Origin: Bacillus sp. FJAT-29790
GTDB lineage: Bacteria; Bacillota; Bacilli; Bacillales; Cytobacillaceae
NCBI RefSeq assembly: GCF_019039215.1
Contig: NZ_JAHNZZ010000001.1
Coordinates: 2,571,424 to 2,635,423, forward strand
Reading direction: 5' to 3'
DNA: 64,000 bases
Part shown: positions 1 through 64,000 of the stretch, piece after piece
Layout: every line of letters begins with the position of its first letter
How positions within the stretch are numbered: position 1 is the first letter of the stretch
Made by a program: the position numbers and the translations under genes
The notes under the pieces: generated by a model
Databases searched by the model: none
Told to the model about the DNA's origin: nothing
The model's input: only the letters and a program-made list of their open reading frames with translations

Positions 1-36
1 TCACATTATAAAAGCAACAAACTTTACAAAACAGCC
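1..36. repeat. Family A repeat, right end only
   Basis: The window opens in the right terminus of the dispersed family A element: AGCAACAAACTTTAC followed by AAAACAGCC. It ends three bases before the rarD stop codon, so the element abuts the gene's 3' end. The rest lies outside the window. Confidence 0.7.
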
Positions 37-38
37 GC

Positions 39-971
39 TTACATCCCGAGGTCTTCCCCTTTCTTCCATTTCGTTTCAAAGTGTAAAAAAAGCTTTGTTT
101 TCGAAATAGAATAAAGCGTTAATGCTAGCCAAATAAAGAAAAACGCAAGTAAGTTTGTTTTCGAAAAAGGTTCGTGATAAATAAAAACGCCAAGAATTAA
201 CATGATCGTCGGGGCAATATATTGGAGAAAACCAAGCATAGACAAGGGAATTCTCTGAGCCCCTTTTGCAAAATACAGGAGCGGTATGGCGGTAGCGGCC
301 CCGGCGCCTATCAATAAGAGATCTGTTCCAAGTGATATGCTTAGGAAAGATTGTTTTCCAGATGTAAATAGATTGATCATATAGATGAATGCAACAGGAG
401 TAACAGCAAATGTTTCCAATGTTAAGCCTATGCTTGAGTCTACTTTAATTAATTTTTTCGTTAACCCATATAAACCGAAAGTTATGGCAAGAATAAATGC
501 AATCCATGGAAAACGGCCATATGATATGGTTAAGATCATAACCCCAACCAGTGCTAAAGCAAAGGACATATATTGCGCAGGTGATAACCTCTCTTTAAAA
601 ACAAGCATGCCTAGTAAAACACTGACAAGAGGGTTAATATAATAGCCGAGACTCGATTCAATCAATTGGTCCGAATTGACTGCCCAAATATAAATAAACC
701 AGTTGCAGCTAATTAAAAGTGAGGCAATTATTAAAGCAAATAACTGCTTTTTATTCGTCCGAAAACCTTTCAGCGTCTGTACAAAGGCCCCCCACTTCTT
801 GGTGGCCAATATCATAAACAACATAAATGCAAACGACCAAAAAATCCGGTTAGCCAAAATTTCATCAGCATTTACATTGTTCAGGAGCTTCCAATAAACA
901 GGTAAGAACCCCCATATGATATAGGAAAAGCCCGCGTATATAACGCCCATTTTGATTTCATTGTTTTTCAT
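39..971 (-). CDS. rarD: EamA-family transporter RarD
   Basis: A 310-residue polytopic membrane protein with about ten hydrophobic segments, the layout of two EamA (DMT superfamily) repeats. The N-terminal stretch GVIYAGFSYIIWGFLPVYWK and the region NRIFWSF are typical of RarD proteins. The family is named after an E. coli chloramphenicol-sensitivity locus, but its substrate is not established, so this is only a predicted small-molecule exporter or permease. The ATG at 971 follows GAGG with an 8-base spacing. It is transcribed alone, and its stop touches a family A repeat. Imperfect inverted copies of TCTTTCTA lie upstream near 985 and 1025 and could be an operator. Confidence 0.9.
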   Translation of the reverse strand: MKNNEIKMGVIYAGFSYIIWGFLPVYWKLLNNVNADEILANRIFWSFAFMLFMILATKKWGAFVQTLKGFRTNKKQLFALIIASLLISCNWFIYIWAVNSDQLIESSLGYYINPLVSVLLGMLVFKERLSPAQYMSFALALVGVMILTISYGRFPWIAFILAITFGLYGLTKKLIKVDSSIGLTLETFAVTPVAFIYMINLFTSGKQSFLSISLGTDLLLIGAGAATAIPLLYFAKGAQRIPLSMLGFLQYIAPTIMLILGVFIYHEPFSKTNLLAFFFIWLALTLYSISKTKLFLHFETKWKKGEDLGM

Positions 972-1102
972 TTGCTTTGCCTCGATTCTTTCTAGTATCG
1001 AAATATTACTATTATAGATCGAATAGAAAGATGCTACAATCTTTTTGTTTTGGGGAATAGTTATCCAATTGTGGAATTATGGGGATTTAAGTCTAATCAT
1101 TA

Positions 1103-1246
1103 GGCCGTTTTCGCATAGTTTGTTGTTTTTGGCATTAAAAGTTTACCCGTTGATTTCCGCTGGAGTCAAGTGCCCTCCGCTCCAATCAACTCAGATTCAC
1201 TAGATAAAATCACACTAATAAAGCAACTAAGTTTACAATAACAGCC
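1103..1246. repeat. Family A repeat
   Basis: A full-length copy running from GGCCGTTTTCGCATAG to AACAGCC, with the inner block CCGTTGATTTCCGCT and CTCCAATCAACTCAG. It lies in the 327-base gap between the acyl-CoA synthetase and rarD. Confidence 0.75.
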
Positions 1247-1254
1247 AATCATAA

Positions 1255-1288
1255 AAAAATGCAGGCGCGTATATGCCTGCATTTTAAG
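1255..1288 (-). terminator. Intrinsic terminator of the acyl-CoA synthetase gene
   Basis: On the minus strand ATGCAGGCA and TGCCTGCAT arms (loop including CGCG) are followed by a run of seven T residues, directly after the stop codon. Confidence 0.8.
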
Positions 1289-1298
1289 GTGTCATTAT

Positions 1299-2885
1299 TT
1301 AACTTTGTGCAGCAGCTCCCAGCTCTTTCTTCCTGAGCTCGATCCGACGGATTTTACCTGAAGTTGTTTTTGGAAGTTCTGATAAAAATTCAATTTTGCG
1401 CGGATATTTATATGGTGCTGTCAATTCCTTCACATGATCTTGGAGATTTTTAACAAGATTAGAATCTGTTTCATCTATTCCTTCGCGCAAAACGACGAAA
1501 GCTTTGACAATATTTCCGCGAACTTCATCAGGACTTGCTACGACAGCGCACTCTTTTACGGCGGGGTGTTTGACGAGCGCATCTTCGACTTCAAATGGTC
1601 CAATTGTGTATCCGGAGCTGATGATAATATCGTCTGCCCTTCCTTCAAACCAAAAGTAGCCATCTTCATCTCTCTTCGCACGGTCTCCAGTTACATAATA
1701 ATCCCCTCTGTATTGCATAGCAGTTCTCTCAGGATCTTTATAATAGTTTTTAAATAATGCAGGTGTTTCATTATGAACAGCAATATCCCCAACCTCGTTC
1801 ACTTCGCATGGATTGCCTTCTTCGTCAATGATTTCCACACTGTTTCCAGGTATCGGCTTCCCCATTGATCCTGCTTTTAAATCCATTCCTTTTGTAACGC
1901 CAACAAGCAATGTATTTTCAGTCTGACCATAGCCATCCCGGACATCGATATTAAAATGCTTTTTAAATGTATCAATAACTTCACGGTTCAACGGCTCCCC
2001 AGCAGATACAGCACTCCGAAGATTCGGGAGCTTGTATTCATGGAGATTTTCTGCTTTTGCCATGATCCGGTATTCTGTAGGTGTACAGCATAGGACATTT
2101 ACATCATAATCTTGCAAAAGCTGTAAATATTTATTTGGCTCAAACCTCCCATTGTACACGAAACCAGTACCGCCAGAGCCAAGGACGGATAAGAACGGAC
2201 TCCATATCCATTTTTGCCAGCCGGGACCGGCAGTCGCCCATACAATATCCCCTTCTTCAATGCATAACCAATTTGGCCCCGCCGCACGGAGATGCGCAAA
2301 TGCCCAACCATGAGTGTGCACGACCCCTTTAGGGTTCCCGGTTGTTCCTGATGTATAGGATAGGAATGCCATATCGTTCTTGTTCGTATCTGCTAATGGA
2401 AGCTCATCAGATGCATTCTTCATGGCCTCGTCCAAATCAATCCACTGATCTGCTTGACTGCCCACGACAAACTTTGGAAGACTTTCCGCTTCCTTTATTT
2501 CTGAGAATTGAACAGCATAAGGATAATAACTTACAATTCCTTTCACATCCCCATGTGTAATTCGATATTGAAGATCTTTCGAGCGAAGCATTTCTGAGCT
2601 TGGAATAACAACAAGACCCGCCTTTAACGCAGCAAGATATACTTGATAGGCCTCAATTAGCCGAGGCATGATAATAAGAAGAACATCGCCTTTTTTCAAA
2701 CCGTGTTCGATAAAAACATTTCCAATTTTATTCGCATTTTTAAGAAGTTCCTTATAACTAACTTCTTTCTTCTCCCCTAACTCATCTTCCCATCTGATTG
2801 CGAGCCTGTCCGAATCCTTTGCAAAACGTTCCATTTCGCTAACAAGATTGTATTGTTCTGGTGCCAGTAAGTCTTCTCGCTTCAT
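1299..2885 (-). CDS. Acyl-CoA synthetase, methylbutanoyl/medium-chain type (YtcI/MbcS-like)
   Basis: An ANL-superfamily AMP-forming acyl-CoA ligase of 528 residues, converting a carboxylate, ATP and CoA to acyl-CoA. The P-loop-like motif YTSGTTGNPKGVVHTHGW is present, as are the later motifs DGYGQTENT and YVTGDRAKRDEDGYFWFEGR, and the C-terminal catalytic lysine sits in LPKTTSGKIRR. In B. subtilis the gene beside sspA is ytcI (mbcS), reported to activate branched short-chain acids; the same role here is inferred from position and similarity. I chose the ATG at 2885 because AGGGGGAA precedes it; an in-frame ATG at 2912 has no such site. The gene is monocistronic with its own terminator. Confidence 0.88.
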   Translation of the reverse strand: MKREDLLAPEQYNLVSEMERFAKDSDRLAIRWEDELGEKKEVSYKELLKNANKIGNVFIEHGLKKGDVLLIIMPRLIEAYQVYLAALKAGLVVIPSSEMLRSKDLQYRITHGDVKGIVSYYPYAVQFSEIKEAESLPKFVVGSQADQWIDLDEAMKNASDELPLADTNKNDMAFLSYTSGTTGNPKGVVHTHGWAFAHLRAAGPNWLCIEEGDIVWATAGPGWQKWIWSPFLSVLGSGGTGFVYNGRFEPNKYLQLLQDYDVNVLCCTPTEYRIMAKAENLHEYKLPNLRSAVSAGEPLNREVIDTFKKHFNIDVRDGYGQTENTLLVGVTKGMDLKAGSMGKPIPGNSVEIIDEEGNPCEVNEVGDIAVHNETPALFKNYYKDPERTAMQYRGDYYVTGDRAKRDEDGYFWFEGRADDIIISSGYTIGPFEVEDALVKHPAVKECAVVASPDEVRGNIVKAFVVLREGIDETDSNLVKNLQDHVKELTAPYKYPRKIEFLSELPKTTSGKIRRIELRKKELGAAAQS

Positions 2886-2985
2886 CAAACTTCCCCCTAT
2901 TTTCAAAAACATATTTCTAAAATAATTATACTAAATTATTAAAAAATTTGTAATATTATTTTATAATAACGAGAAATGACAAAAT

Positions 2986-3016
2986 AAAAGGAGCAGGCAT
3001 AAATCCTGCTCCTTGT
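2986..3016 (-). terminator. sspA terminator
   Basis: Arms AAGGAGCAGG and CCTGCTCCTT followed on the minus strand by TTTTATTTTG. Confidence 0.85.
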
Positions 3017-3039
3017 AGCCATATTATTTATTTTTTATA

Positions 3040-3240
3040 TTATTTTTGATAACCGCCCATTTGCTGTTCAGCCATTTGGACTAAGCGTTTTGTGATTTCT
3101 CCACCCACTGAACCGTTAGCACGAGAAGTAGTATCTGCACCAAGGTTTACACCGAATTCAGTAGCGATTTCGTATTTCATTTGATCTAGAGCTTGTTGAA
3201 CTCCAGGAACTAAAAGCTGGTTTGAATTGTTGTTTGCCAT
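3040..3240 (-). CDS. sspA: Alpha/beta-type small acid-soluble spore protein
   Basis: A 66-residue DNA-binding SASP that coats spore DNA and protects it in the dormant spore core. It carries the family signature: the germination protease site in [10 protein letters not shown] and the conserved [21 protein letters not shown] segment. The ATG at 3240 follows AAGGAGGTGAAAACCAC, a strong Shine-Dalgarno at normal spacing, so the longer frame from 3282 is not used. A sigma-G promoter precedes it and a strong terminator follows, which fits single-gene forespore expression. Cleavage at germination would supply amino acids. Confidence 0.97.
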
Positions 3241-3264
3241 GTGGTTTTCACCTCCTTGTGAGTA

Positions 3265-3295
3265 TAGAATGTGTAGAACCACATGGCTATATTCA
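3265..3295 (-). promoter_or_regulatory. Sigma-G promoter of sspA
   Basis: Minus strand TGAATA (3295-3290), 18-base spacer, CATTCTA (3271-3265). The sigma-G consensus is TGAATA and CATACTA, so only one -10 base differs. It lies 25 bases upstream of the start codon. Confidence 0.75.
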
Positions 3296-3369
3296 GTTTT
3301 TCATTGGTAATTGTTTCAATCTTTAGAAACCGGAGCCAACAAATTTTTATTGCGGCAAACCATATATAA

Positions 3370-3557
3370 GGCTGTTTTCGTAAACTTTGTTGCTATTTAA
3401 CTAAAATGTGGTCTAGTTGATCTCCGCTCCAGAAGCTTGCTTTCCGCGGGGCGGGCGGTGAGCCTCCTCAAGCATTAAGCCTGTGGGGTCGCACCTTCCG
3501 CTCCAATCAACTTTATACAAAATTTGTTTAAAAACAACACTCATTTAGAAAACAGCC
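3370..3557. repeat. Family A repeat with GC-rich core
   Basis: Runs from GGCTGTTTTCGTAAAC to AAAACAGCC and contains the GC-rich insert GCGGGGCGGGCGGTGAGCC. It fills the gap between sspA and thiI. Confidence 0.8.
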
Positions 3558-3579
3558 ATTTCAAAAGTCCATTATATCC

Positions 3580-4785
3580 TTAAAATAGATCCTCTATTGA
3601 TTCCTCTTGAGCGGATTGCGGGGTAATAAGCACTGTTTCCGTATTAGCAACTGCCTTTGCAATGAGTGGTTCAAAATCAATAAAGCTTTCGAAATGCTGT
3701 ACTTTTTCCCGCTTTGGTTTTGTTTTTGGTGATGATGGTACGAAAACCGTGCAACAATCCTCATAAGGACGATTAGAAATGTCAAAGGTATCAATCTTTC
3801 TAGAGATGTCAATAATTTCCGATTTATCCATTGTGATTAAAGGCCGTAAAATGGGGGTATTCGTGACGTCATTGATCGCATACATACTCTCGAGTGTCTG
3901 GCTTGCAACCTGGCCTAAGCTTTCCCCTGTAATTATTGCCAACCCATCATTTCTTTTTCTGATTTCATCTGTAATGCGAAGCATCAGTCGCCTTGTTGTC
4001 GTCATTGAATAATTCTCAGGAACCTGCTTCTGGATAAGTTGTTGAATTTCTGTAAAGGGGACAATATTAAGCGCAACAACTCCGCTAATATTTGCCAACC
4101 TTTCCGTCAGATCGATCACCTTTTGCTTTGAACGCTCACTCGTAAAAGGCGGGCTGTAGAAATGGACAGCCTCTAGTTCAAGCCCTCTTTTCATTGTTAA
4201 ATAGCCAGCCACAGGGCTGTCAATTCCGCCTGATAACATTAACATTGCCTTTCCGCCTGAACCTACCGGAAGCCCTCCAGCCCCCGGAATATTCTCGCAA
4301 GATAAGTAAACTGCTTCTTCACGGACTTCAAGTTGGAGGTTGATATCCGGATTTTTAACATCTACTTTTAATCCAGGCACATTTTTAAGCATATGGGCGC
4401 CAAATGTATGATTTAATTCTTCTGTATTGAGAAAATAACTTTTATCCGCTCTTTTTGTTGTGATTTTAAATGTATTTCCTTCCTTGTATATTTTTCGGAA
4501 GAGAGCAAGGGCGGCATCCTTTATATTTTCAATTTCTTTATCGATTTTTACTGCAGGGCTAAATGATTGAATTCCGAAAACAGTCTTTAATCGTTCAACG
4601 ATTTCAACTCCATCTTCCCCATTCAACAGGATAAACATTCTCTCTCTAGTTGCTTCAATTTTTATCTTCGAATAATTCTTTAATACCATTTTTATATTTT
4701 TTCTCAGTTTATCAATAAACTTGTTTCGGTTTCTACCTTTTGTTGATAGTTCCCCGTAACGAATGAGAATTCGATCATATTTCAT
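3580..4785 (-). CDS. thiI: tRNA 4-thiouridine synthetase ThiI
   Basis: A 401-residue enzyme that adenylates U8 of tRNA and transfers sulfur to make 4-thiouridine. An N-terminal ferredoxin-like and THUMP region (about residues 1-165) leads to a PP-loop ATPase domain with SGGIDS at residues 185-190. There is no rhodanese domain, as in the short Bacillus form. The sulfur-carrying partner is encoded one base upstream: the desulfurase stop and this ATG are separated by one nucleotide, so the pair is co-transcribed and probably translationally coupled. The CC pair in EDCCTVFVP near residue 345 is kept. No strong terminator is visible before the downstream repeat. Confidence 0.97.
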   Translation of the reverse strand: MKYDRILIRYGELSTKGRNRNKFIDKLRKNIKMVLKNYSKIKIEATRERMFILLNGEDGVEIVERLKTVFGIQSFSPAVKIDKEIENIKDAALALFRKIYKEGNTFKITTKRADKSYFLNTEELNHTFGAHMLKNVPGLKVDVKNPDINLQLEVREEAVYLSCENIPGAGGLPVGSGGKAMLMLSGGIDSPVAGYLTMKRGLELEAVHFYSPPFTSERSKQKVIDLTERLANISGVVALNIVPFTEIQQLIQKQVPENYSMTTTRRLMLRITDEIRKRNDGLAIITGESLGQVASQTLESMYAINDVTNTPILRPLITMDKSEIIDISRKIDTFDISNRPYEDCCTVFVPSSPKTKPKREKVQHFESFIDFEPLIAKAVANTETVLITPQSAQEESIEDLF

Positions 4786-4786
4786 A

Positions 4787-5929
4787 TTAGTTCATAACCT
4801 CTCTTAGCCGTTTTATAGCTATATTTACCGCTTCGATAAAAAGCTTGGCCTCATCTAGCGTATTTTCAAACGACAGGCTAAGCCTAATCGCACTTATCGC
4901 TTCATCCTCAGAAACCCCCATAGCTAACAGAGTACCGCTTGCCTTCTGTTTTTTAGAAGAGCAGGCACTCGTCGTTGAGACGTAAATATCCATCTCTTCA
5001 AGCGCATGAACAAACACTTCTGCTTTAAGTCCCTTTATTGAGAAATTTATAATATGTGGAGCAGATTGGCAAGTTGGCGTATGAATCGTCACTGTCTCCA
5101 GCTTATCTAGTTCACTTCGAAGGAAGTCTCTTATCGTAATCATTGTTTCAAGATGTTTTTCATAATCGAGAAGGGTCAGCCTTAATGCTTTAGCCATCGA
5201 TACGATCCCGGCAACATTTTCTGTACCGCTTCTTTGTAGCTGTTCCTGATTTCCTCCAGAAAAAAGGGGGGAGATTTTCACTCCATTACGGATAAATAAT
5301 AAACCTGTACCTTTTAAACCATGAAATTTATGTCCAGATATCGACAATAAATCAATATGGCAATCTTTGATATGAAGAGGCATCTTGCCGATTCCTTGTA
5401 CATTGTCAACATGAAAGAGAATTTTTGAATATTTTTTTAAGAGCAGCCCAATTTCTTTAATCGGCTGAACAGAACCAATTTCATTATTTACATGCATCAC
5501 AGATACTAAAATGGTATCAGTAGAGATGGCTTTTTCAATATCACTCACACTTACGTATCCATTTTGGTCGACCGGAATAATGGAAATTCGAAATCCCATT
5601 GCCTTAAGCTGTTCCATCGATTCCCTTACAGAAGGATGCTCAATTGCAGTTGTGATTATATGACGTCCCCTGCCTTTATGCATGAGGGCTGTTCCTTTTA
5701 TGGCCAAATTATTACTTTCTGTTCCTCCAGAAGTAAAGTAAATCTCATTCGTTTGGACGTTTAGAAGCTTCGCAATTTGTTGTCTAGCCTGCAAAAGAAG
5801 CTTCTCAGCTTGTGCCCCCATCCTATGCAGGGAGGATGGATTGCCAAAGTATTCGGCTGAAACTTTAGAAAACGAATCTAATACTTCCTTATATGGTTTT
5901 GTTGTTGAACTATTATCAAAATAAATCAT
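4787..5929 (-). CDS. nifZ: Cysteine desulfurase (NifS/IscS family), ThiI partner
   Basis: A PLP-dependent class V aminotransferase-fold enzyme of 380 residues that takes sulfur from cysteine and passes it on as a persulfide. The PLP lysine is K201 in ISGHKFHG, and the catalytic cysteine is C323 in STTSACSSKK. The metal-free cofactor site residues in TSGGTESNN and MHVNNEIGS are present. Immediate linkage to thiI identifies it as the dedicated tRNA-thiolation sulfur donor, as in B. subtilis NifZ. It is the first gene of the two-gene operon; its ATG follows AAGGAGAAAACC. Confidence 0.95.
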   Translation of the reverse strand: MIYFDNSSTTKPYKEVLDSFSKVSAEYFGNPSSLHRMGAQAEKLLLQARQQIAKLLNVQTNEIYFTSGGTESNNLAIKGTALMHKGRGRHIITTAIEHPSVRESMEQLKAMGFRISIIPVDQNGYVSVSDIEKAISTDTILVSVMHVNNEIGSVQPIKEIGLLLKKYSKILFHVDNVQGIGKMPLHIKDCHIDLLSISGHKFHGLKGTGLLFIRNGVKISPLFSGGNQEQLQRSGTENVAGIVSMAKALRLTLLDYEKHLETMITIRDFLRSELDKLETVTIHTPTCQSAPHIINFSIKGLKAEVFVHALEEMDIYVSTTSACSSKKQKASGTLLAMGVSEDEAISAIRLSLSFENTLDEAKLFIEAVNIAIKRLREVMN

Positions 5930-6151
5930 GGTTTTCTCCTTCCGTTAACAAAACCAATTTTGCGCAGCTTCATAGCTTTTCTTCAACTGTAAATCTTACC
6001 ATAAATAATTCGTTATTTAAATAGGGGGAAATTCATTTAGATTTCATGGGAATATTAATCGTAAAATCCTCGCCAAATTATTATCTCAATATATTTAAAA
6101 TTGGCACTTCGATAATATTCGACATTTTTTTCACCACTTATGTTAGTATGT

Positions 6152-6171
6152 AAATGTTCTAAACATTTAGA
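6152..6171. promoter_or_regulatory. Overlapping palindromes in the braB leader
   Basis: The 20 bases AAATGTTCTAAACATTTAGA hold two perfect inverted repeats: AAATGTT-CTA-AACATTT and TCTAAA-CA-TTTAGA. They sit 10 bases upstream of the Shine-Dalgarno sequence AGGAGG, where a repressor would block expression. The motif does not look like the CodY consensus. The cognate factor is unknown. Confidence 0.45.
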
Positions 6172-6193
6172 TATGATATCAGGAGGATTTAAT

Positions 6194-7528
6194 GTGAAAA
6201 AGTTATCATCAAAGGAAATTATGGCTATAGGACTAATGCTTTTTGCGCTCTTTTTCGGGGCTGGCAATATGATTTTCCCACCATTTCTAGGGCAAGAAGC
6301 AGGTACCAATGTGTGGACTGCTATTATTGGCTTTTTAATTACTGGGGTTGGATTGCCTTTATTAGGAATCATTGCAATTGCAAAGACCGGTGATTTGCAA
6401 ACGCTAGCAAACCGTGTTCACCCGACTTATGCAGTAATATTTACAGTCGTCTTATATTTGGTAATTGGACCGCTTTTCGCAATTCCTCGTACAGGAACTG
6501 TTACTTATGAAATCGGGGTTGTTCCGTTTCTTTCTGAAAGCGTTGCCAACAATGGATTATCACTCCTAGCGTTTACGATTGTTTATTTCGCTCTTACTGC
6601 ATGGTTATCGATGAATCCATCTAAACTAGTAGACCGTATTGGGAAGTTTTTAACACCTGCATTATTGATAATTTTAGCAGTATTCGTTGTTAAAAGTCTG
6701 ATTACCCCATTAGGAGCACCATCAGCTCCGACTGGTGCTTATGCTGATGGAGCCTTCTTCAAAGGGTTCGTTGAGGGATATTTAACAATGGATGCGATTG
6801 CAGCCCTTGTGTTCGGAATCATTGTCATTAGTTCAATTAAAGGGTTCGGTGTTACAGATAAAAAATCATTAACTAAAATTTGTGTGATTGCTGGCATCAT
6901 TGCTGCTGCAGGTCTTGCACTCGTTTACTTTGCCCTTGCTTATATCGGGGCTACGAGTCCAGATGCATTAGGCGTACAAGAAAACGGTGGAGCTATCCTT
7001 TCAGGTGCTGCCAACTATTTATTCGGATCATTCGGTTCAATCATTTTGGCATTAGCAATCTCGTTTGCTTGCTTAACGACTTCTGTTGGCCTAGTTTCAT
7101 CATGTGCAGAATATTTTTCTAAGCTGTTGCCTCGTTTTTCTTATAAAGCGATTGTCATTATTTTCTCGCTTTTTAGTACGGTTATTGCAAATGCTGGGTT
7201 AACACAGCTTATAAAATTCTCAATACCGGTATTAGTCTTTATCTATCCGCTTGCGATCGTACTAATCTTGCTATCGTTTGCACATAATGCATTTAAAGGA
7301 TATTCTTTGGTCTATATTTGTGCATTAATTCCGACAGGATTCATCGGTCTCATTGACGGATTAAATGCGGCTGGAATGAACGTATCCGGAATAACAGAGG
7401 CACTTAATTTCCTGCCATTATTTGAACAAGGCATCGGCTGGCTTGTACCCGCAATAGGTGGCGCCGTAATCGGGTATGTCATTGCTTTAGCTACAGGAGA
7501 AGCAAAAAAGACCGTGCCAACTAATTAA
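6194..7528 (+). CDS. braB: Branched-chain amino acid:cation symporter BraB
   Basis: A 444-residue LIVCS-family carrier with about twelve membrane segments that imports leucine, isoleucine and valine with Na+ or H+. The conserved N-terminal block is GLMLFALFFGAGNMIFPP, residues about 10-27, and the central PRTGTVTYEIGV block follows. I chose the GTG at 6194 because AGGAGG lies eight bases upstream and the product then starts with the usual short cytoplasmic tail; the longer frame from 6140 has no ribosome-binding site. It converges with ezrA. Regulation may involve the palindromic site in its leader. Confidence 0.93.
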   Translation: MKKLSSKEIMAIGLMLFALFFGAGNMIFPPFLGQEAGTNVWTAIIGFLITGVGLPLLGIIAIAKTGDLQTLANRVHPTYAVIFTVVLYLVIGPLFAIPRTGTVTYEIGVVPFLSESVANNGLSLLAFTIVYFALTAWLSMNPSKLVDRIGKFLTPALLIILAVFVVKSLITPLGAPSAPTGAYADGAFFKGFVEGYLTMDAIAALVFGIIVISSIKGFGVTDKKSLTKICVIAGIIAAAGLALVYFALAYIGATSPDALGVQENGGAILSGAANYLFGSFGSIILALAISFACLTTSVGLVSSCAEYFSKLLPRFSYKAIVIIFSLFSTVIANAGLTQLIKFSIPVLVFIYPLAIVLILLSFAHNAFKGYSLVYICALIPTGFIGLIDGLNAAGMNVSGITEALNFLPLFEQGIGWLVPAIGGAVIGYVIALATGEAKKTVPTN

Positions 7529-7573
7529 TAATATTCCAAAAGTCATTTTATACTGAAATGACGGGACGAAAAA

Positions 7574-7610
7574 GAGGAGTAATCGGCGAATTGTCGATTG
7601 CTCCTTTTTC
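7574..7610 (+). terminator. braB terminator
   Basis: Arms AGGAGTAATCG and CGATTGCTCCT around GCGAATTGT, followed by TTTTTC. Confidence 0.75.
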
Positions 7611-7631
7611 TAATCTGCACAAAACGGCAAA

Positions 7632-7668
7632 AAAAAACGGTCCGCTATCATTATTGCGGACCATTTTT
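7632..7668 (-). terminator. ezrA terminator (probably bidirectional)
   Basis: Arms GGTCCGC and GCGGACC with A-rich and T-rich flanks on both sides, just beyond the ezrA stop. Confidence 0.8.
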
Positions 7669-9357
7669 TTACTGTTCACTTATGATTACTTCAATTTTCT
7701 TCATTGCACTAGGATCAATTTCCTCGACTGCTGCTGCCGCCTGCTCTAAAGCCGTTTTGTAATCAAAGCCTCTGAAGGAAGCCTCCGCCTCTAATAACCC
7801 TTTATCTACAGATGGATACCTGCTTCGATACCTGTTCCCGTATTGAATCACTTTTTCAACAAGTAAAATCGTTTCAACCATATCGTCTGTTATGTTTGCG
7901 ACTTTATCGACTGTCAGTACGGCGACTTCTAAATATTGCTGGATCGCTTGGATATTCAATGGCTTCTCCTCCAGCTTTGCTATAACGTTTTCAATGCCTT
8001 CTTTCGCATCTTCTAATAGGTATTTATAGTCCTGAGGTAGTCCAGGCACATTGCTTTTTGAAACAAGCCTGATCGATTCAGCCACTCTTTTTCTAAGTTC
8101 ATTCACGCTTTCACGTGCAGTCATTTCGTCCTTCCTTAGTGCCTGAAGTTTTTCCGTAAATGAAGCTTGGTCATCTGCAATTTCTTCGAGTTGGATTTTA
8201 ATACCTTCTAGCTCTTCTCTTAAAAGAGAATGAGCAGTATTTTCAGAAGCAACTTTGTGTTCAAGGACTTCGAACCTTTTAAAGGCTTGAGTCAATTTCC
8301 TATCTAGCTGCGATTGAATTTCGATATCCTTATCAGAAAGGTGGTAGCTTTGGCGAACTAGCGAAATTTCGGCCTTTAACTGATTGTTTATTTCCCTATG
8401 GGCGAAAAGCATATTTCTTGTTGCCTCATCCTGCTGACCTACATAATGTCTCGAATGCACTTCCTCTTCAAGAAGGTCATAAAGCAAATCAATACTTTCT
8501 TTAATTTCTGCTACACCATTTTGAACATCAGTAATTTCTCCATGTTCAATTTTATTTGCAAAATCAACAATTTCCTTTTCAAGCCTCTCTGTCTCTGTTG
8601 CTAACTGAATATGGTCAAGAATATAGCCATGCTCTGCCATTTCTTTATATCCCTCTTTAAGTTCATTAATTTGGGATGGGATTTTAGATTGACATTCCAC
8701 AAGCAAAGTAGGAATGACATCCATTTTGAAATTAATTTCCTCGATCTCCATTTTAAGCGTTATTACAACTTCACGTGCTTCGAGGTAATTGCCATTACTG
8801 GTCTTTTCGTCAAAATCTTGGAACTTAGCGAAGGCTTCATTTAATTGCTCTTCTAAAGGATTTGCGGCTTTTCCATATGTATGATGATGAGCAAGCAAGG
8901 ACTTCTTACTTTCACGGTACATGTCTTTTATCTCTTCGATCTCCGTCCTGTTTTTTTCTTCGCTCCCAACAAGTTCGTTCAATTCGCTTAGCAGCTTCTT
9001 AATATCGTCTTCAATCTCTGTTAAGTATTTTTCAATTTCTCCCTGAACTTCCTTCGCTTTTCTGAATCGATATTTATCAATAAATTCCTCAGCATCAAAT
9101 AAATATTCTTCAACATCCGGGAGTCTTACCGTAACAATCTCATCCCATTCATTTCTCCAACGTTCAAATAGCTCTTCTGTTTGTCCTGTCATATTTAATT
9201 TCTTAACCTTTGACATTTCATCAAGAACGGGGCGATTCGTAATATCCATCTTCCATGTTTCAAGCCGGTCAATTTCTTTATAATACTTTTTCTTTAATAA
9301 ATATCCCGTTAAAAATAAACCTATTAGAATGACGATACCGCCAATAATGTAATTCAT
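7669..9357 (-). CDS. ezrA: Septation ring formation regulator EzrA
   Basis: A 562-residue membrane-anchored cytoskeletal protein that binds FtsZ and limits Z-ring assembly to mid-cell. It has one N-terminal transmembrane segment (about residues 2-20, IIGGIVILIGLFLTGYLL), followed by a long helical, spectrin-like region rich in E, K and L through to the end. The conserved IDRLETWKMDITNRPVLDEM block follows the anchor. The ATG at 9357 gives the standard N-terminus; the frame is open further to 9462, but the extra residues are not membrane-like and do not resemble EzrA. It is transcribed alone, convergent with braB. Confidence 0.95.
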   Translation of the reverse strand: MNYIIGGIVILIGLFLTGYLLKKKYYKEIDRLETWKMDITNRPVLDEMSKVKKLNMTGQTEELFERWRNEWDEIVTVRLPDVEEYLFDAEEFIDKYRFRKAKEVQGEIEKYLTEIEDDIKKLLSELNELVGSEEKNRTEIEEIKDMYRESKKSLLAHHHTYGKAANPLEEQLNEAFAKFQDFDEKTSNGNYLEAREVVITLKMEIEEINFKMDVIPTLLVECQSKIPSQINELKEGYKEMAEHGYILDHIQLATETERLEKEIVDFANKIEHGEITDVQNGVAEIKESIDLLYDLLEEEVHSRHYVGQQDEATRNMLFAHREINNQLKAEISLVRQSYHLSDKDIEIQSQLDRKLTQAFKRFEVLEHKVASENTAHSLLREELEGIKIQLEEIADDQASFTEKLQALRKDEMTARESVNELRKRVAESIRLVSKSNVPGLPQDYKYLLEDAKEGIENVIAKLEEKPLNIQAIQQYLEVAVLTVDKVANITDDMVETILLVEKVIQYGNRYRSRYPSVDKGLLEAEASFRGFDYKTALEQAAAAVEEIDPSAMKKIEVIISEQ

Positions 9358-9594
9358 TTTTATTATAAGCCCCCTGTTCTGTTCCGAGCCGTTATGATGA
9401 TCTATGTTAATAATTGAAATCATGTTAAGTTCAATGTTTTTATGATACCATGTATACGACATTTTTTGACTATTTATTTCACTTTTTTGTATAATTTATT
9501 GTTGAAAAGCTTGTAATCTTATAATAATGTATACATTTATTGAATAACATAGATTCTTTATTTTCAAATAATTCGCTCAGCTATTTTAATTTTA

Positions 9595-9738
9595 GGCTGT
9601 TTTCGCACATATTAATGTCTTTAGCCTTCAAAGTTTGCCCGTTGATTTCCGCTGTGGGCACTTACTTTCCGCTCCAATCAACTCAGATTATTAAATAAAA
9701 ATCACATTATAAAAACAACAAACTTTACGAAAATAGCC
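9595..9738. repeat. Family A repeat upstream of hisJ
   Basis: GGCTGTTTTCGCACAT to TACGAAAATAGCC. Its right end is only 11 bases from the hisJ Shine-Dalgarno sequence, so any hisJ transcript must start in or run through it. The remaining 230 bases back to ezrA are AT-rich with no feature I recognise. Confidence 0.75.
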
Positions 9739-9763
9739 ATAACAAAGAAAGGCGGGATTTTTG

Positions 9764-10570
9764 ATGTTAAAAGATGGACATATTCATACCCGTTTTTGCC
9801 CTCACGGCACACAGGATGCTTTGGATGGATATGTAGAAAAAGCACTGTCATTAGGTCTAAAAGAAATATCTTTTACGGAACATGCACCATTGCCGGACGG
9901 TTTCATCGATCCTGCGCCTGCTAAGGACAGTTCAATGAGAATGGAAGAGTTGGAGATTTATTTTGAAGAAATAGCGCGAGTAAAGTCTGTTTACACTAGA
10001 AAAATAAAAATTAATACAGGACTTGAAGTGGATTTTATCGAAGGCTTTGAACAGGAGACGGAAAACTTTCTCGACCAATATGGCAAACATTTAGACGATG
10101 CGATTTTATCCGTTCATTTTCTAAAATATGGGGGGCAATATGATTGTGTTGACTACAGCCCGGATACATTCGCAAAAATGATTGAGAGATATGGGACAAT
10201 TGAAGAAATTTACCGAGTATACTACCAAACATTGCTTCATTCTATTCATAGTGATTTAGGGCCATACAAACCGAAACGGATCGGTCATATGACGTTAGTG
10301 AATAAATTCCAAAAAAGGTTTCCCATCAAAAAGGATTTTTCAGAAGAGATTATGGATGTGCTATCAGCGATTAAAACAAAAGGATATGAAATTGACTATA
10401 ATGGTGCCGGGTATTTTAAGCCGCTTTGCAAAGAATCGTATCCGCCTGAATGGGCTGCTAAAGAAGCATTAAATAGGGGAATCCCGCTTGTATATGGTTC
10501 TGACGCACATCAAATAAAGGATCTTGGGCAAGGTCAAAACCTTATGAAATATTGGCGGGAAGTCCTTTAA
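9764..10570 (+). CDS. hisJ: Histidinol-phosphatase, PHP family
   Basis: A 268-residue metal-dependent PHP phosphatase catalysing L-histidinol phosphate to L-histidinol, the eighth step of histidine synthesis. The metal-binding DGHIHTRFCPHG motif is at residues 4-15, followed by TEHAPLP, TGLEVD, the histidine in ILSVHF, and the C-terminal metal site in YGSDAH. The ATG at 9764 has AAAGGCGGG seven bases upstream, preferred to the TTG at 9761. In B. subtilis hisJ likewise stands away from the his operon and next to refZ and ezrA. A family A repeat lies immediately upstream. Confidence 0.95.
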   Translation: MLKDGHIHTRFCPHGTQDALDGYVEKALSLGLKEISFTEHAPLPDGFIDPAPAKDSSMRMEELEIYFEEIARVKSVYTRKIKINTGLEVDFIEGFEQETENFLDQYGKHLDDAILSVHFLKYGGQYDCVDYSPDTFAKMIERYGTIEEIYRVYYQTLLHSIHSDLGPYKPKRIGHMTLVNKFQKRFPIKKDFSEEIMDVLSAIKTKGYEIDYNGAGYFKPLCKESYPPEWAAKEALNRGIPLVYGSDAHQIKDLGQGQNLMKYWREVL

Positions 10571-10591
10571 TGGGATTTTCCTCCGCTAAAG

Positions 10592-11224
10592 TCAATTAAC
10601 TGCTAAATATACCCTTTCGTATTCATGCCTGCATAGAACCCCATCCACCCATTTGAAAATTTCCTTTTTATATTTTTCAGCAAAATATGGTTCATGGGGA
10701 GGAACATGCAAAACCTCGGTCATATACTGTGTATTTAAAAAAGGCATGCTCAAAAGGCCCTTCAGCTGCAAAATGATATAATCGGACGTAAGGGGACGAA
10801 ATTCTTTTGTTTTCAAACCTCTTTCGAAAACTTTACTAAAATAAAACCGTTCTTTCATCAGATAAGTTGACATAAGTTCACGAACAACTTGCGAATCAAT
10901 TGAAATCTCTCGTAAAATCAGTCGAGTTAAATGGATATTTTCAAACTGATAATACCAAATATTTCCGACAATCTGCTTTAAACATTGAGCTGCGCCTTGA
11001 TCAAGGGAGGTAAAACCCTTCTCAATTTCTTCAATATACCTTTCAAAAAAAAAGGTAAAACAATGCTCAAGAAGTCCCTGTTTATTTTCAAAGTAATAGG
11101 AAATATTGGCGGGATTCACCTTTGCCTTCCCAGCGATATCCCTGATAGAAGTCCCATTAAATCCATTGGCATTAAACAAGGAAATCGCAGCCGAGACAAT
11201 GGTGTCTTTAGAGTTTTTTCTCAT
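10592..11224 (-). CDS. refZ: TetR-type FtsZ regulator RefZ (YttP)
   Basis: A 210-residue TetR-family DNA-binding protein. The N-terminal helix-turn-helix (about residues 20-50) reads GTSIRDIAGKAKVNPANISYYFENKQGLL. In B. subtilis RefZ binds sites around the origin and helps reposition the Z ring at the start of sporulation; this gene holds the same place between hisJ and ytsP. Its ATG follows AGAGGTGGTAAC. A sigma-H promoter with an upstream Spo0A-like box is visible, which fits early sporulation expression. It converges with hisJ with only 21 bases between the stops and no clear terminator. Confidence 0.92.
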   Translation of the reverse strand: MRKNSKDTIVSAAISLFNANGFNGTSIRDIAGKAKVNPANISYYFENKQGLLEHCFTFFFERYIEEIEKGFTSLDQGAAQCLKQIVGNIWYYQFENIHLTRLILREISIDSQVVRELMSTYLMKERFYFSKVFERGLKTKEFRPLTSDYIILQLKGLLSMPFLNTQYMTEVLHVPPHEPYFAEKYKKEIFKWVDGVLCRHEYERVYLAVN

Positions 11225-11302
11225 GTTACCACCTCTACTTTGTTTTTATAAAAGAAATTGATCTCATTAATGGTCATATAAAGTGAATTTCTTGTTATAA
11301 AT

Positions 11303-11350
11303 AAATATTCTTGTTAAAATCACCTTATCCTTTATATAAATCTCGACAAA
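11303..11350 (-). promoter_or_regulatory. Sigma-H promoter and Spo0A-like box of refZ
   Basis: Minus strand AAGGATAA (11332-11325) and AAGAATATTT (11312-11303). The AGGA to GAAT distance is 17 bases, as I recall for the spoVG sigma-H promoter. TTTGTCGAG at 11350-11342 resembles a 0A box (TTTGTCGAA). Confidence 0.6.
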
Positions 11351-11411
11351 TTTTCTGCTATTTCTTCGAATTTAGCCAAAGTACCAAAAAACACTCTAGG
11401 AAGTATGGTGA

Positions 11412-11897
11412 ATGAAGTTGTTTAACGTCGAAACTTATCGTGGAAGCCGTCAAGAAAATTATACATTAGTAAAAAAGCAGCTTGCTGCACTGCTTGAAGG
11501 GGAGTCAAACCGAATTGCAAACCTGAGCAATGCTTCATCCTTATTAAATCTTTTTTTAGACCGAATCAATTGGGTAGGCTTTTATTTGCTTGAAGACAAT
11601 GAACTCGTACTAGGTCCCTTTCAAGGTCTTCCAGCATGCGTTAGAATTCCGCTCGGAAAAGGCGTATGTGGTACTTCTGCCAAACTTATGGAAACCGTAC
11701 GAGTGGAAGATGTCAATCAATTCCCTGGCCATATTGCCTGTGACGCTGCATCCCAATCGGAGATCGTTATTCCATTAATTAAAGATGGCAGCCTTATTGG
11801 CGTACTGGATATTGATTCTCCTGAAAAAAATCGCTTTGATGAGCTTGATCAAGAGCAATTGGAAGCTTTTGTAGAGGTCCTTGTTTCTTATATTTAG
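11412..11897 (+). CDS. ytsP: GAF-domain free methionine-(R)-sulfoxide reductase (YtsP)
   Basis: A 161-residue single GAF domain of the fRMsr type, which reduces free methionine-R-sulfoxide. The DRINWVGFYLLEDNELVLGPFQG block, the cysteine in LGKGVCGTSA and the DIDSPEKNRF turn are characteristic, and the two cysteines expected for the catalytic cycle are in PACVRI and KGVCGTS. A third candidate is C110 in HIACDAASQSEIV. It is transcribed divergently from refZ, and its own promoter must lie in the shared 187-base gap. The long hairpin after the gene separates it from the convergent methionine gamma-lyase gene. Confidence 0.9.
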   Translation: MKLFNVETYRGSRQENYTLVKKQLAALLEGESNRIANLSNASSLLNLFLDRINWVGFYLLEDNELVLGPFQGLPACVRIPLGKGVCGTSAKLMETVRVEDVNQFPGHIACDAASQSEIVIPLIKDGSLIGVLDIDSPEKNRFDELDQEQLEAFVEVLVSYI

Positions 11898-11944
11898 GCT
11901 TTGTAAAACAATCTTTTTTCCGCTTATACAGGGATTTCAACAAC

Positions 11945-12036
11945 AAAAGGGGCTATCCAAAGCTAAGAACCTTCTCCTTCTTTCATTTCTTATAGAAAAT
12001 AAAGGGAGGAGAAGGCACCATGGGATAGCCCTTTTT
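11945..12036. terminator. Long nested hairpin between ytsP and megL
   Basis: Outer arms AAAAGGGGCTATCC and GGGATAGCCCTTTTT enclose inner arms CCTTCTCCTT and GGAGGAGAAGG. T runs flank both sides, so it can end both convergent transcripts. The size and nesting are larger than a normal terminator. Confidence 0.7.
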
Positions 12037-12042
12037 CTATTA

Positions 12043-13230
12043 TCATATTTTTTCAAATGCCTGCTCTAAATCAGCTCGAATATCTTCCCACGATTCAAGT
12101 CCAACTGATAACCTAAGCAATGTGTCCTCAATCCCCATTTTTTCCCGCGACTCTTTTGGTACAACCGCGTGTGTCATCGTTGCAGGATGTTGAATTAACG
12201 TTTCTGCGTCTCCAAGACTGACAGCAATTTTTATGAGTTTTAATTCATTCATGAGTGTTTGAGCCGTTTCTTTATTCCCATGTAGTGTGAACGAAATCAT
12301 CCCTCCTGGTTTTTTCATTTGCTTTTGGGCGATTTCATACTCGGAATTCCGTTCATCTCCTGGATAATATACCTTTTCCACTTTGGGGTGGGATGATAAA
12401 AAGCTTGCAAGTTTTTCAGCATTCTCACAATGTCGGTCCATCCTTACCGCCAAAGACTTTAAGCCGCGTAGCAGCAGCCATGCATCGAACGGAGAGATAA
12501 CTCCACCTACATCTTTTAGTGTCGTCATCGCAACATTTCCAATAAACTCCTTGTTTCCGACCGCAATTCCTGCGATTACATCACCATGTCCACATATATA
12601 CTTTGTTGCACTATGGACAACGATATCACAGCCAAGGGAGATCGGATTTTGCAAATAAGGGGAACAAAATGTATTATCTACGACAACCGCAATTCCTTTT
12701 TCTTTTCGAATTTCAGCAATCATTTGTAAGTCTACTAGTCTCATAGTAGGGTTAATTGGAGTTTCTACATAAATACAAACCGTTTCTGGACGAATCTCCT
12801 TTAATATTTGTTCTTTTGTTTCCATTGCGGAAAAATTATGGCTGATTTTATACTTTTCATCCATCATTTGCAGCAAGCCGAACGTACAGCCATATAAACC
12901 TTGCGAACATAAAATATGGTCACCCGTTTTTGTTAAGGCAAGCAAAATCGCTGAAACAGCAGCCATTCCCGATCCGAAGGCAAGGGCAGCCTCCCCATTC
13001 TCAAGAGCCGCCATTCGATCTTCAAGCATCTTCACTGTCGGATTGCCAAGCCTTGAATAGATAAACCCTTCTTCCACTCCCGCAAAGCGCCTTTCTCCTT
13101 GTTTTGCGGTCTCGAAAGTATAAGTCGACGTTTGAAAAATGGGCGGTGCAAGACTCCCATGATACTTTTCTGATTCATATCCCTCATGGATTAATTTTGT
13201 TTCAAATTTAGTAGGATTCTTTTCAGTCAC
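12043..13230 (-). CDS. megL: Methionine gamma-lyase (Cys/Met PLP-dependent family)
   Basis: A 395-residue PLP enzyme of the cystathionine synthase/lyase family. Methionine gamma-lyases cleave methionine to methanethiol, ammonia and 2-oxobutyrate. The PLP lysine is in HSATKYICGHGDV, and the active-site cysteine that marks this subgroup is in GLYGCTFGL. The YSRLGNPT and FGSGMAA loops are present. The start is GTG at 13230 with AAAGGGGGAAG upstream. A perfect cre site lies just upstream, so CcpA repression in glucose is likely. The gene is not at this place in B. subtilis as I remember it, so it looks like an insertion between ytsP and dgcP. Cystathionine gamma-lyase is the main alternative. Confidence 0.82.
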   Translation of the reverse strand: MTEKNPTKFETKLIHEGYESEKYHGSLAPPIFQTSTYTFETAKQGERRFAGVEEGFIYSRLGNPTVKMLEDRMAALENGEAALAFGSGMAAVSAILLALTKTGDHILCSQGLYGCTFGLLQMMDEKYKISHNFSAMETKEQILKEIRPETVCIYVETPINPTMRLVDLQMIAEIRKEKGIAVVVDNTFCSPYLQNPISLGCDIVVHSATKYICGHGDVIAGIAVGNKEFIGNVAMTTLKDVGGVISPFDAWLLLRGLKSLAVRMDRHCENAEKLASFLSSHPKVEKVYYPGDERNSEYEIAQKQMKKPGGMISFTLHGNKETAQTLMNELKLIKIAVSLGDAETLIQHPATMTHAVVPKESREKMGIEDTLLRLSVGLESWEDIRADLEQAFEKI

Positions 13231-13247
13231 AATTCTTCCCCCTTTAA

Positions 13248-13267
13248 TGTAAACGCTTTCAATTATA
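13248..13267 (-). promoter_or_regulatory. Perfect cre site overlapping the megL promoter region
   Basis: TGTAAACGCTTTCA at 13248-13261 matches the CcpA consensus TGWAANCGNTNWCA at every position. A minus-strand TATAAT (13267-13262) abuts it, so a bound CcpA would cover the presumed transcription start. Confidence 0.75.
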
Positions 13268-13361
13268 TTCAGAAATATAACACTCTTATAGAATATGATA
13301 ACTCAAATCACATTGAATGTATTTATTTATTAAAATATTGAATGTTAATTTCATTATTTTA

Positions 13362-13500
13362 GGCTGTTTAGAAAAATTTATTGTTTTCTGTAACAGTAAT
13401 AATCATTTCCAAAAATGGTTATTAGTACCGAAAGGGTAATTGAAAGGAGAAAAACGAGCACGAAAAGGGGTTATTCGTGCCCTAAACTAATCGAATCAGG
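13362..13500. repeat. Partial family A end plus hairpin element
   Basis: GGCTGTTTAGAAAAATTTATTG at 13362 resembles a solo left end of family A. It is followed by a stretch with related GGTTATTAGTACC and GGTTATTCGTGCC words, and a hairpin GCACGAA (13458-13464) with TTCGTGC (13474-13480). The pattern looks like a degenerate intergenic repeat. Confidence 0.4.
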
Positions 13501-13585
13501 AAAACCGGTCATTATAAGGAGATCATGGTTATTTAGATAAAAAAGCATGTAACAACAAGCTCTTAGAGATGAGCTTTATTTTTGA

Positions 13586-13627
13586 AAAATAAAGAAAGAC
13601 CTGTCGCACATGCATCACGACTAGGTC
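13586..13627 (-). terminator. dgcP terminator
   Basis: Minus-strand arms GACCTAGTCG and CGACAGGTC, then TTTCTTTATTTTT; it begins one base after the stop codon. Confidence 0.7.
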
Positions 13628-13628
13628 C

Positions 13629-15509
13629 TTATCTGTTAGCTTCGTCAAACCCTTGATTGACAACCTTATTTTTTCCTGTTTGTTTAGCTGTGTACAGCGC
13701 TTTGTCTGCTCGTTTAAATAAGGCAGAGTAGGTGTCTTTGCGCCCTCTGTTCCAATAGGAGACGCCACATGAAATGGTCACTTGCGGTTTCGTATTTTCA
13801 AATACTCTTCTGACGAGCCTTTCTGCTATTACGAGTCCAGCAGTTAAAGATACACCTGGCAAATAGATAGCTAGCTCTTCTCCACCCCATCTTGCACCGA
13901 TGTCAGTTCCTCTTATATTCGCATTAACGATGTCGGCTACTTGAATAATAACATCGTCCCCCACCTGATGGCCGAATGTATCATTGACTAATTTAAAATC
14001 GTCAATATCAATCAGCATAAATGTGCCTTCGTGATCTTCATTCATCGAGAGATGTATCTTTTCATCAAGATAGTTTCGTGAAAACAGCTTCGTTAGATGA
14101 TCCGTGACAACCATTTTTTCAAGTTCTTCCCTAAGCATCGAATTGGTAAATGCGAGGGTTGAGTGATGGATTAGTGATTGGAGCAATTTAAATGTATCAA
14201 AAGAGAAATGGTAAGGTGCTTGACTCATAACAAGCGCAAATCCTTTTAATAGCCCTGATTGAATCATCGGAACGGCCATAATTGATTTAAAGTGAATACT
14301 AGGAGAATCTTCTTGCAGATTAAAATCCCCGATGAAAAGGGCTTCTTTCTCCTTTTCTACTTTTCCCTTTATGTAATTGATATAAATTTCTCCAGCTTTC
14401 GAGTGAAAGAACTCTGTACTGCCTTCTAACACTTTTATTTGCTGATAGTCTTGGGAGAGCAGGATAAATCCGACTTCCTCCGCATCAAATGAATTTGAAA
14501 TCTGCATAGTAATGAAAGCCATTGTTTCTGTCAGCCGCAAATTGGAATTTAATTTATGTGACGTTTCATTGATTAATTGAAGATCTGATATTAAACGTTT
14601 TGATTGCTGATAAAGCTGAGCATTTTCTAAAGCGCTTCCAGCTGTGTTTGCCAAAAGAGTAATAAATTCCACTTCATTATTCGGGAACACAAGTGTATTT
14701 GGCGCTATTACCTGTAAAACCCCATACACCCCTTGCTTCCCCTTCAAAGGAGCATAAAGAACGGATCTTCTCTCTTGTATTGAATCTTCAAATTGAACGA
14801 TTCCAGTTACATATGCCTGCATCGCAGCAATATTTTCACTATCATACTCTAAATCTCTTATCGGTAAATCCCGATGTTTATTGTTGTCATGTGATAAAAG
14901 AAGATAGTAGGAAAATGTTGGGTAAACTTCCTGCAATGTATAAATGATTTCCCCTAGTACATCGTCCATATTCATCGAGGAATGAAACTTTTCCGTAACA
15001 CGAAACAGCTGTTTATACCTTTTTTCTTCTAAAACAGTTTTTGCAAGGCTCTGTACCTTAAATAAAAATTGTGCAGATTCTTCGCTTAGCTTTTCAAGAA
15101 CAGGATCTGGGAATTGGTCAAAAAAACCTTTTTGCCCTTTTAAAGCTAAAAAACCAAGCATACAGTCTTTTTTCATAAGGAGCAGCATTATATTCGATTC
15201 TTCAAATCCGGGAAATGTGTGTTGAAAGATCCTTTTTTCTTGAGCCTTTTCTTTGAGCTCAAGCCAGGAAATATCAGGCTGAAGGAATAATGGATCTGAA
15301 TCTGCCATTGTAGAAGCTTCAAGCAGTATTTCCTGTTTCCACTCATTATAGCTAAACAGAGTCACATCCTGTGCACCCGTCACTTCTTTTATCACTGCAA
15401 GCATTTTTATCAATAAATCTTCATAATTCAATAAACCATTTTCCGTATCTATAATCTCAAAGAAGCGACTTTTCAATATTAAAATCATTTTGTTTTCAAG
15501 ATATTCCAT
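13629..15509 (-). CDS. dgcP: GAF-GAF-GGDEF diguanylate cyclase DgcP (YtrP)
   Basis: A cytoplasmic protein of about 626 residues with two or more GAF-like sensory domains (roughly residues 10-165, 175-300 and 320-450) and a C-terminal GGDEF domain that makes cyclic di-GMP from two GTP. The active-site loop is GGEEL at residues 542-546. An RxxD inhibitory site, RGTD, lies five residues upstream, so product feedback is expected. It holds the locus of B. subtilis ytrP/dgcP, upstream of rpsD. I chose the ATG at 15509 because AGGTGATG lies six bases before it; starts at 15518 or 15521 overlap that site. Confidence 0.9.
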   Translation of the reverse strand: MEYLENKMILILKSRFFEIIDTENGLLNYEDLLIKMLAVIKEVTGAQDVTLFSYNEWKQEILLEASTMADSDPLFLQPDISWLELKEKAQEKRIFQHTFPGFEESNIMLLLMKKDCMLGFLALKGQKGFFDQFPDPVLEKLSEESAQFLFKVQSLAKTVLEEKRYKQLFRVTEKFHSSMNMDDVLGEIIYTLQEVYPTFSYYLLLSHDNNKHRDLPIRDLEYDSENIAAMQAYVTGIVQFEDSIQERRSVLYAPLKGKQGVYGVLQVIAPNTLVFPNNEVEFITLLANTAGSALENAQLYQQSKRLISDLQLINETSHKLNSNLRLTETMAFITMQISNSFDAEEVGFILLSQDYQQIKVLEGSTEFFHSKAGEIYINYIKGKVEKEKEALFIGDFNLQEDSPSIHFKSIMAVPMIQSGLLKGFALVMSQAPYHFSFDTFKLLQSLIHHSTLAFTNSMLREELEKMVVTDHLTKLFSRNYLDEKIHLSMNEDHEGTFMLIDIDDFKLVNDTFGHQVGDDVIIQVADIVNANIRGTDIGARWGGEELAIYLPGVSLTAGLVIAERLVRRVFENTKPQVTISCGVSYWNRGRKDTYSALFKRADKALYTAKQTGKNKVVNQGFDEANR

Positions 15510-15650
15510 CTTTGTCATCACCTATTTATAATCCTATTCGCTACCCCTAATGTAATAATTTCAATTGTACCGTCCAACATAATAAATAGAAACTTCATTA
15601 AACTAATTATATATTCTTTTGCCTGAAATCCCCTACAAAACTTATGTCAA

Positions 15651-16238
15651 TTATGTTTCAATCGTCGCAATTTTCAAACCTTGACGGGTAATGACTAACC
15701 ACAACAACCCATCTTCTGATAGAGAATATATGCCTTTTGGCGTTTCCCCATCCATCAAGGGGATTGACTGCTTGTCGTTTATTAAAATGACAGATTTTTT
15801 TTCATTATAAATAAAAGTTGTTTCTAACGGAGAAGTCTTCCTCTGGCTTTGATTTCTTTTTACTTCCTTTAAGCTGTTGGTAAAATACAGCCACTCTCCA
15901 TTTATATGAATCCAGAGCCCTATTCCACTTAGATCTAGGGACATATCGTCTGGAGCACTCCCCAGTTCCGCTGCCTGGAGCGTTTTGAATTTAAAGCGAT
16001 TCGTTCTTTCGATTTCATAGACTGCCAAAAGGTGCTTGCTGTTCTTATATTCATAAAGTGCCACAACCGGATGGTCTTTCGTATGTATACTAGTCTGAAG
16101 AACGAGGGCTAAAGGATGATTTGCTTCGACTTTTAACCGACTATTCTCATGACGGTATAAAAAAGCACTTATCGTAATGAGAATAAAAAAGCCGATTAAC
16201 ATAAATCGGACACATTTCTCTTTCATCGTTTCGTTCAT
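15651..16238 (-). CDS. Uncharacterised single-pass membrane protein
   Basis: I do not recognise this 195-residue protein. It has one N-terminal transmembrane segment (about residues 11-26, RFMLIGFFILITISAF) with positive residues before it, so the rest should face outside. The outer part is rich in beta-prone segments with repeated tryptophan-containing motifs such as GIGLWIHINGEWLYF and GLLWLVITRQGLKI, reminiscent of a small propeller-like or DUF sensor fold, but I can support no function. The start is ATG at 16238 with AAGAGTGAT upstream. It lies between dgcP and rpsD; a role alongside DgcP is possible but not shown. Confidence 0.7.
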   Translation of the reverse strand: MNETMKEKCVRFMLIGFFILITISAFLYRHENSRLKVEANHPLALVLQTSIHTKDHPVVALYEYKNSKHLLAVYEIERTNRFKFKTLQAAELGSAPDDMSLDLSGIGLWIHINGEWLYFTNSLKEVKRNQSQRKTSPLETTFIYNEKKSVILINDKQSIPLMDGETPKGIYSLSEDGLLWLVITRQGLKIATIET

Positions 16239-16343
16239 ATAATCACTCTTATATCAATTAAACTTTATTTTATTATACCATATCTTTTTGAAGTAAAAAT
16301 AAAATAATGTAAGGCGATTCTTGTATTCGAAATTGATTACCCC

Positions 16344-16373
16344 TTGACTTCCCATTATGAAAAATTATATACT
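16344..16373 (+). promoter_or_regulatory. Sigma-A promoter of rpsD
   Basis: TTGACT at 16344-16349, an 18-base spacer and TATACT at 16368-16373, about 200 bases upstream of the start codon, leaving a long leader. Confidence 0.7.
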
Positions 16374-16379
16374 ATTAGT

Positions 16380-16562
16380 TGTGTAAAATATTGCAGCCTA
16401 TGTGATCGCATGATGTCTTATTTTGTTCCTCAATAGAATCTATTTCTAGGATGGGGTACTGTGTAACCCTCTGCTGCTAGGGCGAAGGTACATGAAAACA
16501 AAATGAACATGATTGCTCGGCACATCTGTTTTTATTTTACCAAAATAAAAACATTAAAGGAG
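16380..16562 (+). promoter_or_regulatory. rpsD leader, probable S4 autoregulatory RNA
   Basis: The transcript has about 180 untranslated bases with structured GC-rich parts in otherwise AT-rich sequence, including GGGGTACTGTGTAACCC and CTGCTGCTAGGGCGAAGG. B. subtilis rpsD is repressed by S4 binding its own leader. The same role is inferred from position and structure; I did not fold it. Confidence 0.6.
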
Positions 16563-16570
16563 GAGTCTTA

Positions 16571-17173
16571 ATGGCTCGTTATACTGGTCCAAGCTGGAAA
16601 CTTTCCCGTCGTCTTGGAATCTCTCTAAGCGGAACTGGAAAAGAATTAGATAAGCGTCCTTACGCACCTGGACAACATGGTCCAAACCAACGTAAAAAAT
16701 TATCTGAATACGGATTACAATTACAAGAAAAGCAAAAACTTCGTCATATGTATGGAGTAACTGAGCGCCAATTCCGTAACTTATATGACAGAGCTGGCAA
16801 AATGGCTGGTAAACACGGTGAAAACTTCATGGTTCTTTTAGAATCACGTTTAGACAACGTAGTTTATCGTCTAGGATTAGCTCGTACTCGCCGTCAGGCA
16901 CGCCAAATTGTTAACCACGGTCACGTGATGGTTGATGGAGCACGTGTTGATATTCCATCTTACCGTTTACAACCAGGTCAAACAATTACTCTACGCGAAA
17001 AATCTCGCAATCTTGACATCGTTAAAGAAGCAATCGAAGTGAATAACTTCGTTCCTGACTTTGTAACTTTCGATGCTGATAAATTAGAAGGTACTTTCGC
17101 TCGTTTCCCTGAGCGTTCTGAACTTCCAGCTGAAATTAATGAAGCTCTTATCGTTGAGTTCTACTCTCGTTAA
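16571..17173 (+). CDS. rpsD: 30S ribosomal protein S4
   Basis: A 200-residue primary rRNA-binding protein that nucleates assembly of the 30S body. The N-terminal [17 protein letters not shown], the [22 protein letters not shown] block and the S4 RNA-binding domain (about residues 92-155, [17 protein letters not shown]) are all typical. It lacks the zinc-binding cysteines of the C+ form. It is monocistronic, with AAAGGAGGAG before the ATG and a strong terminator behind. It uses the favoured codons of a highly expressed gene, in contrast to its neighbours. The long leader suggests autogenous control. Confidence 0.99.
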
Positions 17174-17185
17174 TCTTTATTATCA

Positions 17186-17225
17186 AAAAATCCTGCCAAG
17201 AGTATTTGGCAGGATTTTTTATTTT
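17186..17225 (+). terminator. rpsD terminator
   Basis: Arms TCCTGCCAA and TTGGCAGGA with a T run; A residues on the other side. Confidence 0.9.
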
Positions 17226-17254
17226 TCTTTATTTAAACCTCCAATTGAGCGCAA

Positions 17255-17290
17255 AATAAAACAAGCTGACCTATGAATAGGCCAGCTACT
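17255..17290 (-). terminator. tyrS terminator
   Basis: Minus-strand arms AGCTGGCCT and AGGTCAGCT, then TGTTTTATTTTG. Confidence 0.75.
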
Positions 17291-17298
17291 TAGGATAT

Positions 17299-18834
<1,536 letters not shown>

Positions 18835-18907
18835 ATTTTTTTAGATTAAAGTATTTTTATCATATCCAATAAAATATGTCAAATCTCTTTAATAGGTATT
18901 ACATTAA

Positions 18908-19078
18908 GTTGATTGGAGCGGAAGGTGCGAGACTCCTGCGGGAGCAGCGGGACAGGTGAGACCCCACAGGCGCAGAGCGCCGAGGAGGCTCACCGCCCGC
19001 CCCGCGGAAAGCGAGCATCCTGGAGCAGAAATCAAATACACCTCCTTTTTTAATAGCAACAAAGTTTACGAAAACAGC
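18908..19078. repeat. Family A repeat with long GC-rich core
   Basis: A GC-rich core of about 110 bases (GACTCCTGCGGGAGCAGCGG, GCGCAGAGCGCCGAGGAGG, GCCCGCCCCGCGGAAAG) with the right terminus TTTACGAAAACAGC. The left terminus is degenerate. Confidence 0.75.
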
Positions 19079-19138
19079 TTTTCTAAAAAGGAAATTTCAG
19101 AAAAATGGCGAACCTTGTCATAATGAGGTATCTGTTTA

Positions 19139-19147
19139 TGCTATAAT
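19139..19147 (+). promoter_or_regulatory. Extended -10 promoter of the penicillin-binding protein gene
   Basis: TGCTATAAT, a perfect extended -10 motif, 27 bases upstream of the start codon. The nearest -35-like TTGTCA (19115) is too far at 21 bases, as expected for an extended -10 promoter. Confidence 0.5.
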
Positions 19148-19174
19148 GTATGTGATTTTAGGGGGATTGATTCG

Positions 19175-22096
19175 ATGAAAAAGGAACAAAACTTGATCGA
19201 TAAATTGAGGTCGTCATTCAGCCTCATTGCGAATAAAAAAGCAAAGAAAGGCGCAAGTATCACTTTTCAAGTTACCTGGAATTTAGCATTACTTTTTATT
19301 ATCCTAGTTGTCCTCGGCGGTTCGTTTGCCAGCGGAGTTGGTGCAGGATATTTTGCTTCACTTGTAAAAAACGAGCAAATACGCCCATATGAAAAAATGA
19401 AAAAAGATATTTATAACTATGAGGAAACATCAGAGGTTTATTTTGCAGACGATATTTACCTTGGTAAACTTCGTACAGATCTTGAGCGGGAAGAAGTAAA
19501 GCTCGAGGATGTATCTGAGTATTTGACAAATGCAGTTATTGCAACGGAAGATGAATATTTCTATGTGCATGACGGAGTCGTTCCTAAAGCAATCATGCGC
19601 GCCATTTTTCAGGAAGTAACGAATTCATCTGTCCAAACAGGTGGAAGTACACTTACCCAACAATTAATAAAAAACCAAATGTTAACGAATGAGGTAAGCT
19701 TTGAACGGAAAGCCAAGGAGATTTTACTCGCACTCCGATTAGAGAAATTTTTTGATAAGAAAGAGATTTTAGAGGCCTATTTAAATGTCTCAACTTTCGG
19801 TAGAAACTCTTCCGGAAGAAACATCGCTGGGGTCCAATCAGCAGCAAAAGGGTTGTTCGGCGTAAGTGCAAAAGAGTTGAATCTCCCACAATCTGCGTTC
19901 ATTGCTGGTCTTCCGCAAAGCCCATTTGGCTATACCCCTTACACTCAAAAGGGTGAATTGAAAAAACCAGAGGGAATTGAACCCGGACTAACACGTATGA
20001 AAACAGTTTTAAAAAGAATGTATGATGATGGAAAAATTGATCAGAAACAATATGAAGAGGCACTAGCCTATGATATAACAAAAGATTTCATCCCTCGAGT
20101 TGAAAGCACGATTGAAAAGTATCCATACTTGACAATTGAAATTGAAAAACGAGCGATTGAAATCATGGCCGGCATATTAGCAAAAAATGACGGCTATGAT
20201 GAGCAGGACTTAAAAGAAGATAAAGAGCTTAGAAACGAATATAAGATTCTTGCTGACCGCAATCTGCGGCAAAATGGGTACCAAATTCATACAACTATTC
20301 ATAAGGGTATATACGATGCCATGCAAGTGGCAAAAGACAAGTTCACCTACTACGGAAGCAATAAAGTCCAGTATGTGAAAGATCCGGAATCCGGTGAAAA
20401 GAAGGAGATCATCGAGCCGGTCCAGCTTGGTGCTATTCTCATCGAAAACAATACAGGAAAAATCCTTTCTTTTGTCGGTGGCAGAGATTATCATACGGAG
20501 GCGCTAAATCACGCAACTGATGCACTGAGGTCTAATGGCTCCACAATGAAACCTTTAGTTGTTTACGCTCCTGCCATGGAGTTAGGTCAAGCCTCTCCGG
20601 GAACTGTTATTCCAGATGTGGAAGTTTACCTGAATCCACAGCGCCCTGGCGTTCCTTATCCGACAAACTATGACAAAGGATATAGCGGATTGGTTTCTGC
20701 TCGTTATGCTTTGGCGATGTCATATAATGTTCCTGCTATGTTAACTTACAGAACAATAATCGATAAGCGACCAGCTCAATATTTAGAGAAAATGGGTATT
20801 ACTTCTGTTATTGAGAATGATTACACAATTCCTTCCTTAGCCCTTGGTGGGATTACCAATGGCGTTACGGTCGAAGAAAACGTGAATGCTTACGGTACTT
20901 TTGCTAACGGAGGAAAATTTATCGATGGTTATATGATTGAAAAAATCGTTGATAAATCAGGTAAGGCGGTATATCAGCATGAAGTAGAACCTGTTGAGGT
21001 TTTCAGTCCGCAAACAGCCTATTTAACGATTGATATGATGAGAGATGTAATCAGACATGGGACCGCAAGCTCCCTTAAAGGCCGTTTGAAATTCAATTCT
21101 GATTGGGCGGGAAAAACGGGAACGAGCCAAAATTTATATGATTCTTGGTTTGTAGCTGTCAATCCAAATGTTAGCTTTGGTGTCTGGAACGGTTACGATA
21201 CGCCGAAATCATTAGAGCTTAGATACAAAGGTCTGTACCATGGTGCCCGTAACGTTTATTTATGGGCAGATTTAATGAATGCTGCCTACGATGCAGCTCC
21301 CGAACTAGTTGGAGCTAATAAGCAATTCCAAATGCCTGGCGGAATCGTCCGCAGATCGTACTGCGCCGCATCCGGTCTCCTCCCTTCAGACGCTTGCTCA
21401 AAAGCCGGCCTCGTCGAATCGGATTGGTATAATGCCAAGTTTGTCCCTACAAAAGCGGATGACAGCTTTGCAGGAGGAAAATATGTACAAATTGGGGACT
21501 CACGATATTTAGCACTAGAAAGCACGCCCGAGGAATTCACACAATCCGGAGTCGTTATTAGTCCGAAGCTTTTTGAGGAGAAATACCGCATACCGATAAG
21601 AAATGCAGCTCAGCTCATACCGAAAAGAGAAAGATGGGGAAATCTTCTTGTCGCAGAGTCAACATTAAAAGAAAATGGAAAAACGCCAAATGCACCAAGT
21701 ATCCGTGATTCAAATACAACGCTTATATGGGACAAACACCCTGAAAATGATGTAATAGGATACCGCGTGTACCAAAAATCGGGCGATAGCGCCAAAAAGG
21801 TCGGAAGTATTTCCGCAGGAAGCGGGCTTTCATATAAGGCCTCAAACGGAGAATACTATATAACAGCTGTTGATATCGCAGGAAAAGAATCCGCACCATC
21901 TAATATTATTCAAATTGGACAGCCAGCGGAATCAAAACCAGATAAAGAAGAGCCTATCAAACCTCCAAAAGAGGAAAAACCGAAAGATCCCATAGGCGAT
22001 AACGATAGCACAACGCCGGGAACAGGAACCGATCCCAAACCTGGGGAAAGTAATGGAGATGGCGGAGCCTCAGGGCCTCCATCCACTAATGAATAA
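19175..22096 (+). CDS. Class A penicillin-binding protein with C-terminal fibronectin-like domain
   Basis: A 973-residue bifunctional murein polymerase and cross-linker. The order is a cytoplasmic basic tail, one transmembrane anchor (about 34-58), a GT51 glycosyltransferase (catalytic E125 in ATEDEYFY, then GGSTLTQQLIKN), and a transpeptidase with the SxxK serine S456 in GSTMKPL, the SYN motif, and KTGTS at 647-651. A fibronectin type III-like domain covers about 820-905. The tail is rich in P, K, G and E. The ATG follows TAGGGGGATTG. It is not present between tyrS and acsA in B. subtilis as I remember it. A terminator separates it from the convergent acsA. It resembles PBP1/PBP2c-type enzymes, and the exact paralogue is uncertain. 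Confidence 0.93.
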   Translation: MKKEQNLIDKLRSSFSLIANKKAKKGASITFQVTWNLALLFIILVVLGGSFASGVGAGYFASLVKNEQIRPYEKMKKDIYNYEETSEVYFADDIYLGKLRTDLEREEVKLEDVSEYLTNAVIATEDEYFYVHDGVVPKAIMRAIFQEVTNSSVQTGGSTLTQQLIKNQMLTNEVSFERKAKEILLALRLEKFFDKKEILEAYLNVSTFGRNSSGRNIAGVQSAAKGLFGVSAKELNLPQSAFIAGLPQSPFGYTPYTQKGELKKPEGIEPGLTRMKTVLKRMYDDGKIDQKQYEEALAYDITKDFIPRVESTIEKYPYLTIEIEKRAIEIMAGILAKNDGYDEQDLKEDKELRNEYKILADRNLRQNGYQIHTTIHKGIYDAMQVAKDKFTYYGSNKVQYVKDPESGEKKEIIEPVQLGAILIENNTGKILSFVGGRDYHTEALNHATDALRSNGSTMKPLVVYAPAMELGQASPGTVIPDVEVYLNPQRPGVPYPTNYDKGYSGLVSARYALAMSYNVPAMLTYRTIIDKRPAQYLEKMGITSVIENDYTIPSLALGGITNGVTVEENVNAYGTFANGGKFIDGYMIEKIVDKSGKAVYQHEVEPVEVFSPQTAYLTIDMMRDVIRHGTASSLKGRLKFNSDWAGKTGTSQNLYDSWFVAVNPNVSFGVWNGYDTPKSLELRYKGLYHGARNVYLWADLMNAAYDAAPELVGANKQFQMPGGIVRRSYCAASGLLPSDACSKAGLVESDWYNAKFVPTKADDSFAGGKYVQIGDSRYLALESTPEEFTQSGVVISPKLFEEKYRIPIRNAAQLIPKRERWGNLLVAESTLKENGKTPNAPSIRDSNTTLIWDKHPENDVIGYRVYQKSGDSAKKVGSISAGSGLSYKASNGEYYITAVDIAGKESAPSNIIQIGQPAESKPDKEEPIKPPKEEKPKDPIGDNDSTTPGTGTDPKPGESNGDGGASGPPSTNE

Positions 22097-22108
22097 CACC
22101 CTCAATCG

Positions 22109-22148
22109 ACGAAAAAGAACCGCACCATATTGGTTGCGGTTCTTTTCA
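22109..22148. terminator. Bidirectional terminator between the PBP gene and acsA
   Basis: Arms AGAACCGCA and TGCGGTTCT around CCATATTGGT, with A and T runs on either side. Confidence 0.85.
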
Positions 22149-22153
22149 TTCTA

Positions 22154-23872
22154 TTAATCCTCCATTGTAGAAAGGTCGCCTGTAGGCAGGTTTAATTCCC
22201 ATGCTTTTAAGACGCGGCGCATGATTTTTCCACTTCTTGTTTTTGGTAGCTTATCACGGAATTCAATTTCACGTGGAGCTGCATGTGCTGCAAGTCCCTT
22301 TTTAACAAATTGGCGAATATCTTCAGTTAGTTCTTCAGTAGCTTCATACCCATCAAGTAAAGCGATAAATGCTTTTATTATTTCTCCGCGAACAGGATCC
22401 GGCTTCCCGATCACACCTGCTTCAGCTACCGCAGGATGCTCTAGCAGCTTGCTCTCTACTTCAAATGGACCTACCCGTTCACCTGAAGTCATGATCACAT
22501 CATCGACACGGCCTTGGAACCAGAAATAACCTTCGGGGTCCATATAAGCAGAGTCACCTGAAACATACCAATCACCTGGCATGAAATAGGACTCATATTT
22601 CTGTTCATTATTCCATATCGCATGCATCATGGCAGGCCAGCCTTTTTTAATCGCTAGATTGCCCATTCGATTTGGAGGTAGTTCATTCCCTTGATCATCC
22701 ACAATCGCTGCTACGACACCAGGAATTGGTTTTCCCATCGAACCAGGCTTAATTTCTACGCTAGGATAATTACAGATTAACAATGCCCCTGTCTCTGTCA
22801 TCCACCATGTATCATGAACACGTAAATGGAATACTTTCATACCCCATCTTACGACTTCCGGATTTAACGGTTCACCAACACTAACAATATGACGGAGACT
22901 GCTAAGATCAAATTTCTTTACAACCTCATCCCCTGCTCCCATTAGCATTCGGAATGCAGTAGGCGCACTATACCACACTGAAACCCCATATTCTTCAAGC
23001 ATTTTATACCATGATTCAGGATTAAACCTTCCACCGACAACCAAGTTTGAAGTTCCTGTTAACCACGGTCCGAACATGCCGTATGAAGTGCCCGTTACCC
23101 AGCCAGGGTCTGCAGTACACCAGAAGACATCCTCTTCTTTTAAATCAAGAACCCATTTAGCCGTTTGATATTGTTGGATCATCGCATTATGTACATGCAG
23201 TACTCCCTTAGGCTTTCCAGTTGATCCGGAAGTATAATGAAGAATTAGTCCATCTGTCCGCTCTACCCATTCAATAGAAAGCTTGTTGCTAGCCTCTGCA
23301 AATCTTTTATTAAAATCAATATATTTTCCTTCTTCTTCAATATCATCTCCCACAAGGAAAATATGTTTTAATGCAGGAAGCTCATTGACTGGAACACGTT
23401 TTAAAAGCTCTGGTGTAGTAATTAAAACTTTAGCCTCGCTATCTTCCAAGCGATCACGAACAGCTCCCTCCATGAATGCTTCAAATAGTGGTCCTACAAT
23501 GGCTCCAAGCTTGATTACACCTAATGCGGCAAAATAAAGTTCAGGTGAGCGTGGCATAAAAATAAATACCCTGTCCCCTTTTTCAACATCTCCAAATGTC
23601 TTTAGAACATTTCCTGCCTTATTCGAAAGCTCTTTCATCTCTTTAAAAGTATATTTTTCATTCCGCAAGCCTTCCCGATAGTACAAGGCAATCTTATTCT
23701 TCCTAAAAGATTCAGCATGCCTGTCAATCGCTTCATAGGCCATGTTTAACCGCCCAGATTCATACCAAGAGAATGCCTTCTCTGTTTCTGTCCACTCGAA
23801 TTGCTTGTACAATTCGTCATAATTCTTTAAATTGTAATCCCCCTGAGTAGCCGGCAATGCTTCTACTTGCAT
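22154..23872 (-). CDS. acsA: Acetyl-CoA synthetase
   Basis: A 572-residue AMP-forming ligase converting acetate, ATP and CoA to acetyl-CoA. The nucleotide motif is LHYTSGSTGKPKGVLHVHN, with DTWWMTETG and the SGDSAYMDPEGYFWFQGR hinge block after it. The catalytic lysine in LPKTRSGKIMRR is residue 549, the position acetylated by AcuA in B. subtilis. Divergent acuABC encodes the modifying system. The ATG at 23872 follows GGGGGATTTGGGGAT. A sigma-A promoter and a cre site lie upstream, so carbon catabolite repression is expected. Confidence 0.97.
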   Translation of the reverse strand: MQVEALPATQGDYNLKNYDELYKQFEWTETEKAFSWYESGRLNMAYEAIDRHAESFRKNKIALYYREGLRNEKYTFKEMKELSNKAGNVLKTFGDVEKGDRVFIFMPRSPELYFAALGVIKLGAIVGPLFEAFMEGAVRDRLEDSEAKVLITTPELLKRVPVNELPALKHIFLVGDDIEEEGKYIDFNKRFAEASNKLSIEWVERTDGLILHYTSGSTGKPKGVLHVHNAMIQQYQTAKWVLDLKEEDVFWCTADPGWVTGTSYGMFGPWLTGTSNLVVGGRFNPESWYKMLEEYGVSVWYSAPTAFRMLMGAGDEVVKKFDLSSLRHIVSVGEPLNPEVVRWGMKVFHLRVHDTWWMTETGALLICNYPSVEIKPGSMGKPIPGVVAAIVDDQGNELPPNRMGNLAIKKGWPAMMHAIWNNEQKYESYFMPGDWYVSGDSAYMDPEGYFWFQGRVDDVIMTSGERVGPFEVESKLLEHPAVAEAGVIGKPDPVRGEIIKAFIALLDGYEATEELTEDIRQFVKKGLAAHAAPREIEFRDKLPKTRSGKIMRRVLKAWELNLPTGDLSTMED

Positions 23873-24023
23873 ATCCCCAAATCCCCCTTTGTGATGTTCA
23901 GCTTTAGCCTTCTGCTACATCCTCTTAAAGCATATCAACCGAGTTTAAGCAGTATGCCTCCGCTTTTCTTAATTTTCTATCATTATATTATAGGTTTCTA
24001 CTTTTCACAATATTTTAAAAAAT

Positions 24024-24051
24024 ATTATAATTCGACTATTTATCCATTCAA
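24024..24051 (-). promoter_or_regulatory. Sigma-A promoter of acsA
   Basis: Minus strand TTGAAT (24051-24046), 16-base spacer, TATAAT (24029-24024). Confidence 0.55.
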
Positions 24052-24089
24052 TTGTCACAATTCGTTTTCAAACTATACAGAAAATAATG

Positions 24090-24103
24090 TGAAAGCGGTT
24101 TAA
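24090..24103 (+). promoter_or_regulatory. cre site shared by acsA and acuABC
   Basis: TGAAAGCGGTTTAA matches TGWAANCGNTNWCA at all but one position. It overlaps the -35 region of the acuA promoter (-10 TATAAT at 24120-24125) and lies about 40 bases upstream of the acsA -35. B. subtilis has CcpA control at the same junction. Confidence 0.65.
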
Positions 24104-24163
24104 TTTGCTAGATTTTATGTATAATAGAATTAATATTGATCATGCGATTTAGGCGGTGTATAA

Positions 24164-24796
24164 ATGGAACATCGAAAAACGTATAATGCAAAAGAAATAA
24201 TGACCCCAAGGGGAAAGTTAATTATTGAGGGACCCATTTCACCCGGAAAATTAGCCGATTTGGAGTTTCATAAGGATTTAGTTGCTTTCCGTCCACCTGA
24301 ACAGCAAAAGAAGGCACTTGTAGAAATAGCCGCCCTGCCGGAAGGAAGAATTATTATAGCCAGAAACCGGGATACAATTGTTGGCTACGTTACATATGTA
24401 TATCCCGACCCGCTTGAAAGATGGTCCGAAGGAAAAATGGACAATTTAATTGAACTTGGCGCGATTGAAGTCATTCCAGAATTCAGAGGTTCAGGCATCG
24501 GGAAGAACTTAATTAAAGTTTCAATGATGGATGATGCAATGGAAGATTATCTCATCATTACAACCGAGTACTATTGGCACTGGGATTTAAAAGGGACCGG
24601 TTTAAATGTCTGGGAGTACAGAAAAGTAATGGAGAAAATGATGAACGCAGGCGGCCTCGAGTGGTATGCCACAGATGATCCAGAAATCTCTTCTCATCCT
24701 GCCAATTGTTTAATGGCCAAAATCGGCAAACGAGTTGATCTAGACTCAGTCCAGCAATTTGACCGTCTTAGATTTATGAATCGATTTATGTACTAA
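24164..24796 (+). CDS. acuA: Protein lysine acetyltransferase AcuA
   Basis: A 210-residue GNAT-family enzyme that acetylates and inactivates acetyl-CoA synthetase. The acetyl-CoA binding region reads IPEFRGSGIGKNLIK (about residues 104-118), the Q/RxxGxG/A-type motif A. The ATG is preceded by GGCGGTGTATAA. It starts the acuABC operon, transcribed away from its target gene acsA. Here, unlike in B. subtilis where the acu genes are closely packed, a family A repeat separates acuA from acuB by 280 bases. Confidence 0.95.
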   Translation: MEHRKTYNAKEIMTPRGKLIIEGPISPGKLADLEFHKDLVAFRPPEQQKKALVEIAALPEGRIIIARNRDTIVGYVTYVYPDPLERWSEGKMDNLIELGAIEVIPEFRGSGIGKNLIKVSMMDDAMEDYLIITTEYYWHWDLKGTGLNVWEYRKVMEKMMNAGGLEWYATDDPEISSHPANCLMAKIGKRVDLDSVQQFDRLRFMNRFMY

Positions 24797-24883
24797 TACA
24801 AGAGTAAAAGCGCCTAGGTCACCCCGTCAAGCACAGGACGTGACAGTCATCTAACTTCAAAAAGCTTATTCTTATTATCTTAA

Positions 24884-25049
24884 GGCTGTTTTCGTAAAGT
24901 TTGTTGCTTTTATAATGTGATTTTTATTTAATAGTCTGAGTTGATTGGAGCAGAGGGCTTCCCGTCACTCTCCGCGGAAAGCAAGTGCCCGCAGCGGAAA
25001 TCAACGGGCAAACTTTGCAGGCTAAAACAACAATTATGCGAAAACAGCC
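24884..25049. repeat. Family A repeat inside the acuABC operon
   Basis: Complete copy from GGCTGTTTTCGTAAAG to GCGAAAACAGCC with paired inner words GTTGATTGGAGC and GCGGAAATCAAC. It ends 15 bases before the acuB Shine-Dalgarno. Confidence 0.85.
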
Positions 25050-25076
25050 TATCTTAATAATAAGGGGGATATGAAA

Positions 25077-25724
25077 GTGATTGTTGAAGAAATTATGAAG
25101 GCGGAAGTTACCACTTTGTCAAAGGATGACAGCATAGCAGATGCCATTAAGTTAATGGGAGCAAAGAAAATCCGCCACCTTCCTATTATCGATGAAGGCA
25201 AGCGGCTAGTCGGGCTTGTAACAGATCGCGATATTCGCGATGCAACGCCATCCATATTTGAAACAGAAGATTTTAAAAATGGCTTACAAAACCCGCTGAA
25301 AATGCTTATGAAAACAGAAATCATAACTGGGCATCCGCTCGATTTTGTTGAAGAGGTTTCAGCAATTTTATACGAGCATCGCATTGGCTGCCTACCCATT
25401 TTAAAAGACGAGAAGCTGGTAGGGATTGTAACAGAAACCGATCTGCTTCGAACCTTAGTTGAATTGACAGGTGCTCACCAGCCTGGCTCACAAGTTGAAG
25501 TGAAAGTGCCAAATCGGGCTGGAATGCTGTGTGAGGTTGCTACAGTTATCAGTAATCGAAAAGCAAATATTCAAAGTGTGCTAGTTTACCCTGATAAAAG
25601 TGATGAAAACTATAAAATTCTTGTGCTAAGAGTACAAACGATGAACCCACTAAATTTAATAGATGATTTAATGAATGCTGGGCATCAAGTTCTTTGGCCG
25701 AACCATCCGGGGAAATCATCATGA
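25077..25724 (+). CDS. acuB: CBS-ACT protein AcuB
   Basis: A 215-residue protein with two CBS motifs (about residues 5-60, [19 protein letters not shown], and 75-130, [19 protein letters not shown]) and a C-terminal ACT-like domain (about 140-210). The biochemical role is unknown; it is part of the acetoin/acetyl-CoA synthetase control locus, and CBS-ACT pairs usually sense nucleotides and small metabolites. I chose the GTG at 25077: it gives the IVEEIMK N-terminus of the family and sits nine bases after AAGGGGG, whereas the ATG at 25071 is too close. The stop overlaps the acuC start (ATGA). Confidence 0.93.
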
Positions 25725-26893
25725 TTCAAGATTCTATTTTTATTTTTTCAGAAGACTTGTTGAACTACAAATTCAGCGAGAATCATCCTTTTAATCAAAT
25801 TAGAATTAAACTAACGCTTGATTTGCTCAAAAATATGAATGCGATTCAGGAGCTTCACCTCATTCCACCCCGCACTGCTTCAGATGAAGAGCTTCACCTC
25901 ATTCATGATCCAAGTTACGTGAATGCCGTGAAGCTTGCGGGCAGTGGGCAGCTTTCCGCAGGTGTTGGCGAAAATTACGGACTTGGCACGGAAGATACCC
26001 CTATATTCCCAAATATGCATGAAGCAAGTTCATTGTTAGTTGGGGGGACTTTAACAGCTGTTGATTATGTGATGAGTGGGCGTGCAAAGCATGCACTGCA
26101 TCTTGGCGGGGGCCTACATCACGGCTTTCGGGGGAAAGCATCCGGTTTTTGTATCTATAACGACAGCTCTGTTGCCATTAAATATATTCAGGAAAAATAT
26201 AAGGCAAGGGTCCTTTATGTAGATACAGATGCCCATCATGGGGACGGAGTTCAATGGTCATTTTATGATGATCCTGATGTTTGCACACTGTCCATTCATG
26301 AAACAGGCCGGTACTTATTTCCAGGCACAGGAAACGTCAATGAACGGGGGCAAGGGAAAGGGTATGGCTATTCTTTTAATATTCCAGTCGATGCGTTCAC
26401 AGAAGATGACTCCTGGCTTGATGTATATCGTACATCATTAAGGGAAGTGGCTGATTTTTTTAGGCCAGATGTTATTCTGACACAAAACGGTGCCGATTCC
26501 CATTATTTAGATCCGCTTACCCATTTATCATCATCCATGAAGATCTATCGTGAAATCCCAAAGCTTGCCCATGAAATCGCCCATCAATATTGCAATGGAA
26601 AATGGATTGCTGTCGGGGGTGGGGGATATGATATATGGCGAGTCGTCCCTCGTGCTTGGGCTTTAATTTGGCTAGAGATGACGGAAAACTCAAATTGTTA
26701 TGGGAATTTGCCGCCTGAGTGGATAAATAACTGGATGGATGCTTCTCCCGTTGCACTCCCTGTTCAATGGGAAGACCCCGATGACCTATATCAGCCCATC
26801 CCAAGGAAAATGGAAATAACCGAAAAAAACGCACAAACATTAGATAAAGCACTGTATCCAATTAGAAATCGTAGTAAAACTAATTCAATGTAA
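25721..26893 (+). CDS. acuC: Protein deacetylase AcuC
   Basis: A 390-residue class I histone-deacetylase-like enzyme that reverses AcuA acetylation of acetyl-CoA synthetase. The metal site and charge relay are visible in [24 protein letters not shown] and [12 protein letters not shown]. It uses zinc in related enzymes. The ATG at 25721 overlaps the acuB stop by four bases, indicating coupled translation; a start at 25694 would extend it into acuB without a ribosome-binding site. A terminator lies between it and the convergent motS. Confidence 0.95.
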
Positions 26894-26930
26894 AAAGGAT
26901 GACTCAGGTTTTGAGTCATCTCTTTTTAAT
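26893..26930. terminator. Bidirectional terminator acuC/motS
   Basis: Arms GATGACTCA and TGAGTCATC with AAAAA and TTTTT flanks. Confidence 0.85.
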
Positions 26931-27675
26931 TAGAAACGATATCTTTTTCATTATATTTCGGATCAGAGATAATAATTTCTACACGGCGGTTTTTTCGCCT
27001 ATTTTCCGCATCTGTATTCGAAACAATTGGCCTTGTATCCGCATAACCGACCGCGATAAATCGATTGCTTTCAAGTTGATGGTTTTCGATAAGATACTTA
27101 ATAACACTGCTTGCGCGTGAAGCAGATAGCTCCCAATTAGATGGGTATCGGTAGGTGCTCATCGGAATATTATCTGAATGGCCCTCAACCTTTATTAAGT
27201 TTGGCAGCTTTGTTAAAAGCTCCCCTACTTTATCTAGAAATGCATAGGAGTCATCGAGTAGAATGGCTTCCCCGGGATCAAAAAGAACCTTTTCTTGAAG
27301 TACGAGGACGACACCGCGCTCAGTCCGGTTGGCGACAATCACATCTTCCATCCCATTCTTATCCAAAAAGCTTTGTACTTCCATTAAAAGGGTTTCCAAG
27401 GATTTCTCTGCCTCTGAATCTCCTTTATCATCTTTTTTTACCGGCATGTCGCCTTCTTGCCCGGCCGAGTTTTCAAGCGGAATAACTGAAGGATAGAAAT
27501 CAAAAAATTGCTCGCGGAAAGACTCAGAAATGGCTTTGAATTTAATCATATCAATTTGCGACATTGAAAATAGCAAAATAAAAAAAACTAATATTAAGGT
27601 AACTAAATCAGAGAATGTAACCATCCACCCAGGAGCACCTTTGGCAGGTTCCGATGATCTTCTCTTAAGCCTCAT
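26926..27675 (-). CDS. motS: Sodium-type flagellar stator protein MotS
   Basis: A 249-residue MotB-type stator subunit that couples ion flow to flagellar rotation. It has an N-terminal plug and a single transmembrane helix with the ion-binding aspartate in WMVTFSDLVTLILVFF (about residue 24). The C-terminal OmpA-like peptidoglycan-binding domain (about 110-245) has VEGHSDNIPM and NWELSASRASSV. Assignment to MotS rather than MotB rests on its place with motP beside ccpA, as in B. subtilis. Its ATG lies inside the end of motP, a coupled overlap of 11 bases. Sodium specificity is inferred. Confidence 0.9.
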   Translation of the reverse strand: MRLKRRSSEPAKGAPGWMVTFSDLVTLILVFFILLFSMSQIDMIKFKAISESFREQFFDFYPSVIPLENSAGQEGDMPVKKDDKGDSEAEKSLETLLMEVQSFLDKNGMEDVIVANRTERGVVLVLQEKVLFDPGEAILLDDSYAFLDKVGELLTKLPNLIKVEGHSDNIPMSTYRYPSNWELSASRASSVIKYLIENHQLESNRFIAVGYADTRPIVSNTDAENRRKNRRVEIIISDPKYNEKDIVSN

Positions 27676-28483
27676 CTTCCAAAGCCTCCCCTGCTGTCAA
27701 CACTTTTGCAGCCTCTCTCCGCTCGTTTGCTGATAAAAAGGCACTTAGCTTTTCTTCCAAAAGCCTAGGATTCTGACCAGCCTGTACCCCGATTACACCT
27801 TCAATAATAATTTGCTTTAAGAACACTTCTTGCTCGGTCTTCAATGCCAGCTTGGACGCTAATGGGAGAAAGACGAGGTTTGCAAGCAATGTCCCATATA
27901 AGGTAGTTAGCAGGGCAATGGCCATATTAGGTCCTAGACTGGATGGATCATTTAAACTTTTCAGCATAAGAACGAGACCGATTAACGTACCGATCATCCC
28001 CCATGCAGGAGCATACTCCCCAGCCTTTTCAAGAATACTTCTACCTTTTCTATGTCTTTCTTCCATTGCTGCAATTTCCGCATTCATTATATCGTTAATA
28101 ACGTCTGATTCGATTCCGTCAACAGCAAGCAAGACTCCCTTTCGAATAAAAGGGTCTTCAACTTCTACCAATACCGCTTCCAAAGATAGCAGACCTTCTC
28201 GACGAGCTCGCTCAGAGAGATTGACAAAAATTCTAATTAAATGGTTAAGGTTTTGCTCATTATGAGAAAAGCCCTGTTTGATTACAGGCAACATATTTTT
28301 CATATCTTTAAATGGGAAACTAACTAGGAGCCCGGCTAATAAGCCACCTAATACAATTAAAAATGAAGCAGGATCGATAAAGGAAAAGAAACTGCTTATT
28401 CCTCCATTTGACATAATACCGAAAATAAGCATTATGAAGCCGAAAATCAATCCAACCGGTGTTAAAACATCAAACTTTCTCAT
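27665..28483 (-). CDS. motP: Sodium-type flagellar stator protein MotP
   Basis: A 272-residue MotA/PomA-type subunit with four transmembrane segments. The N-terminal pair runs about residues 7-50 and the C-terminal pair about 150-205 (APAWGMIGTLIGLVLML and NMAIALLTTLYGTLLANLVF). Between them is the cytoplasmic loop that contacts the rotor. It pairs with MotS. In B. subtilis ccpA-motPS are neighbours and partly co-transcribed; here a 350-base repeat-like segment separates motP from ccpA, so the operon may be uncoupled. The ATG follows GAGAGGGAAT. Confidence 0.92.
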   Translation of the reverse strand: MRKFDVLTPVGLIFGFIMLIFGIMSNGGISSFFSFIDPASFLIVLGGLLAGLLVSFPFKDMKNMLPVIKQGFSHNEQNLNHLIRIFVNLSERARREGLLSLEAVLVEVEDPFIRKGVLLAVDGIESDVINDIMNAEIAAMEERHRKGRSILEKAGEYAPAWGMIGTLIGLVLMLKSLNDPSSLGPNMAIALLTTLYGTLLANLVFLPLASKLALKTEQEVFLKQIIIEGVIGVQAGQNPRLLEEKLSAFLSANERREAAKVLTAGEALEDEA

Positions 28484-28541
28484 ATTCCCTCTCCAGATTC
28501 TTCAAAAATAATGAAATTCAATTAGCGTTTTCTTTGTCTAA

Positions 28542-28895
28542 CTAAGGCACCCCCGGGTAAAACCGTCCCAGCTTTTCTACTTGTCCATCTACAGCACCTA
28601 GCCCCGACGTATAGGACGTACTAGTGTCGACAATGCGACAGGATAAGGAAAGCTTCGGTAGAATAATCATCGCACGCAGAAAAAGTGCTTTTCTTTTTCG
28701 AGGACACAGCTGTTTGTCGATCTCGAGGTCATAAGCCAAGCCGACAAGAAGGTTAAAGAACACCCTTCATGCCGACTCGTCTTATGCTTGTCGGACTTGC
28801 ACAGGATGTGCTGACGTCGACGTTCGCCACGGGACGTGGCGAGTTTAGTCGACGCTCCTCTACCAAGATGCCTCCACTTTTCTACTAATATCGCC
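28542..28895. repeat. Composite GC-rich repeat between ccpA and motP
   Basis: About 350 bases richer in GC than the surroundings, with no credible gene. It holds several short hairpins with a GGA-type loop: TGCACAGGATGTGC, GCCACGGGACGTGGC and ACGTATAGGACGT. It also has paired CGTCGAC and GTCGACG and the words CTAGCCCCGACG and AGCCGACAAGAAG. I recall similar intergenic repeats in many Bacillus genomes. Confidence 0.6.
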
Positions 28896-28902
28896 ATTTT
28901 CA

Positions 28903-29901
28903 TTATTTTGTTGAGTTTCGTTGTTCAATCCTGTGTGGAAGGACGACAATATGGTCCGTCACTTCTTCTTTGTTCATATATTTCGTAAGAAGTCTCATTG
29001 CTACTGCTCCAATATCATATAAAGGCTGGATCACAGTTGTCAGCTGTGGACGGACCATTAATGATAACCGTGTATTATCCGAACAAATCACCTCAAAGTC
29101 ATCAGGAACTTTAAAACCTCTGTCAGCTGCTCCATGAACGACTCCTAGCGCCATTTCATCTGAGCCGCAAAAAATAGCTGTTGGTTTCGTTTCTGCTTGA
29201 AGAAGCCTTTCAAGTGCCTCTATGCCTGAATCATAGGTATAATCCTCTTCTGATGCAAATAACTCTTCTTTAAATGAAAGCCCCGCCTCAGTGAGTGCTC
29301 GCTCATAGCCCGCTAGTTTTTTTCCGTTTATCGGCTCACGCATAGGTCCCAAAACAATTGCTATCTCTTTATGATTGTTTTTAATAAAGGACGTTACTGC
29401 ATCAAAGGTTGCTTTTTCATAATCAATATTCACTGATGGTATTGTTTCAGTTTCCTCAATTGAGCCGGCCAAAACGATCGGCACAGGTGATTTTTCGAAT
29501 TCCTCCACAAGTTCAGATGTAATATTCCCCCCCATAAATACGATGCCATCCACTTGTTTGCCAAGCATTGTATTAAATAATCGGAGTTCCTTTTCTAAAT
29601 TTTCATCTGAATTGCTTAAAATAATATTGTATTTATACATCGTTGCGATATCTTCTATCCCTCTTGCAAGCTCTGCAAAGAAGATGTTCGAAATATCCGG
29701 GATGATAACCCCAACAGTCGTCGTTTTTTTGCTCGCTAGGCCGCGAGCAACAGCATTGGGACGATAACCTAGCCTTTCAATCACTTCTGATACTTTTTTC
29801 CGGGTAGCTGGCTTAACATTCGGATTTCCATTAACAACGCGTGAAACTGTTGCCATCGACACGTTCGCTTCTCTTGCAACGTCATATATCGTAATGTTCA
29901 T
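28903..29901 (-). CDS. ccpA: Catabolite control protein A
   Basis: A 332-residue LacI-family master regulator of carbon catabolite control; with HPr-Ser46-P it binds cre sites. The N-terminal helix-turn-helix [22 protein letters not shown] is followed by the hinge [19 protein letters not shown] and the periplasmic-binding-like core. It likely acts on the cre sites at acsA/acuA and megL in this window. The ATG at 29901 gives the standard N-terminus and has GGAGTGAAAGTA before it; a GTG at 29910 overlaps that site. A -10-like TATAAT near 30090 on the minus strand may be its promoter, giving a leader of about 190 bases. Confidence 0.97.
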
Positions 29902-30206
29902 TACTTTCACTCCTTTTTAAAATCGTCACAATATTTTTCTTATTAGTTTACAGCAAATAGCTGATCCCTACTCACATTTTCATTGTGACCAGTTACACAT
30001 GCATAATTATGTATTAATGATACGACAGTAATTGGCATGCCGCAATGTCAATCCTCCTTTTTTTACAAAAAAGAGAGATTTGAGTATTATACCGTAAAAA
30101 AATATTCATAAGCGCACTCCCAACCTCATATGTAAATGTTGTTCGATCTGCTTTTACAGCACTAACTAGACTTGCTCAAGACAATTAATAATTCGCAAAG
30201 AAAAAC
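29902..30206. other. ccpA upstream region
   Basis: A 305-base region with a minus-strand GGTATAAT and a separate TTGACA as promoter elements. I see no repeat, RNA gene or clear operator. Confidence 0.4.
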
Positions 30207-30243
30207 AGAAAAAAGCCTTCTGTCGCTACAGAAGGCTTCTTTC
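30207..30243 (-). terminator. aroA terminator
   Basis: Minus-strand arms GAAGCCTTCTGT and ACAGAAGGCTT followed by TTTTC. Confidence 0.9.
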
Positions 30244-30245
30244 TA

Positions 30246-31316
30246 TTACACTCTGACAAACGCCGAAGATTGAAGTTCGTTCATGAAATCATCAAACTGT
30301 TTTAAATTCATCTGCTGTGCATTATCCGATAGCGCTACTGCTGGATCAGGGTGAACCTCTGCCATAACGCCGTCAGCACCAATTGCTAGTGCAGCTTTTG
30401 CTGCTGGAAGCAACAGATCGCGTCTGCCTGTTGAATGTGTAACATCAACTAATACAGGCAAATGAGTTTCTTTCTTTAAAATTGGAACAGCAGAAATATC
30501 AAGAGTATTGCGTGTTGCCCGTTCATACGTACGGATTCCGCGTTCACAAAGAATGATTTGCCCATTTCCTTGAGCCATGATGTATTCAGCTGCATTAATA
30601 AACTCCTCGATCGTTGCCGCAATTCCCCTCTTCAAAAGAATCGGTTTGTTCACAGCGCCTGCCGCTTTTAATAGCTCAAAGTTCTGCATGTTTCTTGCAC
30701 CGATTTGGATGACATCAAGATAATCGACAGCCGTCTCAATATCCGCTGGACTGACGATCTCACTAATGACAGCCAAGTCATATTCATCTGCTACTCTTTT
30801 TAGGATTTTGAGCCCCTCTAAGCCAAGCCCCTGAAAATCATATGGAGATGTTCTTGGCTTGAACGCTCCGCCTCGCAGAAGCTTAAGTCCTTTTGCCTTA
30901 ACTGCCTCAGCAACAGTCGCAACTTGTTCGTAAGATTCAACCGCACATGGACCAAACACCAAATGCGGATTTCCGTCACCGATTTTTTCTCCTCTTAAGT
31001 TTACAATTGTATCTTCAGGCTTTTTCTTTCTTGAAACTAAAAGAGCCTTGCGATGATCATCTTCTTGAAGCTCTAATCCTGCCTTAAATATCTCTTTGAA
31101 CATATGTTCAATCGTGGAATTTTCAAAAGGACCATCATTATGCTCCTTAATTAAATTCAACATATCCCGCTCGCGGACAGGATCATAACGGTAAACCCCT
31201 TGTGTTTCCTTTGCCTTTCCAATTTCCTGAACAAGCTTTGCTCTCTCATTAATTAATGATAAAAGCTGCAAATTCAGCTCATCCACACGATCTCTTAGTT
31301 GATCAAGATTACTCAT
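30246..31316 (-). CDS. aroA: Bifunctional chorismate mutase/DAHP synthase
   Basis: A 356-residue protein that starts aromatic amino acid synthesis by condensing phosphoenolpyruvate and erythrose 4-phosphate. An AroQ-type chorismate mutase domain occupies about residues 1-85 (ERDMLNLI) and acts as the feedback sensor. The DAHP synthase domain covers about 105-350, with the PEP and metal-site segments [40 protein letters not shown] and [13 protein letters not shown] chose the ATG at 31316 ([14 protein letters not shown]) with GCAGGGAATGTA upstream; the frame upstream lacks the family sequence. It is followed by a terminator and then ccpA in the same direction. Confidence 0.97.
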
Positions 31317-31752
31317 TACATTCCCTGCCCTTCGGTTTAATAGTAGAGTCGCAAAAAGAAAACCTCTATGAAAAAGGAAAATCAGATAACCTTCCATTCA
31401 TCATAACGAATAATTTTCTTTCTTCTTTATTGACTCGGTAATATGTGATACATTTTTAATAATTAGAATTTATTATATATGAATTATCTTTGCATGTCAC
31501 GTAATATTTCTTTATTAATTAAACGCTTTTAAGTATTAAAGCGCTTTTTACGCGTGAACATGCATGATACACACCTAAAAGACAAATTTAAAAGCATGAT
31601 GGGAAAACAAAAAACTTATACATGCTGCTCTTTTTATTAGCGTTTCCCAAAAAGAACACACCTATCATTTTTATCGTGAATGAATGGAGAGTTCCCCCTA
31701 AGCTATAGTTAATTATCACTTTATGATCATATCGCAAAGAAGGTGTATCCCC
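31317..31752. other. Divergent intergenic region aroA/ftsA-like
   Basis: 436 bases between divergent genes. It holds near-palindromic AAACGCTTTT and AAGCGCTTTT words at 31521-31550, which miss the cre consensus at three positions, and an imperfect GCATG hairpin near 31600-31640. No gene or confident promoter is seen. Confidence 0.35.
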
Positions 31753-33939
31753 ATGATTGAACAAAATAAGCTGTTTGCCTTAGATATTGGTACACGTTCT
31801 GTCATCGGAATTATTCTAGAGGAACAGGAAGGTCAATATCATGTTGTTGATATTCTAGTTAAAGAGCATCCGGAACGGGCAATGCTTGATGGACAAATAC
31901 ATGATGTTTTATCTGTTTCGAAAGTTATTTCTGAAGTAAAAGAAAGGCTTGAAGCAAAACATGGCCCCTTGAAAAAAGTTTGTGTGGCCGCTGCCGGAAG
32001 GGCTTTAAAGACTGAGCGGGCGAAAGTAACCGTCGATATTAACGGAAAGCCGCTAATCACCAAACAGGATATTCTTCATCTCGAACTAAGCGCAGTTCAG
32101 CATGCACAAGCGATTGTTGCTGAAAAACATCAAAATGATAAATCCCATTATTATTATTGTGTTGGCTATTCCATTCTCTATTATCGATTAGATGGCGAAG
32201 AAATTGGCCATTTAATTGATCAGCAAGGAGAAGAGGCTTCAGTAGAAATTATTGCTACCTTTTTACCTAAGGTAGTAGTTGAATCACTCCTCTCTGCACT
32301 TCAACGCGCAGGTCTTGAGATGGAAGCATTAACTCTTGAGCCTATTGCTGCGATCAATGTATTGATCCCTCCATCTATGCGCAGGTTAAATGTAGCATTA
32401 GTCGATATTGGAGCTGGAACTTCCGACATCGCCATAACAGATCTCGGGACAGTTGTTGCATATGGAATGGTGCCGATCGCAGGCGATGAAATAACGGAAG
32501 CGATCAGTGATCACCTGCTTCTTGACTTTCCGCTCGCTGAAAAAGCAAAAAGAGAATTATATACACAAGATACAATAACAGTCACGGATATTCTTGGATT
32601 TGACACCGAAATCCCAAAAGAAGAAATCACCTTGCAAATCTCTTCAACATTAGATCGGCTCGCTTCATCGATTTGTAAGGAAATTCTAACTCTTAACAAT
32701 CAAAAGTCCCCTAAAGCCGTTATGCTTGTTGGGGGAGGAAGCCTCACGCCGGAACTGCCAAAACGGGTTGCCGAAAAGTTGAGTTTGCCAGATAACAGGG
32801 TTGCAATCAGGGGGATCGATGCGATAAGCTCTTTAACTATTTCTGAAAACATCGCAATGGGGCCTGACTTAGTGACACCGATTGGCATCGCGATCGCAGC
32901 CCATAAATCGCCAGTTCAATATAAAACCGTTTATGTGAATGAACAGCCAGTTCGTTTGTTTGAAGTCAAAAAGCTGACAATTGGTGATTGTCTTCTCGCC
33001 GCTGGAATAAAAATGAATAAGCTGTATGGCAAACCCGGTTTGGCAATGATTGTTACTTTAAATGGTCAGCATATTACAATCCCTGGCGGACATGGAGAGC
33101 CTCCGCTCATATTACGTAATGGCAAACCAAGTTCATTAGACGATGAGATCGAAAGCGGCGATCTGCTTATGGTTGAAAAAGGGGAGGATGGACATAAGGC
33201 AGATCTGCAAATTAGGGATCTAATTGATGAAATTCCAAAGAAGGACATAAAAGTAAATAATGAGGATTATACTTTATTTTCTGTGATTACTTGTAATGGC
33301 AGGAAAACCTCACCCGAGCAGTATTTGAATGACCGTGATGTGGTTGAATGCAAGATGCCGGAAACAGTTGAAGAAATGCTTGGCTCCTTAGGCTTACATG
33401 AACTAGTAAAAGAGCTAAGACCGTTTCAGGTAAAAATAAACGGACAAGAGACATACATCCCCCCACTTTCCGGCAAGTTGTACCGAAACGGGATCGAGAT
33501 TAAACCCCATAATAGTTTTGAACATCATGATCATATTGTTACAAGTAAAAAAGCTACACCGACAGTACGAGAACTAGCACAACTTAAACAAATAATACTA
33601 TCGCAAAGTATTCCAATCTCATTCGATGGAAAAAAAATACAGCTTACAAAACCCGTTACAAGCTTTAAGAGAGATGGGGTACAATTGTCAGACGATGATA
33701 CGATCCGTAATGGAGATCATCTAATCATTGAACAGCGAAGGATTGAACCATTTATTTTCCAAGATTTATTCGGCCATGTTGAAATTGACATGCCTGCCCA
33801 AGCAAATGGAAGATTCGTTTTATTAAAAAATGGCGAGCAAGCAGCGTTTAACAGCGAACTTAAACCTGGTGATGACCTCAAAATCGTCTGGCCGCTTAAA
33901 CAGAAAAGTACTGCTGGAGATAAAACACATAAAACATAA
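31753..33939 (+). CDS. FtsA-like actin-fold protein with C-terminal repeats
   Basis: A 728-residue protein whose first about 400 residues look like an FtsA/PilM actin-like ATPase. It has the phosphate-1 motif ALDIGTRSVIG, a SHS2-like insert, the phosphate-2 motif VDIGAGTSDIAI and the adenosine motif VMLVGGGSLTP. The C-terminal 320 residues contain four spaced copies of a pattern NG-x5-L/I-x5-G-D-x-L-x-I/V, at about residues 456, 579, 641 and 693, which looks like repeated beta-grasp-type units. FtsA proper ends with a membrane helix that is absent here. The ATG at 31753 has AGAAGGTG seven bases before it. The function is unknown. It is monocistronic and next to the ytxJHG stress genes. Confidence 0.8.
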   Translation: MIEQNKLFALDIGTRSVIGIILEEQEGQYHVVDILVKEHPERAMLDGQIHDVLSVSKVISEVKERLEAKHGPLKKVCVAAAGRALKTERAKVTVDINGKPLITKQDILHLELSAVQHAQAIVAEKHQNDKSHYYYCVGYSILYYRLDGEEIGHLIDQQGEEASVEIIATFLPKVVVESLLSALQRAGLEMEALTLEPIAAINVLIPPSMRRLNVALVDIGAGTSDIAITDLGTVVAYGMVPIAGDEITEAISDHLLLDFPLAEKAKRELYTQDTITVTDILGFDTEIPKEEITLQISSTLDRLASSICKEILTLNNQKSPKAVMLVGGGSLTPELPKRVAEKLSLPDNRVAIRGIDAISSLTISENIAMGPDLVTPIGIAIAAHKSPVQYKTVYVNEQPVRLFEVKKLTIGDCLLAAGIKMNKLYGKPGLAMIVTLNGQHITIPGGHGEPPLILRNGKPSSLDDEIESGDLLMVEKGEDGHKADLQIRDLIDEIPKKDIKVNNEDYTLFSVITCNGRKTSPEQYLNDRDVVECKMPETVEEMLGSLGLHELVKELRPFQVKINGQETYIPPLSGKLYRNGIEIKPHNSFEHHDHIVTSKKATPTVRELAQLKQIILSQSIPISFDGKKIQLTKPVTSFKRDGVQLSDDDTIRNGDHLIIEQRRIEPFIFQDLFGHVEIDMPAQANGRFVLLKNGEQAAFNSELKPGDDLKIVWPLKQKSTAGDKTHKT

Positions 33940-33970
33940 AAAAACATCCAAAACATGGATGTTTTTTTAT
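33938..33970. terminator. Bidirectional terminator
   Basis: Arms AACATCC and GGATGTT flanked by A7 and T7, between the FtsA-like gene and ytxJ. Confidence 0.9.
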
Positions 33971-33973
33971 GTT

Positions 33974-34297
33974 TTATTCCGCTATTACACTTTGTAAAGA
34001 GTCATACGTGATTTTCCAGTGCGAAGCATGCCAAGCAATAGCTCCATTTTTGAAAAGGATTGCCTGTGGTGATTCATGCTTAATTTCATATTTTTCAGCG
34101 ATATGGTTGGATAAAGGACGATCCTCTTGAACAACTAAATAAAAGGTTTGCAGCTCTTTTTGTTCGTCTGCGAATTTTTCATATTCTTCATAGGCCGCCT
34201 GGCTGATCGGACACGTTGAACTATGCTTTAAAACAAGGAACTGTCCCTCTGCCTTTACTGCCTGATCAAAAGCTTCGATTCCCTCAAATTTTTTCAT
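33974..34297 (-). CDS. ytxJ: Monothiol bacilliredoxin YtxJ (BrxC)
   Basis: A 107-residue thioredoxin-fold protein with a single active-site cysteine in HSSTCPISQAA (about residue 28), the arrangement of bacilliredoxin BrxC, which removes bacillithiol from thiolated proteins. The fold continues with ESPQAILFKNGAI. The ATG at 34297 sits nine bases after GGGAGGAG; the GTG at 34303 is too close to it. It is the last gene of the ytxG-ytxH-ytxJ set, with a gap of 69 bases after ytxH, and is probably induced with the general stress genes. Confidence 0.9.
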   Translation of the reverse strand: MKKFEGIEAFDQAVKAEGQFLVLKHSSTCPISQAAYEEYEKFADEQKELQTFYLVVQEDRPLSNHIAEKYEIKHESPQAILFKNGAIAWHASHWKITYDSLQSVIAE

Positions 34298-34366
34298 ATT
34301 CACTTTCTCCTCCCAAAAATTAAACGATGAAGCAATCGTACCACTTCACCGTTTCTAAAACAATTT

Positions 34367-34837
34367 TTATTGATTATATTTATCCTCTGTCTCGTCGAAA
34401 GCCCGTTTCGTCTCTTCAAGCCTCCTTTGGATCTCTTGATCATAATCAGTGTTATGATTTTTTTCAAAATCACTATCAGCCGTTTGCCGATTTGCGCCCG
34501 AATTCGGCTTTATACTTTTTACTTTATTGACTATCTCTGTTGACTGTTTGGAAACGTTTTGGGTAAGGACATTTGTCTTTTCTTTCGCAACGGTTGCTAA
34601 TTCGATTCCCTTATTCATAGCTGTCTCACGAAATTGACCGGTCTTTTCCTTTAGAACTGATGCTTGTTCATTTAAGTTACTTCTTATTTCCCTGCCTGAT
34701 TTAGGGGAAAGGAAAAGGGCAGCTGCTGCACCAACCATACCACCGATTAAGGCACCGATTAAAAAATCCTTTGTATTCATGCTATCTTCAGATTTGGCCT
34801 GATTGTCGCCATGCTGTTTTCGTTCTTGACTGCTCAT
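34367..34837 (-). CDS. ytxH: General stress protein YtxH
   Basis: A 156-residue YtxH-domain protein. One glycine-rich transmembrane segment (about residues 25-43, FLIGALIGGMVGAAAALFL) leads into the signature SPKSGREIRSNL, followed by a long helical, charged cytoplasmic region. The function is not established; in B. subtilis it is under sigma-B and sigma-H. It follows ytxG by 17 bases and uses AAGGAGGAGAATGC as its ribosome-binding site. The N-terminus before the membrane segment is rich in Q, K and E. Confidence 0.88.
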   Translation of the reverse strand: MSSQERKQHGDNQAKSEDSMNTKDFLIGALIGGMVGAAAALFLSPKSGREIRSNLNEQASVLKEKTGQFRETAMNKGIELATVAKEKTNVLTQNVSKQSTEIVNKVKSIKPNSGANRQTADSDFEKNHNTDYDQEIQRRLEETKRAFDETEDKYNQ

Positions 34838-34854
34838 ACTAGCATTCTCCTCCT

Positions 34855-35334
34855 TTAATCTCTTCCTCGTAATCTGCTTTTTTTGGGCACTTCCTTATCC
34901 ACCAATTTTTCCTTATCAGAGTCCTGTCTTCTCATTTTCCATTTCTCTTTTATTTCAAAAAATACTTGACTCCATTGGACGACTTGCGAAATTTTATCTT
35001 TGTTTTCCTCAATCTGATTGTTTACCGAAGATGTGATCTTTTGGATCGAGCCATTGAATCCGCGAACAGATTCACCGACATCTTTAACAGCATTTACTAC
35101 ACTATTTAAACTCTCCGACTTTTCTGCGATATCATCAGCCAATGCATTTGTTTTATGCAAAAGAGCGGTCGTTTCTTTTGTCACTCCATCCAATTGCTTT
35201 TCCAAGCCTTCTATCGTTTTCGAAACGCTTTCTAATGTTACCTGCAATGATTTTAACGTCCTTGATAAATAAATGACTAGAATGAAAAAAGCGATGGCTA
35301 TTAAAGCTACACTTAAATATAAAATAATTTGCAC
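34855..35334 (-). CDS. ytxG: General stress protein YtxG (DUF948)
   Basis: A 159-residue DUF948 protein with an N-terminal transmembrane helix (about residues 3-24, [21 protein letters not shown]) and a helical region that resembles the tail of methyl-accepting proteins, with heptad-like [20 protein letters not shown]. The basic C-terminus ends KSRLRGRD. The start is GTG at 35334 after GGAGGTATAATTA. It opens the ytxGHJ operon behind a sigma-B-like promoter. A biochemical function is not known; envelope association is inferred from the anchor. Confidence 0.88.
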
Positions 35335-35369
35335 TAATTATACCTCCGGCTATTGTTTTGTTTATCTTT

Positions 35370-35394
35370 TTACCCTAATGGTTGATAAATAAAC
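35370..35394 (-). promoter_or_regulatory. Sigma-B promoter of ytxGHJ
   Basis: Minus strand GTTTAT (35394-35389), 13-base spacer, GGGTAA (35375-35370); the consensus is GTTTAA-N12-15-GGGTAT. It lies 35 bases upstream of the GTG. Confidence 0.65.
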
Positions 35395-35478
35395 CACTAT
35401 CAATATAAGAATTCCATTTAAAAGGGTCAATTTCCTTCTATAATTTTCTTCAATTCTGTGTACATAATTTTAACATAA

Positions 35479-35662
35479 TCAAATTCGCCTTGGCGAATTT
35501 CGCCCAGATTTTTACCTTAGCTTGCTCGATAAATTCCTTTAAAAAATCTAAAGGCTCGCCGGGGGCTTAACTTTATTTAGCCGGGAGTTAAACCTCCTTG
35601 AATAGGATACCTTTCATCTCGCCACTTATATAAAAAGAGACTTCTGCTAAATAGAGTTAAAG
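35479..35662. repeat. Family B repeat
   Basis: Starts TCAAATTCGCCTTGGCGAAT, then AGCTTGCTCGATAAATTCC, and ends in CTTCTGCTAAATAGAGTTAA. It shares its order and words with the copies near 50.0 and 61.9 kb. Confidence 0.75.
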
Positions 35663-35747
35663 GGGTTTGTAAAATTCAACAAAACGGACAAATTCGGTTA
35701 CAATAAATAATGGTTCATATAATTTGTTTTTCGGAGGGATTTAAAGG

Positions 35748-36863
35748 ATGAAAGATCCTCGTATTGAAACATTAGCAAAAAATTTAATTAATTATTCGAT
35801 TCGCCTGCAAAAGGGAGAAAAGGTTCTGATCGAAAACTTTGGCCTGCAAAAGGAGCTTGTGACTGCCCTTGTGAAAGAAGCTTATGCAGCTGGCGGCTAT
35901 CCATTTGTGTCTTTAAAAGATCATCAAGTGGACCGTGCTCTTCTATTAGGCGCACAGGAAGAGCAGTACAATCTAATGGCGGATTTTGAAGCAAATGTCA
36001 TGAGCAAGATGGATGCATACATAGGCCTTCGTTCTGGCGATAATATTAATGAACATGCGGATGTTCCTGATGATAAAATGAAAATCCATGGAGCAACGAT
36101 CGGCAAAAAAGTACATCGTGATATTCGTGTGCCAAAAACAAAATGGGTCGTTCTTAGGTACCCGAATTCTTCGATGGCGCAATTAGCAAAAATGAGTACA
36201 GAAGCATTCGAGGATTTTTATTTTAATGTATGTAACCTTGATTATGGAAAAATGGATAAAGCAATGGACAATCTTGTGGAATTAATGAACAAAACAGACA
36301 AGGTAAAAATCACTGGCCCTGGAACAGACTTAACATTTTCAATCAAAGATATTCCTGCGATCAAATGTTCAGGTCAAATGAACATTCCTGACGGTGAAGT
36401 TTTTACGGCTCCTGTTCGTGATTCAGTTAACGGCATCATCACTTATAACACGCCTTCACCATACAATGGCTTTACCTTTGAGAATGTAAAACTAACATTC
36501 AAGGATGGAAAAATTGTTGAAGCTGAAGCAAATGATAATGAAAGAATCAACAAGATTTTTGATACGGATGAAGGTGCACGCTATATCGGGGAATTTGCGA
36601 TTGGGGTTAATCCTTATATTTTACATCCAATGCAGGACATTTTATTCGATGAAAAAATTGACGGCAGCTTCCATTTCACGCCCGGTCAATGCTATGATGA
36701 AGCCTACAATGGCAATAAATCCAATATTCATTGGGATATGGTGAACATCCAGCGTCCAGACTACGGTGGCGGTGAAATCTATTTTGATGATGTTCTTATT
36801 CGAAAAGATGGTCGCTTTGTCATTTCTGAATTAGAGGATCTTAATCCTGAGAACTTAAAATAA
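35748..36863 (+). CDS. ampS: M29-family aminopeptidase
   Basis: A 371-residue leucyl-type aminopeptidase of family M29 (AmpS/aminopeptidase T), a cytosolic dimetal enzyme. Metal ligands of the family appear in GEVFTAPVRDSVNG (Glu), ARYIGEFAIG (Glu), GSFHFTPGQCY (His, Tyr) and NIHWDMV (His, Asp). It is 30-40 residues shorter than the roughly 410-residue forms, but all of these motifs are present. The ATG follows GGAGGGATTTAAAGG. A promoter with TTCAAC and TACAAT lies near 35677-35706. A strong terminator and a solo family A end follow. Confidence 0.88.
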   Translation: MKDPRIETLAKNLINYSIRLQKGEKVLIENFGLQKELVTALVKEAYAAGGYPFVSLKDHQVDRALLLGAQEEQYNLMADFEANVMSKMDAYIGLRSGDNINEHADVPDDKMKIHGATIGKKVHRDIRVPKTKWVVLRYPNSSMAQLAKMSTEAFEDFYFNVCNLDYGKMDKAMDNLVELMNKTDKVKITGPGTDLTFSIKDIPAIKCSGQMNIPDGEVFTAPVRDSVNGIITYNTPSPYNGFTFENVKLTFKDGKIVEAEANDNERINKIFDTDEGARYIGEFAIGVNPYILHPMQDILFDEKIDGSFHFTPGQCYDEAYNGNKSNIHWDMVNIQRPDYGGGEIYFDDVLIRKDGRFVISELEDLNPENLK

Positions 36864-36892
36864 TTATTAACAGGAACCAAACATAGTCTTAA

Positions 36893-36965
36893 ATAATAAA
36901 AAAGGGTGCAAGCCTTCTGGTACCAACGTGAATCCTGTTGGTAATAGGCCGCATCCTTTTTATTT
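36893..36965 (+). terminator. ampS terminator
   Basis: Long hairpin: GGGTGC, GCC and TACCAAC pair with GTTGGTA, GGC and GCATCC, followed by TTTTTATTTTT. Confidence 0.75.
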
Positions 36966-36968
36966 TTT

Positions 36969-36994
36969 GGCTGTTCTCGCAAACTTTGTTGCTA
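36969..36994. repeat. Solo left end of family A
   Basis: GGCTGTTCTCGCAAAC with TTTGTTGCT, without core or right end; the murC stop codon follows 11 bases later. Confidence 0.6.
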
Positions 36995-37005
36995 TTCAAA
37001 CTAAA

Positions 37006-38304
37006 TTATGAATATTGTTTTTCGTATGCTTCTTGAAATTTTTGAATATCCCCAGCACCCATAAAGATAACGACGCCATTCTCGTGCGCCTTTAAAATGG
37101 CTGTTTCTTCCTCTGCTAAGATTTCAGAATCTGGGATTTTTTCCTTTAGATCCTCAATGGACAGCTTTCCGTGGTTTTCACGGGCGGATCCGAATATTTC
37201 ACATAAGTATACTTTATCTGCCAAATTTAAACTCTCAGCAAATTCAGTAAGAAACGTTTGTGTACGTGTAAAAGTATGTGGCTGAAAAACACTAATAATT
37301 TCACGTTCAGGATACTTTTGCCTTGCTGCATCGATTGTCGCTTTAATTTCAGTTGGATGATGTGCATAATCATCAATAATAATTTGCGAGCCAATCTTCT
37401 TTTCCGTGAATCTTCTTTTTACGCCCTCAAAAGTGAGAAGCTGTTCCTGAACGATATGTGAATCAATTTCTTCATAATGGCAAAGAGCTATAACCGCCAA
37501 TGAATTTAAAATGTTATGGTCTCCAAATGAAGGTATGGAAAATGTTTCATAAAACGTATTACGAACAAACACATCAAATGTCGTGCCCTCAGTTGATTTA
37601 ACGACATTCCGAGCTTGAAAATCATTTTCTTCTCCAAATCCATAGAAAAGCACTGGTACTTTTGCTTGGATTTTTTGCAGCTGTTCGTCATCTCCGCATG
37701 CAAAAATGCCCTTATTTACTTGCCATGACATTTCCTGAAAGGCCGAAAAAACATCATCAATATTGGCAAAATAATCAGGATGATCAAAATCAATATTAGT
37801 CATGATCGCGTAATCTGGAAAATAAGACAGAAAGTGCCTTCTGTACTCGCATGCTTCAAAAACAAAACATTCCGCATCCTCGTCCCCATTTCCCGTTCCA
37901 TCCCCGATCAGGAATGAAGTTGGTTTTGCACCTTTCATTACATGTGCAAGCAAGCCCGTAGTTGACGTTTTTCCATGAGCGCCTGTCACGGCGACGCTCG
38001 TAAAATTATTCATAAAGTCACCAAGGAAACGGTGATAACGCACAATAGGCAAGCCAAGCTTCATTGCTTCTTGAATTTCTTCATGGGTATCCGGAAAGGC
38101 ATTTCCAGCAATAATTGTCATTCCGGGCTGTATATTTTCCTTTTGAAAGGGAAGGATCTTTATTCCTGATTGTTCAAGGGCCAGTTGAGTAAAAAAACGT
38201 TTATCATAGTCTGAGCCTTGTACTTGAAAATTCATATCATGGAGAACTTGAGCCAAGGCACTCATTCCGGACCCCTTAATACCTACGAAATGGTAAATAG
38301 TCAT
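37006..38304 (-). CDS. murC: UDP-N-acetylmuramate--L-alanine ligase
   Basis: A 432-residue cytoplasmic Mur ligase that adds the first residue, L-alanine, to UDP-MurNAc. The N-terminal Rossmann motif is [15 protein letters not shown], the ATP P-loop is [13 protein letters not shown] (about residues 108-120), and the metal/substrate segments are [10 protein letters not shown] and [11 protein letters not shown] chose the ATG at 38304 with GGAGG eight bases before it; the frame runs on to a TTG at 38319. In B. subtilis it is next to sftA; here a nicotinate phosphoribosyltransferase gene lies between them. Confidence 0.97.
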
Positions 38305-38506
38305 ATAAAGAACCTCCAACCATCGTATATCTGTAAAACAGTATATGACATTTATCTAATTTTGCGCATATCCTCATTTCGGATATGATCCATAATGTTT
38401 AGTAAGAAAAATCGCTATAGGCAAACAGCATAATAAATTATTATAACATTGATTACATTAAAAAACTATGTAACGAATTGGAAACTTCTATTTGAGTCTT
38501 TTATTT

Positions 38507-38795
38507 GGCTCTTTTCGCATATTTATTGTTTTTAGCCTTCATAGTTTGCCCGTTGATTTCCGCTGCGGGCACTTGCTTTCCGCAAGGAGGGACAGGAGCC
38601 TCCTCGGCGTTACCGCCTGTGGGGTCTCCCGTTCCCTCTATTTCCCGCAGGACACTGAATTTACATCCTTGAATCTGCCCACGCACAAAGGAAATGCGAT
38701 AGCATTTTCGGGGAGTCAAGTGCCCTCGGCTCCAATCAACTCTGCTTGTAATATATAGTCATACTAAAAAAGCAACAAAGTTTACGAAAACAACC
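38507..38795. repeat. Family A repeat, longest copy
   Basis: GGCTCTTTTCGCATAT to TTTACGAAAACAACC, 289 bases, with a GC-rich core (GGAGCCTCCTCGGCG, CCGCCTGTGGGGTCTCCC). The region also contains CCCACGCACAAAGG, not seen in the other copies. Confidence 0.75.
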
Positions 38796-38826
38796 TTTAT
38801 TTTTCTCCGCATAGAAGATAGCCGCT

Positions 38827-39924
38827 CTATTCAACCTTTTCCAAGCGCGGGTTGGGACGGTAGCGTCTACCAGCTTTGGCAGCATGTTCTCCATTAATTA
38901 ATACATTATCACCTGTAAAGCCAATATTTACCTTTAGCAAGCTGCTCCCGATCCCATAAGTGTCAACAGGAACACCAGCTTCTTCAAATTCTAAGATTCG
39001 GGATTCATTAAAACCACCGCTGACAACAATTTTAACATGATTAAAGCCTTCGTCATCTAATGCTTTTCTTAATGCAAAAATAAGCTCCGCATTTACCCCG
39101 CGCGGATCAAAAGTTCCTAGCAAATGCTGATTTCTTAAGAAGTATTGATCAATTAATGTGCGAGAAGTGTCTACACGAACGCCTTTAAGATCATCACCAA
39201 AGATTCTTGCTAATTTAAGAGAGTCAGCAATTGCATCATTGTTATAATCAACTAAAGCGATTAATTCATCTTCCGGAAATGTTTCTTGGTATGCCTTTGT
39301 AGCCGCAACAAGATCTCCATTAAAAAGCTGGATCAGCGCATGCGGCATTGTCCCCATTCCTTGTTTTCCCCACCACTCATTCATCGCATGGGTAGCTTTT
39401 GCAGTTGCTCCTCCAATATGGGCTGCATATCCATCTCCTGCCTGAGTCGTAAAGTGGTCATCGCGATCACCCATGAAAATAACTTGCTTTTGTTTGCCAG
39501 ATGCACTTGCTGCTTTAACAACGTTATATACATTTGTAGCGACCGACGTACGTCTTGAAAGTATTCCGTCAATAATTCCTTCCAAATAGCCGAAGGTTTG
39601 ATACTTTCCTGTAATCGTTAAGACGGTTTCAAATGGCGTAATTTTGTCACCATCTTTTAAAGAATATATTTCAAGTTCATCTGGATTATCTGCAAATGTT
39701 TTAATAAGTGCGATTACTTCATCTGTCCCACATAAAACCGCATTGCTTCTTTGGAAAAATTGCATCGTTACCACATTATCTTGAAGATATTTATTCACGA
39801 TATCTCTTGTTTTTAAAAAGTAAACGGCAGAAAACCAACCATCTTTGACCCGCTCGTCAAATTTAAATGTATGATTTGTTAACCGTTTTATTTCCCCTTT
39901 TAACTTAAGTTCAATCTCCTTCAT
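38827..39924 (-). CDS. Nicotinate phosphoribosyltransferase
   Basis: A 365-residue enzyme of NAD salvage, joining nicotinate and PRPP to nicotinate mononucleotide. Family signatures include RRTSVATNVYNVVKAA, FMGDRDDHFTTQAGDGYAAHIGG, and the phosphate-binding end DTYGIGSSLLKVNIGFTGD. It is the shorter type, without the long C-terminal region of PncB. I chose the ATG at 39924 with GAGGGG upstream. It sits between murC and sftA, which are neighbours in B. subtilis as I recall, and is bracketed by family A repeats on both sides, so it may have been inserted by repeat-mediated recombination. Confidence 0.9.
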   Translation of the reverse strand: MKEIELKLKGEIKRLTNHTFKFDERVKDGWFSAVYFLKTRDIVNKYLQDNVVTMQFFQRSNAVLCGTDEVIALIKTFADNPDELEIYSLKDGDKITPFETVLTITGKYQTFGYLEGIIDGILSRRTSVATNVYNVVKAASASGKQKQVIFMGDRDDHFTTQAGDGYAAHIGGATAKATHAMNEWWGKQGMGTMPHALIQLFNGDLVAATKAYQETFPEDELIALVDYNNDAIADSLKLARIFGDDLKGVRVDTSRTLIDQYFLRNQHLLGTFDPRGVNAELIFALRKALDDEGFNHVKIVVSGGFNESRILEFEEAGVPVDTYGIGSSLLKVNIGFTGDNVLINGEHAAKAGRRYRPNPRLEKVE

Positions 39925-39957
39925 CCTAATGCCCCTCACGTTCTATTCAATTATCAA

Positions 39958-40129
39958 GGCTATTTACGTAATCTTTGTTGCTTCCCTTCCTTTACTAATT
40001 ACTTCCAGTTCCCTTATCCTATTAGCGATGTGAAGCCAGATATGGGTGAGAGGCAACCGGCGGCACACCGATTGCCTCTATTATGTCATCTCAGACAATC
40101 CCTATTTAAAAACAACAATCATTTAGAAA
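39958..40129. repeat. Family A repeat, first of two in tandem
   Basis: Left end GGCTATTTACGTAATC with TTTGTTGCT; right end AACAACAATCATTTAGAAA, as in the copy at 3.4 kb. It joins the next copy directly. Confidence 0.65.
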
Positions 40130-40337
40130 GGCTCTTTTCGCATATATTGTTGTTTATAGCCTTGAAATTTTGCCCGGTGATTTCCGCGGGGAGTGACGGG
40201 AGCCTCCTCGGCGTTACCGCCTGCGGGGTCTCCCGCTCCCTCTATTTCCCGCAGGAGTCAAGTGCCCTCCGCTCCAATCAACTCAGATGGTTAAATAAAA
40301 TCACACTTAAAAAGCAACAATGTTTACAAAAACAGCC
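40130..40337. repeat. Family A repeat, second of two in tandem
   Basis: GGCTCTTTTCGCATAT to TTTACAAAAACAGCC with the core GAGTGACGGGAGCCTCC and CTCCAATCAACTCAG. Confidence 0.8.
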
Positions 40338-40411
40338 TCTAGAAAAAAGCCTATACCAAAATGGTTTATTATCTCTATTATTTAAAACATGCAAGTAAAG
40401 AATACCATGGA

Positions 40412-43102
40412 TTAATTTATTGTACTAGTGTCTTGAAGGGATTCTAGTTCAGCTTCTGTAATAAGAACATCTCTTGGCTTACTTCCTCTGTTTTCAGAAA
40501 TCAATCCTTGCTGCTCCATCATATCGATTAACCGTGCTGCACGGTTATAGCCGATTTTAAATCTTCTTTGCAGGCTTGAGGTAGACGCAGCCTTTTGGTC
40601 AACGACAAACTCGCATGCTTCATAAAAAAGCTCGTCTTCCTCTTCAATCATTTGTGCCTTTTTCAATAATTCTTCCTGTTCAAACAAATATTCAGGATCA
40701 CGCTCTCTTCTCACATGAGCAACAACATCATCAATTTCTTTATCGGAGACAAAGGTGCCCTGCAGCCGAACTGGCTTGGAGGAGCCGTTTTCCAGAAATA
40801 ACATATCCCCGCGCCCAAGCAATTTTTCAGCTCCACTAATATCAATAATCGTCCGTGAATCAATTTGTGATGATACGGAGAAGGCAATTCTTGTTGGGAC
40901 ATTCGCCTTAATTAAACCGGTAATCACATCAACAGACGGCCTTTGTGTTGCGATGATTAAATGAATTCCACATGCCCGTGCTTTCTGGGCAATTCGGCAA
41001 ATCGCTTCCTCCACATCTGCTGGTGACATCATCATCAAGTCTGCGAGCTCATCAATGATAATGACGATGAATGGAAGCTTATCCGAGTATCGTTTATTTT
41101 CTTCAGCAAGCTCGTTAAAACGGCCAATGTCCCGGACTCCAGTATGGGCAAACAATTCATAGCGCCGCTCCATCTCTTCAACTGCCCATTTTAAAGCCGC
41201 TGTAGCTGCCTTTACATCCGTAATCACCGGACTAACTAAATGAGGAATCCGATTATAAGGAGCTAGTTCCACCATTTTAGGATCGATTAGGATTAGCTTT
41301 AATTCGTCAGGGTTCGCCTTATAAAGCAGGCTGACCAAGATAGTGTTGATACAGACGCTTTTTCCGGACCCGGTTGCTCCTGCGATTAATCCGTGTGGCA
41401 TTTTTCGTAAATCCGTCACGATCGGGCTCCCTGAAATATCTAGTCCAAGTACTGCCGTCAAAGGTGATGTTGCGTTAATAAACTCTGGACTGTTGATGAT
41501 TTCGCTAATAAACACAGGCCTGCTTGTCCGGTTTGGTACTTCGATCCCGATCGTATGCTTGCCCGGAATTGGCGCTTCAATCCTAATGTCTCTTGCAGCC
41601 AAGCTTAACTTAATGTCATCTGAGAGGTTAGTAATTTTATTCACTTTCACCCCTGGCTCAGGCTGAACTTCATATCTCGTAACTGCTGGCCCTTGGGTAA
41701 CATTGACAACTTTTGCTCCAACATTAAAATTTTTCAATGTAGAGTTTAATAATTGTTCTTGTTCATGTAGCCACTCTGATGTCTCCTCTTGAGGGACAGC
41801 CGGAGTGAGCAGATTTTTTGATGGAAATTCATAATAAGAAATCTCTTCTTCATCAGGTACTACCTCTTTTATTGGAGGTTTTGTTTCAGTAATCTCCACC
41901 TGTTTTGCTGCTGGATCTATTTTTACTGGAGCTGCTGGTCTTAGTTGCTGTGCAAGCTTTTGTTTATCCTTATTGAGCATTATGACGTTAAATGGAATAT
42001 GCGCCCTAGATGAAGAAGGGGACTTTTTCTCCTCTTTATCGGGTTCTTGCTCATTAAAGCTTGGACTTTTGTTTTCTACTGGGACTTCTATACTTTGTTC
42101 TGCCTCTTCTAGCAGCTCATTGGTCTCTATGGTTTGCGTTTGCACTTCAATAATTTCCTGCGTCCCTAAGCTTTGTGTGCTTTCCTCAAAAGTATCGGGC
42201 CTTTGAAAATTCATTTCTGCAAGATTTTCATTTGTTTCACTAATGTGCTCGGGAGCATCACGACTGCCCGCTGTCTCAATACCTTGATCGGGATACACGT
42301 GGCTCGCTATTACCTCAATACCTCGTTCATTCTCTAAATCCAATGCCTTTCTTATATTGTCTTGCTCCCACTCCTCATGCACTTCTTGAATATTTGTGCC
42401 CTGACTCTGTTCTATATCTATTTCTGGGATAATAGATTCTTCTACTTCAAGTGCAGCCGCATGGAGTTCAAGCGTCTCCATCTGATTATCAAATGAATCA
42501 TGGCCTATAATCTCTTGGAATTCTTTTTCAAAATCATTTCCCTGAATATTTGAAGTATCTTTATTAACATACTTTTGCGTGTTTTGCTGTGTAGGTTTTT
42601 CTTTTATATCGTTATATGTAACATCGTTTAATTCGAACTCAATCGGTTCCTGATTCACGGGTACAGGTGTCGTCCTCGTTTTCGAACGTTCAAATCCATA
42701 GATCGGCGAAGGGATTTCCGTTGGTCGAAAAGGGCCGATTTTTTTGACTCTCTCAATCTCATTGCTTTTTGGAAACGGGACGTTTTTTTTATGTTTCGGA
42801 TTAGGTACATGCTCCGTTACCCTTTTTTCGGGGTGCCTTTCGAGCGGCTGTTCTCTTTTTTCTTCCCGTTTAACTTTTGGAACCCTTTTCAATGATTCAT
42901 TCCGTTCATCAGGTATTACCGGAAACCGGAATTGGCCTTTCGGATATTGATAAACAACCTTTGCATTTACGTCTTTTGATGGCTCCATCGAACTGTTCGT
43001 TAGAAATTCTCTCTCTACCTGCTTTTGTTCCATATATTCCTGTCTATTTTCATCCTCATCGTCATTCTTAAATATTCCAAATAATTTTTTAATCCAACTC
43101 AA
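40412..43102 (-). CDS. sftA: DNA translocase SftA (FtsK/SpoIIIE family)
   Basis: An 896-residue septum-associated DNA pump that moves chromosome ends out of the closing septum. There is no N-terminal transmembrane domain, which separates SftA from SpoIIIE. A long low-complexity acidic linker rich in E, Q, T and S (about residues 20-420) follows the short N-terminal segment [10 protein letters not shown]. The motor has Walker A GATGSGKS at residues 575-582 and Walker [12 protein letters not shown] near 684. The C-terminal winged-helix gamma domain (about 820-885) includes [22 protein letters not shown]. The start is TTG at 43102. It lies next to ytpQ, with ytpR missing. Confidence 0.95.
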
Positions 43103-43524
43103 TTTATACCAACTCTTTCTTTCATTCTATCTTTCTTATTTTAGCAGTATTTCTCGAAATTTGGAGAAAAAAAAAGAGAATGAGTCTATTGGTTGAATTT
43201 AAAATCAAAATTGAATATTTTTGACATATGATCATAAGAAAGACTCATTGAAGATGAGTCAAGACAATCAAGGCTATTGACGACCGTTATCCAGGGGAGC
43301 GACCATTTTGGGATTAATTTCTCCTTTTCTATGCACAGCTTAATTAACAATGATCTCCTGTAATTCTTTAACCTTGGCAAACTTTTTAAAATTACTGATT
43401 GTATCTGTACATGTTAAAGAAGTTTTGGATCTTATAAGGCTTCTGATTATTCCCAAAACAAAAAGAATCACAAATTTGCGATCCTTTTGCCTTCTTATTC
43501 AAATCATTTTTTAAGTGCAGCCTT
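43103..43524. other. Gene-free segment where ytpR is expected
   Basis: 422 bases without a credible gene. Inverted words AATGAGTCT (43169) and AGACTCATT (43241) are visible. A minus-strand frame carries a possible decayed fragment, DRKFVILFVLGIIRSLIRSK near 43490-43430 and KFAKVKELQEIIVN before a stop. In the B. subtilis order I recall, ytpR stands here. It may be a deletion scar filled by transposon debris; I cannot identify it. Confidence 0.4.
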
Positions 43525-44325
43525 CTATTTCTTTCTGTTTTGTCCGAGGATAAAGATCGGTTCAAGTTCCCCATTTTCATATAAAAATGATAATGCGGTT
43601 ATCGGTACGCGCCCGCTTGTGAAAAAGCTCATCGTTAGTTCGGCGAGGATGTCATAGCCGGTATCATTCATGATGTCTGCAATTATTAGTACGTCCTGAT
43701 GGGGAACTGCAATCGCCATGGATCCATTCATCTTCCGTTCCATTCCTTTAATGAACGATTCATTTAATATTCTGCTTGCGTCATACCCGTCATTTTTATT
43801 TAAAAAGTAAAACATATTTCCGGCAACTTGATCGCTCTTCATGTCTGTAGAAAGTGAACGAACATTAAACAGAGCTGTTTCCTTTATTCTTTCCGGGATC
43901 CATCCCTCTTTCTGCATCAGCTGCAGATCGATTAGGCGATAGGTTGTTCCTAAATCGAGGGCGTAGTAGATTCTTGTTTCCGCCGTATGTTCATCAAATA
44001 AAAAAGGCACATCTTCCTCTGATTCTGAAGGAAATGAGGTCGAGCGGATGACCGGAAAGATATTTTTCTCTTTTCCTGACAGCTGGACATCTCCGTCCAT
44101 TGCTTGCAATCCTTCTTCCACATAATAGACAACCTCATCAATCGCCTTTTCTTTTTGCACTTCCCATTTGGCAATAATCCCCGGCAAAGAAATGGTAATC
44201 CCTTTCCCAGTCTGTTTATTCTCAATTCGAAGTTCATCCTTTTTCCTGTCAAAAGAAAAAGTGCGATTCGAATTTGTTAGCCGTTTTTCCAGTTCATTTT
44301 TCATTTTTTTGCTATCCATTTTCAT
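43525..44325 (-). CDS. ytpQ: DUF1444 family protein YtpQ
   Basis: A 266-residue cytoplasmic protein of the DUF1444 family. The start [15 protein letters not shown] and the segments [26 protein letters not shown] and PEFILG-like ending match YtpQ. No catalytic motif is evident and no function is established. It follows ytpP by 85 bases on the same strand, with a weak hairpin between, and probably shares its transcript. The ATG follows AAGGAGGGACTTAAA. Confidence 0.9.
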
Positions 44326-44410
44326 TTTAAGTCCCTCCTTAAAGGAGCTTTTCTAAACAATATTCTACACTAAAATCCCCCTATCTTAAAGGATGGGGGG
44401 TTAGAACGGT

Positions 44411-44728
44411 TTACTTATCTAGTTTTTCAATAAAATACTCAATTTCTTCCTGTGTTTTTCGATCTTTGCTAACAAAGCGGCCAAGCTCCTGACCATCCTT
44501 ATAGCCGATAAAGCTTGGAATCCCGAATACATCAAGCTCGATGCACAAATCAATAAATTGGTCGCGATCCACATAGATAAATGTATAATCCTGATATTTC
44601 GCTTCAACATCCGGTAAAATCGGATCGATCACACGGCAATCAGGACACCAGTCTGCAGAAAACATAAAGATATGCTTCCCATTGTCAACCAATTGTTTAA
44701 ACTGTTCCATTGATTCAAGCTTTTTCAT
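44411..44728 (-). CDS. ytpP: Thioredoxin-like protein YtpP
   Basis: A 105-residue thioredoxin-fold protein with the active-site motif CPDC in FSADWCPDCRVIDP (about residues 27-30 of the fold), and cis-proline in FGIPSFIGYK. The CPDC dipeptide differs from the usual CGPC and suggests a shifted redox potential; the electron partner is unknown. The ATG has AGGAGGAATAAG upstream. It starts a unit with ytpQ. A methyl-accepting protein gene is inserted upstream in divergent orientation. Confidence 0.93.
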   Translation of the reverse strand: MKKLESMEQFKQLVDNGKHIFMFSADWCPDCRVIDPILPDVEAKYQDYTFIYVDRDQFIDLCIELDVFGIPSFIGYKDGQELGRFVSKDRKTQEEIEYFIEKLDK

Positions 44729-44945
44729 TTCTTATTCCTCCTATAGATCTTTAATCACCTAATCGAATCCATCCTATTTTCCCCATATATTCTGATAATA
44801 ACAAGCTAATAACAACGGGTCCAATTTAATGACTTAGCAGGAAGACTTCTTTCTTTTATTTTTAGTATATATTGTTTTAATAGGGAAAAAGTTCTATAAT
44901 TAATCAAAATCGTAATTTTCCGAATATAATAATGAGGTGAACAGC

Positions 44946-47024
44946 TTGAAAACCATACGGGGTAAATTGGTTCTAATCTTGTTTATGACAATTGGAGGAC
45001 TAATTTTACTATTATCTTTAAATTTTTTACTTAATATGATCCAAGAGAGTAGTAGGGAAAAAGAATCATCATTGATTGCAATTGTAGATGGAAGCAAGGA
45101 TATCAAATACAATCTTGCAATGACAAGAAAATATGAACAGCAATTTTTAAGGGCGCCTGACCAGCCCGGGGCCGATCTAATCACTCAATCAATATTACGA
45201 GTGAAGTCAGACTCGGACAAGTTGACGGAACAAATTGAAAGTAAAGAAATGAAAGCCCAGTTTGCAAAAGTAAACCAAAACGCTGAAAAATATTTAATGG
45301 ATTTCGAAGTACTATCCAAAATGTATCAACGAGCTGGTTATAGCAGCACAGAAGGAATTAAAGGACAAATCGAGGGCACAGCTAGCGAAATTACAAACCT
45401 GACTAAACTTCTAAAAAGTCCAATCATTGATGAACAATTTTTACAAATGCGACTATACGAGAAACAATTCTTAGCAGCAAGAGATAAAGAATCTTATGAA
45501 CAATTTGTCAATGCAACCAACGTGCTTACAGATGAAATTCAAGCTAACACGAACCTTAACGATCATTCAAAAAAAGAACTATCCGAGAAATTATTTGAAT
45601 ATAAACTTGCATTGAATTCTATTTATTCCTCATTTATCCAAACCGAAGAGTTTATTGTTAAATTTGATGAACAAGCAAGCTCGATCGATAGTGCTGCAGT
45701 TGAGGTTGAAAAAGCAGTAGTAGCTAACCAGAACATCCTTCGAATAGAACTTGAAAAGCAGAATAAGACTTATACCTATGGCGTTTATGCGATAAGTTTA
45801 TTGCTTGTGTTAGTATTATCGATCACTGGTTATTTCCTACTGACAAGCATTACAAGGTCTGTTCGTTCATTAACAGTAGGTGCAGAGAAAATCGGGAACG
45901 GAAACTTGGCTTATCGAGTCCCATATGGAGCTAAAGATGAAATGGGTGCGCTCGCCAATACCTTTAATCTGATGGCTGAGAAAGTCCAGCAAGCATTCTT
46001 GCATGTCCTTGACTCGGCTAATCAGCTGCAGGCTTCCTCCCAGCATCTTACTGCGATCTCGGAAGAAACATCCGCCCAAGCTACAGAGGTTAATGAGGCA
46101 ATTAAACATATTGCGGTCGGAGCAGAGGACCAGACAGCCCAACTTGAAGCAAGTAAAACCGATATTGAACAAGTTACAAAAGCAATTCGGCATACAGAGC
46201 TTTTAAGTGCAGAAATAGCTTCCGAAGCTGATCTGACTGAAAAGGAAGGTCACATCGGATTAAATACAGTACAGGATTTGCAAATCATTTCAGATCAATT
46301 CTTGCTGCTATCGAATCATCTGACTGAAAAAGTAAGCGAAGCATCTGTACAATCAGACAATATTACTTCAATTGTCGACACCATTCAAAGTATAGCCGAT
46401 AACACAAATTTATTGGCTTTAAATGCTGCGATCGAGGCGGCAAGGGCTGGTGAAGCAGGAAAAGGATTTGCTGTTGTAGCTACAGAAGTAAGGAAATTAG
46501 CTGAACGTTCAAAACAAGAAGCACAGAACATTCATTCACTTGTTTCTTCCATGAATACAACAATGTCACAATTAATGTCTGAATCAGAGAAATTTAATGA
46601 TTACGAGCTTCGCCAAAGTGAATCGGTCCAGATGACGAAGAACGCTTTTGAAAATATTGTGCAGCATGTTAAAGGGATTAACGAAAAAATTAATACGATC
46701 GAAGCTGCCGTAATGAATGTACAAGCTTCAAACAGTTCGTTAACGGAACGTATTCAGGGCGTTTTCAATGTTTCCGAACTATCTTTAGCGGCATCTGAAG
46801 AAGTTTCTGCATCGAGCGAAACACAGCTTGAAGCCATTTCGGGAGTAAACTTGGCGGCAACTGAACTCAGTCAAATTGCCGGAGACCTTCAGTTAGAGGT
46901 TAACCAATTTAAGCTTGACTCGATTGAAGAACAAGCAATTAAAACTGTTGCAAAAAAGCGCAAATTTATATTTAAGGCTGTATTCAACAGCTTGAAAACA
47001 AAAATCATCAAAAAAAGAAGATAA
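44946..47024 (+). CDS. Methyl-accepting chemotaxis protein
   Basis: A 692-residue transducer. It has TM1 (about residues 8-30), an extracellular helical sensing region of roughly 250 residues without the usual Cache motifs, and TM2 (about 277-300, [22 protein letters not shown]). A HAMP domain (about 302-352, [25 protein letters not shown]) follows, and the signalling hairpin includes [27 protein letters not shown]. The tail is basic, [27 protein letters not shown] at 44946 five bases after GAGGTGA is the best start; the GTG at 44937 lies inside that site. It is an insertion between ytpP and ytoP relative to B. subtilis. The ligand is unknown. Confidence 0.9.
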
Positions 47025-47056
47025 AAAAGCGAGGGAATCTCCCCTCGCTTTTCTTA
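47024..47056. terminator. Bidirectional terminator
   Basis: Arms AAAGCGAGGG and CCCTCGCTTTT with flanking A and T runs. Confidence 0.9.
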
Positions 47057-47560
47057 TTTCATCTTTACCGAGTTAACGATGGCGATCATTGTTGCAGCAT
47101 CAGATGATAAATTTTTTGTTTTCGATTGGGCTGTAATTTTCACTCCGCCAATTCCTATAGTCATTTCATTCATTTTTTTTTCTTTATTTTTGATCAATAG
47201 GAAACCTAAACGTCCATCTTTCGTAAATGTTTCATTTAAATCATACTCATTTTGCTTCATCGTCGCTTTATACACAACTTTACTTTCCGGTCCCTCATGT
47301 TGGTTATAAAAAAGAATATATGTTTTCGAACCATTTTTTAAGATGATATTATTAGGGGTCTCCTTTTTCACTTCAACACCAAAAGGCAAATAAAACTCGA
47401 TATCTTCATTTTGATTATTAGTCTTTTTTGGTGTACTGTTGAACGCTTCAATTACAGCACTCTTAGCCGCATTTTGCTCTTCTTTTAAAGAAGCAGAACA
47501 AGCACTTAGTAGTAAAACTGCAAAAAATAAGAGCAAGGCAGCTTTAGAATTTTTCCTCAT
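47054..47560 (-). CDS. Putative lipoprotein of unknown function
   Basis: A 168-residue secreted protein with a signal peptide and lipobox, LLLSACSAS, so Cys21 should be lipid-modified and the protein anchored to the outer face of the membrane. The mature part is alpha/beta with the segment FYLPFGVEVKKETPNNIILKNG and repeated tyrosines, but I recognise no family. I chose the ATG at 47560 with AAGGAGGAAAAAAGT upstream; the frame runs up to 47671, but those residues are not part of a signal peptide. Confidence 0.8.
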   Translation of the reverse strand: MRKNSKAALLLFFAVLLLSACSASLKEEQNAAKSAVIEAFNSTPKKTNNQNEDIEFYLPFGVEVKKETPNNIILKNGSKTYILFYNQHEGPESKVVYKATMKQNEYDLNETFTKDGRLGFLLIKNKEKKMNEMTIGIGGVKITAQSKTKNLSSDAATMIAIVNSVKMK

Positions 47561-47719
47561 ACTTTTTTCCTCCTTGCTAGGAATCATATCATACTTTTCT
47601 ATCATACATTTCTTATTAATAGTCTGACAACCCTTCAATAGTAAATATAAAGCATTATGTATGTAAATCATTGGAGATAGTGGTAAAATATAGCCATTAT
47701 GCTGTGAGGAGGAATTATA

Positions 47720-48166
47720 ATGGAATTAACTGTTTACTTAGCAGGAGAAATCCACACAAGCTGGAGGGATGAGCTAAAAGAAAAAGCAAAATCTCTACAG
47801 CTTCCCCTTCATTTTGTCGGGCCAATGGAAAATCATGACCGATCTGACCTGATCGGAGAAGAGATCCTTGGTAAGCAACCTGATCCGATTTTTCGCGATG
47901 AAGCGGCATCAAATATTAACAACTTGAGAACACAAATTTTGATGAAAAAATCAGATCTTGTTATTGCCCTGTTCGGGGAGAAATATCGGCAGTGGAATAC
48001 CGCAATGGATGCTAGTTCAGCTCTCTCTCTAGGAAAGCCGCTGATTTTAATTCGCCCACAAGAACTTCATCATCCTTTAAAAGAGCTTTCCAGTAAAGCA
48101 AATGTAACGGTCGAAACGGTTAATCAGGCATTGAAAGTATTATCATATATTTTTGAAGATAAATAA
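47720..48166 (+). CDS. ytoQ: YtoQ family protein
   Basis: A 148-residue cytosolic protein of the YtoQ family, related by fold to nucleoside 2-deoxyribosyltransferase-like proteins. The start MELTVYLAGEIHTSWRDEL, the segment GKQPDPIFRDEAASNINN and the signature VIALFGEKYRQWNTAMDASSALSLGKPLI are conserved. No reaction is established. It is transcribed alone with GAGGAGGAATTATA before the ATG, and a hairpin with arms GAAGAG and CTCTTC ends the transcript near the 3' end of the convergent DUF84 gene. Confidence 0.9.
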   Translation: MELTVYLAGEIHTSWRDELKEKAKSLQLPLHFVGPMENHDRSDLIGEEILGKQPDPIFRDEAASNINNLRTQILMKKSDLVIALFGEKYRQWNTAMDASSALSLGKPLILIRPQELHHPLKELSSKANVTVETVNQALKVLSYIFEDK

Positions 48167-48189
48167 AATGAAGAGGAGATGGCTACTGC

Positions 48190-48708
48190 CTATCTCTTCT
48201 CCATTCCCCTAAATTCATATTGCCCTACTAGAAGCTTCATAACATGTGTAAACATTTCAGCCCGGTTAATTTGGTTATTTGTAAATATCCCTACTGCCCC
48301 TTCTTTTTTCCTGACGTTATCTTTCTTGACGTAATTCTCCATCACAGGACCTAGCTCTTCACCGGCTAGTACATGGTCTGCCACTTCGACAGGAAGAGGA
48401 ATTCGTGCTCCACCTGCTATGATTGGCGACTCCCCGATTTCTGCCAATGCACCCCAATTACATAAAAACAAACCATATTTAGTTTCTTGTACACCACCTT
48501 CTAAACCTATCCCAATATGACCTTCACCTAATTTCAAAGCATCATAAGCCCTATTAATCGCTCCTTGAATCGTTTCTTCATCTGAAAAGGGCTGTGCACT
48601 GACGCCAGAGGGGATATTCATAGGGATAAAATCAGTTTGATAATGTTTAAACGCTTCCTGTACAGCCAAAACTTTGGCTGGATTTTGAGATCCGATAATA
48701 ATTTTCAT
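48190..48708 (-). CDS. DUF84 inosine/xanthosine triphosphatase
   Basis: A 172-residue phosphatase of the YjjX/DUF84 family, which removes non-canonical purine triphosphates such as ITP and XTP. The N-terminal MKIIIGSQNPAKVLAVQEAF and the segments GIGLEGGVQETKYGLFLCNW and KEGAVGIFTNNQINRAEMF are typical. I chose the ATG at 48708 with AAGGAG eight bases upstream. The gene starts close to a short family A repeat, and converges with ytoQ. Confidence 0.9.
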   Translation of the reverse strand: MKIIIGSQNPAKVLAVQEAFKHYQTDFIPMNIPSGVSAQPFSDEETIQGAINRAYDALKLGEGHIGIGLEGGVQETKYGLFLCNWGALAEIGESPIIAGGARIPLPVEVADHVLAGEELGPVMENYVKKDNVRKKEGAVGIFTNNQINRAEMFTHVMKLLVGQYEFRGMEKR

Positions 48709-48735
48709 CAATGCCACTCCTTATTTATTGGATTT

Positions 48736-48831
48736 GGCTGTGTTAAATATAGCTGTTGATTTCCGCTGCAGGCACTCGCTTTCCGCTACAATAAACAAGT
48801 GCAATTATCACAATTAAACTTAAACATAGCC
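48736..48831. repeat. Short family A repeat
   Basis: A compact copy of 96 bases from GGCTGTGTTAAATATAGC to AAACATAGCC. It keeps CTGTTGATTTCCGCTGCAG but has lost most of the core. Confidence 0.55.
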
Positions 48832-48839
48832 ATTTGATT

Positions 48840-48872
48840 TAAAAAGAGGCAACGCTTAGTTGCCTCAAAAAA
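48840..48872 (-). terminator. ytoP terminator
   Basis: Arms GAGGCAAC and GTTGCCTC; T run on the minus strand. Confidence 0.85.
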
Positions 48873-48874
48873 GC

Positions 48875-49948
48875 TTAGCTGTTTTGACGTATCGCTTCAA
48901 CTGTTGAACGATCACATGTTTTAACAAGTTTCACTAACAATTCTTTAGCAGCTGCATAGTCGTCTACATGGACAATGGAAGCATGAGTATGAATATAGCG
49001 AGAACAAATTCCAATGACTGCACTTGGTACCCCTTCATTGGACATATGAACTCTTCCTGCATCAGTCCCGCCTTGAGAAACAAAATACTGATATGGAATA
49101 TCGTGCTTTTCTGCCGTATCTAAGACAAATTCTCTCATTCCACGGTGAGTAACCATTGAACGATCATAGATTCGTAAAAGGGCCCCTTTGCCTAATTGGC
49201 CAAACTCCTTTTTATCTCCTGACATATCATTTGCAGGACTCGCATCTAATGCGAAGAAAATATCTGGTTTGATCATGTTGGCTGCAGTTTGCGCTCCTCG
49301 AAGCCCCACTTCCTCCTGAACCGTTGCACCAGAGTAAAGAATGTTCGGAAGCTTTTCATCCTTTACTTCTTTAAGAAGCTCTACTGCTAAGCCGCAGCCA
49401 TAACGGTTATCCCATGCCTTTGCCATAATTTTCTTTTCATTTGCCATCGGTGTAAACGGGCAAATAGGCACGATTTGCTGACCAGGCTTAATCCCGATTT
49501 TTACAGCGTCTTCGCGGTTATCTGCTCCAATATCAATAAGCATATTGCTAATTTCCATCGGCTTACTACGTTTTGCCTCATCTAAAAGATGCGGAGGAAT
49601 TGAACCGATTACTCCAATTACAGGGCCATTGTCTGTCATAATTTGCACGCGTTGTGCGAGTAAAACTTGGCTCCACCACCCGCCAAGAGTCTGAAAACGC
49701 AGCATCCCATTTTCTGTAATAGAAGTAACCATAAAACCAACTTCATCCATATGTCCAGCAACCATAACAGTCGGACCGTTTACGTCTCCTACTTTAATGC
49801 CAAAGATGCCTCCGAGCTTATCCTGGACAATTTCATCCGCAAATTGGCTTAATTGCTCGCGCATAAATTTGCGAACCAAATGTTCATTCCCTGAAGTTCC
49901 AGGTAATTCTGTTAATGTTTTAAAAAGCTGTAAAGTTTTTTCGTTCAT
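48875..49948 (-). CDS. ytoP: M42-family glutamyl/leucyl aminopeptidase YtoP
   Basis: A 357-residue M42 peptidase that forms large tetrahedral assemblies and trims peptides in the cytosol. Metal ligands are visible in [10 protein letters not shown] (His, Asp), [11 protein letters not shown] (Asp), [10 protein letters not shown] (Glu) and IHTHASIVH (His). The catalytic base is in the EE pair. B. subtilis YtoP at the same locus prefers acidic residues; the same specificity is only inferred. The ATG follows AAAGGAGCGGAAAAC. Confidence 0.93.
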
Positions 49949-49978
49949 GTTTTCCGCTCCTTTAAAATAACCTATTTA

Positions 49979-50129
49979 ATCAAATTCGCCTTGGCGTATT
50001 TGCGCCCAGATTTTACCTTAGCTTGCTCGATAAATTCCTTTTAAAAATCGAAAGGCTCGCCTGAGGCTTAACTTTGCATTCATCTCGCCACTTATATCGT
50101 CTAGTGACTTCTGCTGAATAAAGTTAAAG
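49979..50129. repeat. Family B repeat
   Basis: TCAAATTCGCCTTGGCGTAT to CTTCTGCTGAATAAAGTTAA. It shows the same order as the 35.5 kb copy but lacks the GCCGGGAGTTAAACCTCC segment. Confidence 0.75.
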
Positions 50130-50279
50130 ACAATTATGTATTCTATTATTTTACAGAACTTTATTATGTCTTACCACTAATTCTAATTCTATACGGTTCA
50201 CTTATTTGATAAGATTAAAGATAAGATTTTTAAACAAAGCGGAGAATTTTCGATTGTTTTCACAAATGGAGGTGTTTTT

Positions 50280-50594
50280 ATGAACTGGAAATCGTTTTTA
50301 TTAGGGGTGGGAGTCGGATTGGCAAGTGGTTATGCCACAAGGGAACTACTCGCACAAAAAACAACCGTTTCTCCTGAAAAAGCTTTAGCAAACGCAAAAG
50401 ACGCATTCAAGAAAGACGGACCTATCAGTGGTTCGTGGATTTACATGAACGCAGAGCCTTATAAAAAAGGCTACCTGCAATACCAAGTTTATAAAGGCGG
50501 TATTTCTAGATTGGCAAGCGGGGAGATGGAGCAGTTTGAATTCGTTGCCGATGTTGGCACAGGGACAATTTTGGAAATGAATAGACTAACCTAA
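50280..50594 (+). CDS. ytzB: Small PepSY-like protein YtzB
   Basis: A 104-residue protein with a glycine-rich N-terminal hydrophobic segment (about residues 5-22, SFLLGVGVGLASGYATRE) and a PepSY-like alpha-beta region. In B. subtilis the small ytzB gene is at the corresponding place. The function is unknown; the N-terminus could be an uncleaved membrane anchor. The ATG follows ATGGAGGTGTTTTT. A hairpin AGCTCGTAGAGAA with TTCTCCACGAGCT lies after it at 50610-50652, without a T run. Confidence 0.88.
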   Translation: MNWKSFLLGVGVGLASGYATRELLAQKTTVSPEKALANAKDAFKKDGPISGSWIYMNAEPYKKGYLQYQVYKGGISRLASGEMEQFEFVADVGTGTILEMNRLT

Positions 50595-50682
50595 AAATCG
50601 TCTATTATAGAAAGAGCTCGTAGAGAATAAGCCATTCTTCTCCACGAGCTTACAAATTACAAAAACAAGTAACATTTAAATA

Positions 50683-50803
50683 GGCTGTTTTCTAAAAGGT
50701 TGTTGCTTTTATCAACATTTAAAACGATGTGTGGAGTGAAGTGGAAGGCACTTGACTCCAATCAACTCAGATTATAAAGACAACAAACTTTAAGAAAATA
50801 GCC
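50683..50803. repeat. Family A repeat
   Basis: GGCTGTTTTCTAAAAG to AGAAAATAGCC with inner GCACTTGACTCCAATCAAC. It fills most of the 247-base gap between ytzB and the aldehyde dehydrogenase. Confidence 0.65.
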
Positions 50804-50841
50804 TTAATAAATCAATGATTATTGTTAAGGGCGCCTTACTG

Positions 50842-52272
50842 TTAGATCGAAAATCCGCCAAGCTTCGTTTCTAAATATTCTTGAATTCCTTCCTTTCCGC
50901 CTTCCCTGCCTAGCCCACTTTCGTTCATTCCCCCAAATGGGGCAGCGGCGGAAGTTGGATTGATATCGTTTATACCAATAATAGCAAAATTTAGTTCTTC
51001 AAATGCCTTCATAGCTTTTGATAGGTCTTTCGTATACACATATGCCGCCAGACCGTACTGCGTATCGTTTGCCATCTCTAACACTTCTTCATCAGACTCA
51101 AACGTAATAATTGGGGCTACAGGGCCGAATGTTTCTTCCCTGAAAATTTTCATTTCCTTATTAATTCCCGATAAAATCGTCGGTGCATAATAAGTGCCCT
51201 TATCAAGCCCATTATCTGTCAAGCGGTATCCCCCAGTTATTAATTGGGCTCCCTTCTCGGTCGCGTTTTTTACTTGTCCATCCACCTTTGCAATTGCCGT
51301 CTCACTTACAAGCGGACCAATACTAATTCCATCCTCTAATCCATTGCCAGCCCTTAGTTTATTTACCCGTTCAATCAAGGTTTTAGTAAATTCTTCTGCA
51401 ATTGACTTATGTACAAAAATACGATTCGGGCTAATACACGCTTGCCCGGTATTTAGAAATTTCACTAATGAAACGCCTTTTGCAGCATGTACTGGGTCAG
51501 CATCATCATAAACGATAAATGGTGCATGCCCGCCCAATTCCATCGATATCCTTTTTACATTTTTTGCCGCCTTTTCAGCGATATTTTTTCCGACTTCAGT
51601 TGATCCAGTAAAGGTTATTTTTTTCACAGCTGGATTCGTCAATAATTCCTCCCCAATTTCTTCTGGCCGGGATGATGAAATTAAATTAATAACACCATTT
51701 GGAATTCCTGCATCAGCAAGAACTTTAAATACCTCTCTCGCACATAGGGGCGTTTCTTCAGCGGGTTTTAAAACAACGGTACAGCCGGCAGCAAGAGCTG
51801 GAGCAATTTTTCTAGTAATCATTGAAACTGGATAATTCCATGGAGTAATCGCACCAACCACTCCGATTGGCTGTCGGATTGCTATAAACCTTTGATCTCG
51901 TCTTGAAGCTGGAATGACCTCGCCGTATACCCGTTTTGCCTCTTCTGCATACCACAATAAAAAATCAGCTGCATATTGAACTTCATTACGCGCAGCCTTT
52001 AATGGTTTTCCTTGTTCCAAAGTCATTAATCTCGCAAGCTCTTCTTTTCGTTGTATCATTATTTCATATGCTTTATATAAAAAATTAGAGCGCTCATAAG
52101 CCGTAAGTTTAGACCATGTACGAAAGCTTTTGGCAGCTGCTTCAATCGCTTTTTTCGTATCATTAATATTCCCATCAGCAACTTTTTCAATCTCTTCCCC
52201 ATTTGCAGGATTGAAAACAGGAAACCAATTATTTGATTCTGATTCGATCCATTGACCATTAATATAGAGCAA
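50842..52272 (-). CDS. NAD(P)-dependent aldehyde dehydrogenase, succinate-semialdehyde type
   Basis: A 476-residue ALDH-superfamily enzyme oxidising an aldehyde to its acid. The conserved catalytic glutamate is in SMELGGHAPF and the catalytic cysteine in NTGQACISPNR. The nucleotide-binding GSTEVGK and the AITPWNYP segment are present. The nearest group is GabD-like succinate-semialdehyde dehydrogenase, but substrate assignment from sequence is weak; with an acyl-CoA ligase cluster, acetaldehyde or another short aldehyde is also possible. The start is a TTG at 52272 with AAGGAGG eight bases upstream. It is the last gene of the S-box operon, 126 bases after the hydrolase gene. Confidence 0.88.
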   Translation of the reverse strand: MLYINGQWIESESNNWFPVFNPANGEEIEKVADGNINDTKKAIEAAAKSFRTWSKLTAYERSNFLYKAYEIMIQRKEELARLMTLEQGKPLKAARNEVQYAADFLLWYAEEAKRVYGEVIPASRRDQRFIAIRQPIGVVGAITPWNYPVSMITRKIAPALAAGCTVVLKPAEETPLCAREVFKVLADAGIPNGVINLISSSRPEEIGEELLTNPAVKKITFTGSTEVGKNIAEKAAKNVKRISMELGGHAPFIVYDDADPVHAAKGVSLVKFLNTGQACISPNRIFVHKSIAEEFTKTLIERVNKLRAGNGLEDGISIGPLVSETAIAKVDGQVKNATEKGAQLITGGYRLTDNGLDKGTYYAPTILSGINKEMKIFREETFGPVAPIITFESDEEVLEMANDTQYGLAAYVYTKDLSKAMKAFEELNFAIIGINDINPTSAAAPFGGMNESGLGREGGKEGIQEYLETKLGGFSI

Positions 52273-52398
52273 ATTGTATACCTCCTTAACTGTAATAAGA
52301 AAGAGAGAAGAATCTCTCTTCCCCCCTCGAATTTATTAGTAAATTTTAATTATTCCCCAACCCATATAAGTTGTTTTTCTGGAGTAAATAACGATGGA

Positions 52399-53100
52399 TT
52401 AAACTGTTTGCGTTTCAACCTCTTGTACAAATTCAGTAAGCGCAAGAATAAACTCCTTTGGTTTTTCTAGCATAATATAATGACCTGAGCCCTCAATTTC
52501 TGTAATTTTCATATCCGATTTTACATTTTTTAGTGATTCGGCTGCACCAATTGGCAATAGTCGGTCTTGGCTTCCTAAAATTGCATAAATCGGAATATTC
52601 AGTGACGAAAGAGCCCTTTTTCCTTCTGTATATTGATTACAGGCGTTAAAATCTGCATAAGTGATTTCAATTGGTACTTGATTTAATTCCTGTTTTTCTT
52701 CTTCAAGCAAATGTTCACTTATGTCTTTGTTGTATGATGCGTAAAATAACGAACTTGGATACTCACCATTTTCCAACTTTTCAAGCATTTTGGGATGTAC
52801 TGGTAATTCATAGAAGCTTGCTGCAAGGACAACTCCTTTTACTTTTTTGCTTCTGGCAGCCAATTCAAGTGCAATTAGGCCACCCATCGAATGACCGACT
52901 ACAATTGTATCTTCCTGAATGGCTTTGTCAATATTAGCGGCATAATCTTGAATACTAGCAAATATGCTAGTTTCATTGTCCCCATGCCCCGGAAGATCAA
53001 TCACTTCAAATTGGGATGATTTGAAATAACCCCCTACTGCTCTCCATTTACTTTTTGTTCCGCCAGCACCATGAATGAATAAAATTTTATATTTGCCCAT
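52399..53100 (-). CDS. Alpha/beta hydrolase
   Basis: A 233-residue hydrolase with the oxyanion loop HGAGGTKSKW, the nucleophile elbow GHSMGG (Ser about residue 71) and a catalytic histidine in GSGHYIMLEKP. The aspartate is in LGSQDRLLP. The family covers esterases, thioesterases and lyases, so the substrate is open; in this operon a CoA-thioester or ester hydrolase is plausible. Its ATG overlaps the stop of the acyl-CoA dehydrogenase gene by one base (TAATG), a sign of coupled translation. Confidence 0.88.
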   Translation of the reverse strand: MGKYKILFIHGAGGTKSKWRAVGGYFKSSQFEVIDLPGHGDNETSIFASIQDYAANIDKAIQEDTIVVGHSMGGLIALELAARSKKVKGVVLAASFYELPVHPKMLEKLENGEYPSSLFYASYNKDISEHLLEEEKQELNQVPIEITYADFNACNQYTEGKRALSSLNIPIYAILGSQDRLLPIGAAESLKNVKSDMKITEIEGSGHYIMLEKPKEFILALTEFVQEVETQTV

Positions 53101-54269
53101 TAGCGCCCTCCTAAGATCGTCCTTGCAATTATTAAGCGTTGAATTTGGTTCGTTCCTTCATAGATTTGCGTAATTTTAGCATCTCTCATCATTCTCTCCA
53201 CTTCATATTCCTGGATAAATCCATATCCGCCTAGAAGTTGGACTGCATCTGTCGTGACCTTCATTGCAACGTCTGAAGCAAACATTTTCGCCATGGAGGA
53301 TGCTTGCGTTAATTCCGGATTTTTTCCAGTTGATGTCAGTTCATTTACTTTTGAAGCCGCTTTATAAACAAGACCTCGTGCAGCTTCGATTTGTGTAGCC
53401 ATATCTGCCAGCATAAATTGAACAGCTTGAAAAGAAGCAATGCTTTTTCCAAACTGTTCTCTTTCTTGAACATATTCTACTGCAGCATCGAATGCACCTT
53501 GTGCGATTCCTAAGGCTTGAGCAGCAACAGTTGGTCTTGACTTATCAAAGGTTTTCATGGCAATCATCCAGCCATCCCCATCTTCACCAATTCTATTCTC
53601 TACGGGAATTCTACAATTATCAAAATAGAGCTGAGCTGTTGGCGATCCTTTGATTCCCATTTTTTTCTCCAATTTACCTACTTCAAATCCTGGAGTGTCC
53701 TTCTCTACTACAAAGGCTGTAATTCCCTTATCAGTCTGCGCAAATACAGAGTAAACATCTGCAACACCACCATTGCTGATAAACATCTTCTGGCCGTTTA
53801 AAATATATGAGTTCCCGACACGCTCCGCGCGGGTTTTTAAGCTTTTTACATCAGATCCCGCATTCGGTTCAGTTAAGGCATATGCTGCAATCTTTTTTCC
53901 AGTGGCTAAATCAGGAATATACCTTTTCTTCAAGGAATCTCCCCCGCCAATAATAATCGGTAATGTTCCTAGCTCTTGTACGACTGCCACTTGTGAAGAT
54001 GATGCACAAACCCTTGCAATTTCCTCTACAATCAGGCAAAAACTAAGCAGATCAAGACCCGCCCCTCCATACTCTTCCGGCATATTCGCACCAATATATC
54101 CATACTCTGCAAGGAGATGCAAAATATCCATCGGGTATTCCGCTTGTTCGTCAATTTCTATTGCTCTAGGCTTAATTCGTTCCTGTGCCAAACGATGAAT
54201 TTCCTGTTTAATTTGAAGGTGATCCTCTGATATTTCAAAACTATGATGCTGCACTTTTTCTGCCTTCAT
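53100..54269 (-). CDS. Acyl-CoA dehydrogenase
   Basis: A 389-residue FAD enzyme that introduces a trans-2 double bond into an acyl-CoA, passing electrons to ETF. The typical segments are YALTEPNAGSDVKSLKT, MGIKGSPTAQLYFDNCRIP, RPTVAAQALGIAQGAFDAA and QLLGGYGF. The catalytic base glutamate is in QIYEGTNQIQRL near the C-terminus. The size is that of short-chain acyl-CoA dehydrogenases, without the 200-residue extension of DmdC-type enzymes. It lies 14 bases after the ligase gene, with AGGGGAGGAAAG before its ATG. Confidence 0.93.
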   Translation of the reverse strand: MKAEKVQHHSFEISEDHLQIKQEIHRLAQERIKPRAIEIDEQAEYPMDILHLLAEYGYIGANMPEEYGGAGLDLLSFCLIVEEIARVCASSSQVAVVQELGTLPIIIGGGDSLKKRYIPDLATGKKIAAYALTEPNAGSDVKSLKTRAERVGNSYILNGQKMFISNGGVADVYSVFAQTDKGITAFVVEKDTPGFEVGKLEKKMGIKGSPTAQLYFDNCRIPVENRIGEDGDGWMIAMKTFDKSRPTVAAQALGIAQGAFDAAVEYVQEREQFGKSIASFQAVQFMLADMATQIEAARGLVYKAASKVNELTSTGKNPELTQASSMAKMFASDVAMKVTTDAVQLLGGYGFIQEYEVERMMRDAKITQIYEGTNQIQRLIIARTILGGR

Positions 54270-54283
54270 CTAACTTTCCTCCC

Positions 54284-55846
54284 CTAAATTTCAGCAAGCT
54301 GGTCAGCAAGCACGAATTTTTGCATTTTTCCGCTTGTCGTCTTAGGAAGACTTCCTACAAAATGATATTCTCTAGGGCGTTTAAATTTTGCCAGCTGCTT
54401 TCCTTCAAGTAAAAATTGGTCAAGCTTGTCCTCTGTTAATGTGCTTCCTTCCTTTTTAACGATAAATGCAACAACGATTTGCCCCCATGTCGGGTCAGGC
54501 TTGCCTAACACGGCTGCTTCAAGGACTTCAGTATGTTCTAGTAATTGATCTTCTACTTCTCGGGGATAAATATTCTCTGCACCAGAGTTGATCATGTAAT
54601 CCATTCGATCTTTAATCCAAATATAGCCTTCCTCATCAACATAGCCCATATCGCCAGTATGATACCAGCCATAGGCAAGAGCATTTTCAGTTGCTTCAGG
54701 ACGTTGAAAATATTCTTTCATCATGCATGGACCTTTTACAAGAATTTCTCCTATTTCCCCTACTTCACATTCATTATCGGGATTCGTCGGACTTCCATCC
54801 TCCTCGACACGGGCAATTTTCATTTCATGTGTAAGGATGGCTTTACCAGCTGATCCGGCCTTTTCTAATTGCTCATCGGCATAGAGAACGCTCATGACTG
54901 GCCCCATCTCTGTTGTCCCAAACATTTGCACTAAATCAGCATTGGTTTTCTCTTGAAACCTTCTGATCAGCACTGGAGCCATAGAGGCCCCTCCATAACC
55001 AAGAAGTCTCAGTGAAGAAAGATCAAAATCTTCAAAGCTTTTCACGTTTAGAAGCATGTTCACCATTGTCGGGGCTGCAAAAATATGAGAAACCCTCTCT
55101 TCCTCAATCGTCTTTAACACTTTTTCCGCTTCAAAAGAATGCAGCAGGATCGTTGTAGCGCCTACCATTACTTTTGGAAGAAAAGACGTATGTAGTTCCG
55201 CTGTATGATTCAGAGGCGCAACGGAAAGTCCGATATCATTTTTGCTAAATCCGTTGCATTCAATCATGAGAAAGTTATGGTGGACCATATCTCGATGCTT
55301 GTGAATGACACCCTTAGGACGCCCGGTTGTTCCGCTTGTGTACATCATAATGTAAGTATCATTTTCAGTTACATGAACATTAGGCTCTGATTGATGGCCT
55401 TTTTCTAGTAGTTTATAAAAATCAAGTGCTTCTTCAGGGACCGTTTCGTCCGTATAAATATAATGCAAAACATTTGCTCCTAATTTCCTCGTTTCTTCAA
55501 TCACACCTGCCACTTCTTTTTCAAATAAAAGAACCTTTGATTGAGCATCATTTAAAATATACTGTAGTTCACTCGCGGTTAGACGGTAATTGATAGGATT
55601 GAAAATCGCCCCAATTTTCGCCGAAGCAAATAAAGCGACAACAAATTCACTTGTGTTATAGAGAAATGTAGAAACAACATCACCCTTTTTAACACCTAAT
55701 TGAATCAAGGAAGAAGCAAATTGATTTACCTTATAATTTAATTCACCAAACGTAAAGCTTTGATTTTTCTCCCGATAAATTAATGCAGGTTTATTCGGAT
55801 AATTTTGAGCGGACCAAACGATTAATTCCCCAACTGTGGTACTCAC
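54284..55846 (-). CDS. AMP-forming acyl-CoA ligase
   Basis: A 520-residue ANL-superfamily ligase that activates a carboxylic acid as its CoA thioester. The nucleotide motif is YTSGTTGRPKGVIHKHRD, with MFGTTEMG and WYHTGDMGYVDEEGYIWIKDR later, and the C-terminal catalytic lysine in LPKTTSGKMQKF. The substrate is not predictable by eye; long-chain, benzoate-like or methylthio acids are all possible. The start is GTG at 55846 after AGGAGGCAGATTC. It is the third gene of the operon, 26 bases after the dehydrogenase gene upstream. It is a separate gene from the similar ligases at 1.3 and 22.1 kb. Confidence 0.93.
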   Translation of the reverse strand: MSTTVGELIVWSAQNYPNKPALIYREKNQSFTFGELNYKVNQFASSLIQLGVKKGDVVSTFLYNTSEFVVALFASAKIGAIFNPINYRLTASELQYILNDAQSKVLLFEKEVAGVIEETRKLGANVLHYIYTDETVPEEALDFYKLLEKGHQSEPNVHVTENDTYIMMYTSGTTGRPKGVIHKHRDMVHHNFLMIECNGFSKNDIGLSVAPLNHTAELHTSFLPKVMVGATTILLHSFEAEKVLKTIEEERVSHIFAAPTMVNMLLNVKSFEDFDLSSLRLLGYGGASMAPVLIRRFQEKTNADLVQMFGTTEMGPVMSVLYADEQLEKAGSAGKAILTHEMKIARVEEDGSPTNPDNECEVGEIGEILVKGPCMMKEYFQRPEATENALAYGWYHTGDMGYVDEEGYIWIKDRMDYMINSGAENIYPREVEDQLLEHTEVLEAAVLGKPDPTWGQIVVAFIVKKEGSTLTEDKLDQFLLEGKQLAKFKRPREYHFVGSLPKTTSGKMQKFVLADQLAEI

Positions 55847-55872
55847 GAATCTGCCTCCTATCTCCTAACCTT

Positions 55873-56715
55873 TCAATATTCAAAAAAGCCTTTTCCTGTT
55901 TTTCTACCTAAATGTCCCGCCCTTACCAGCTTTCTTAGTAGTGAAGCAGCCCGGTATTTAGAATCTTGTGTTTCTTCATATAATGAATCTTGAACAAATA
56001 GAAGGGTGTCTAGACCAATTAAATCGGCAAGTGCAAGTGGTCCGATCGGATGATTGGCACCAAGCTTCATACCTTTGTCAATGTCCTCGGCGGTCGCTAC
56101 ACCTTCTTGTAGAACAAAAATGGCCTCATTTATCATCGGAACTAAAATTCGATTGACGGCAAATAGTGGTGATTCCTTAACCGCGACTGCTTCCTTGCCA
56201 AGCGATTCTACAAGCGCTAGTGATTTTTCGTAAGTCTCATCCGTAGTGTCATATCCCCTAATCAGTTCCACCAATTTCATAACTGGCACTGGATTAAAGA
56301 AATGGAACCCCATGACTCTCCCGGGATCTTTCATCACACTTGCTATCTCAGTAATACTCAACCCTGATGTATTGCTGACGATAATTGCTTTTTCATTCAC
56401 TGATTGATCGATTTTCCTGAAAATATCTTTTTTTAGCTCCATATCTTCACTAACCGCTTCAATGACAAAGTCAGCATCCGCAATGCTTTCCCACTCCGTA
56501 GATGTAACGAGCAGTTTTTCGTATTTTGTTTGAGTTTCTTCATTCAATCTTCCTTTTTCAATCGCTCTGTTCCAATTTTTCTGAATTTGTTTCAATCCGC
56601 GATCAAAGTAAGCCTTTTCCTTTTCAATCGCAATGACCTCATAGCCTGCCTCAACACATACTTGTGCAATCCCAGCACCCATAGTACCAAAGCCGATAAC
56701 GCCAATCTTCTTCAT
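55873..56715 (-). CDS. 3-hydroxybutyryl-CoA dehydrogenase family protein
   Basis: A 280-residue NAD-dependent 3-hydroxyacyl-CoA dehydrogenase, oxidising 3-hydroxyacyl-CoA to the 3-oxo form. The Rossmann motif is IGFGTMGAGIAQV at the N-terminus, the catalytic histidine is in GFHFFNPVPVMKL, and ILVPMINEAIFVLQEG and GANHPIGPLALADLIGLD follow. The ATG at 56715 has AGGAGGAGAAAAGG upstream. It is the second gene of the operon, 17 bases after the crotonase gene. Its presence argues for a full beta-oxidation-like sequence as well as the simpler methylthio route. Confidence 0.94.
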   Translation of the reverse strand: MKKIGVIGFGTMGAGIAQVCVEAGYEVIAIEKEKAYFDRGLKQIQKNWNRAIEKGRLNEETQTKYEKLLVTSTEWESIADADFVIEAVSEDMELKKDIFRKIDQSVNEKAIIVSNTSGLSITEIASVMKDPGRVMGFHFFNPVPVMKLVELIRGYDTTDETYEKSLALVESLGKEAVAVKESPLFAVNRILVPMINEAIFVLQEGVATAEDIDKGMKLGANHPIGPLALADLIGLDTLLFVQDSLYEETQDSKYRAASLLRKLVRAGHLGRKTGKGFFEY

Positions 56716-56732
56716 CCTTTTCTCCTCCTCAA

Positions 56733-57497
56733 TTAATTACCTTTAAATACTGGTTCTCTTTTTTCAAGAAAAGCGGATACTCCTTCTTCCTTATCCTCTG
56801 TTGTACAGATTTCACTAAACAATTTAGCCTCAAGCTTTAAGCCTTCATCTAAAGATATGCCGATACCCTTTGTTATCGCTTCTTTCGCCTTTTGGACAGC
56901 AATAGGTCCTCTTGAAGCAATCACTTCCGCAAGCTCTATTGCCTTGCCTATTGCATCTATTTCTGTCACTTCTTCAATGATGCCATAATGAAAAGCTTCC
57001 TCAGCAGAAATGAATTCTCCTGAGAAAATGAGCCGCATCGCCTTTCCCGTGCCAATTAAACGAGCTAACCGTTGTGTCCCCCCGTATCCTGGAATGATGC
57101 CAAGCTTTACTTCAGGAAGGCCAAATTGAGAGCGTGCGCTAGCAATGCGGATATCACATGCAAGCGCAAGCTCTAACCCTGCGCCTAAAGTAAACCCGTC
57201 GATCGCGGCAATTACTGGCTGTTTCAATTTAGCTAACCTGTTAAAAACAGACTGCCCTCGCAAACAAAGTGCTTCGCCTGCTTCTGGTGTTAATCCCGGG
57301 AATTCCTTAATATCAGCGCCAGCTACAAACGCCTTTGTTCCAGCCCCTTCAATAATGACAACAGCAACATCTTCCTCTATTTGCAAGATGACCTCTTCCA
57401 AGCGATTAAAAACAGCACGATCGAGCGAGTTAACAGGAGGGGAATCTATTGTGATAATGCCAATCTTACCTCTTTGTTCGTATTTAACTTTAGACAT
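56733..57497 (-). CDS. Enoyl-CoA hydratase (crotonase family)
   Basis: A 254-residue crotonase. The oxyanion-hole segments are AFVAGADIKEF and GFTLGAGLELALACD, and both catalytic glutamates expected of a hydratase are kept, in LGAGLELAL and FGLPEVKLG. The related methylthioacryloyl-CoA hydratase DmdD uses the same pair, so sequence alone does not separate the two. I chose the ATG at 57497 with AGGAGTGATATAT before it. It is the first gene after the S-box riboswitch, which ends 143 bases upstream with no other promoter evident. Confidence 0.94.
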   Translation of the reverse strand: MSKVKYEQRGKIGIITIDSPPVNSLDRAVFNRLEEVILQIEEDVAVVIIEGAGTKAFVAGADIKEFPGLTPEAGEALCLRGQSVFNRLAKLKQPVIAAIDGFTLGAGLELALACDIRIASARSQFGLPEVKLGIIPGYGGTQRLARLIGTGKAMRLIFSGEFISAEEAFHYGIIEEVTEIDAIGKAIELAEVIASRGPIAVQKAKEAITKGIGISLDEGLKLEAKLFSEICTTEDKEEGVSAFLEKREPVFKGN

Positions 57498-57640
57498 ATA
57501 TATCACTCCTAATCTTTTCGATTTTTAAATTGCCTATTTTCATACATTGATTGTTTCGATGATTTCTCCCTTTATTCAAATATGAATAATAGGAATTATA
57601 ATTTTAAAATAGTCTCACCTTCTATCTAAACTAGCTAGAA

Positions 57641-57672
57641 TAAAAAAACCTCTTCTATAGAATTAGAAGAGG
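57641..57672 (-). terminator. S-box intrinsic terminator
   Basis: Minus-strand arms CCTCTTCTA (57672-57664) and TAGAAGAGG (57657-57649), then a run of seven T. The 3' strand of the aptamer P1 stem, AGAAGAGG, is complementary to the first arm and can form the competing antiterminator. Confidence 0.9.
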
Positions 57673-57693
57673 TCAGAGTACACGAAAAGTCCT

Positions 57694-57795
57694 CTTCTTA
57701 TCTATCAAGTCATACTTGCTGGAATTGGCACGGTACAAGCAAGTCCGTTGCCGAGGTGTCATAGGGCCAGTCCCTCAACCTCTCTTGATAAGAAG
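57694..57795 (-). promoter_or_regulatory. SAM-I (S-box) riboswitch aptamer
   Basis: On the minus strand, P1 arms CTTCTTATC and GATAAGAAG enclose GAGGGACTGGCCC (57776-57764), GGCAAC (57752-57747) and GTGCCAATTCCAGC (57731-57718). These are the conserved S-box blocks in order and spacing. The switch ends transcription when SAM is bound. It faces the enoyl-CoA hydratase operon. Confidence 0.97.
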
Positions 57796-57832
57796 TATTT
57801 TAAATATTCAATTTGATTAACACTTGATACTT

Positions 57833-57861
57833 ACTCTATATTGTAAAATAAAGTATGTCAA
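57833..57861 (-). promoter_or_regulatory. Sigma-A promoter of the S-box operon
   Basis: Minus strand TTGACA (57861-57856), a 17-base spacer, and TAGAGT (57838-57833), about 38 bases before the aptamer. Confidence 0.65.
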
Positions 57862-57884
57862 CTATTTTTCATTATTTCACCATA

Positions 57885-57975
57885 ATTCAGAAAAGCGTAA
57901 GCACCTTTTGGATTAATCAAGGAACAGAATGTTCCTGCGATGATCATGCTGCTGAAGCGTTCCTCGTGGAGCTAG
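57885..57975. repeat. Degenerate GC-rich intergenic repeat
   Basis: AAAAGCGTAAGCACC, TGTTCCTGCGATGATC and TGGAGCTAGACAG. The words resemble the AGCGGAAGCGCC to GGAGCTAGACA repeat common in Bacillus and recur near 60.5 kb. Confidence 0.45.
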
Positions 57976-59024
57976 ACAGTGAAAAATTCCTGAATATATG
58001 TTTCACTTACACCGTCTAATGAATCCGGCTGCCATTTTGGCGAATGGTCTTTATCGACCAATACAGCCCTGACGCCTTCAAAAAAATCAGGAGTATGTAA
58101 AAAGTTAAGAGCAACATGAACATCCATTTCAAAACTTTCTTTCAATGTTTTCTCTTTTCCTCTTCTCATAAGTTCTAATGTCACTTTTAGTGAAGTTGGT
58201 GATTTTGAAAGAAGTGTATTTCTTGTTTTCTCTGCCCATTCGTCCCCTGTGCTTGCACTTTCTTCTAATGATTCAATTATTTGCTCCACTGTTTCAAATT
58301 TGAAATGTTGATTGATTTTTTTCTCATCTAGGTTGCGTAATAGCGTGTCCACTTTCAAACAAATCGGTTCCAAATATTGCTTCAGTCTTTCAGATGCAGT
58401 TTCCTTTTTCCAAACGTTATTTTTAATAAAATTTTCTAATTCGCACAATTTACTGCTCTCCATATAATAATCGGCTGCATTTGTGTAAAGAATATCTCCT
58501 CCTTTTATGACATTCGAAGTCAAAGCGAGATAAATGCCAATTTTACCTGGCATTTGATTAAGGAAATAATTAGCACCAACATCAGGGAAAAACCCGATAT
58601 TCATTTCAGGCATCGCCCATTTCGTTTTTTCCGTAATTATTCTAAACTGAGCACCTACAGATAGACCGACCCCGCCGCCCATAACAATGCCATCCATAAA
58701 TGCCAGCACCGGCTTTGGGTATTCATGGATAAGTAAATCCATTTTATATTCTGTTGCAAAATATTCTTTCGGAATCATCGACGAAGGATTCATTTTCGCG
58801 GTTTCACAAATTGCCCGCACATCTCCCCCAGCACAAAACGCCTTTTCACTTTGACTTTTAATGCAAACAAGTGAAACATCATCATTCGTAGACCACTCTT
58901 TTAATTGATGATAAATATCTGTCACCATTTGCAGCGATAATGCATTTAAAGCTTTAGGACGATTTAAAATAACCCATCCTGTTCCTTGGTGTTCTTCAAA
59001 CAAAACTTCATTCTCCGTTATCAT
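57972..59024 (-). CDS. 3-hydroxyisobutyryl-CoA hydrolase, crotonase family
   Basis: A 350-residue crotonase-fold thioesterase of the HibCH type, acting in valine catabolism. The two residues used by the hydrolase are in MPEMNIGFFPDVGANYF (Glu and Asp). The oxyanion segments AFCAGGDVR and GIVMGGGVGLSVGA are kept, and the C-terminal VRAVLVDKDHSPKWQPDSL is characteristic. I chose the ATG at 59024 with AAAGGAAG upstream, although an ATG at 59045 with AGGGTGATAA is a real alternative. It ends before the S-box promoter, so it is a separate unit that is not SAM-regulated. Confidence 0.88.
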   Translation of the reverse strand: MITENEVLFEEHQGTGWVILNRPKALNALSLQMVTDIYHQLKEWSTNDDVSLVCIKSQSEKAFCAGGDVRAICETAKMNPSSMIPKEYFATEYKMDLLIHEYPKPVLAFMDGIVMGGGVGLSVGAQFRIITEKTKWAMPEMNIGFFPDVGANYFLNQMPGKIGIYLALTSNVIKGGDILYTNAADYYMESSKLCELENFIKNNVWKKETASERLKQYLEPICLKVDTLLRNLDEKKINQHFKFETVEQIIESLEESASTGDEWAEKTRNTLLSKSPTSLKVTLELMRRGKEKTLKESFEMDVHVALNFLHTPDFFEGVRAVLVDKDHSPKWQPDSLDGVSETYIQEFFTV

Positions 59025-59230
59025 GAGACTTTTTCTTCCTTTCATTTATCACCCTATGCAGCTAAGGAGGTAGAATTTTCTGTTTTTTTCATTATAGCAT
59101 ATTGTTAATTTCATTAAGAATTAAATACTAACTATGGGGGACCTTGTGATTGTGATAATTTCTCCATTTGAAAAAGCGATTGCTAATGTATAGCCTTACT
59201 TACAAATAAGCAAAATAGATGAAGAATGAT

Positions 59231-59302
59231 GTGATAGACCATATTAAAGCACTAGCAAAAAAGTTTACTTCTAGTCTTGTTCTTTTGACTTATCAATATA
59301 GG
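59231..59302 (+). pseudogene. Possible DUF2512 gene fragment
   Basis: A GTG-initiated frame reads VIDHIKALAKKFTSSLVLLTY, like the N-terminus of DUF2512 (YndM) membrane proteins, then runs on into unrelated codons and a stop at 59341. If real, it is a truncated remnant at the junction with the next gene. Confidence 0.25.
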
Positions 59303-59312
59303 GGTGAATTAA

Positions 59313-59639
59313 TTGACTGTTTTTGTTTACCAAACGTTTGATATTAAACAGGAGAAATTTAAAGAAGTAATAAAAAATTTAAGAGAAATTAAGATGTATC
59401 GGAATGAAAACTTTAGTCACAAGGTAGAGATATTAATGCCTATCACTGGACGGGATCATACATACGCACTTCTTTCAACATACGAAGGACTTGCAGAAAT
59501 GGAATTACAGAACAAAAAGATGTTCGACGATGAAGAGTATTTGAAAATGATTGGTGAGTTTTTTCTCGAAAACATTGTTCAAGGCAGTATAAATACACAA
59601 CTTTACCGATCTATGAATGATAATCAACAGGATAAATAA
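59313..59639 (+). CDS. Small uncharacterised protein
   Basis: A 108-residue protein of mixed alpha-beta pattern: a strand MTVFVYQTFDI, a helix rich in K, then KVEILMPITGRDHTYALLSTYEG. This pattern looks like a dimeric alpha-beta barrel (ABM/NIPSNAP-type) but I recognise no family. The start is TTG at 59313 with AGGGGTGAATTAA upstream. It is flanked by noncoding sequence and a gene fragment, has no partner, and is followed by a terminator shared with trmB. No role can be inferred. Confidence 0.65.
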   Translation: MTVFVYQTFDIKQEKFKEVIKNLREIKMYRNENFSHKVEILMPITGRDHTYALLSTYEGLAEMELQNKKMFDDEEYLKMIGEFFLENIVQGSINTQLYRSMNDNQQDK

Positions 59640-59732
59640 ACGGCCTAGCTGTATTATTTTAACGATGGGCAAAATGACAAATTTAATAGGGTAAGGTTTC
59701 ATTAAACCAATATCTTTAAGCTAATAAATAGT

Positions 59733-59776
59733 CATAAAAAAGAACGCATGCTGCACATGCGTCCTTTTTTATGACT
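59733..59776. terminator. Bidirectional terminator before trmB
   Basis: Arms GACGCATGTG-type: ACGCATG and CATGCGT around CTGCA, flanked by AAAAAAG and CTTTTTT. Confidence 0.85.
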
Positions 59777-60431
59777 ATTTATCCTTTTTTCCACTCGTAT
59801 ATTGAACTTCGCATCGATATATACGGTTTCCCTTTTTGGAGAATTTTTCTTCATATTCGGTCATAATATTTCCTTCAAAATCACTGTTATGAAGGTCTAA
59901 GCTCACGTATTTAAGCAAGACTCCATATTCCGAAAAGCTCATAAGTGAGCTTTCAAATAATCCTTGATTATCCGTCTTAAAGTGGATTTCACCGTTCTCA
60001 ACAAGGATGTCTTCGTATACGCTTAAGAAACTTTTATAAGTTAGTCTCCGTTTGGCATGGCGAGTCTTCGGCCATGGATCGGAAAAATTCAGATAAACTC
60101 TGTCAACTTCTCCGCCATCAAAAAAATCCCTTAGGTCGTTTGCATTTACATTCATTAGTTTTACATTAGACAGTTCTGCTTCAATGACCAAGTCCAGTGC
60201 GGTGACAATCACACTTTCAGCTAATTCAATGCCAATATAATTAATATCAGGGTTAGCCTTTGCCATTCCTGTAATAAAACGACCTTTGCCGGTCCCAATT
60301 TCTATATGAAGCGGTTGTTTTTTTTCAAAAATTTCATGCCATTTCCCTTTGTATTGTTCAGGAGAAGGAATAACGTATTGCGGATACTCGGCAAGCTTTT
60401 CCCTTGCCCATGGTTTATTTCTTTGTCGCAT
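59775..60431 (-). CDS. trmB: tRNA (guanine-N7)-methyltransferase
   Basis: A 218-residue Rossmann-fold enzyme that methylates G46 in the variable loop of tRNA with SAM. The SAM-binding loop is [14 protein letters not shown] (about residues 43-56), the acidic residue follows in YIGIELAES, and the catalytic segment is [17 protein letters not shown]. The N-terminal MRQRNKPWA is conserved. It is transcribed alone in this window. The ATG at 60431 has a weak upstream AGGAGTG. Confidence 0.96.
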
Positions 60432-60484
60432 GCTTACACTCCTAAAAATTTAATATCGTTCAAACAATATCATGCAATTTCAGA

Positions 60485-60640
60485 CGTTGCAACCCCGAAA
60501 TGCGGAAGCGCCTTCGGAACACACAGATTGTTCCTGCGATTGATTATTCCTAGAAGTATTCCTTATGAGATAGATATTTCTCTAATTCAAAAAATTACGC
60601 TTTCCTGTCTATCTAGAACAGCAGTCCATGCATAAATAAA
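60485..60640. repeat. Degenerate GC-rich intergenic repeat
   Basis: GAAATGCGGAAGCGCC and TTGTTCCTGCGATTGATT, then TACGCTTTCCTGTCTATC; related to the element near 57.9 kb. It fills the trmB/ytzH divergent gap. Confidence 0.4.
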
Positions 60641-60707
60641 AAAGGAATTCACAACCTAACAAGTGAATTCCCTTTTACAAGCAATTAAGAAAGAGAAGGT
60701 GTCAATT

Positions 60708-60986
60708 ATGCCAATTAACCATCAGGATCAGTTGAATTTATTAAAAGATATATTAAGCAACCATCAAACCGATTGTTGCGGCTCAGTTTCAGAATGTGAA
60801 CAATTAGAACGATTAGTGAAATCTTTAATGGTTCATCCGAATATGGACCAAAGGACAAAACCTGTATTGGAAGAAATATATTATTACGGTCAAAATGGCA
60901 GAAACTCTTCCCAATTGGACAACCATATAGAATTACATCAACAGGAGCTATCCCAATGGGTGAATGATATCAATCAGTTTTCTTGA
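60708..60986 (+). CDS. ytzH: YtzH-like protein
   Basis: A 92-residue helical cytosolic protein of the YtzH family with the start MPINHQDQLNLLKDILSNH and the cysteine pair in TDCCGSVSECEQLERL. No function is known; the B. subtilis neighbour order trmB-ytzH-ytmP is kept. I chose the ATG at 60708 with AGAAGGTGTCAATT upstream; a frame start at 60663 has no site. Its 3' end overlaps the antisense ytmP gene by 13 bases. Confidence 0.85.
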   Translation: MPINHQDQLNLLKDILSNHQTDCCGSVSECEQLERLVKSLMVHPNMDQRTKPVLEEIYYYGQNGRNSSQLDNHIELHQQELSQWVNDINQFS

Positions 60987-61756
60987 TGAATTCCCTCTAA
61001 AAATTGCAGCCATTTATTCATCTCTTGTAAACGGTACTTACTTTTATGCCATTGAATCGATGTCAATGTTTGGGCAATCGCATACCACTTCATCCTTAAC
61101 ATTAATTCATCTGTCAGCATCCGCCCATAGCGCTCGACCCAGTCTGCCCACTTTTGCTTCGGGATGTACCAGTATAATAACATGCCCATATCCATGGCGG
61201 GGTCTGCAATCATCGCCCCGTCCCAGTCAATTAAGTACAACTGGTTGTTTTCAGCTAACAGCCAGTTGTTATGATTAACGTCACAATGGCAAACAGTCTT
61301 TTCCTCACATTGGATATTTAATATTTCTTCTCTAAGAAACTCGATCGAATGAGCGACAGCTTTATTCTCCTTTAGTTCCACATCCACTTCTTCTTCGATC
61401 ATGTGGAGTAGAGTTTCTGGATAAAGTGGAGATTTCCCCAATCTTTTTAACATACCAAGCAAGGGTTCTGAACTATGAATCTTATTCAGCAGCCTTGCCA
61501 CACGTTCATTGTTCATTTCAGCTTGCTTGAGCTCTCTCCCATTTAACCATTTCTGGGCAGTAATAACGTCACCGTTTTCAAGTCTCTTCGTCCAAACAAG
61601 CTTAGGGACAATTCCCTCAGCGGATAAAACAGCTAGAAATGGAGATGAGTTCCGTTTCAGGAACAGTCTTTGTTCTTTATGCTTGGCAAAAAACGCTTCT
61701 CCGGTTGCACCGCCTGCGGGAACAATCTCCCAGTCTTGTCCAAATAAATGTTCCAA
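60974..61756 (-). CDS. ytmP: Aminoglycoside phosphotransferase-fold protein YtmP
   Basis: A 260-residue APH/choline kinase-like protein. The catalytic loop CHCDVNHNNWLL (the HxD motif and Asn) and the metal motif YLIDWDGAMIADPAMDMGMLLYW are intact, so kinase activity is likely. The substrate is unknown; resistance is not implied, since such proteins commonly phosphorylate small metabolites. The start is TTG at 61756 six bases after CAGGTGAA. Its 3' end overlaps ytzH by 13 bases tail to tail. Confidence 0.9.
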   Translation of the reverse strand: MEHLFGQDWEIVPAGGATGEAFFAKHKEQRLFLKRNSSPFLAVLSAEGIVPKLVWTKRLENGDVITAQKWLNGRELKQAEMNNERVARLLNKIHSSEPLLGMLKRLGKSPLYPETLLHMIEEEVDVELKENKAVAHSIEFLREEILNIQCEEKTVCHCDVNHNNWLLAENNQLYLIDWDGAMIADPAMDMGMLLYWYIPKQKWADWVERYGRMLTDELMLRMKWYAIAQTLTSIQWHKSKYRLQEMNKWLQFLEGIHQEN

Positions 61757-61841
61757 AATTGTTCACCTGCAATTTGTTAAGCCATTGTGTAAAACAGCTA
61801 TGATAGAAAGCATAAGGCTGCCAATTGCTTCAATTATATTT

Positions 61842-62033
61842 TTAACTTTATTCAGCGGAAGTCTCTTAACGAATATAATTGGGAAGAGAATGCAAATAGG
61901 TATGCAATTCAGTAGGGGTTCAAACCCCGGCTGAATAAAGTTAAGCCTCTGGCGGATGCCCCAGGTTTTTTAAAGGAATATATCGAGCAAGCTCGATAAA
62001 AATCTGGGTGCAAATACGCCAAGGCGAATTTGA
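61842..62033. repeat. Family B repeat, inverted
   Basis: Begins TTAACTTTATTCAGCGGAAG and ends ATACGCCAAGGCGAATTTGA, the reverse complement of the other copies, with internal TCGAGCAAGCTCGA and a longer GGTTCAAACCCCGGCTGAAT section. Confidence 0.75.
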
Positions 62034-62122
62034 TCCATGCGCCTTGTACATGTATATTGACAGAAAGAGAAGGCGGACCCATAAAAAGCCCACCAATCCG
62101 AATTCATTTTATTATTGGATTA

Positions 62123-62223
62123 AGCTCTTTTCGCATATATTGTTGTTTTTAGCCTTCAAAGTTTGCCCGTTGATTTTCATATAAAATCACTCTAAAAAAG
62201 CAATAAAGTTTACGAAAACAGCC
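62123..62223. repeat. Family A repeat, short
   Basis: AGCTCTTTTCGCATATATTG to TTTACGAAAACAGCC with CCGTTGATTTTC but no GC-rich core. Confidence 0.65.
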
Positions 62224-62239
62224 TTGGATTAAAATAAAA

Positions 62240-62280
62240 AAAAGCTATTGATGCAAGTATCTCACAATAGCTCTCTTTAT
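62240..62280 (-). terminator. Pullulanase transcript terminator
   Basis: Minus-strand arms AGCTATTG and CAATAGCT followed by a run of eight T, about 90 bases after the stop. Confidence 0.7.
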
Positions 62281-62366
62281 AAATTTTATTCTTCCTTGCT
62301 TTTTTCGTCAAGTCCATTTATTTTTGTTTCAAAATAAGTTAGTGGATAGTGATATCTTTTTAGTAA

Positions 62367-64000
62367 TTATTGACGAACTAACACATAGGAGCTGACTGGC
62401 ATAAGCAATAAATCATGTTTAACATGCCTGGTAGGGCTCATATCAGCATGTTGGTCATCCGCAAGCACTTCCCATTCTCCTTCTGGTAAATTAATAGGTT
62501 GTTGAACGAGGGCGGGATTAATAAAAACAATGATCTGGCTCCATTTTCCATATTCCCGAACCTTATCAAGCGTATAGCCAATAACCGGTCTATTAACGGA
62601 CAAGAACTGCATATGCTGACGTATTTGTTCTGCGGTTGAGAACCTAAAAGCCCTATGTGTCTTCCTTATTTCGATGATCCCTTTAATATATTTAATGTTC
62701 TCTGAAAATCGCCCTTTACAAGCCCAGCTCAATTGATTCACATCATCAGGTGATTGATAGCTATTGCCAATTCCCTTTTTTGACCTGAAGAACTCCTGTC
62801 CGCTGTGCAAAAACGGGATTCCCTGGGCAAGCATCACCATAACGGTTGCTAGCCGATGCTGCCGCTTTTTTATATCGTCATCTATCGCGGTGGAGCAAAC
62901 AGATAGTTTATCCCATAATGTATGATTATCATGAGATTCCACATAATTTACGGATTGGACAGGTGAAAAGAAAAGACCTTTTTCTTTTTTTTCAAGTCCA
63001 ATGCTCCCTGCTAGAACCTGTCTTGCTGCTTCGTAATAATGTTCATTTCCTAGTGCATACCCCTTATCATAAAGATTAAAGGTACTGCCTTTTATAGAAT
63101 CCCTGAACCAGTCATTAAATTGGCCAATTCTTGGAAGTTTTTCCTGATTGCGGATACTTGCTTTTTTATCCCCTGGGATTGGTGTATTCAAATCCCAGCC
63201 TTCGCCGATAATTAGTGCAGACGGATCTACCGAGTCAACAACTTCCCGAATTTGACTCATCGTTTCAACATCAAGAATCCCCATCAAATCAAATCTGAAA
63301 CCATCGATGAAATATTCATCCATCCAAAATCGGATCGAATCAATAATAAATTTCCTGGTCATTAATCTTTCGGAAGCAATATCATTCCCAACTCCGGTAC
63401 CATTTGAGGGCATGCCGAATTCATCATGCCGAAAAAAATAACCGGGGACAACTTTTTCAAATGAAGAATTCTCGCGGATATATACATGATTATAGACACC
63501 GTCCATAATGACCCTAAGCCCTTGGGAATGAACAGCGTGAATCATCGACTTCAATTCCTTGATTCTCGTATATGGATCAGCAGGATTTGTCGAATAGCTC
63601 CCTTCAGGTGCATTAAAATGCAAAGGATTATAGCCCCAATTATAATCTTTTTTCGTGCCTCTCTCGTCCACACCTTCGAAGTCATGGAATGGAAGAAACT
63701 CAAGATGCGTAATGCCAAGCTCTTTTACATAGGAAAGACCGGTTATAGTCCCATCCTCTCCTACTGTATTTAATTCCCCTACTCCAAGATAGGTCCCTTT
63801 TTTTGTTATTCCACTGTCCGGATGTATTGTAAAATCCCTGATATGAGTTTCGTAAATAATGGCATCAGTGGGCTTCTCTAAAGGAGGAAGGGGCAGCTTT
63901 TCAATTTTTGTTTTTTGCAAATCAATGACAATCCCACATTCTCCATTAACGGTTACAGAAACGGCATACGGATCAACTGCCTCTCTCCATTCCAAGTTAA
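62367..64000 (-). CDS. amyX: Type I pullulanase, N-terminus outside the window
   Basis: The visible part is a GH13 pullulanase that cleaves alpha-1,6 branches of pullulan and limit dextrins. It has YETHIRDFTIHP, the YNWGYNPLHFNAPEGSYS region I signature, GFRFDLMG with the nucleophile aspartate, IIGEGWDL with the acid/base glutamate and VESHDNHT with the third acid. Full AmyX is about 710 residues, and the reading frame is open to the window edge at 64000, so roughly 170 N-terminal residues with the CBM-like domain lie beyond it. No complete start can be assigned. It occupies the B. subtilis amyX place after ytmP. Confidence 0.95.
   Translation of the reverse strand, partial: NLEWREAVDPYAVSVTVNGECGIVIDLQKTKIEKLPLPPLEKPTDAIIYETHIRDFTIHPDSGITKKGTYLGVGELNTVGEDGTITGLSYVKELGITHLEFLPFHDFEGVDERGTKKDYNWGYNPLHFNAPEGSYSTNPADPYTRIKELKSMIHAVHSQGLRVIMDGVYNHVYIRENSSFEKVVPGYFFRHDEFGMPSNGTGVGNDIASERLMTRKFIIDSIRFWMDEYFIDGFRFDLMGILDVETMSQIREVVDSVDPSALIIGEGWDLNTPIPGDKKASIRNQEKLPRIGQFNDWFRDSIKGSTFNLYDKGYALGNEHYYEAARQVLAGSIGLEKKEKGLFFSPVQSVNYVESHDNHTLWDKLSVCSTAIDDDIKKRQHRLATVMVMLAQGIPFLHSGQEFFRSKKGIGNSYQSPDDVNQLSWACKGRFSENIKYIKGIIEIRKTHRAFRFSTAEQIRQHMQFLSVNRPVIGYTLDKVREYGKWSQIIVFINPALVQQPINLPEGEWEVLADDQHADMSPTRHVKHDLLLMPVSSYVLVRQ

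Follow-up and report, generated by a model that had tools for sequence, protein, structure and literature searches.

A predicted SAM-I riboswitch precedes an acyl-CoA operon in Bacillus sp. FJAT-29790 and may link it to sulfur scavenging

We analyzed a 64,000-nucleotide stretch of the Bacillus sp. FJAT-29790 genome (contig NZ_JAHNZZ010000001.1, positions 2,571,424 to 2,635,423; hereafter, the window). Its minus strand carries six open reading frames at 50842–57497, confirming the six-gene operon that an earlier sequence-only reading had proposed. In gene order, these encode a crotonase-family enoyl-CoA hydratase (ECH, 56733–57497; assigned by family and motif, with both catalytic-type Glu motifs), a member of the 3-hydroxybutyryl-CoA dehydrogenase family (HBD, 55873–56715; 402.9 bits against the cut-off of 408 for NF004474), an AMP-forming acyl-CoA ligase (LIG, 54284–55846), an acyl-CoA dehydrogenase (ACD, 53100–54269; catalytic-type Glu motif YEGT), an alpha/beta hydrolase (ABH, 52399–53100; GHSMGG), and a succinate-semialdehyde dehydrogenase-like aldehyde dehydrogenase (ALDH, 50842–52272; 607.1 bits against the cut-off of 646 for TIGR01780). 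The intergenic gaps are 17, 26, 14, −1, and 126 bases in the same order, and motif location found the catalytic-type motifs kept in all six proteins. No thiolase gene lies in the operon. The membership of ALDH is less sure than that of the other genes because a terminator scan placed a terminator-like hairpin between ABH and ALDH (52328–52303, minus strand), by which ALDH may be partly uncoupled from the operon. A gene of the 3-hydroxyisobutyryl-CoA hydrolase family (57972–59045, minus strand; 421 bits against the cut-off of 274 for NF004127) lies directly upstream, outside the transcript of the riboswitch described below, and is also found near the cluster at four related loci (L041, L042, L072, and L094). 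Elsewhere on the minus strand of the window, Rfam scans detected a T-box leader (18606–18833, 139 bits) and a Bacillaceae-1 RNA (28798–28864, 66.1 bits).

The leader of the operon, also on the minus strand, contains a full-length SAM-I (S-box) aptamer at 57794–57695, which matched RF00162 with 91.2 bits (E = 1.8e-20; model positions 1–108 of 108; gathering threshold 44.4) and was also recovered by a whole-genome search; no other S-box in the window reached that threshold. A sigma-A-type promoter, TTGACA-N17-TAGAGT, precedes it at 57861–57833 (10 of 12 matches in the promoter scan), and an intrinsic terminator stem-loop with a U tract follows at 57674–57641 (scan site 57674–57647, with a T-rich tail). 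The terminator hairpin alone folded at −13.6 kcal/mol, and none of 200 shuffled sequences was as stable. The sequence-only reading had claimed exactly these three elements, and the full-length match, the promoter, and the hairpin bear it out. In the usual S-box layout, SAM closes the P1 helix, the terminator arm is freed, and transcription stops. Here, GAAGAGG continues from the 3′ strand of P1 and is complementary to the 5′ arm of the terminator, CCUCUUC, with which it can form a 7-bp antiterminator stem (57697–57666, −7.2 kcal/mol). In the predicted structures, antiterminator and terminator are mutually exclusive, and the terminator with its competing antiterminator makes up a predicted expression platform. 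The sequence-only reading had also held that a second promoter between 57500 and 57640 would free the operon from SAM. Scanning of 57450–57950 gave six promoter-like sites on both strands (shuffled mean 2.2, sd 1.4); two overlapping sites at 57630–57601 lie on the operon strand downstream of the terminator, are poor matches (9 of 12), and may represent a weak second promoter.

In its full-length aptamer, terminator/antiterminator layout, and upstream promoter, this leader shares the features of known SAM-I riboswitches, whereas its target, an acyl-CoA operon, differs. Various genes behind SAM riboswitches in Bacillales and other groups are described as probably belonging to cysteine or methionine metabolism or transport (PMC3766115). 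In the literature searched, to which any claim of novelty is limited, we found no report of a SAM or S-box riboswitch with an acyl-CoA or CoA-ligase target.

The genome (4.55 Mb in 9 contigs; nearest named relatives Cytobacillus) contains 10 S-boxes. The nine others precede metK (named from its first residues only), metQ and/or metN at four loci (L001, L002, L006, and L007; a family search identified metQ in L001 and L006, and first residues or alignment identified the others), metY at two loci, sfnG, and a gene for an isochorismatase-family hydrolase. Both metY genes, each behind its own S-box, exceed the curated cut-off of TIGR01326, and sfnG (dimethylsulfone monooxygenase) scored 588 bits against a cut-off of 383. 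The set of S-boxes in this genome thus includes organosulfur scavenging and MetY. In other bacteria, MetY joins methanethiol with O-acetylhomoserine, as described in PMC6302742 and PMC5069961. The sfnG locus (L009) and one metY locus (L003) lie together at about 3014100–3017320 of contig G000:C1, where S-box–sfnG is followed by S-box–metY in what appears to be a SAM-controlled organosulfur block. At another locus (L008, S-box at G000:C1:2815333–2815434), the isochorismatase-family hydrolase gene is accompanied downstream by an AmiS/UreI-type gene, which hints at SAM-controlled use of an amide.

Among the operon genes, LIG proved to be recurrently tied to S-boxes. The LIG clade was separated from paralogues of about 50% identity at 100/100 in the tree. 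The clade is uncommon: with the own genome counted each time, 9 of the 397 order genomes and 12 of the 398 class genomes had a match at E = 1e-190 or better, and among 398 genomes drawn from the phylum it had no member besides the own genome. We compared 29 LIG-clade loci, consisting of the window, nine from a contig search, and 19 from the family, order, and class genome draws, with copies removed (L075, L076, L078, and L080, copies of L045, L046, L047, and L044, respectively; L095 was dropped as the own genome). Five places stood at 75% or above: the window and those in G029, G047, and G179 (L041, L042, and L043) were already counted, and that in G030 was added as L094.

Rfam scans covering all 29 loci detected an S-box upstream on the same strand in 12, in four layouts. 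In the window and in Cytobacillus praedii (L042), the S-box stands directly before ECH, followed by HBD, LIG, ACD, ABH, and ALDH, with or without a membrane-protein gene between the last two. In Schinkia azotoformans (L046), the order is S-box, an oscA-like gene (DUF2292), metN, metI, metQ, and then ECH, HBD, LIG, ACD, and ABH. In a third layout, all of one Aneurinibacillus-like family, LIG ends an S-box–metN–metI–metQ unit (five loci: L084 and L088–L091) or an S-box–metQ unit (L092 and L093). The fourth, S-box–LIG–ABH–ALDH, is found in two metagenome-assembled genomes labelled Neisseriaceae (L048 and L049). LIG thus shares its S-box unit with metQ or metNIQ at 8 of the 29 loci. Four Aneurinibacillus-like genomes also hold a second, S-box-less copy of LIG (pairs L083/L084, L082/L088, L081/L089, and L044/L090). 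In a control set, S-boxes were found at none of 20 nearest-paralogue loci, scanned about 5.3 kb upstream; these were chosen from the best matches with upstream room, together with the own genome's paralogue (G010 was skipped, its contig end being near). The difference from 12 of 29 corresponds to a Fisher p of 0.0006 when loci are treated as independent of kinship, and the chance of an S-box per locus was about 0.6–1.1%. On the LIG tree, the S-box label changes five times (shuffled mean 10.2), and the starred branches force at least two changes.

Several of these genomes showed further S-box loci. The two genomes labelled Neisseriaceae (G934 and G935) have four S-boxes each, before metQ-like and metE-like genes (named from first residues) and before LIG–ABH–ALDH; S-boxes in Neisseriaceae are, to our knowledge, unexpected. 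Downstream of S-box–metNIQ–LIG, genes for an M55 D-aminopeptidase, an SDR, and a FAH-family protein are found at L090:9183–11603 and L091:10983–14309, and an alcohol dehydrogenase-family reductase gene follows at some loci. In the Schinkia genome G364, tandem S-boxes (L154) precede genes for an SsuA-family ABC transporter (249 bits, cut-off 163.5) and an acetate-CoA-ligase family protein (811 bits, cut-off 729), and divergent S-boxes (L153) face an NMT1-type ABC transporter on one side and a crotonase gene with two CoA-transferase genes on the other. These two loci suggest that S-box control of import combined with CoA activation is a recurring theme and no accident.

We then compared promoters among the 17 LIG-clade loci without an S-box. 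Ten carry clusters led by ECH (L041, L043, L047, L072, L073, L077, L079, L086, L087, and L094), and all of these except L073 have, upstream of ECH, a −24/−12 sigma54-type site (score 22–25) with one to three GTTTC-N-GAAAC repeats; as background, of the sites with GG and GC cores on the two strands of the window (128 kb), one scored 22 and seventeen scored 21. A sigma54 activator gene lies beside the cluster in L041 (family search), in L072, L073, L077, L079, L086, L087, and L094 (BLAST), and in L042, L043, and L047 (first residues only). L085, which starts at HBD, has a sigma54-type site of score 22 and no repeats. The remaining six have LIG without ECH (L044, L045, L074, L081, L082, and L083; sigma54-type scores 20, 24, 24, 19, 19, and 22), with the repeat in L044 only and a membrane-protein gene after LIG in all but L082. 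This membrane protein, of about 457 residues, is highly conserved beside LIG in many relatives (L041:10996–12366, L081:9556–10962, and others) and close by sequence to PDB 7tak (PurT); it has no Pfam or NCBIfam match, and its AlphaFold model (mean pLDDT 40) is too poor for use.

The window differs from these sigma54-type clusters of Bacilli, which share its genes: it has an S-box instead of the activator, −24/−12 site, and inverted repeats. GTTTC-N-GAAAC repeats were absent from all 64 kb, and no separate sigma54 site was found before ECH, where the best score of 21 (reached by 1.8% of shuffles) sits inside the aptamer. A close orthologue of the sigma54 activator is missing from the own genome (the best candidate is 40% identical and lies on another contig). 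The 457-residue membrane protein likewise has no match there, whereas searches of G030, G047, and G300 each recovered it at E below 1e-279. C. praedii combines both arrangements in series: a sigma-A-type promoter, the S-box, and the terminator are followed by the repeat and TGGCACGATAATTGCA before ECH. Its promoter, TTGACA-N17-TAAAGT, lies at the same place as that of the window. In a comparison of leaders with that of the window, C. praedii scored 98 in the upstream part, against at most 71 for other leaders of the own genome, and 171 in the aptamer, against at most 147.5 for own-genome leaders and 98.5 for Schinkia; behind the aptamer, its 69.5 was not the highest (others up to 73.5).

As the S-box-less relatives show sigma54-type control, the switch appears to have been recruited all the same, and we infer from the promoter regions a regulatory takeover in which the S-box replaced older sigma54-type control. 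Most simply, a sigma54 cluster in this lineage would have acquired an S-box together with a promoter, after which the older control decayed in the line of the window. On this view, the ancestor of the operon would have been a cluster for short-chain acyl-CoA catabolism activated through sigma54. An S-box bringing its own promoter would then have been inserted ahead of it in the Cytobacillus line, and the lineage of the window would later have lost the sigma54 promoter, the activator, and the neighboring membrane-protein gene. Window and C. praedii are not grouped in the gene tree, which is compatible with a single gain followed by losses, with two separate gains, or with transfer.

What the operon does was left between two readings by the sequence-only analysis: part of sulfur metabolism, or a riboswitch recruited for a new role. 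The association of LIG with S-boxes, metQ or metNIQ, and an oscA-like gene speaks for a role of LIG and its operon in the supply of sulfur or methionine. The sulfur reading is favored by the 8 loci where metQ or metNIQ shares the unit, by the persistence of S-box and LIG together in four layouts, and by the mostly methionine and organosulfur genes behind the remaining own-genome S-boxes, while the sigma54-type relatives lend support to recruitment as well. Sulfur scavenging is thus the most likely role of the operon, as judged from gene content and context. As to mechanism, our best candidate, held tentatively and together with the promoter history above, is CoA-dependent breakdown of a methylthio-carboxylate, e.g., 3-methylthiopropionate, to methanethiol that MetY captures. 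Low SAM, hence low methionine and sulfur, would turn the operon on through the transcription-terminating riboswitch. LIG would convert a sulfur-containing short carboxylate to its CoA ester, ACD would desaturate the ester, and ECH would add water; with 3-methylthiopropionate as the most likely substrate, methanethiol would be released, HBD, ABH, and ALDH would clear the C3 rest, and the two S-box-controlled MetY proteins (O-acetylhomoserine sulfhydrylases) would fix the methanethiol into methionine.

Methylthiopropionate ranks first because the ligase, dehydrogenase, and hydratase, all present in the operon with catalytic motifs, form the same series as DmdB, DmdC, and DmdD/AcuH, which convert methylthiopropionate to methanethiol, because DmdB and DmdC are broad, and because sources other than DMSP are possible. 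A broad range among short-chain substrates is ascribed to DmdB and DmdC in PMC5395565, where methionine breakdown and plant volatiles are named among the possible origins, apart from DMSP, of methylthiopropionate (MMPA) or related compounds. Against this substrate, family searches showed that ECH, HBD, and ACD resemble ordinary C4 enzymes. The nearest solved relatives of LIG, ECH, and ACD are not characterized Dmd enzymes: the best for LIG are fatty-acyl, feruloyl, and coumarate ligases, with 6ihk and 6ijb, which we take to be DmdB, ranking 26th and 28th, and the entries that we take to be DmdD and DmdC were absent from the best 60 of 216 solved relatives of ECH and the best 60 of 126 of ACD, respectively. 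ACD and ECH are missing from the Neisseriaceae unit and from the seven loci where LIG is accompanied by metQ or metNIQ only. With 17 of the 29 LIG loci free of an S-box, an older role of LIG may also be unrelated to sulfur.

Two supply routes for this substrate were considered and set aside. Import through the LIG-linked MetQ was unsupported: motif comparison showed that this protein keeps the canonical PNDPTN-AR and NGN motifs, which take part in ligand binding in MetQ, so that it probably binds an amino acid rather than methylthiopropionate, which has no amino group. Internal formation by the side reaction of a nickel acireductone dioxygenase was rejected, as the own genome has no family match to acireductone dioxygenase.

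The enzyme families could also be taken at face value as C4 beta-oxidation, with the S-box governing true short-chain fatty acid catabolism and SAM or methionine acting as a signal of growth or starvation, with no sulfur in the substrate. The sigma54-type clusters of the S-box-less relatives fit this, and an enrichment of beta-oxidation genes under predicted sigma54 control has been reported for Bacilli and Clostridia (PMC12316311). We consider this explanation unlikely, since LIG alone of the operon genes ends S-box–metNIQ or S-box–metQ units at seven loci, occurs with metNIQ and an oscA-like gene in Schinkia, and shares its genome with S-boxes that mostly serve methionine and organosulfur genes. 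Somewhat less unlikely is another sulfur carboxylate, such as mercapto- or sulfinopropionate, an S-alkyl acid, or a keto acid derived from methionine after import, with sulfite, sulfide, or a thiol different from methanethiol as the product: the association points to sulfur and to no single compound, and the two further Schinkia S-box loci (L154 and L153) touch CoA chemistry. Within this group, the desulfinase route from 3-sulfinopropionate is improbable, because ACD keeps its Glu motif YEGT and scored 311 against the cut-off of 600 for 3-sulfinopropanoyl-CoA desulfinase.

An accident of gene loss would also leave a SAM switch before an acyl-CoA operon, if the S-box had belonged to a methionine gene since lost. 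The sequence-only reading had counted relatives with a methionine gene directly behind the same S-box against its claim, and such a case exists: Schinkia has metNIQ between S-box and operon. Its aptamer is far less similar to that of the window than the C. praedii aptamer (98.5 against 171), and C. praedii has no intervening gene. In line with this explanation, the window locus no longer has the activator gene, the second crotonase gene, or the membrane-protein gene that relatives carry. We nevertheless regard it as very unlikely, given that S-box and LIG are kept together in four layouts and that the C. praedii S-box, directly before the cluster, exceeds all own-genome leaders in similarity to that of the window in both promoter region and aptamer.

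The preferred reading, breakdown of a methylthio-carboxylate to methanethiol, has its closest parallels in marine systems. In the DMSP demethylation pathway, ligase, acyl-CoA dehydrogenase, and crotonase likewise act in series before MetY, whereas the window adds HBD, ABH, and ALDH, belongs to Bacillota, and places the catabolic steps themselves under predicted SAM-I control; the likeness is one of enzyme families. SAR11 is described as making methionine from DMSP via MMPA, DmdB, DmdC, methanethiol, and MetY, with a SAM riboswitch on metY (PMC5069961). In its methionine regulon (SAM-V/SAM-II on metY, bhmT, mmuM, and others), as predicted for the genome studied here, SAM riboswitches govern methionine formation from organosulfur compounds including methanethiol. 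Sulfur acquisition in SAR11 is described as constitutive (PMC5069961), whereas in the window the acyl-CoA operon itself carries the switch. With slightly greater reserve than for the mechanism itself, we suggest that SAM riboswitches in Bacillota may govern CoA-dependent mining of sulfur carboxylates, methylthiopropionate for example, to make methionine, that S-boxes may have captured LIG more than once from a sigma54-inducible cluster of carbon catabolism, and that C. praedii, where the two controls stand in series, may represent an intermediate.

If true, this would mean that organosulfur acids also reach methionine by a Gram-positive, terrestrial route beside the marine DMSP one, with an RNA switch that tells the cell when a carbon-like pathway is used for sulfur. 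The S-box-less loci, C. praedii, and the window would together document the stages before, during, and after the replacement of an activator-driven promoter by a riboswitch. The S-box also indicates a growth condition in which to seek the substrate.
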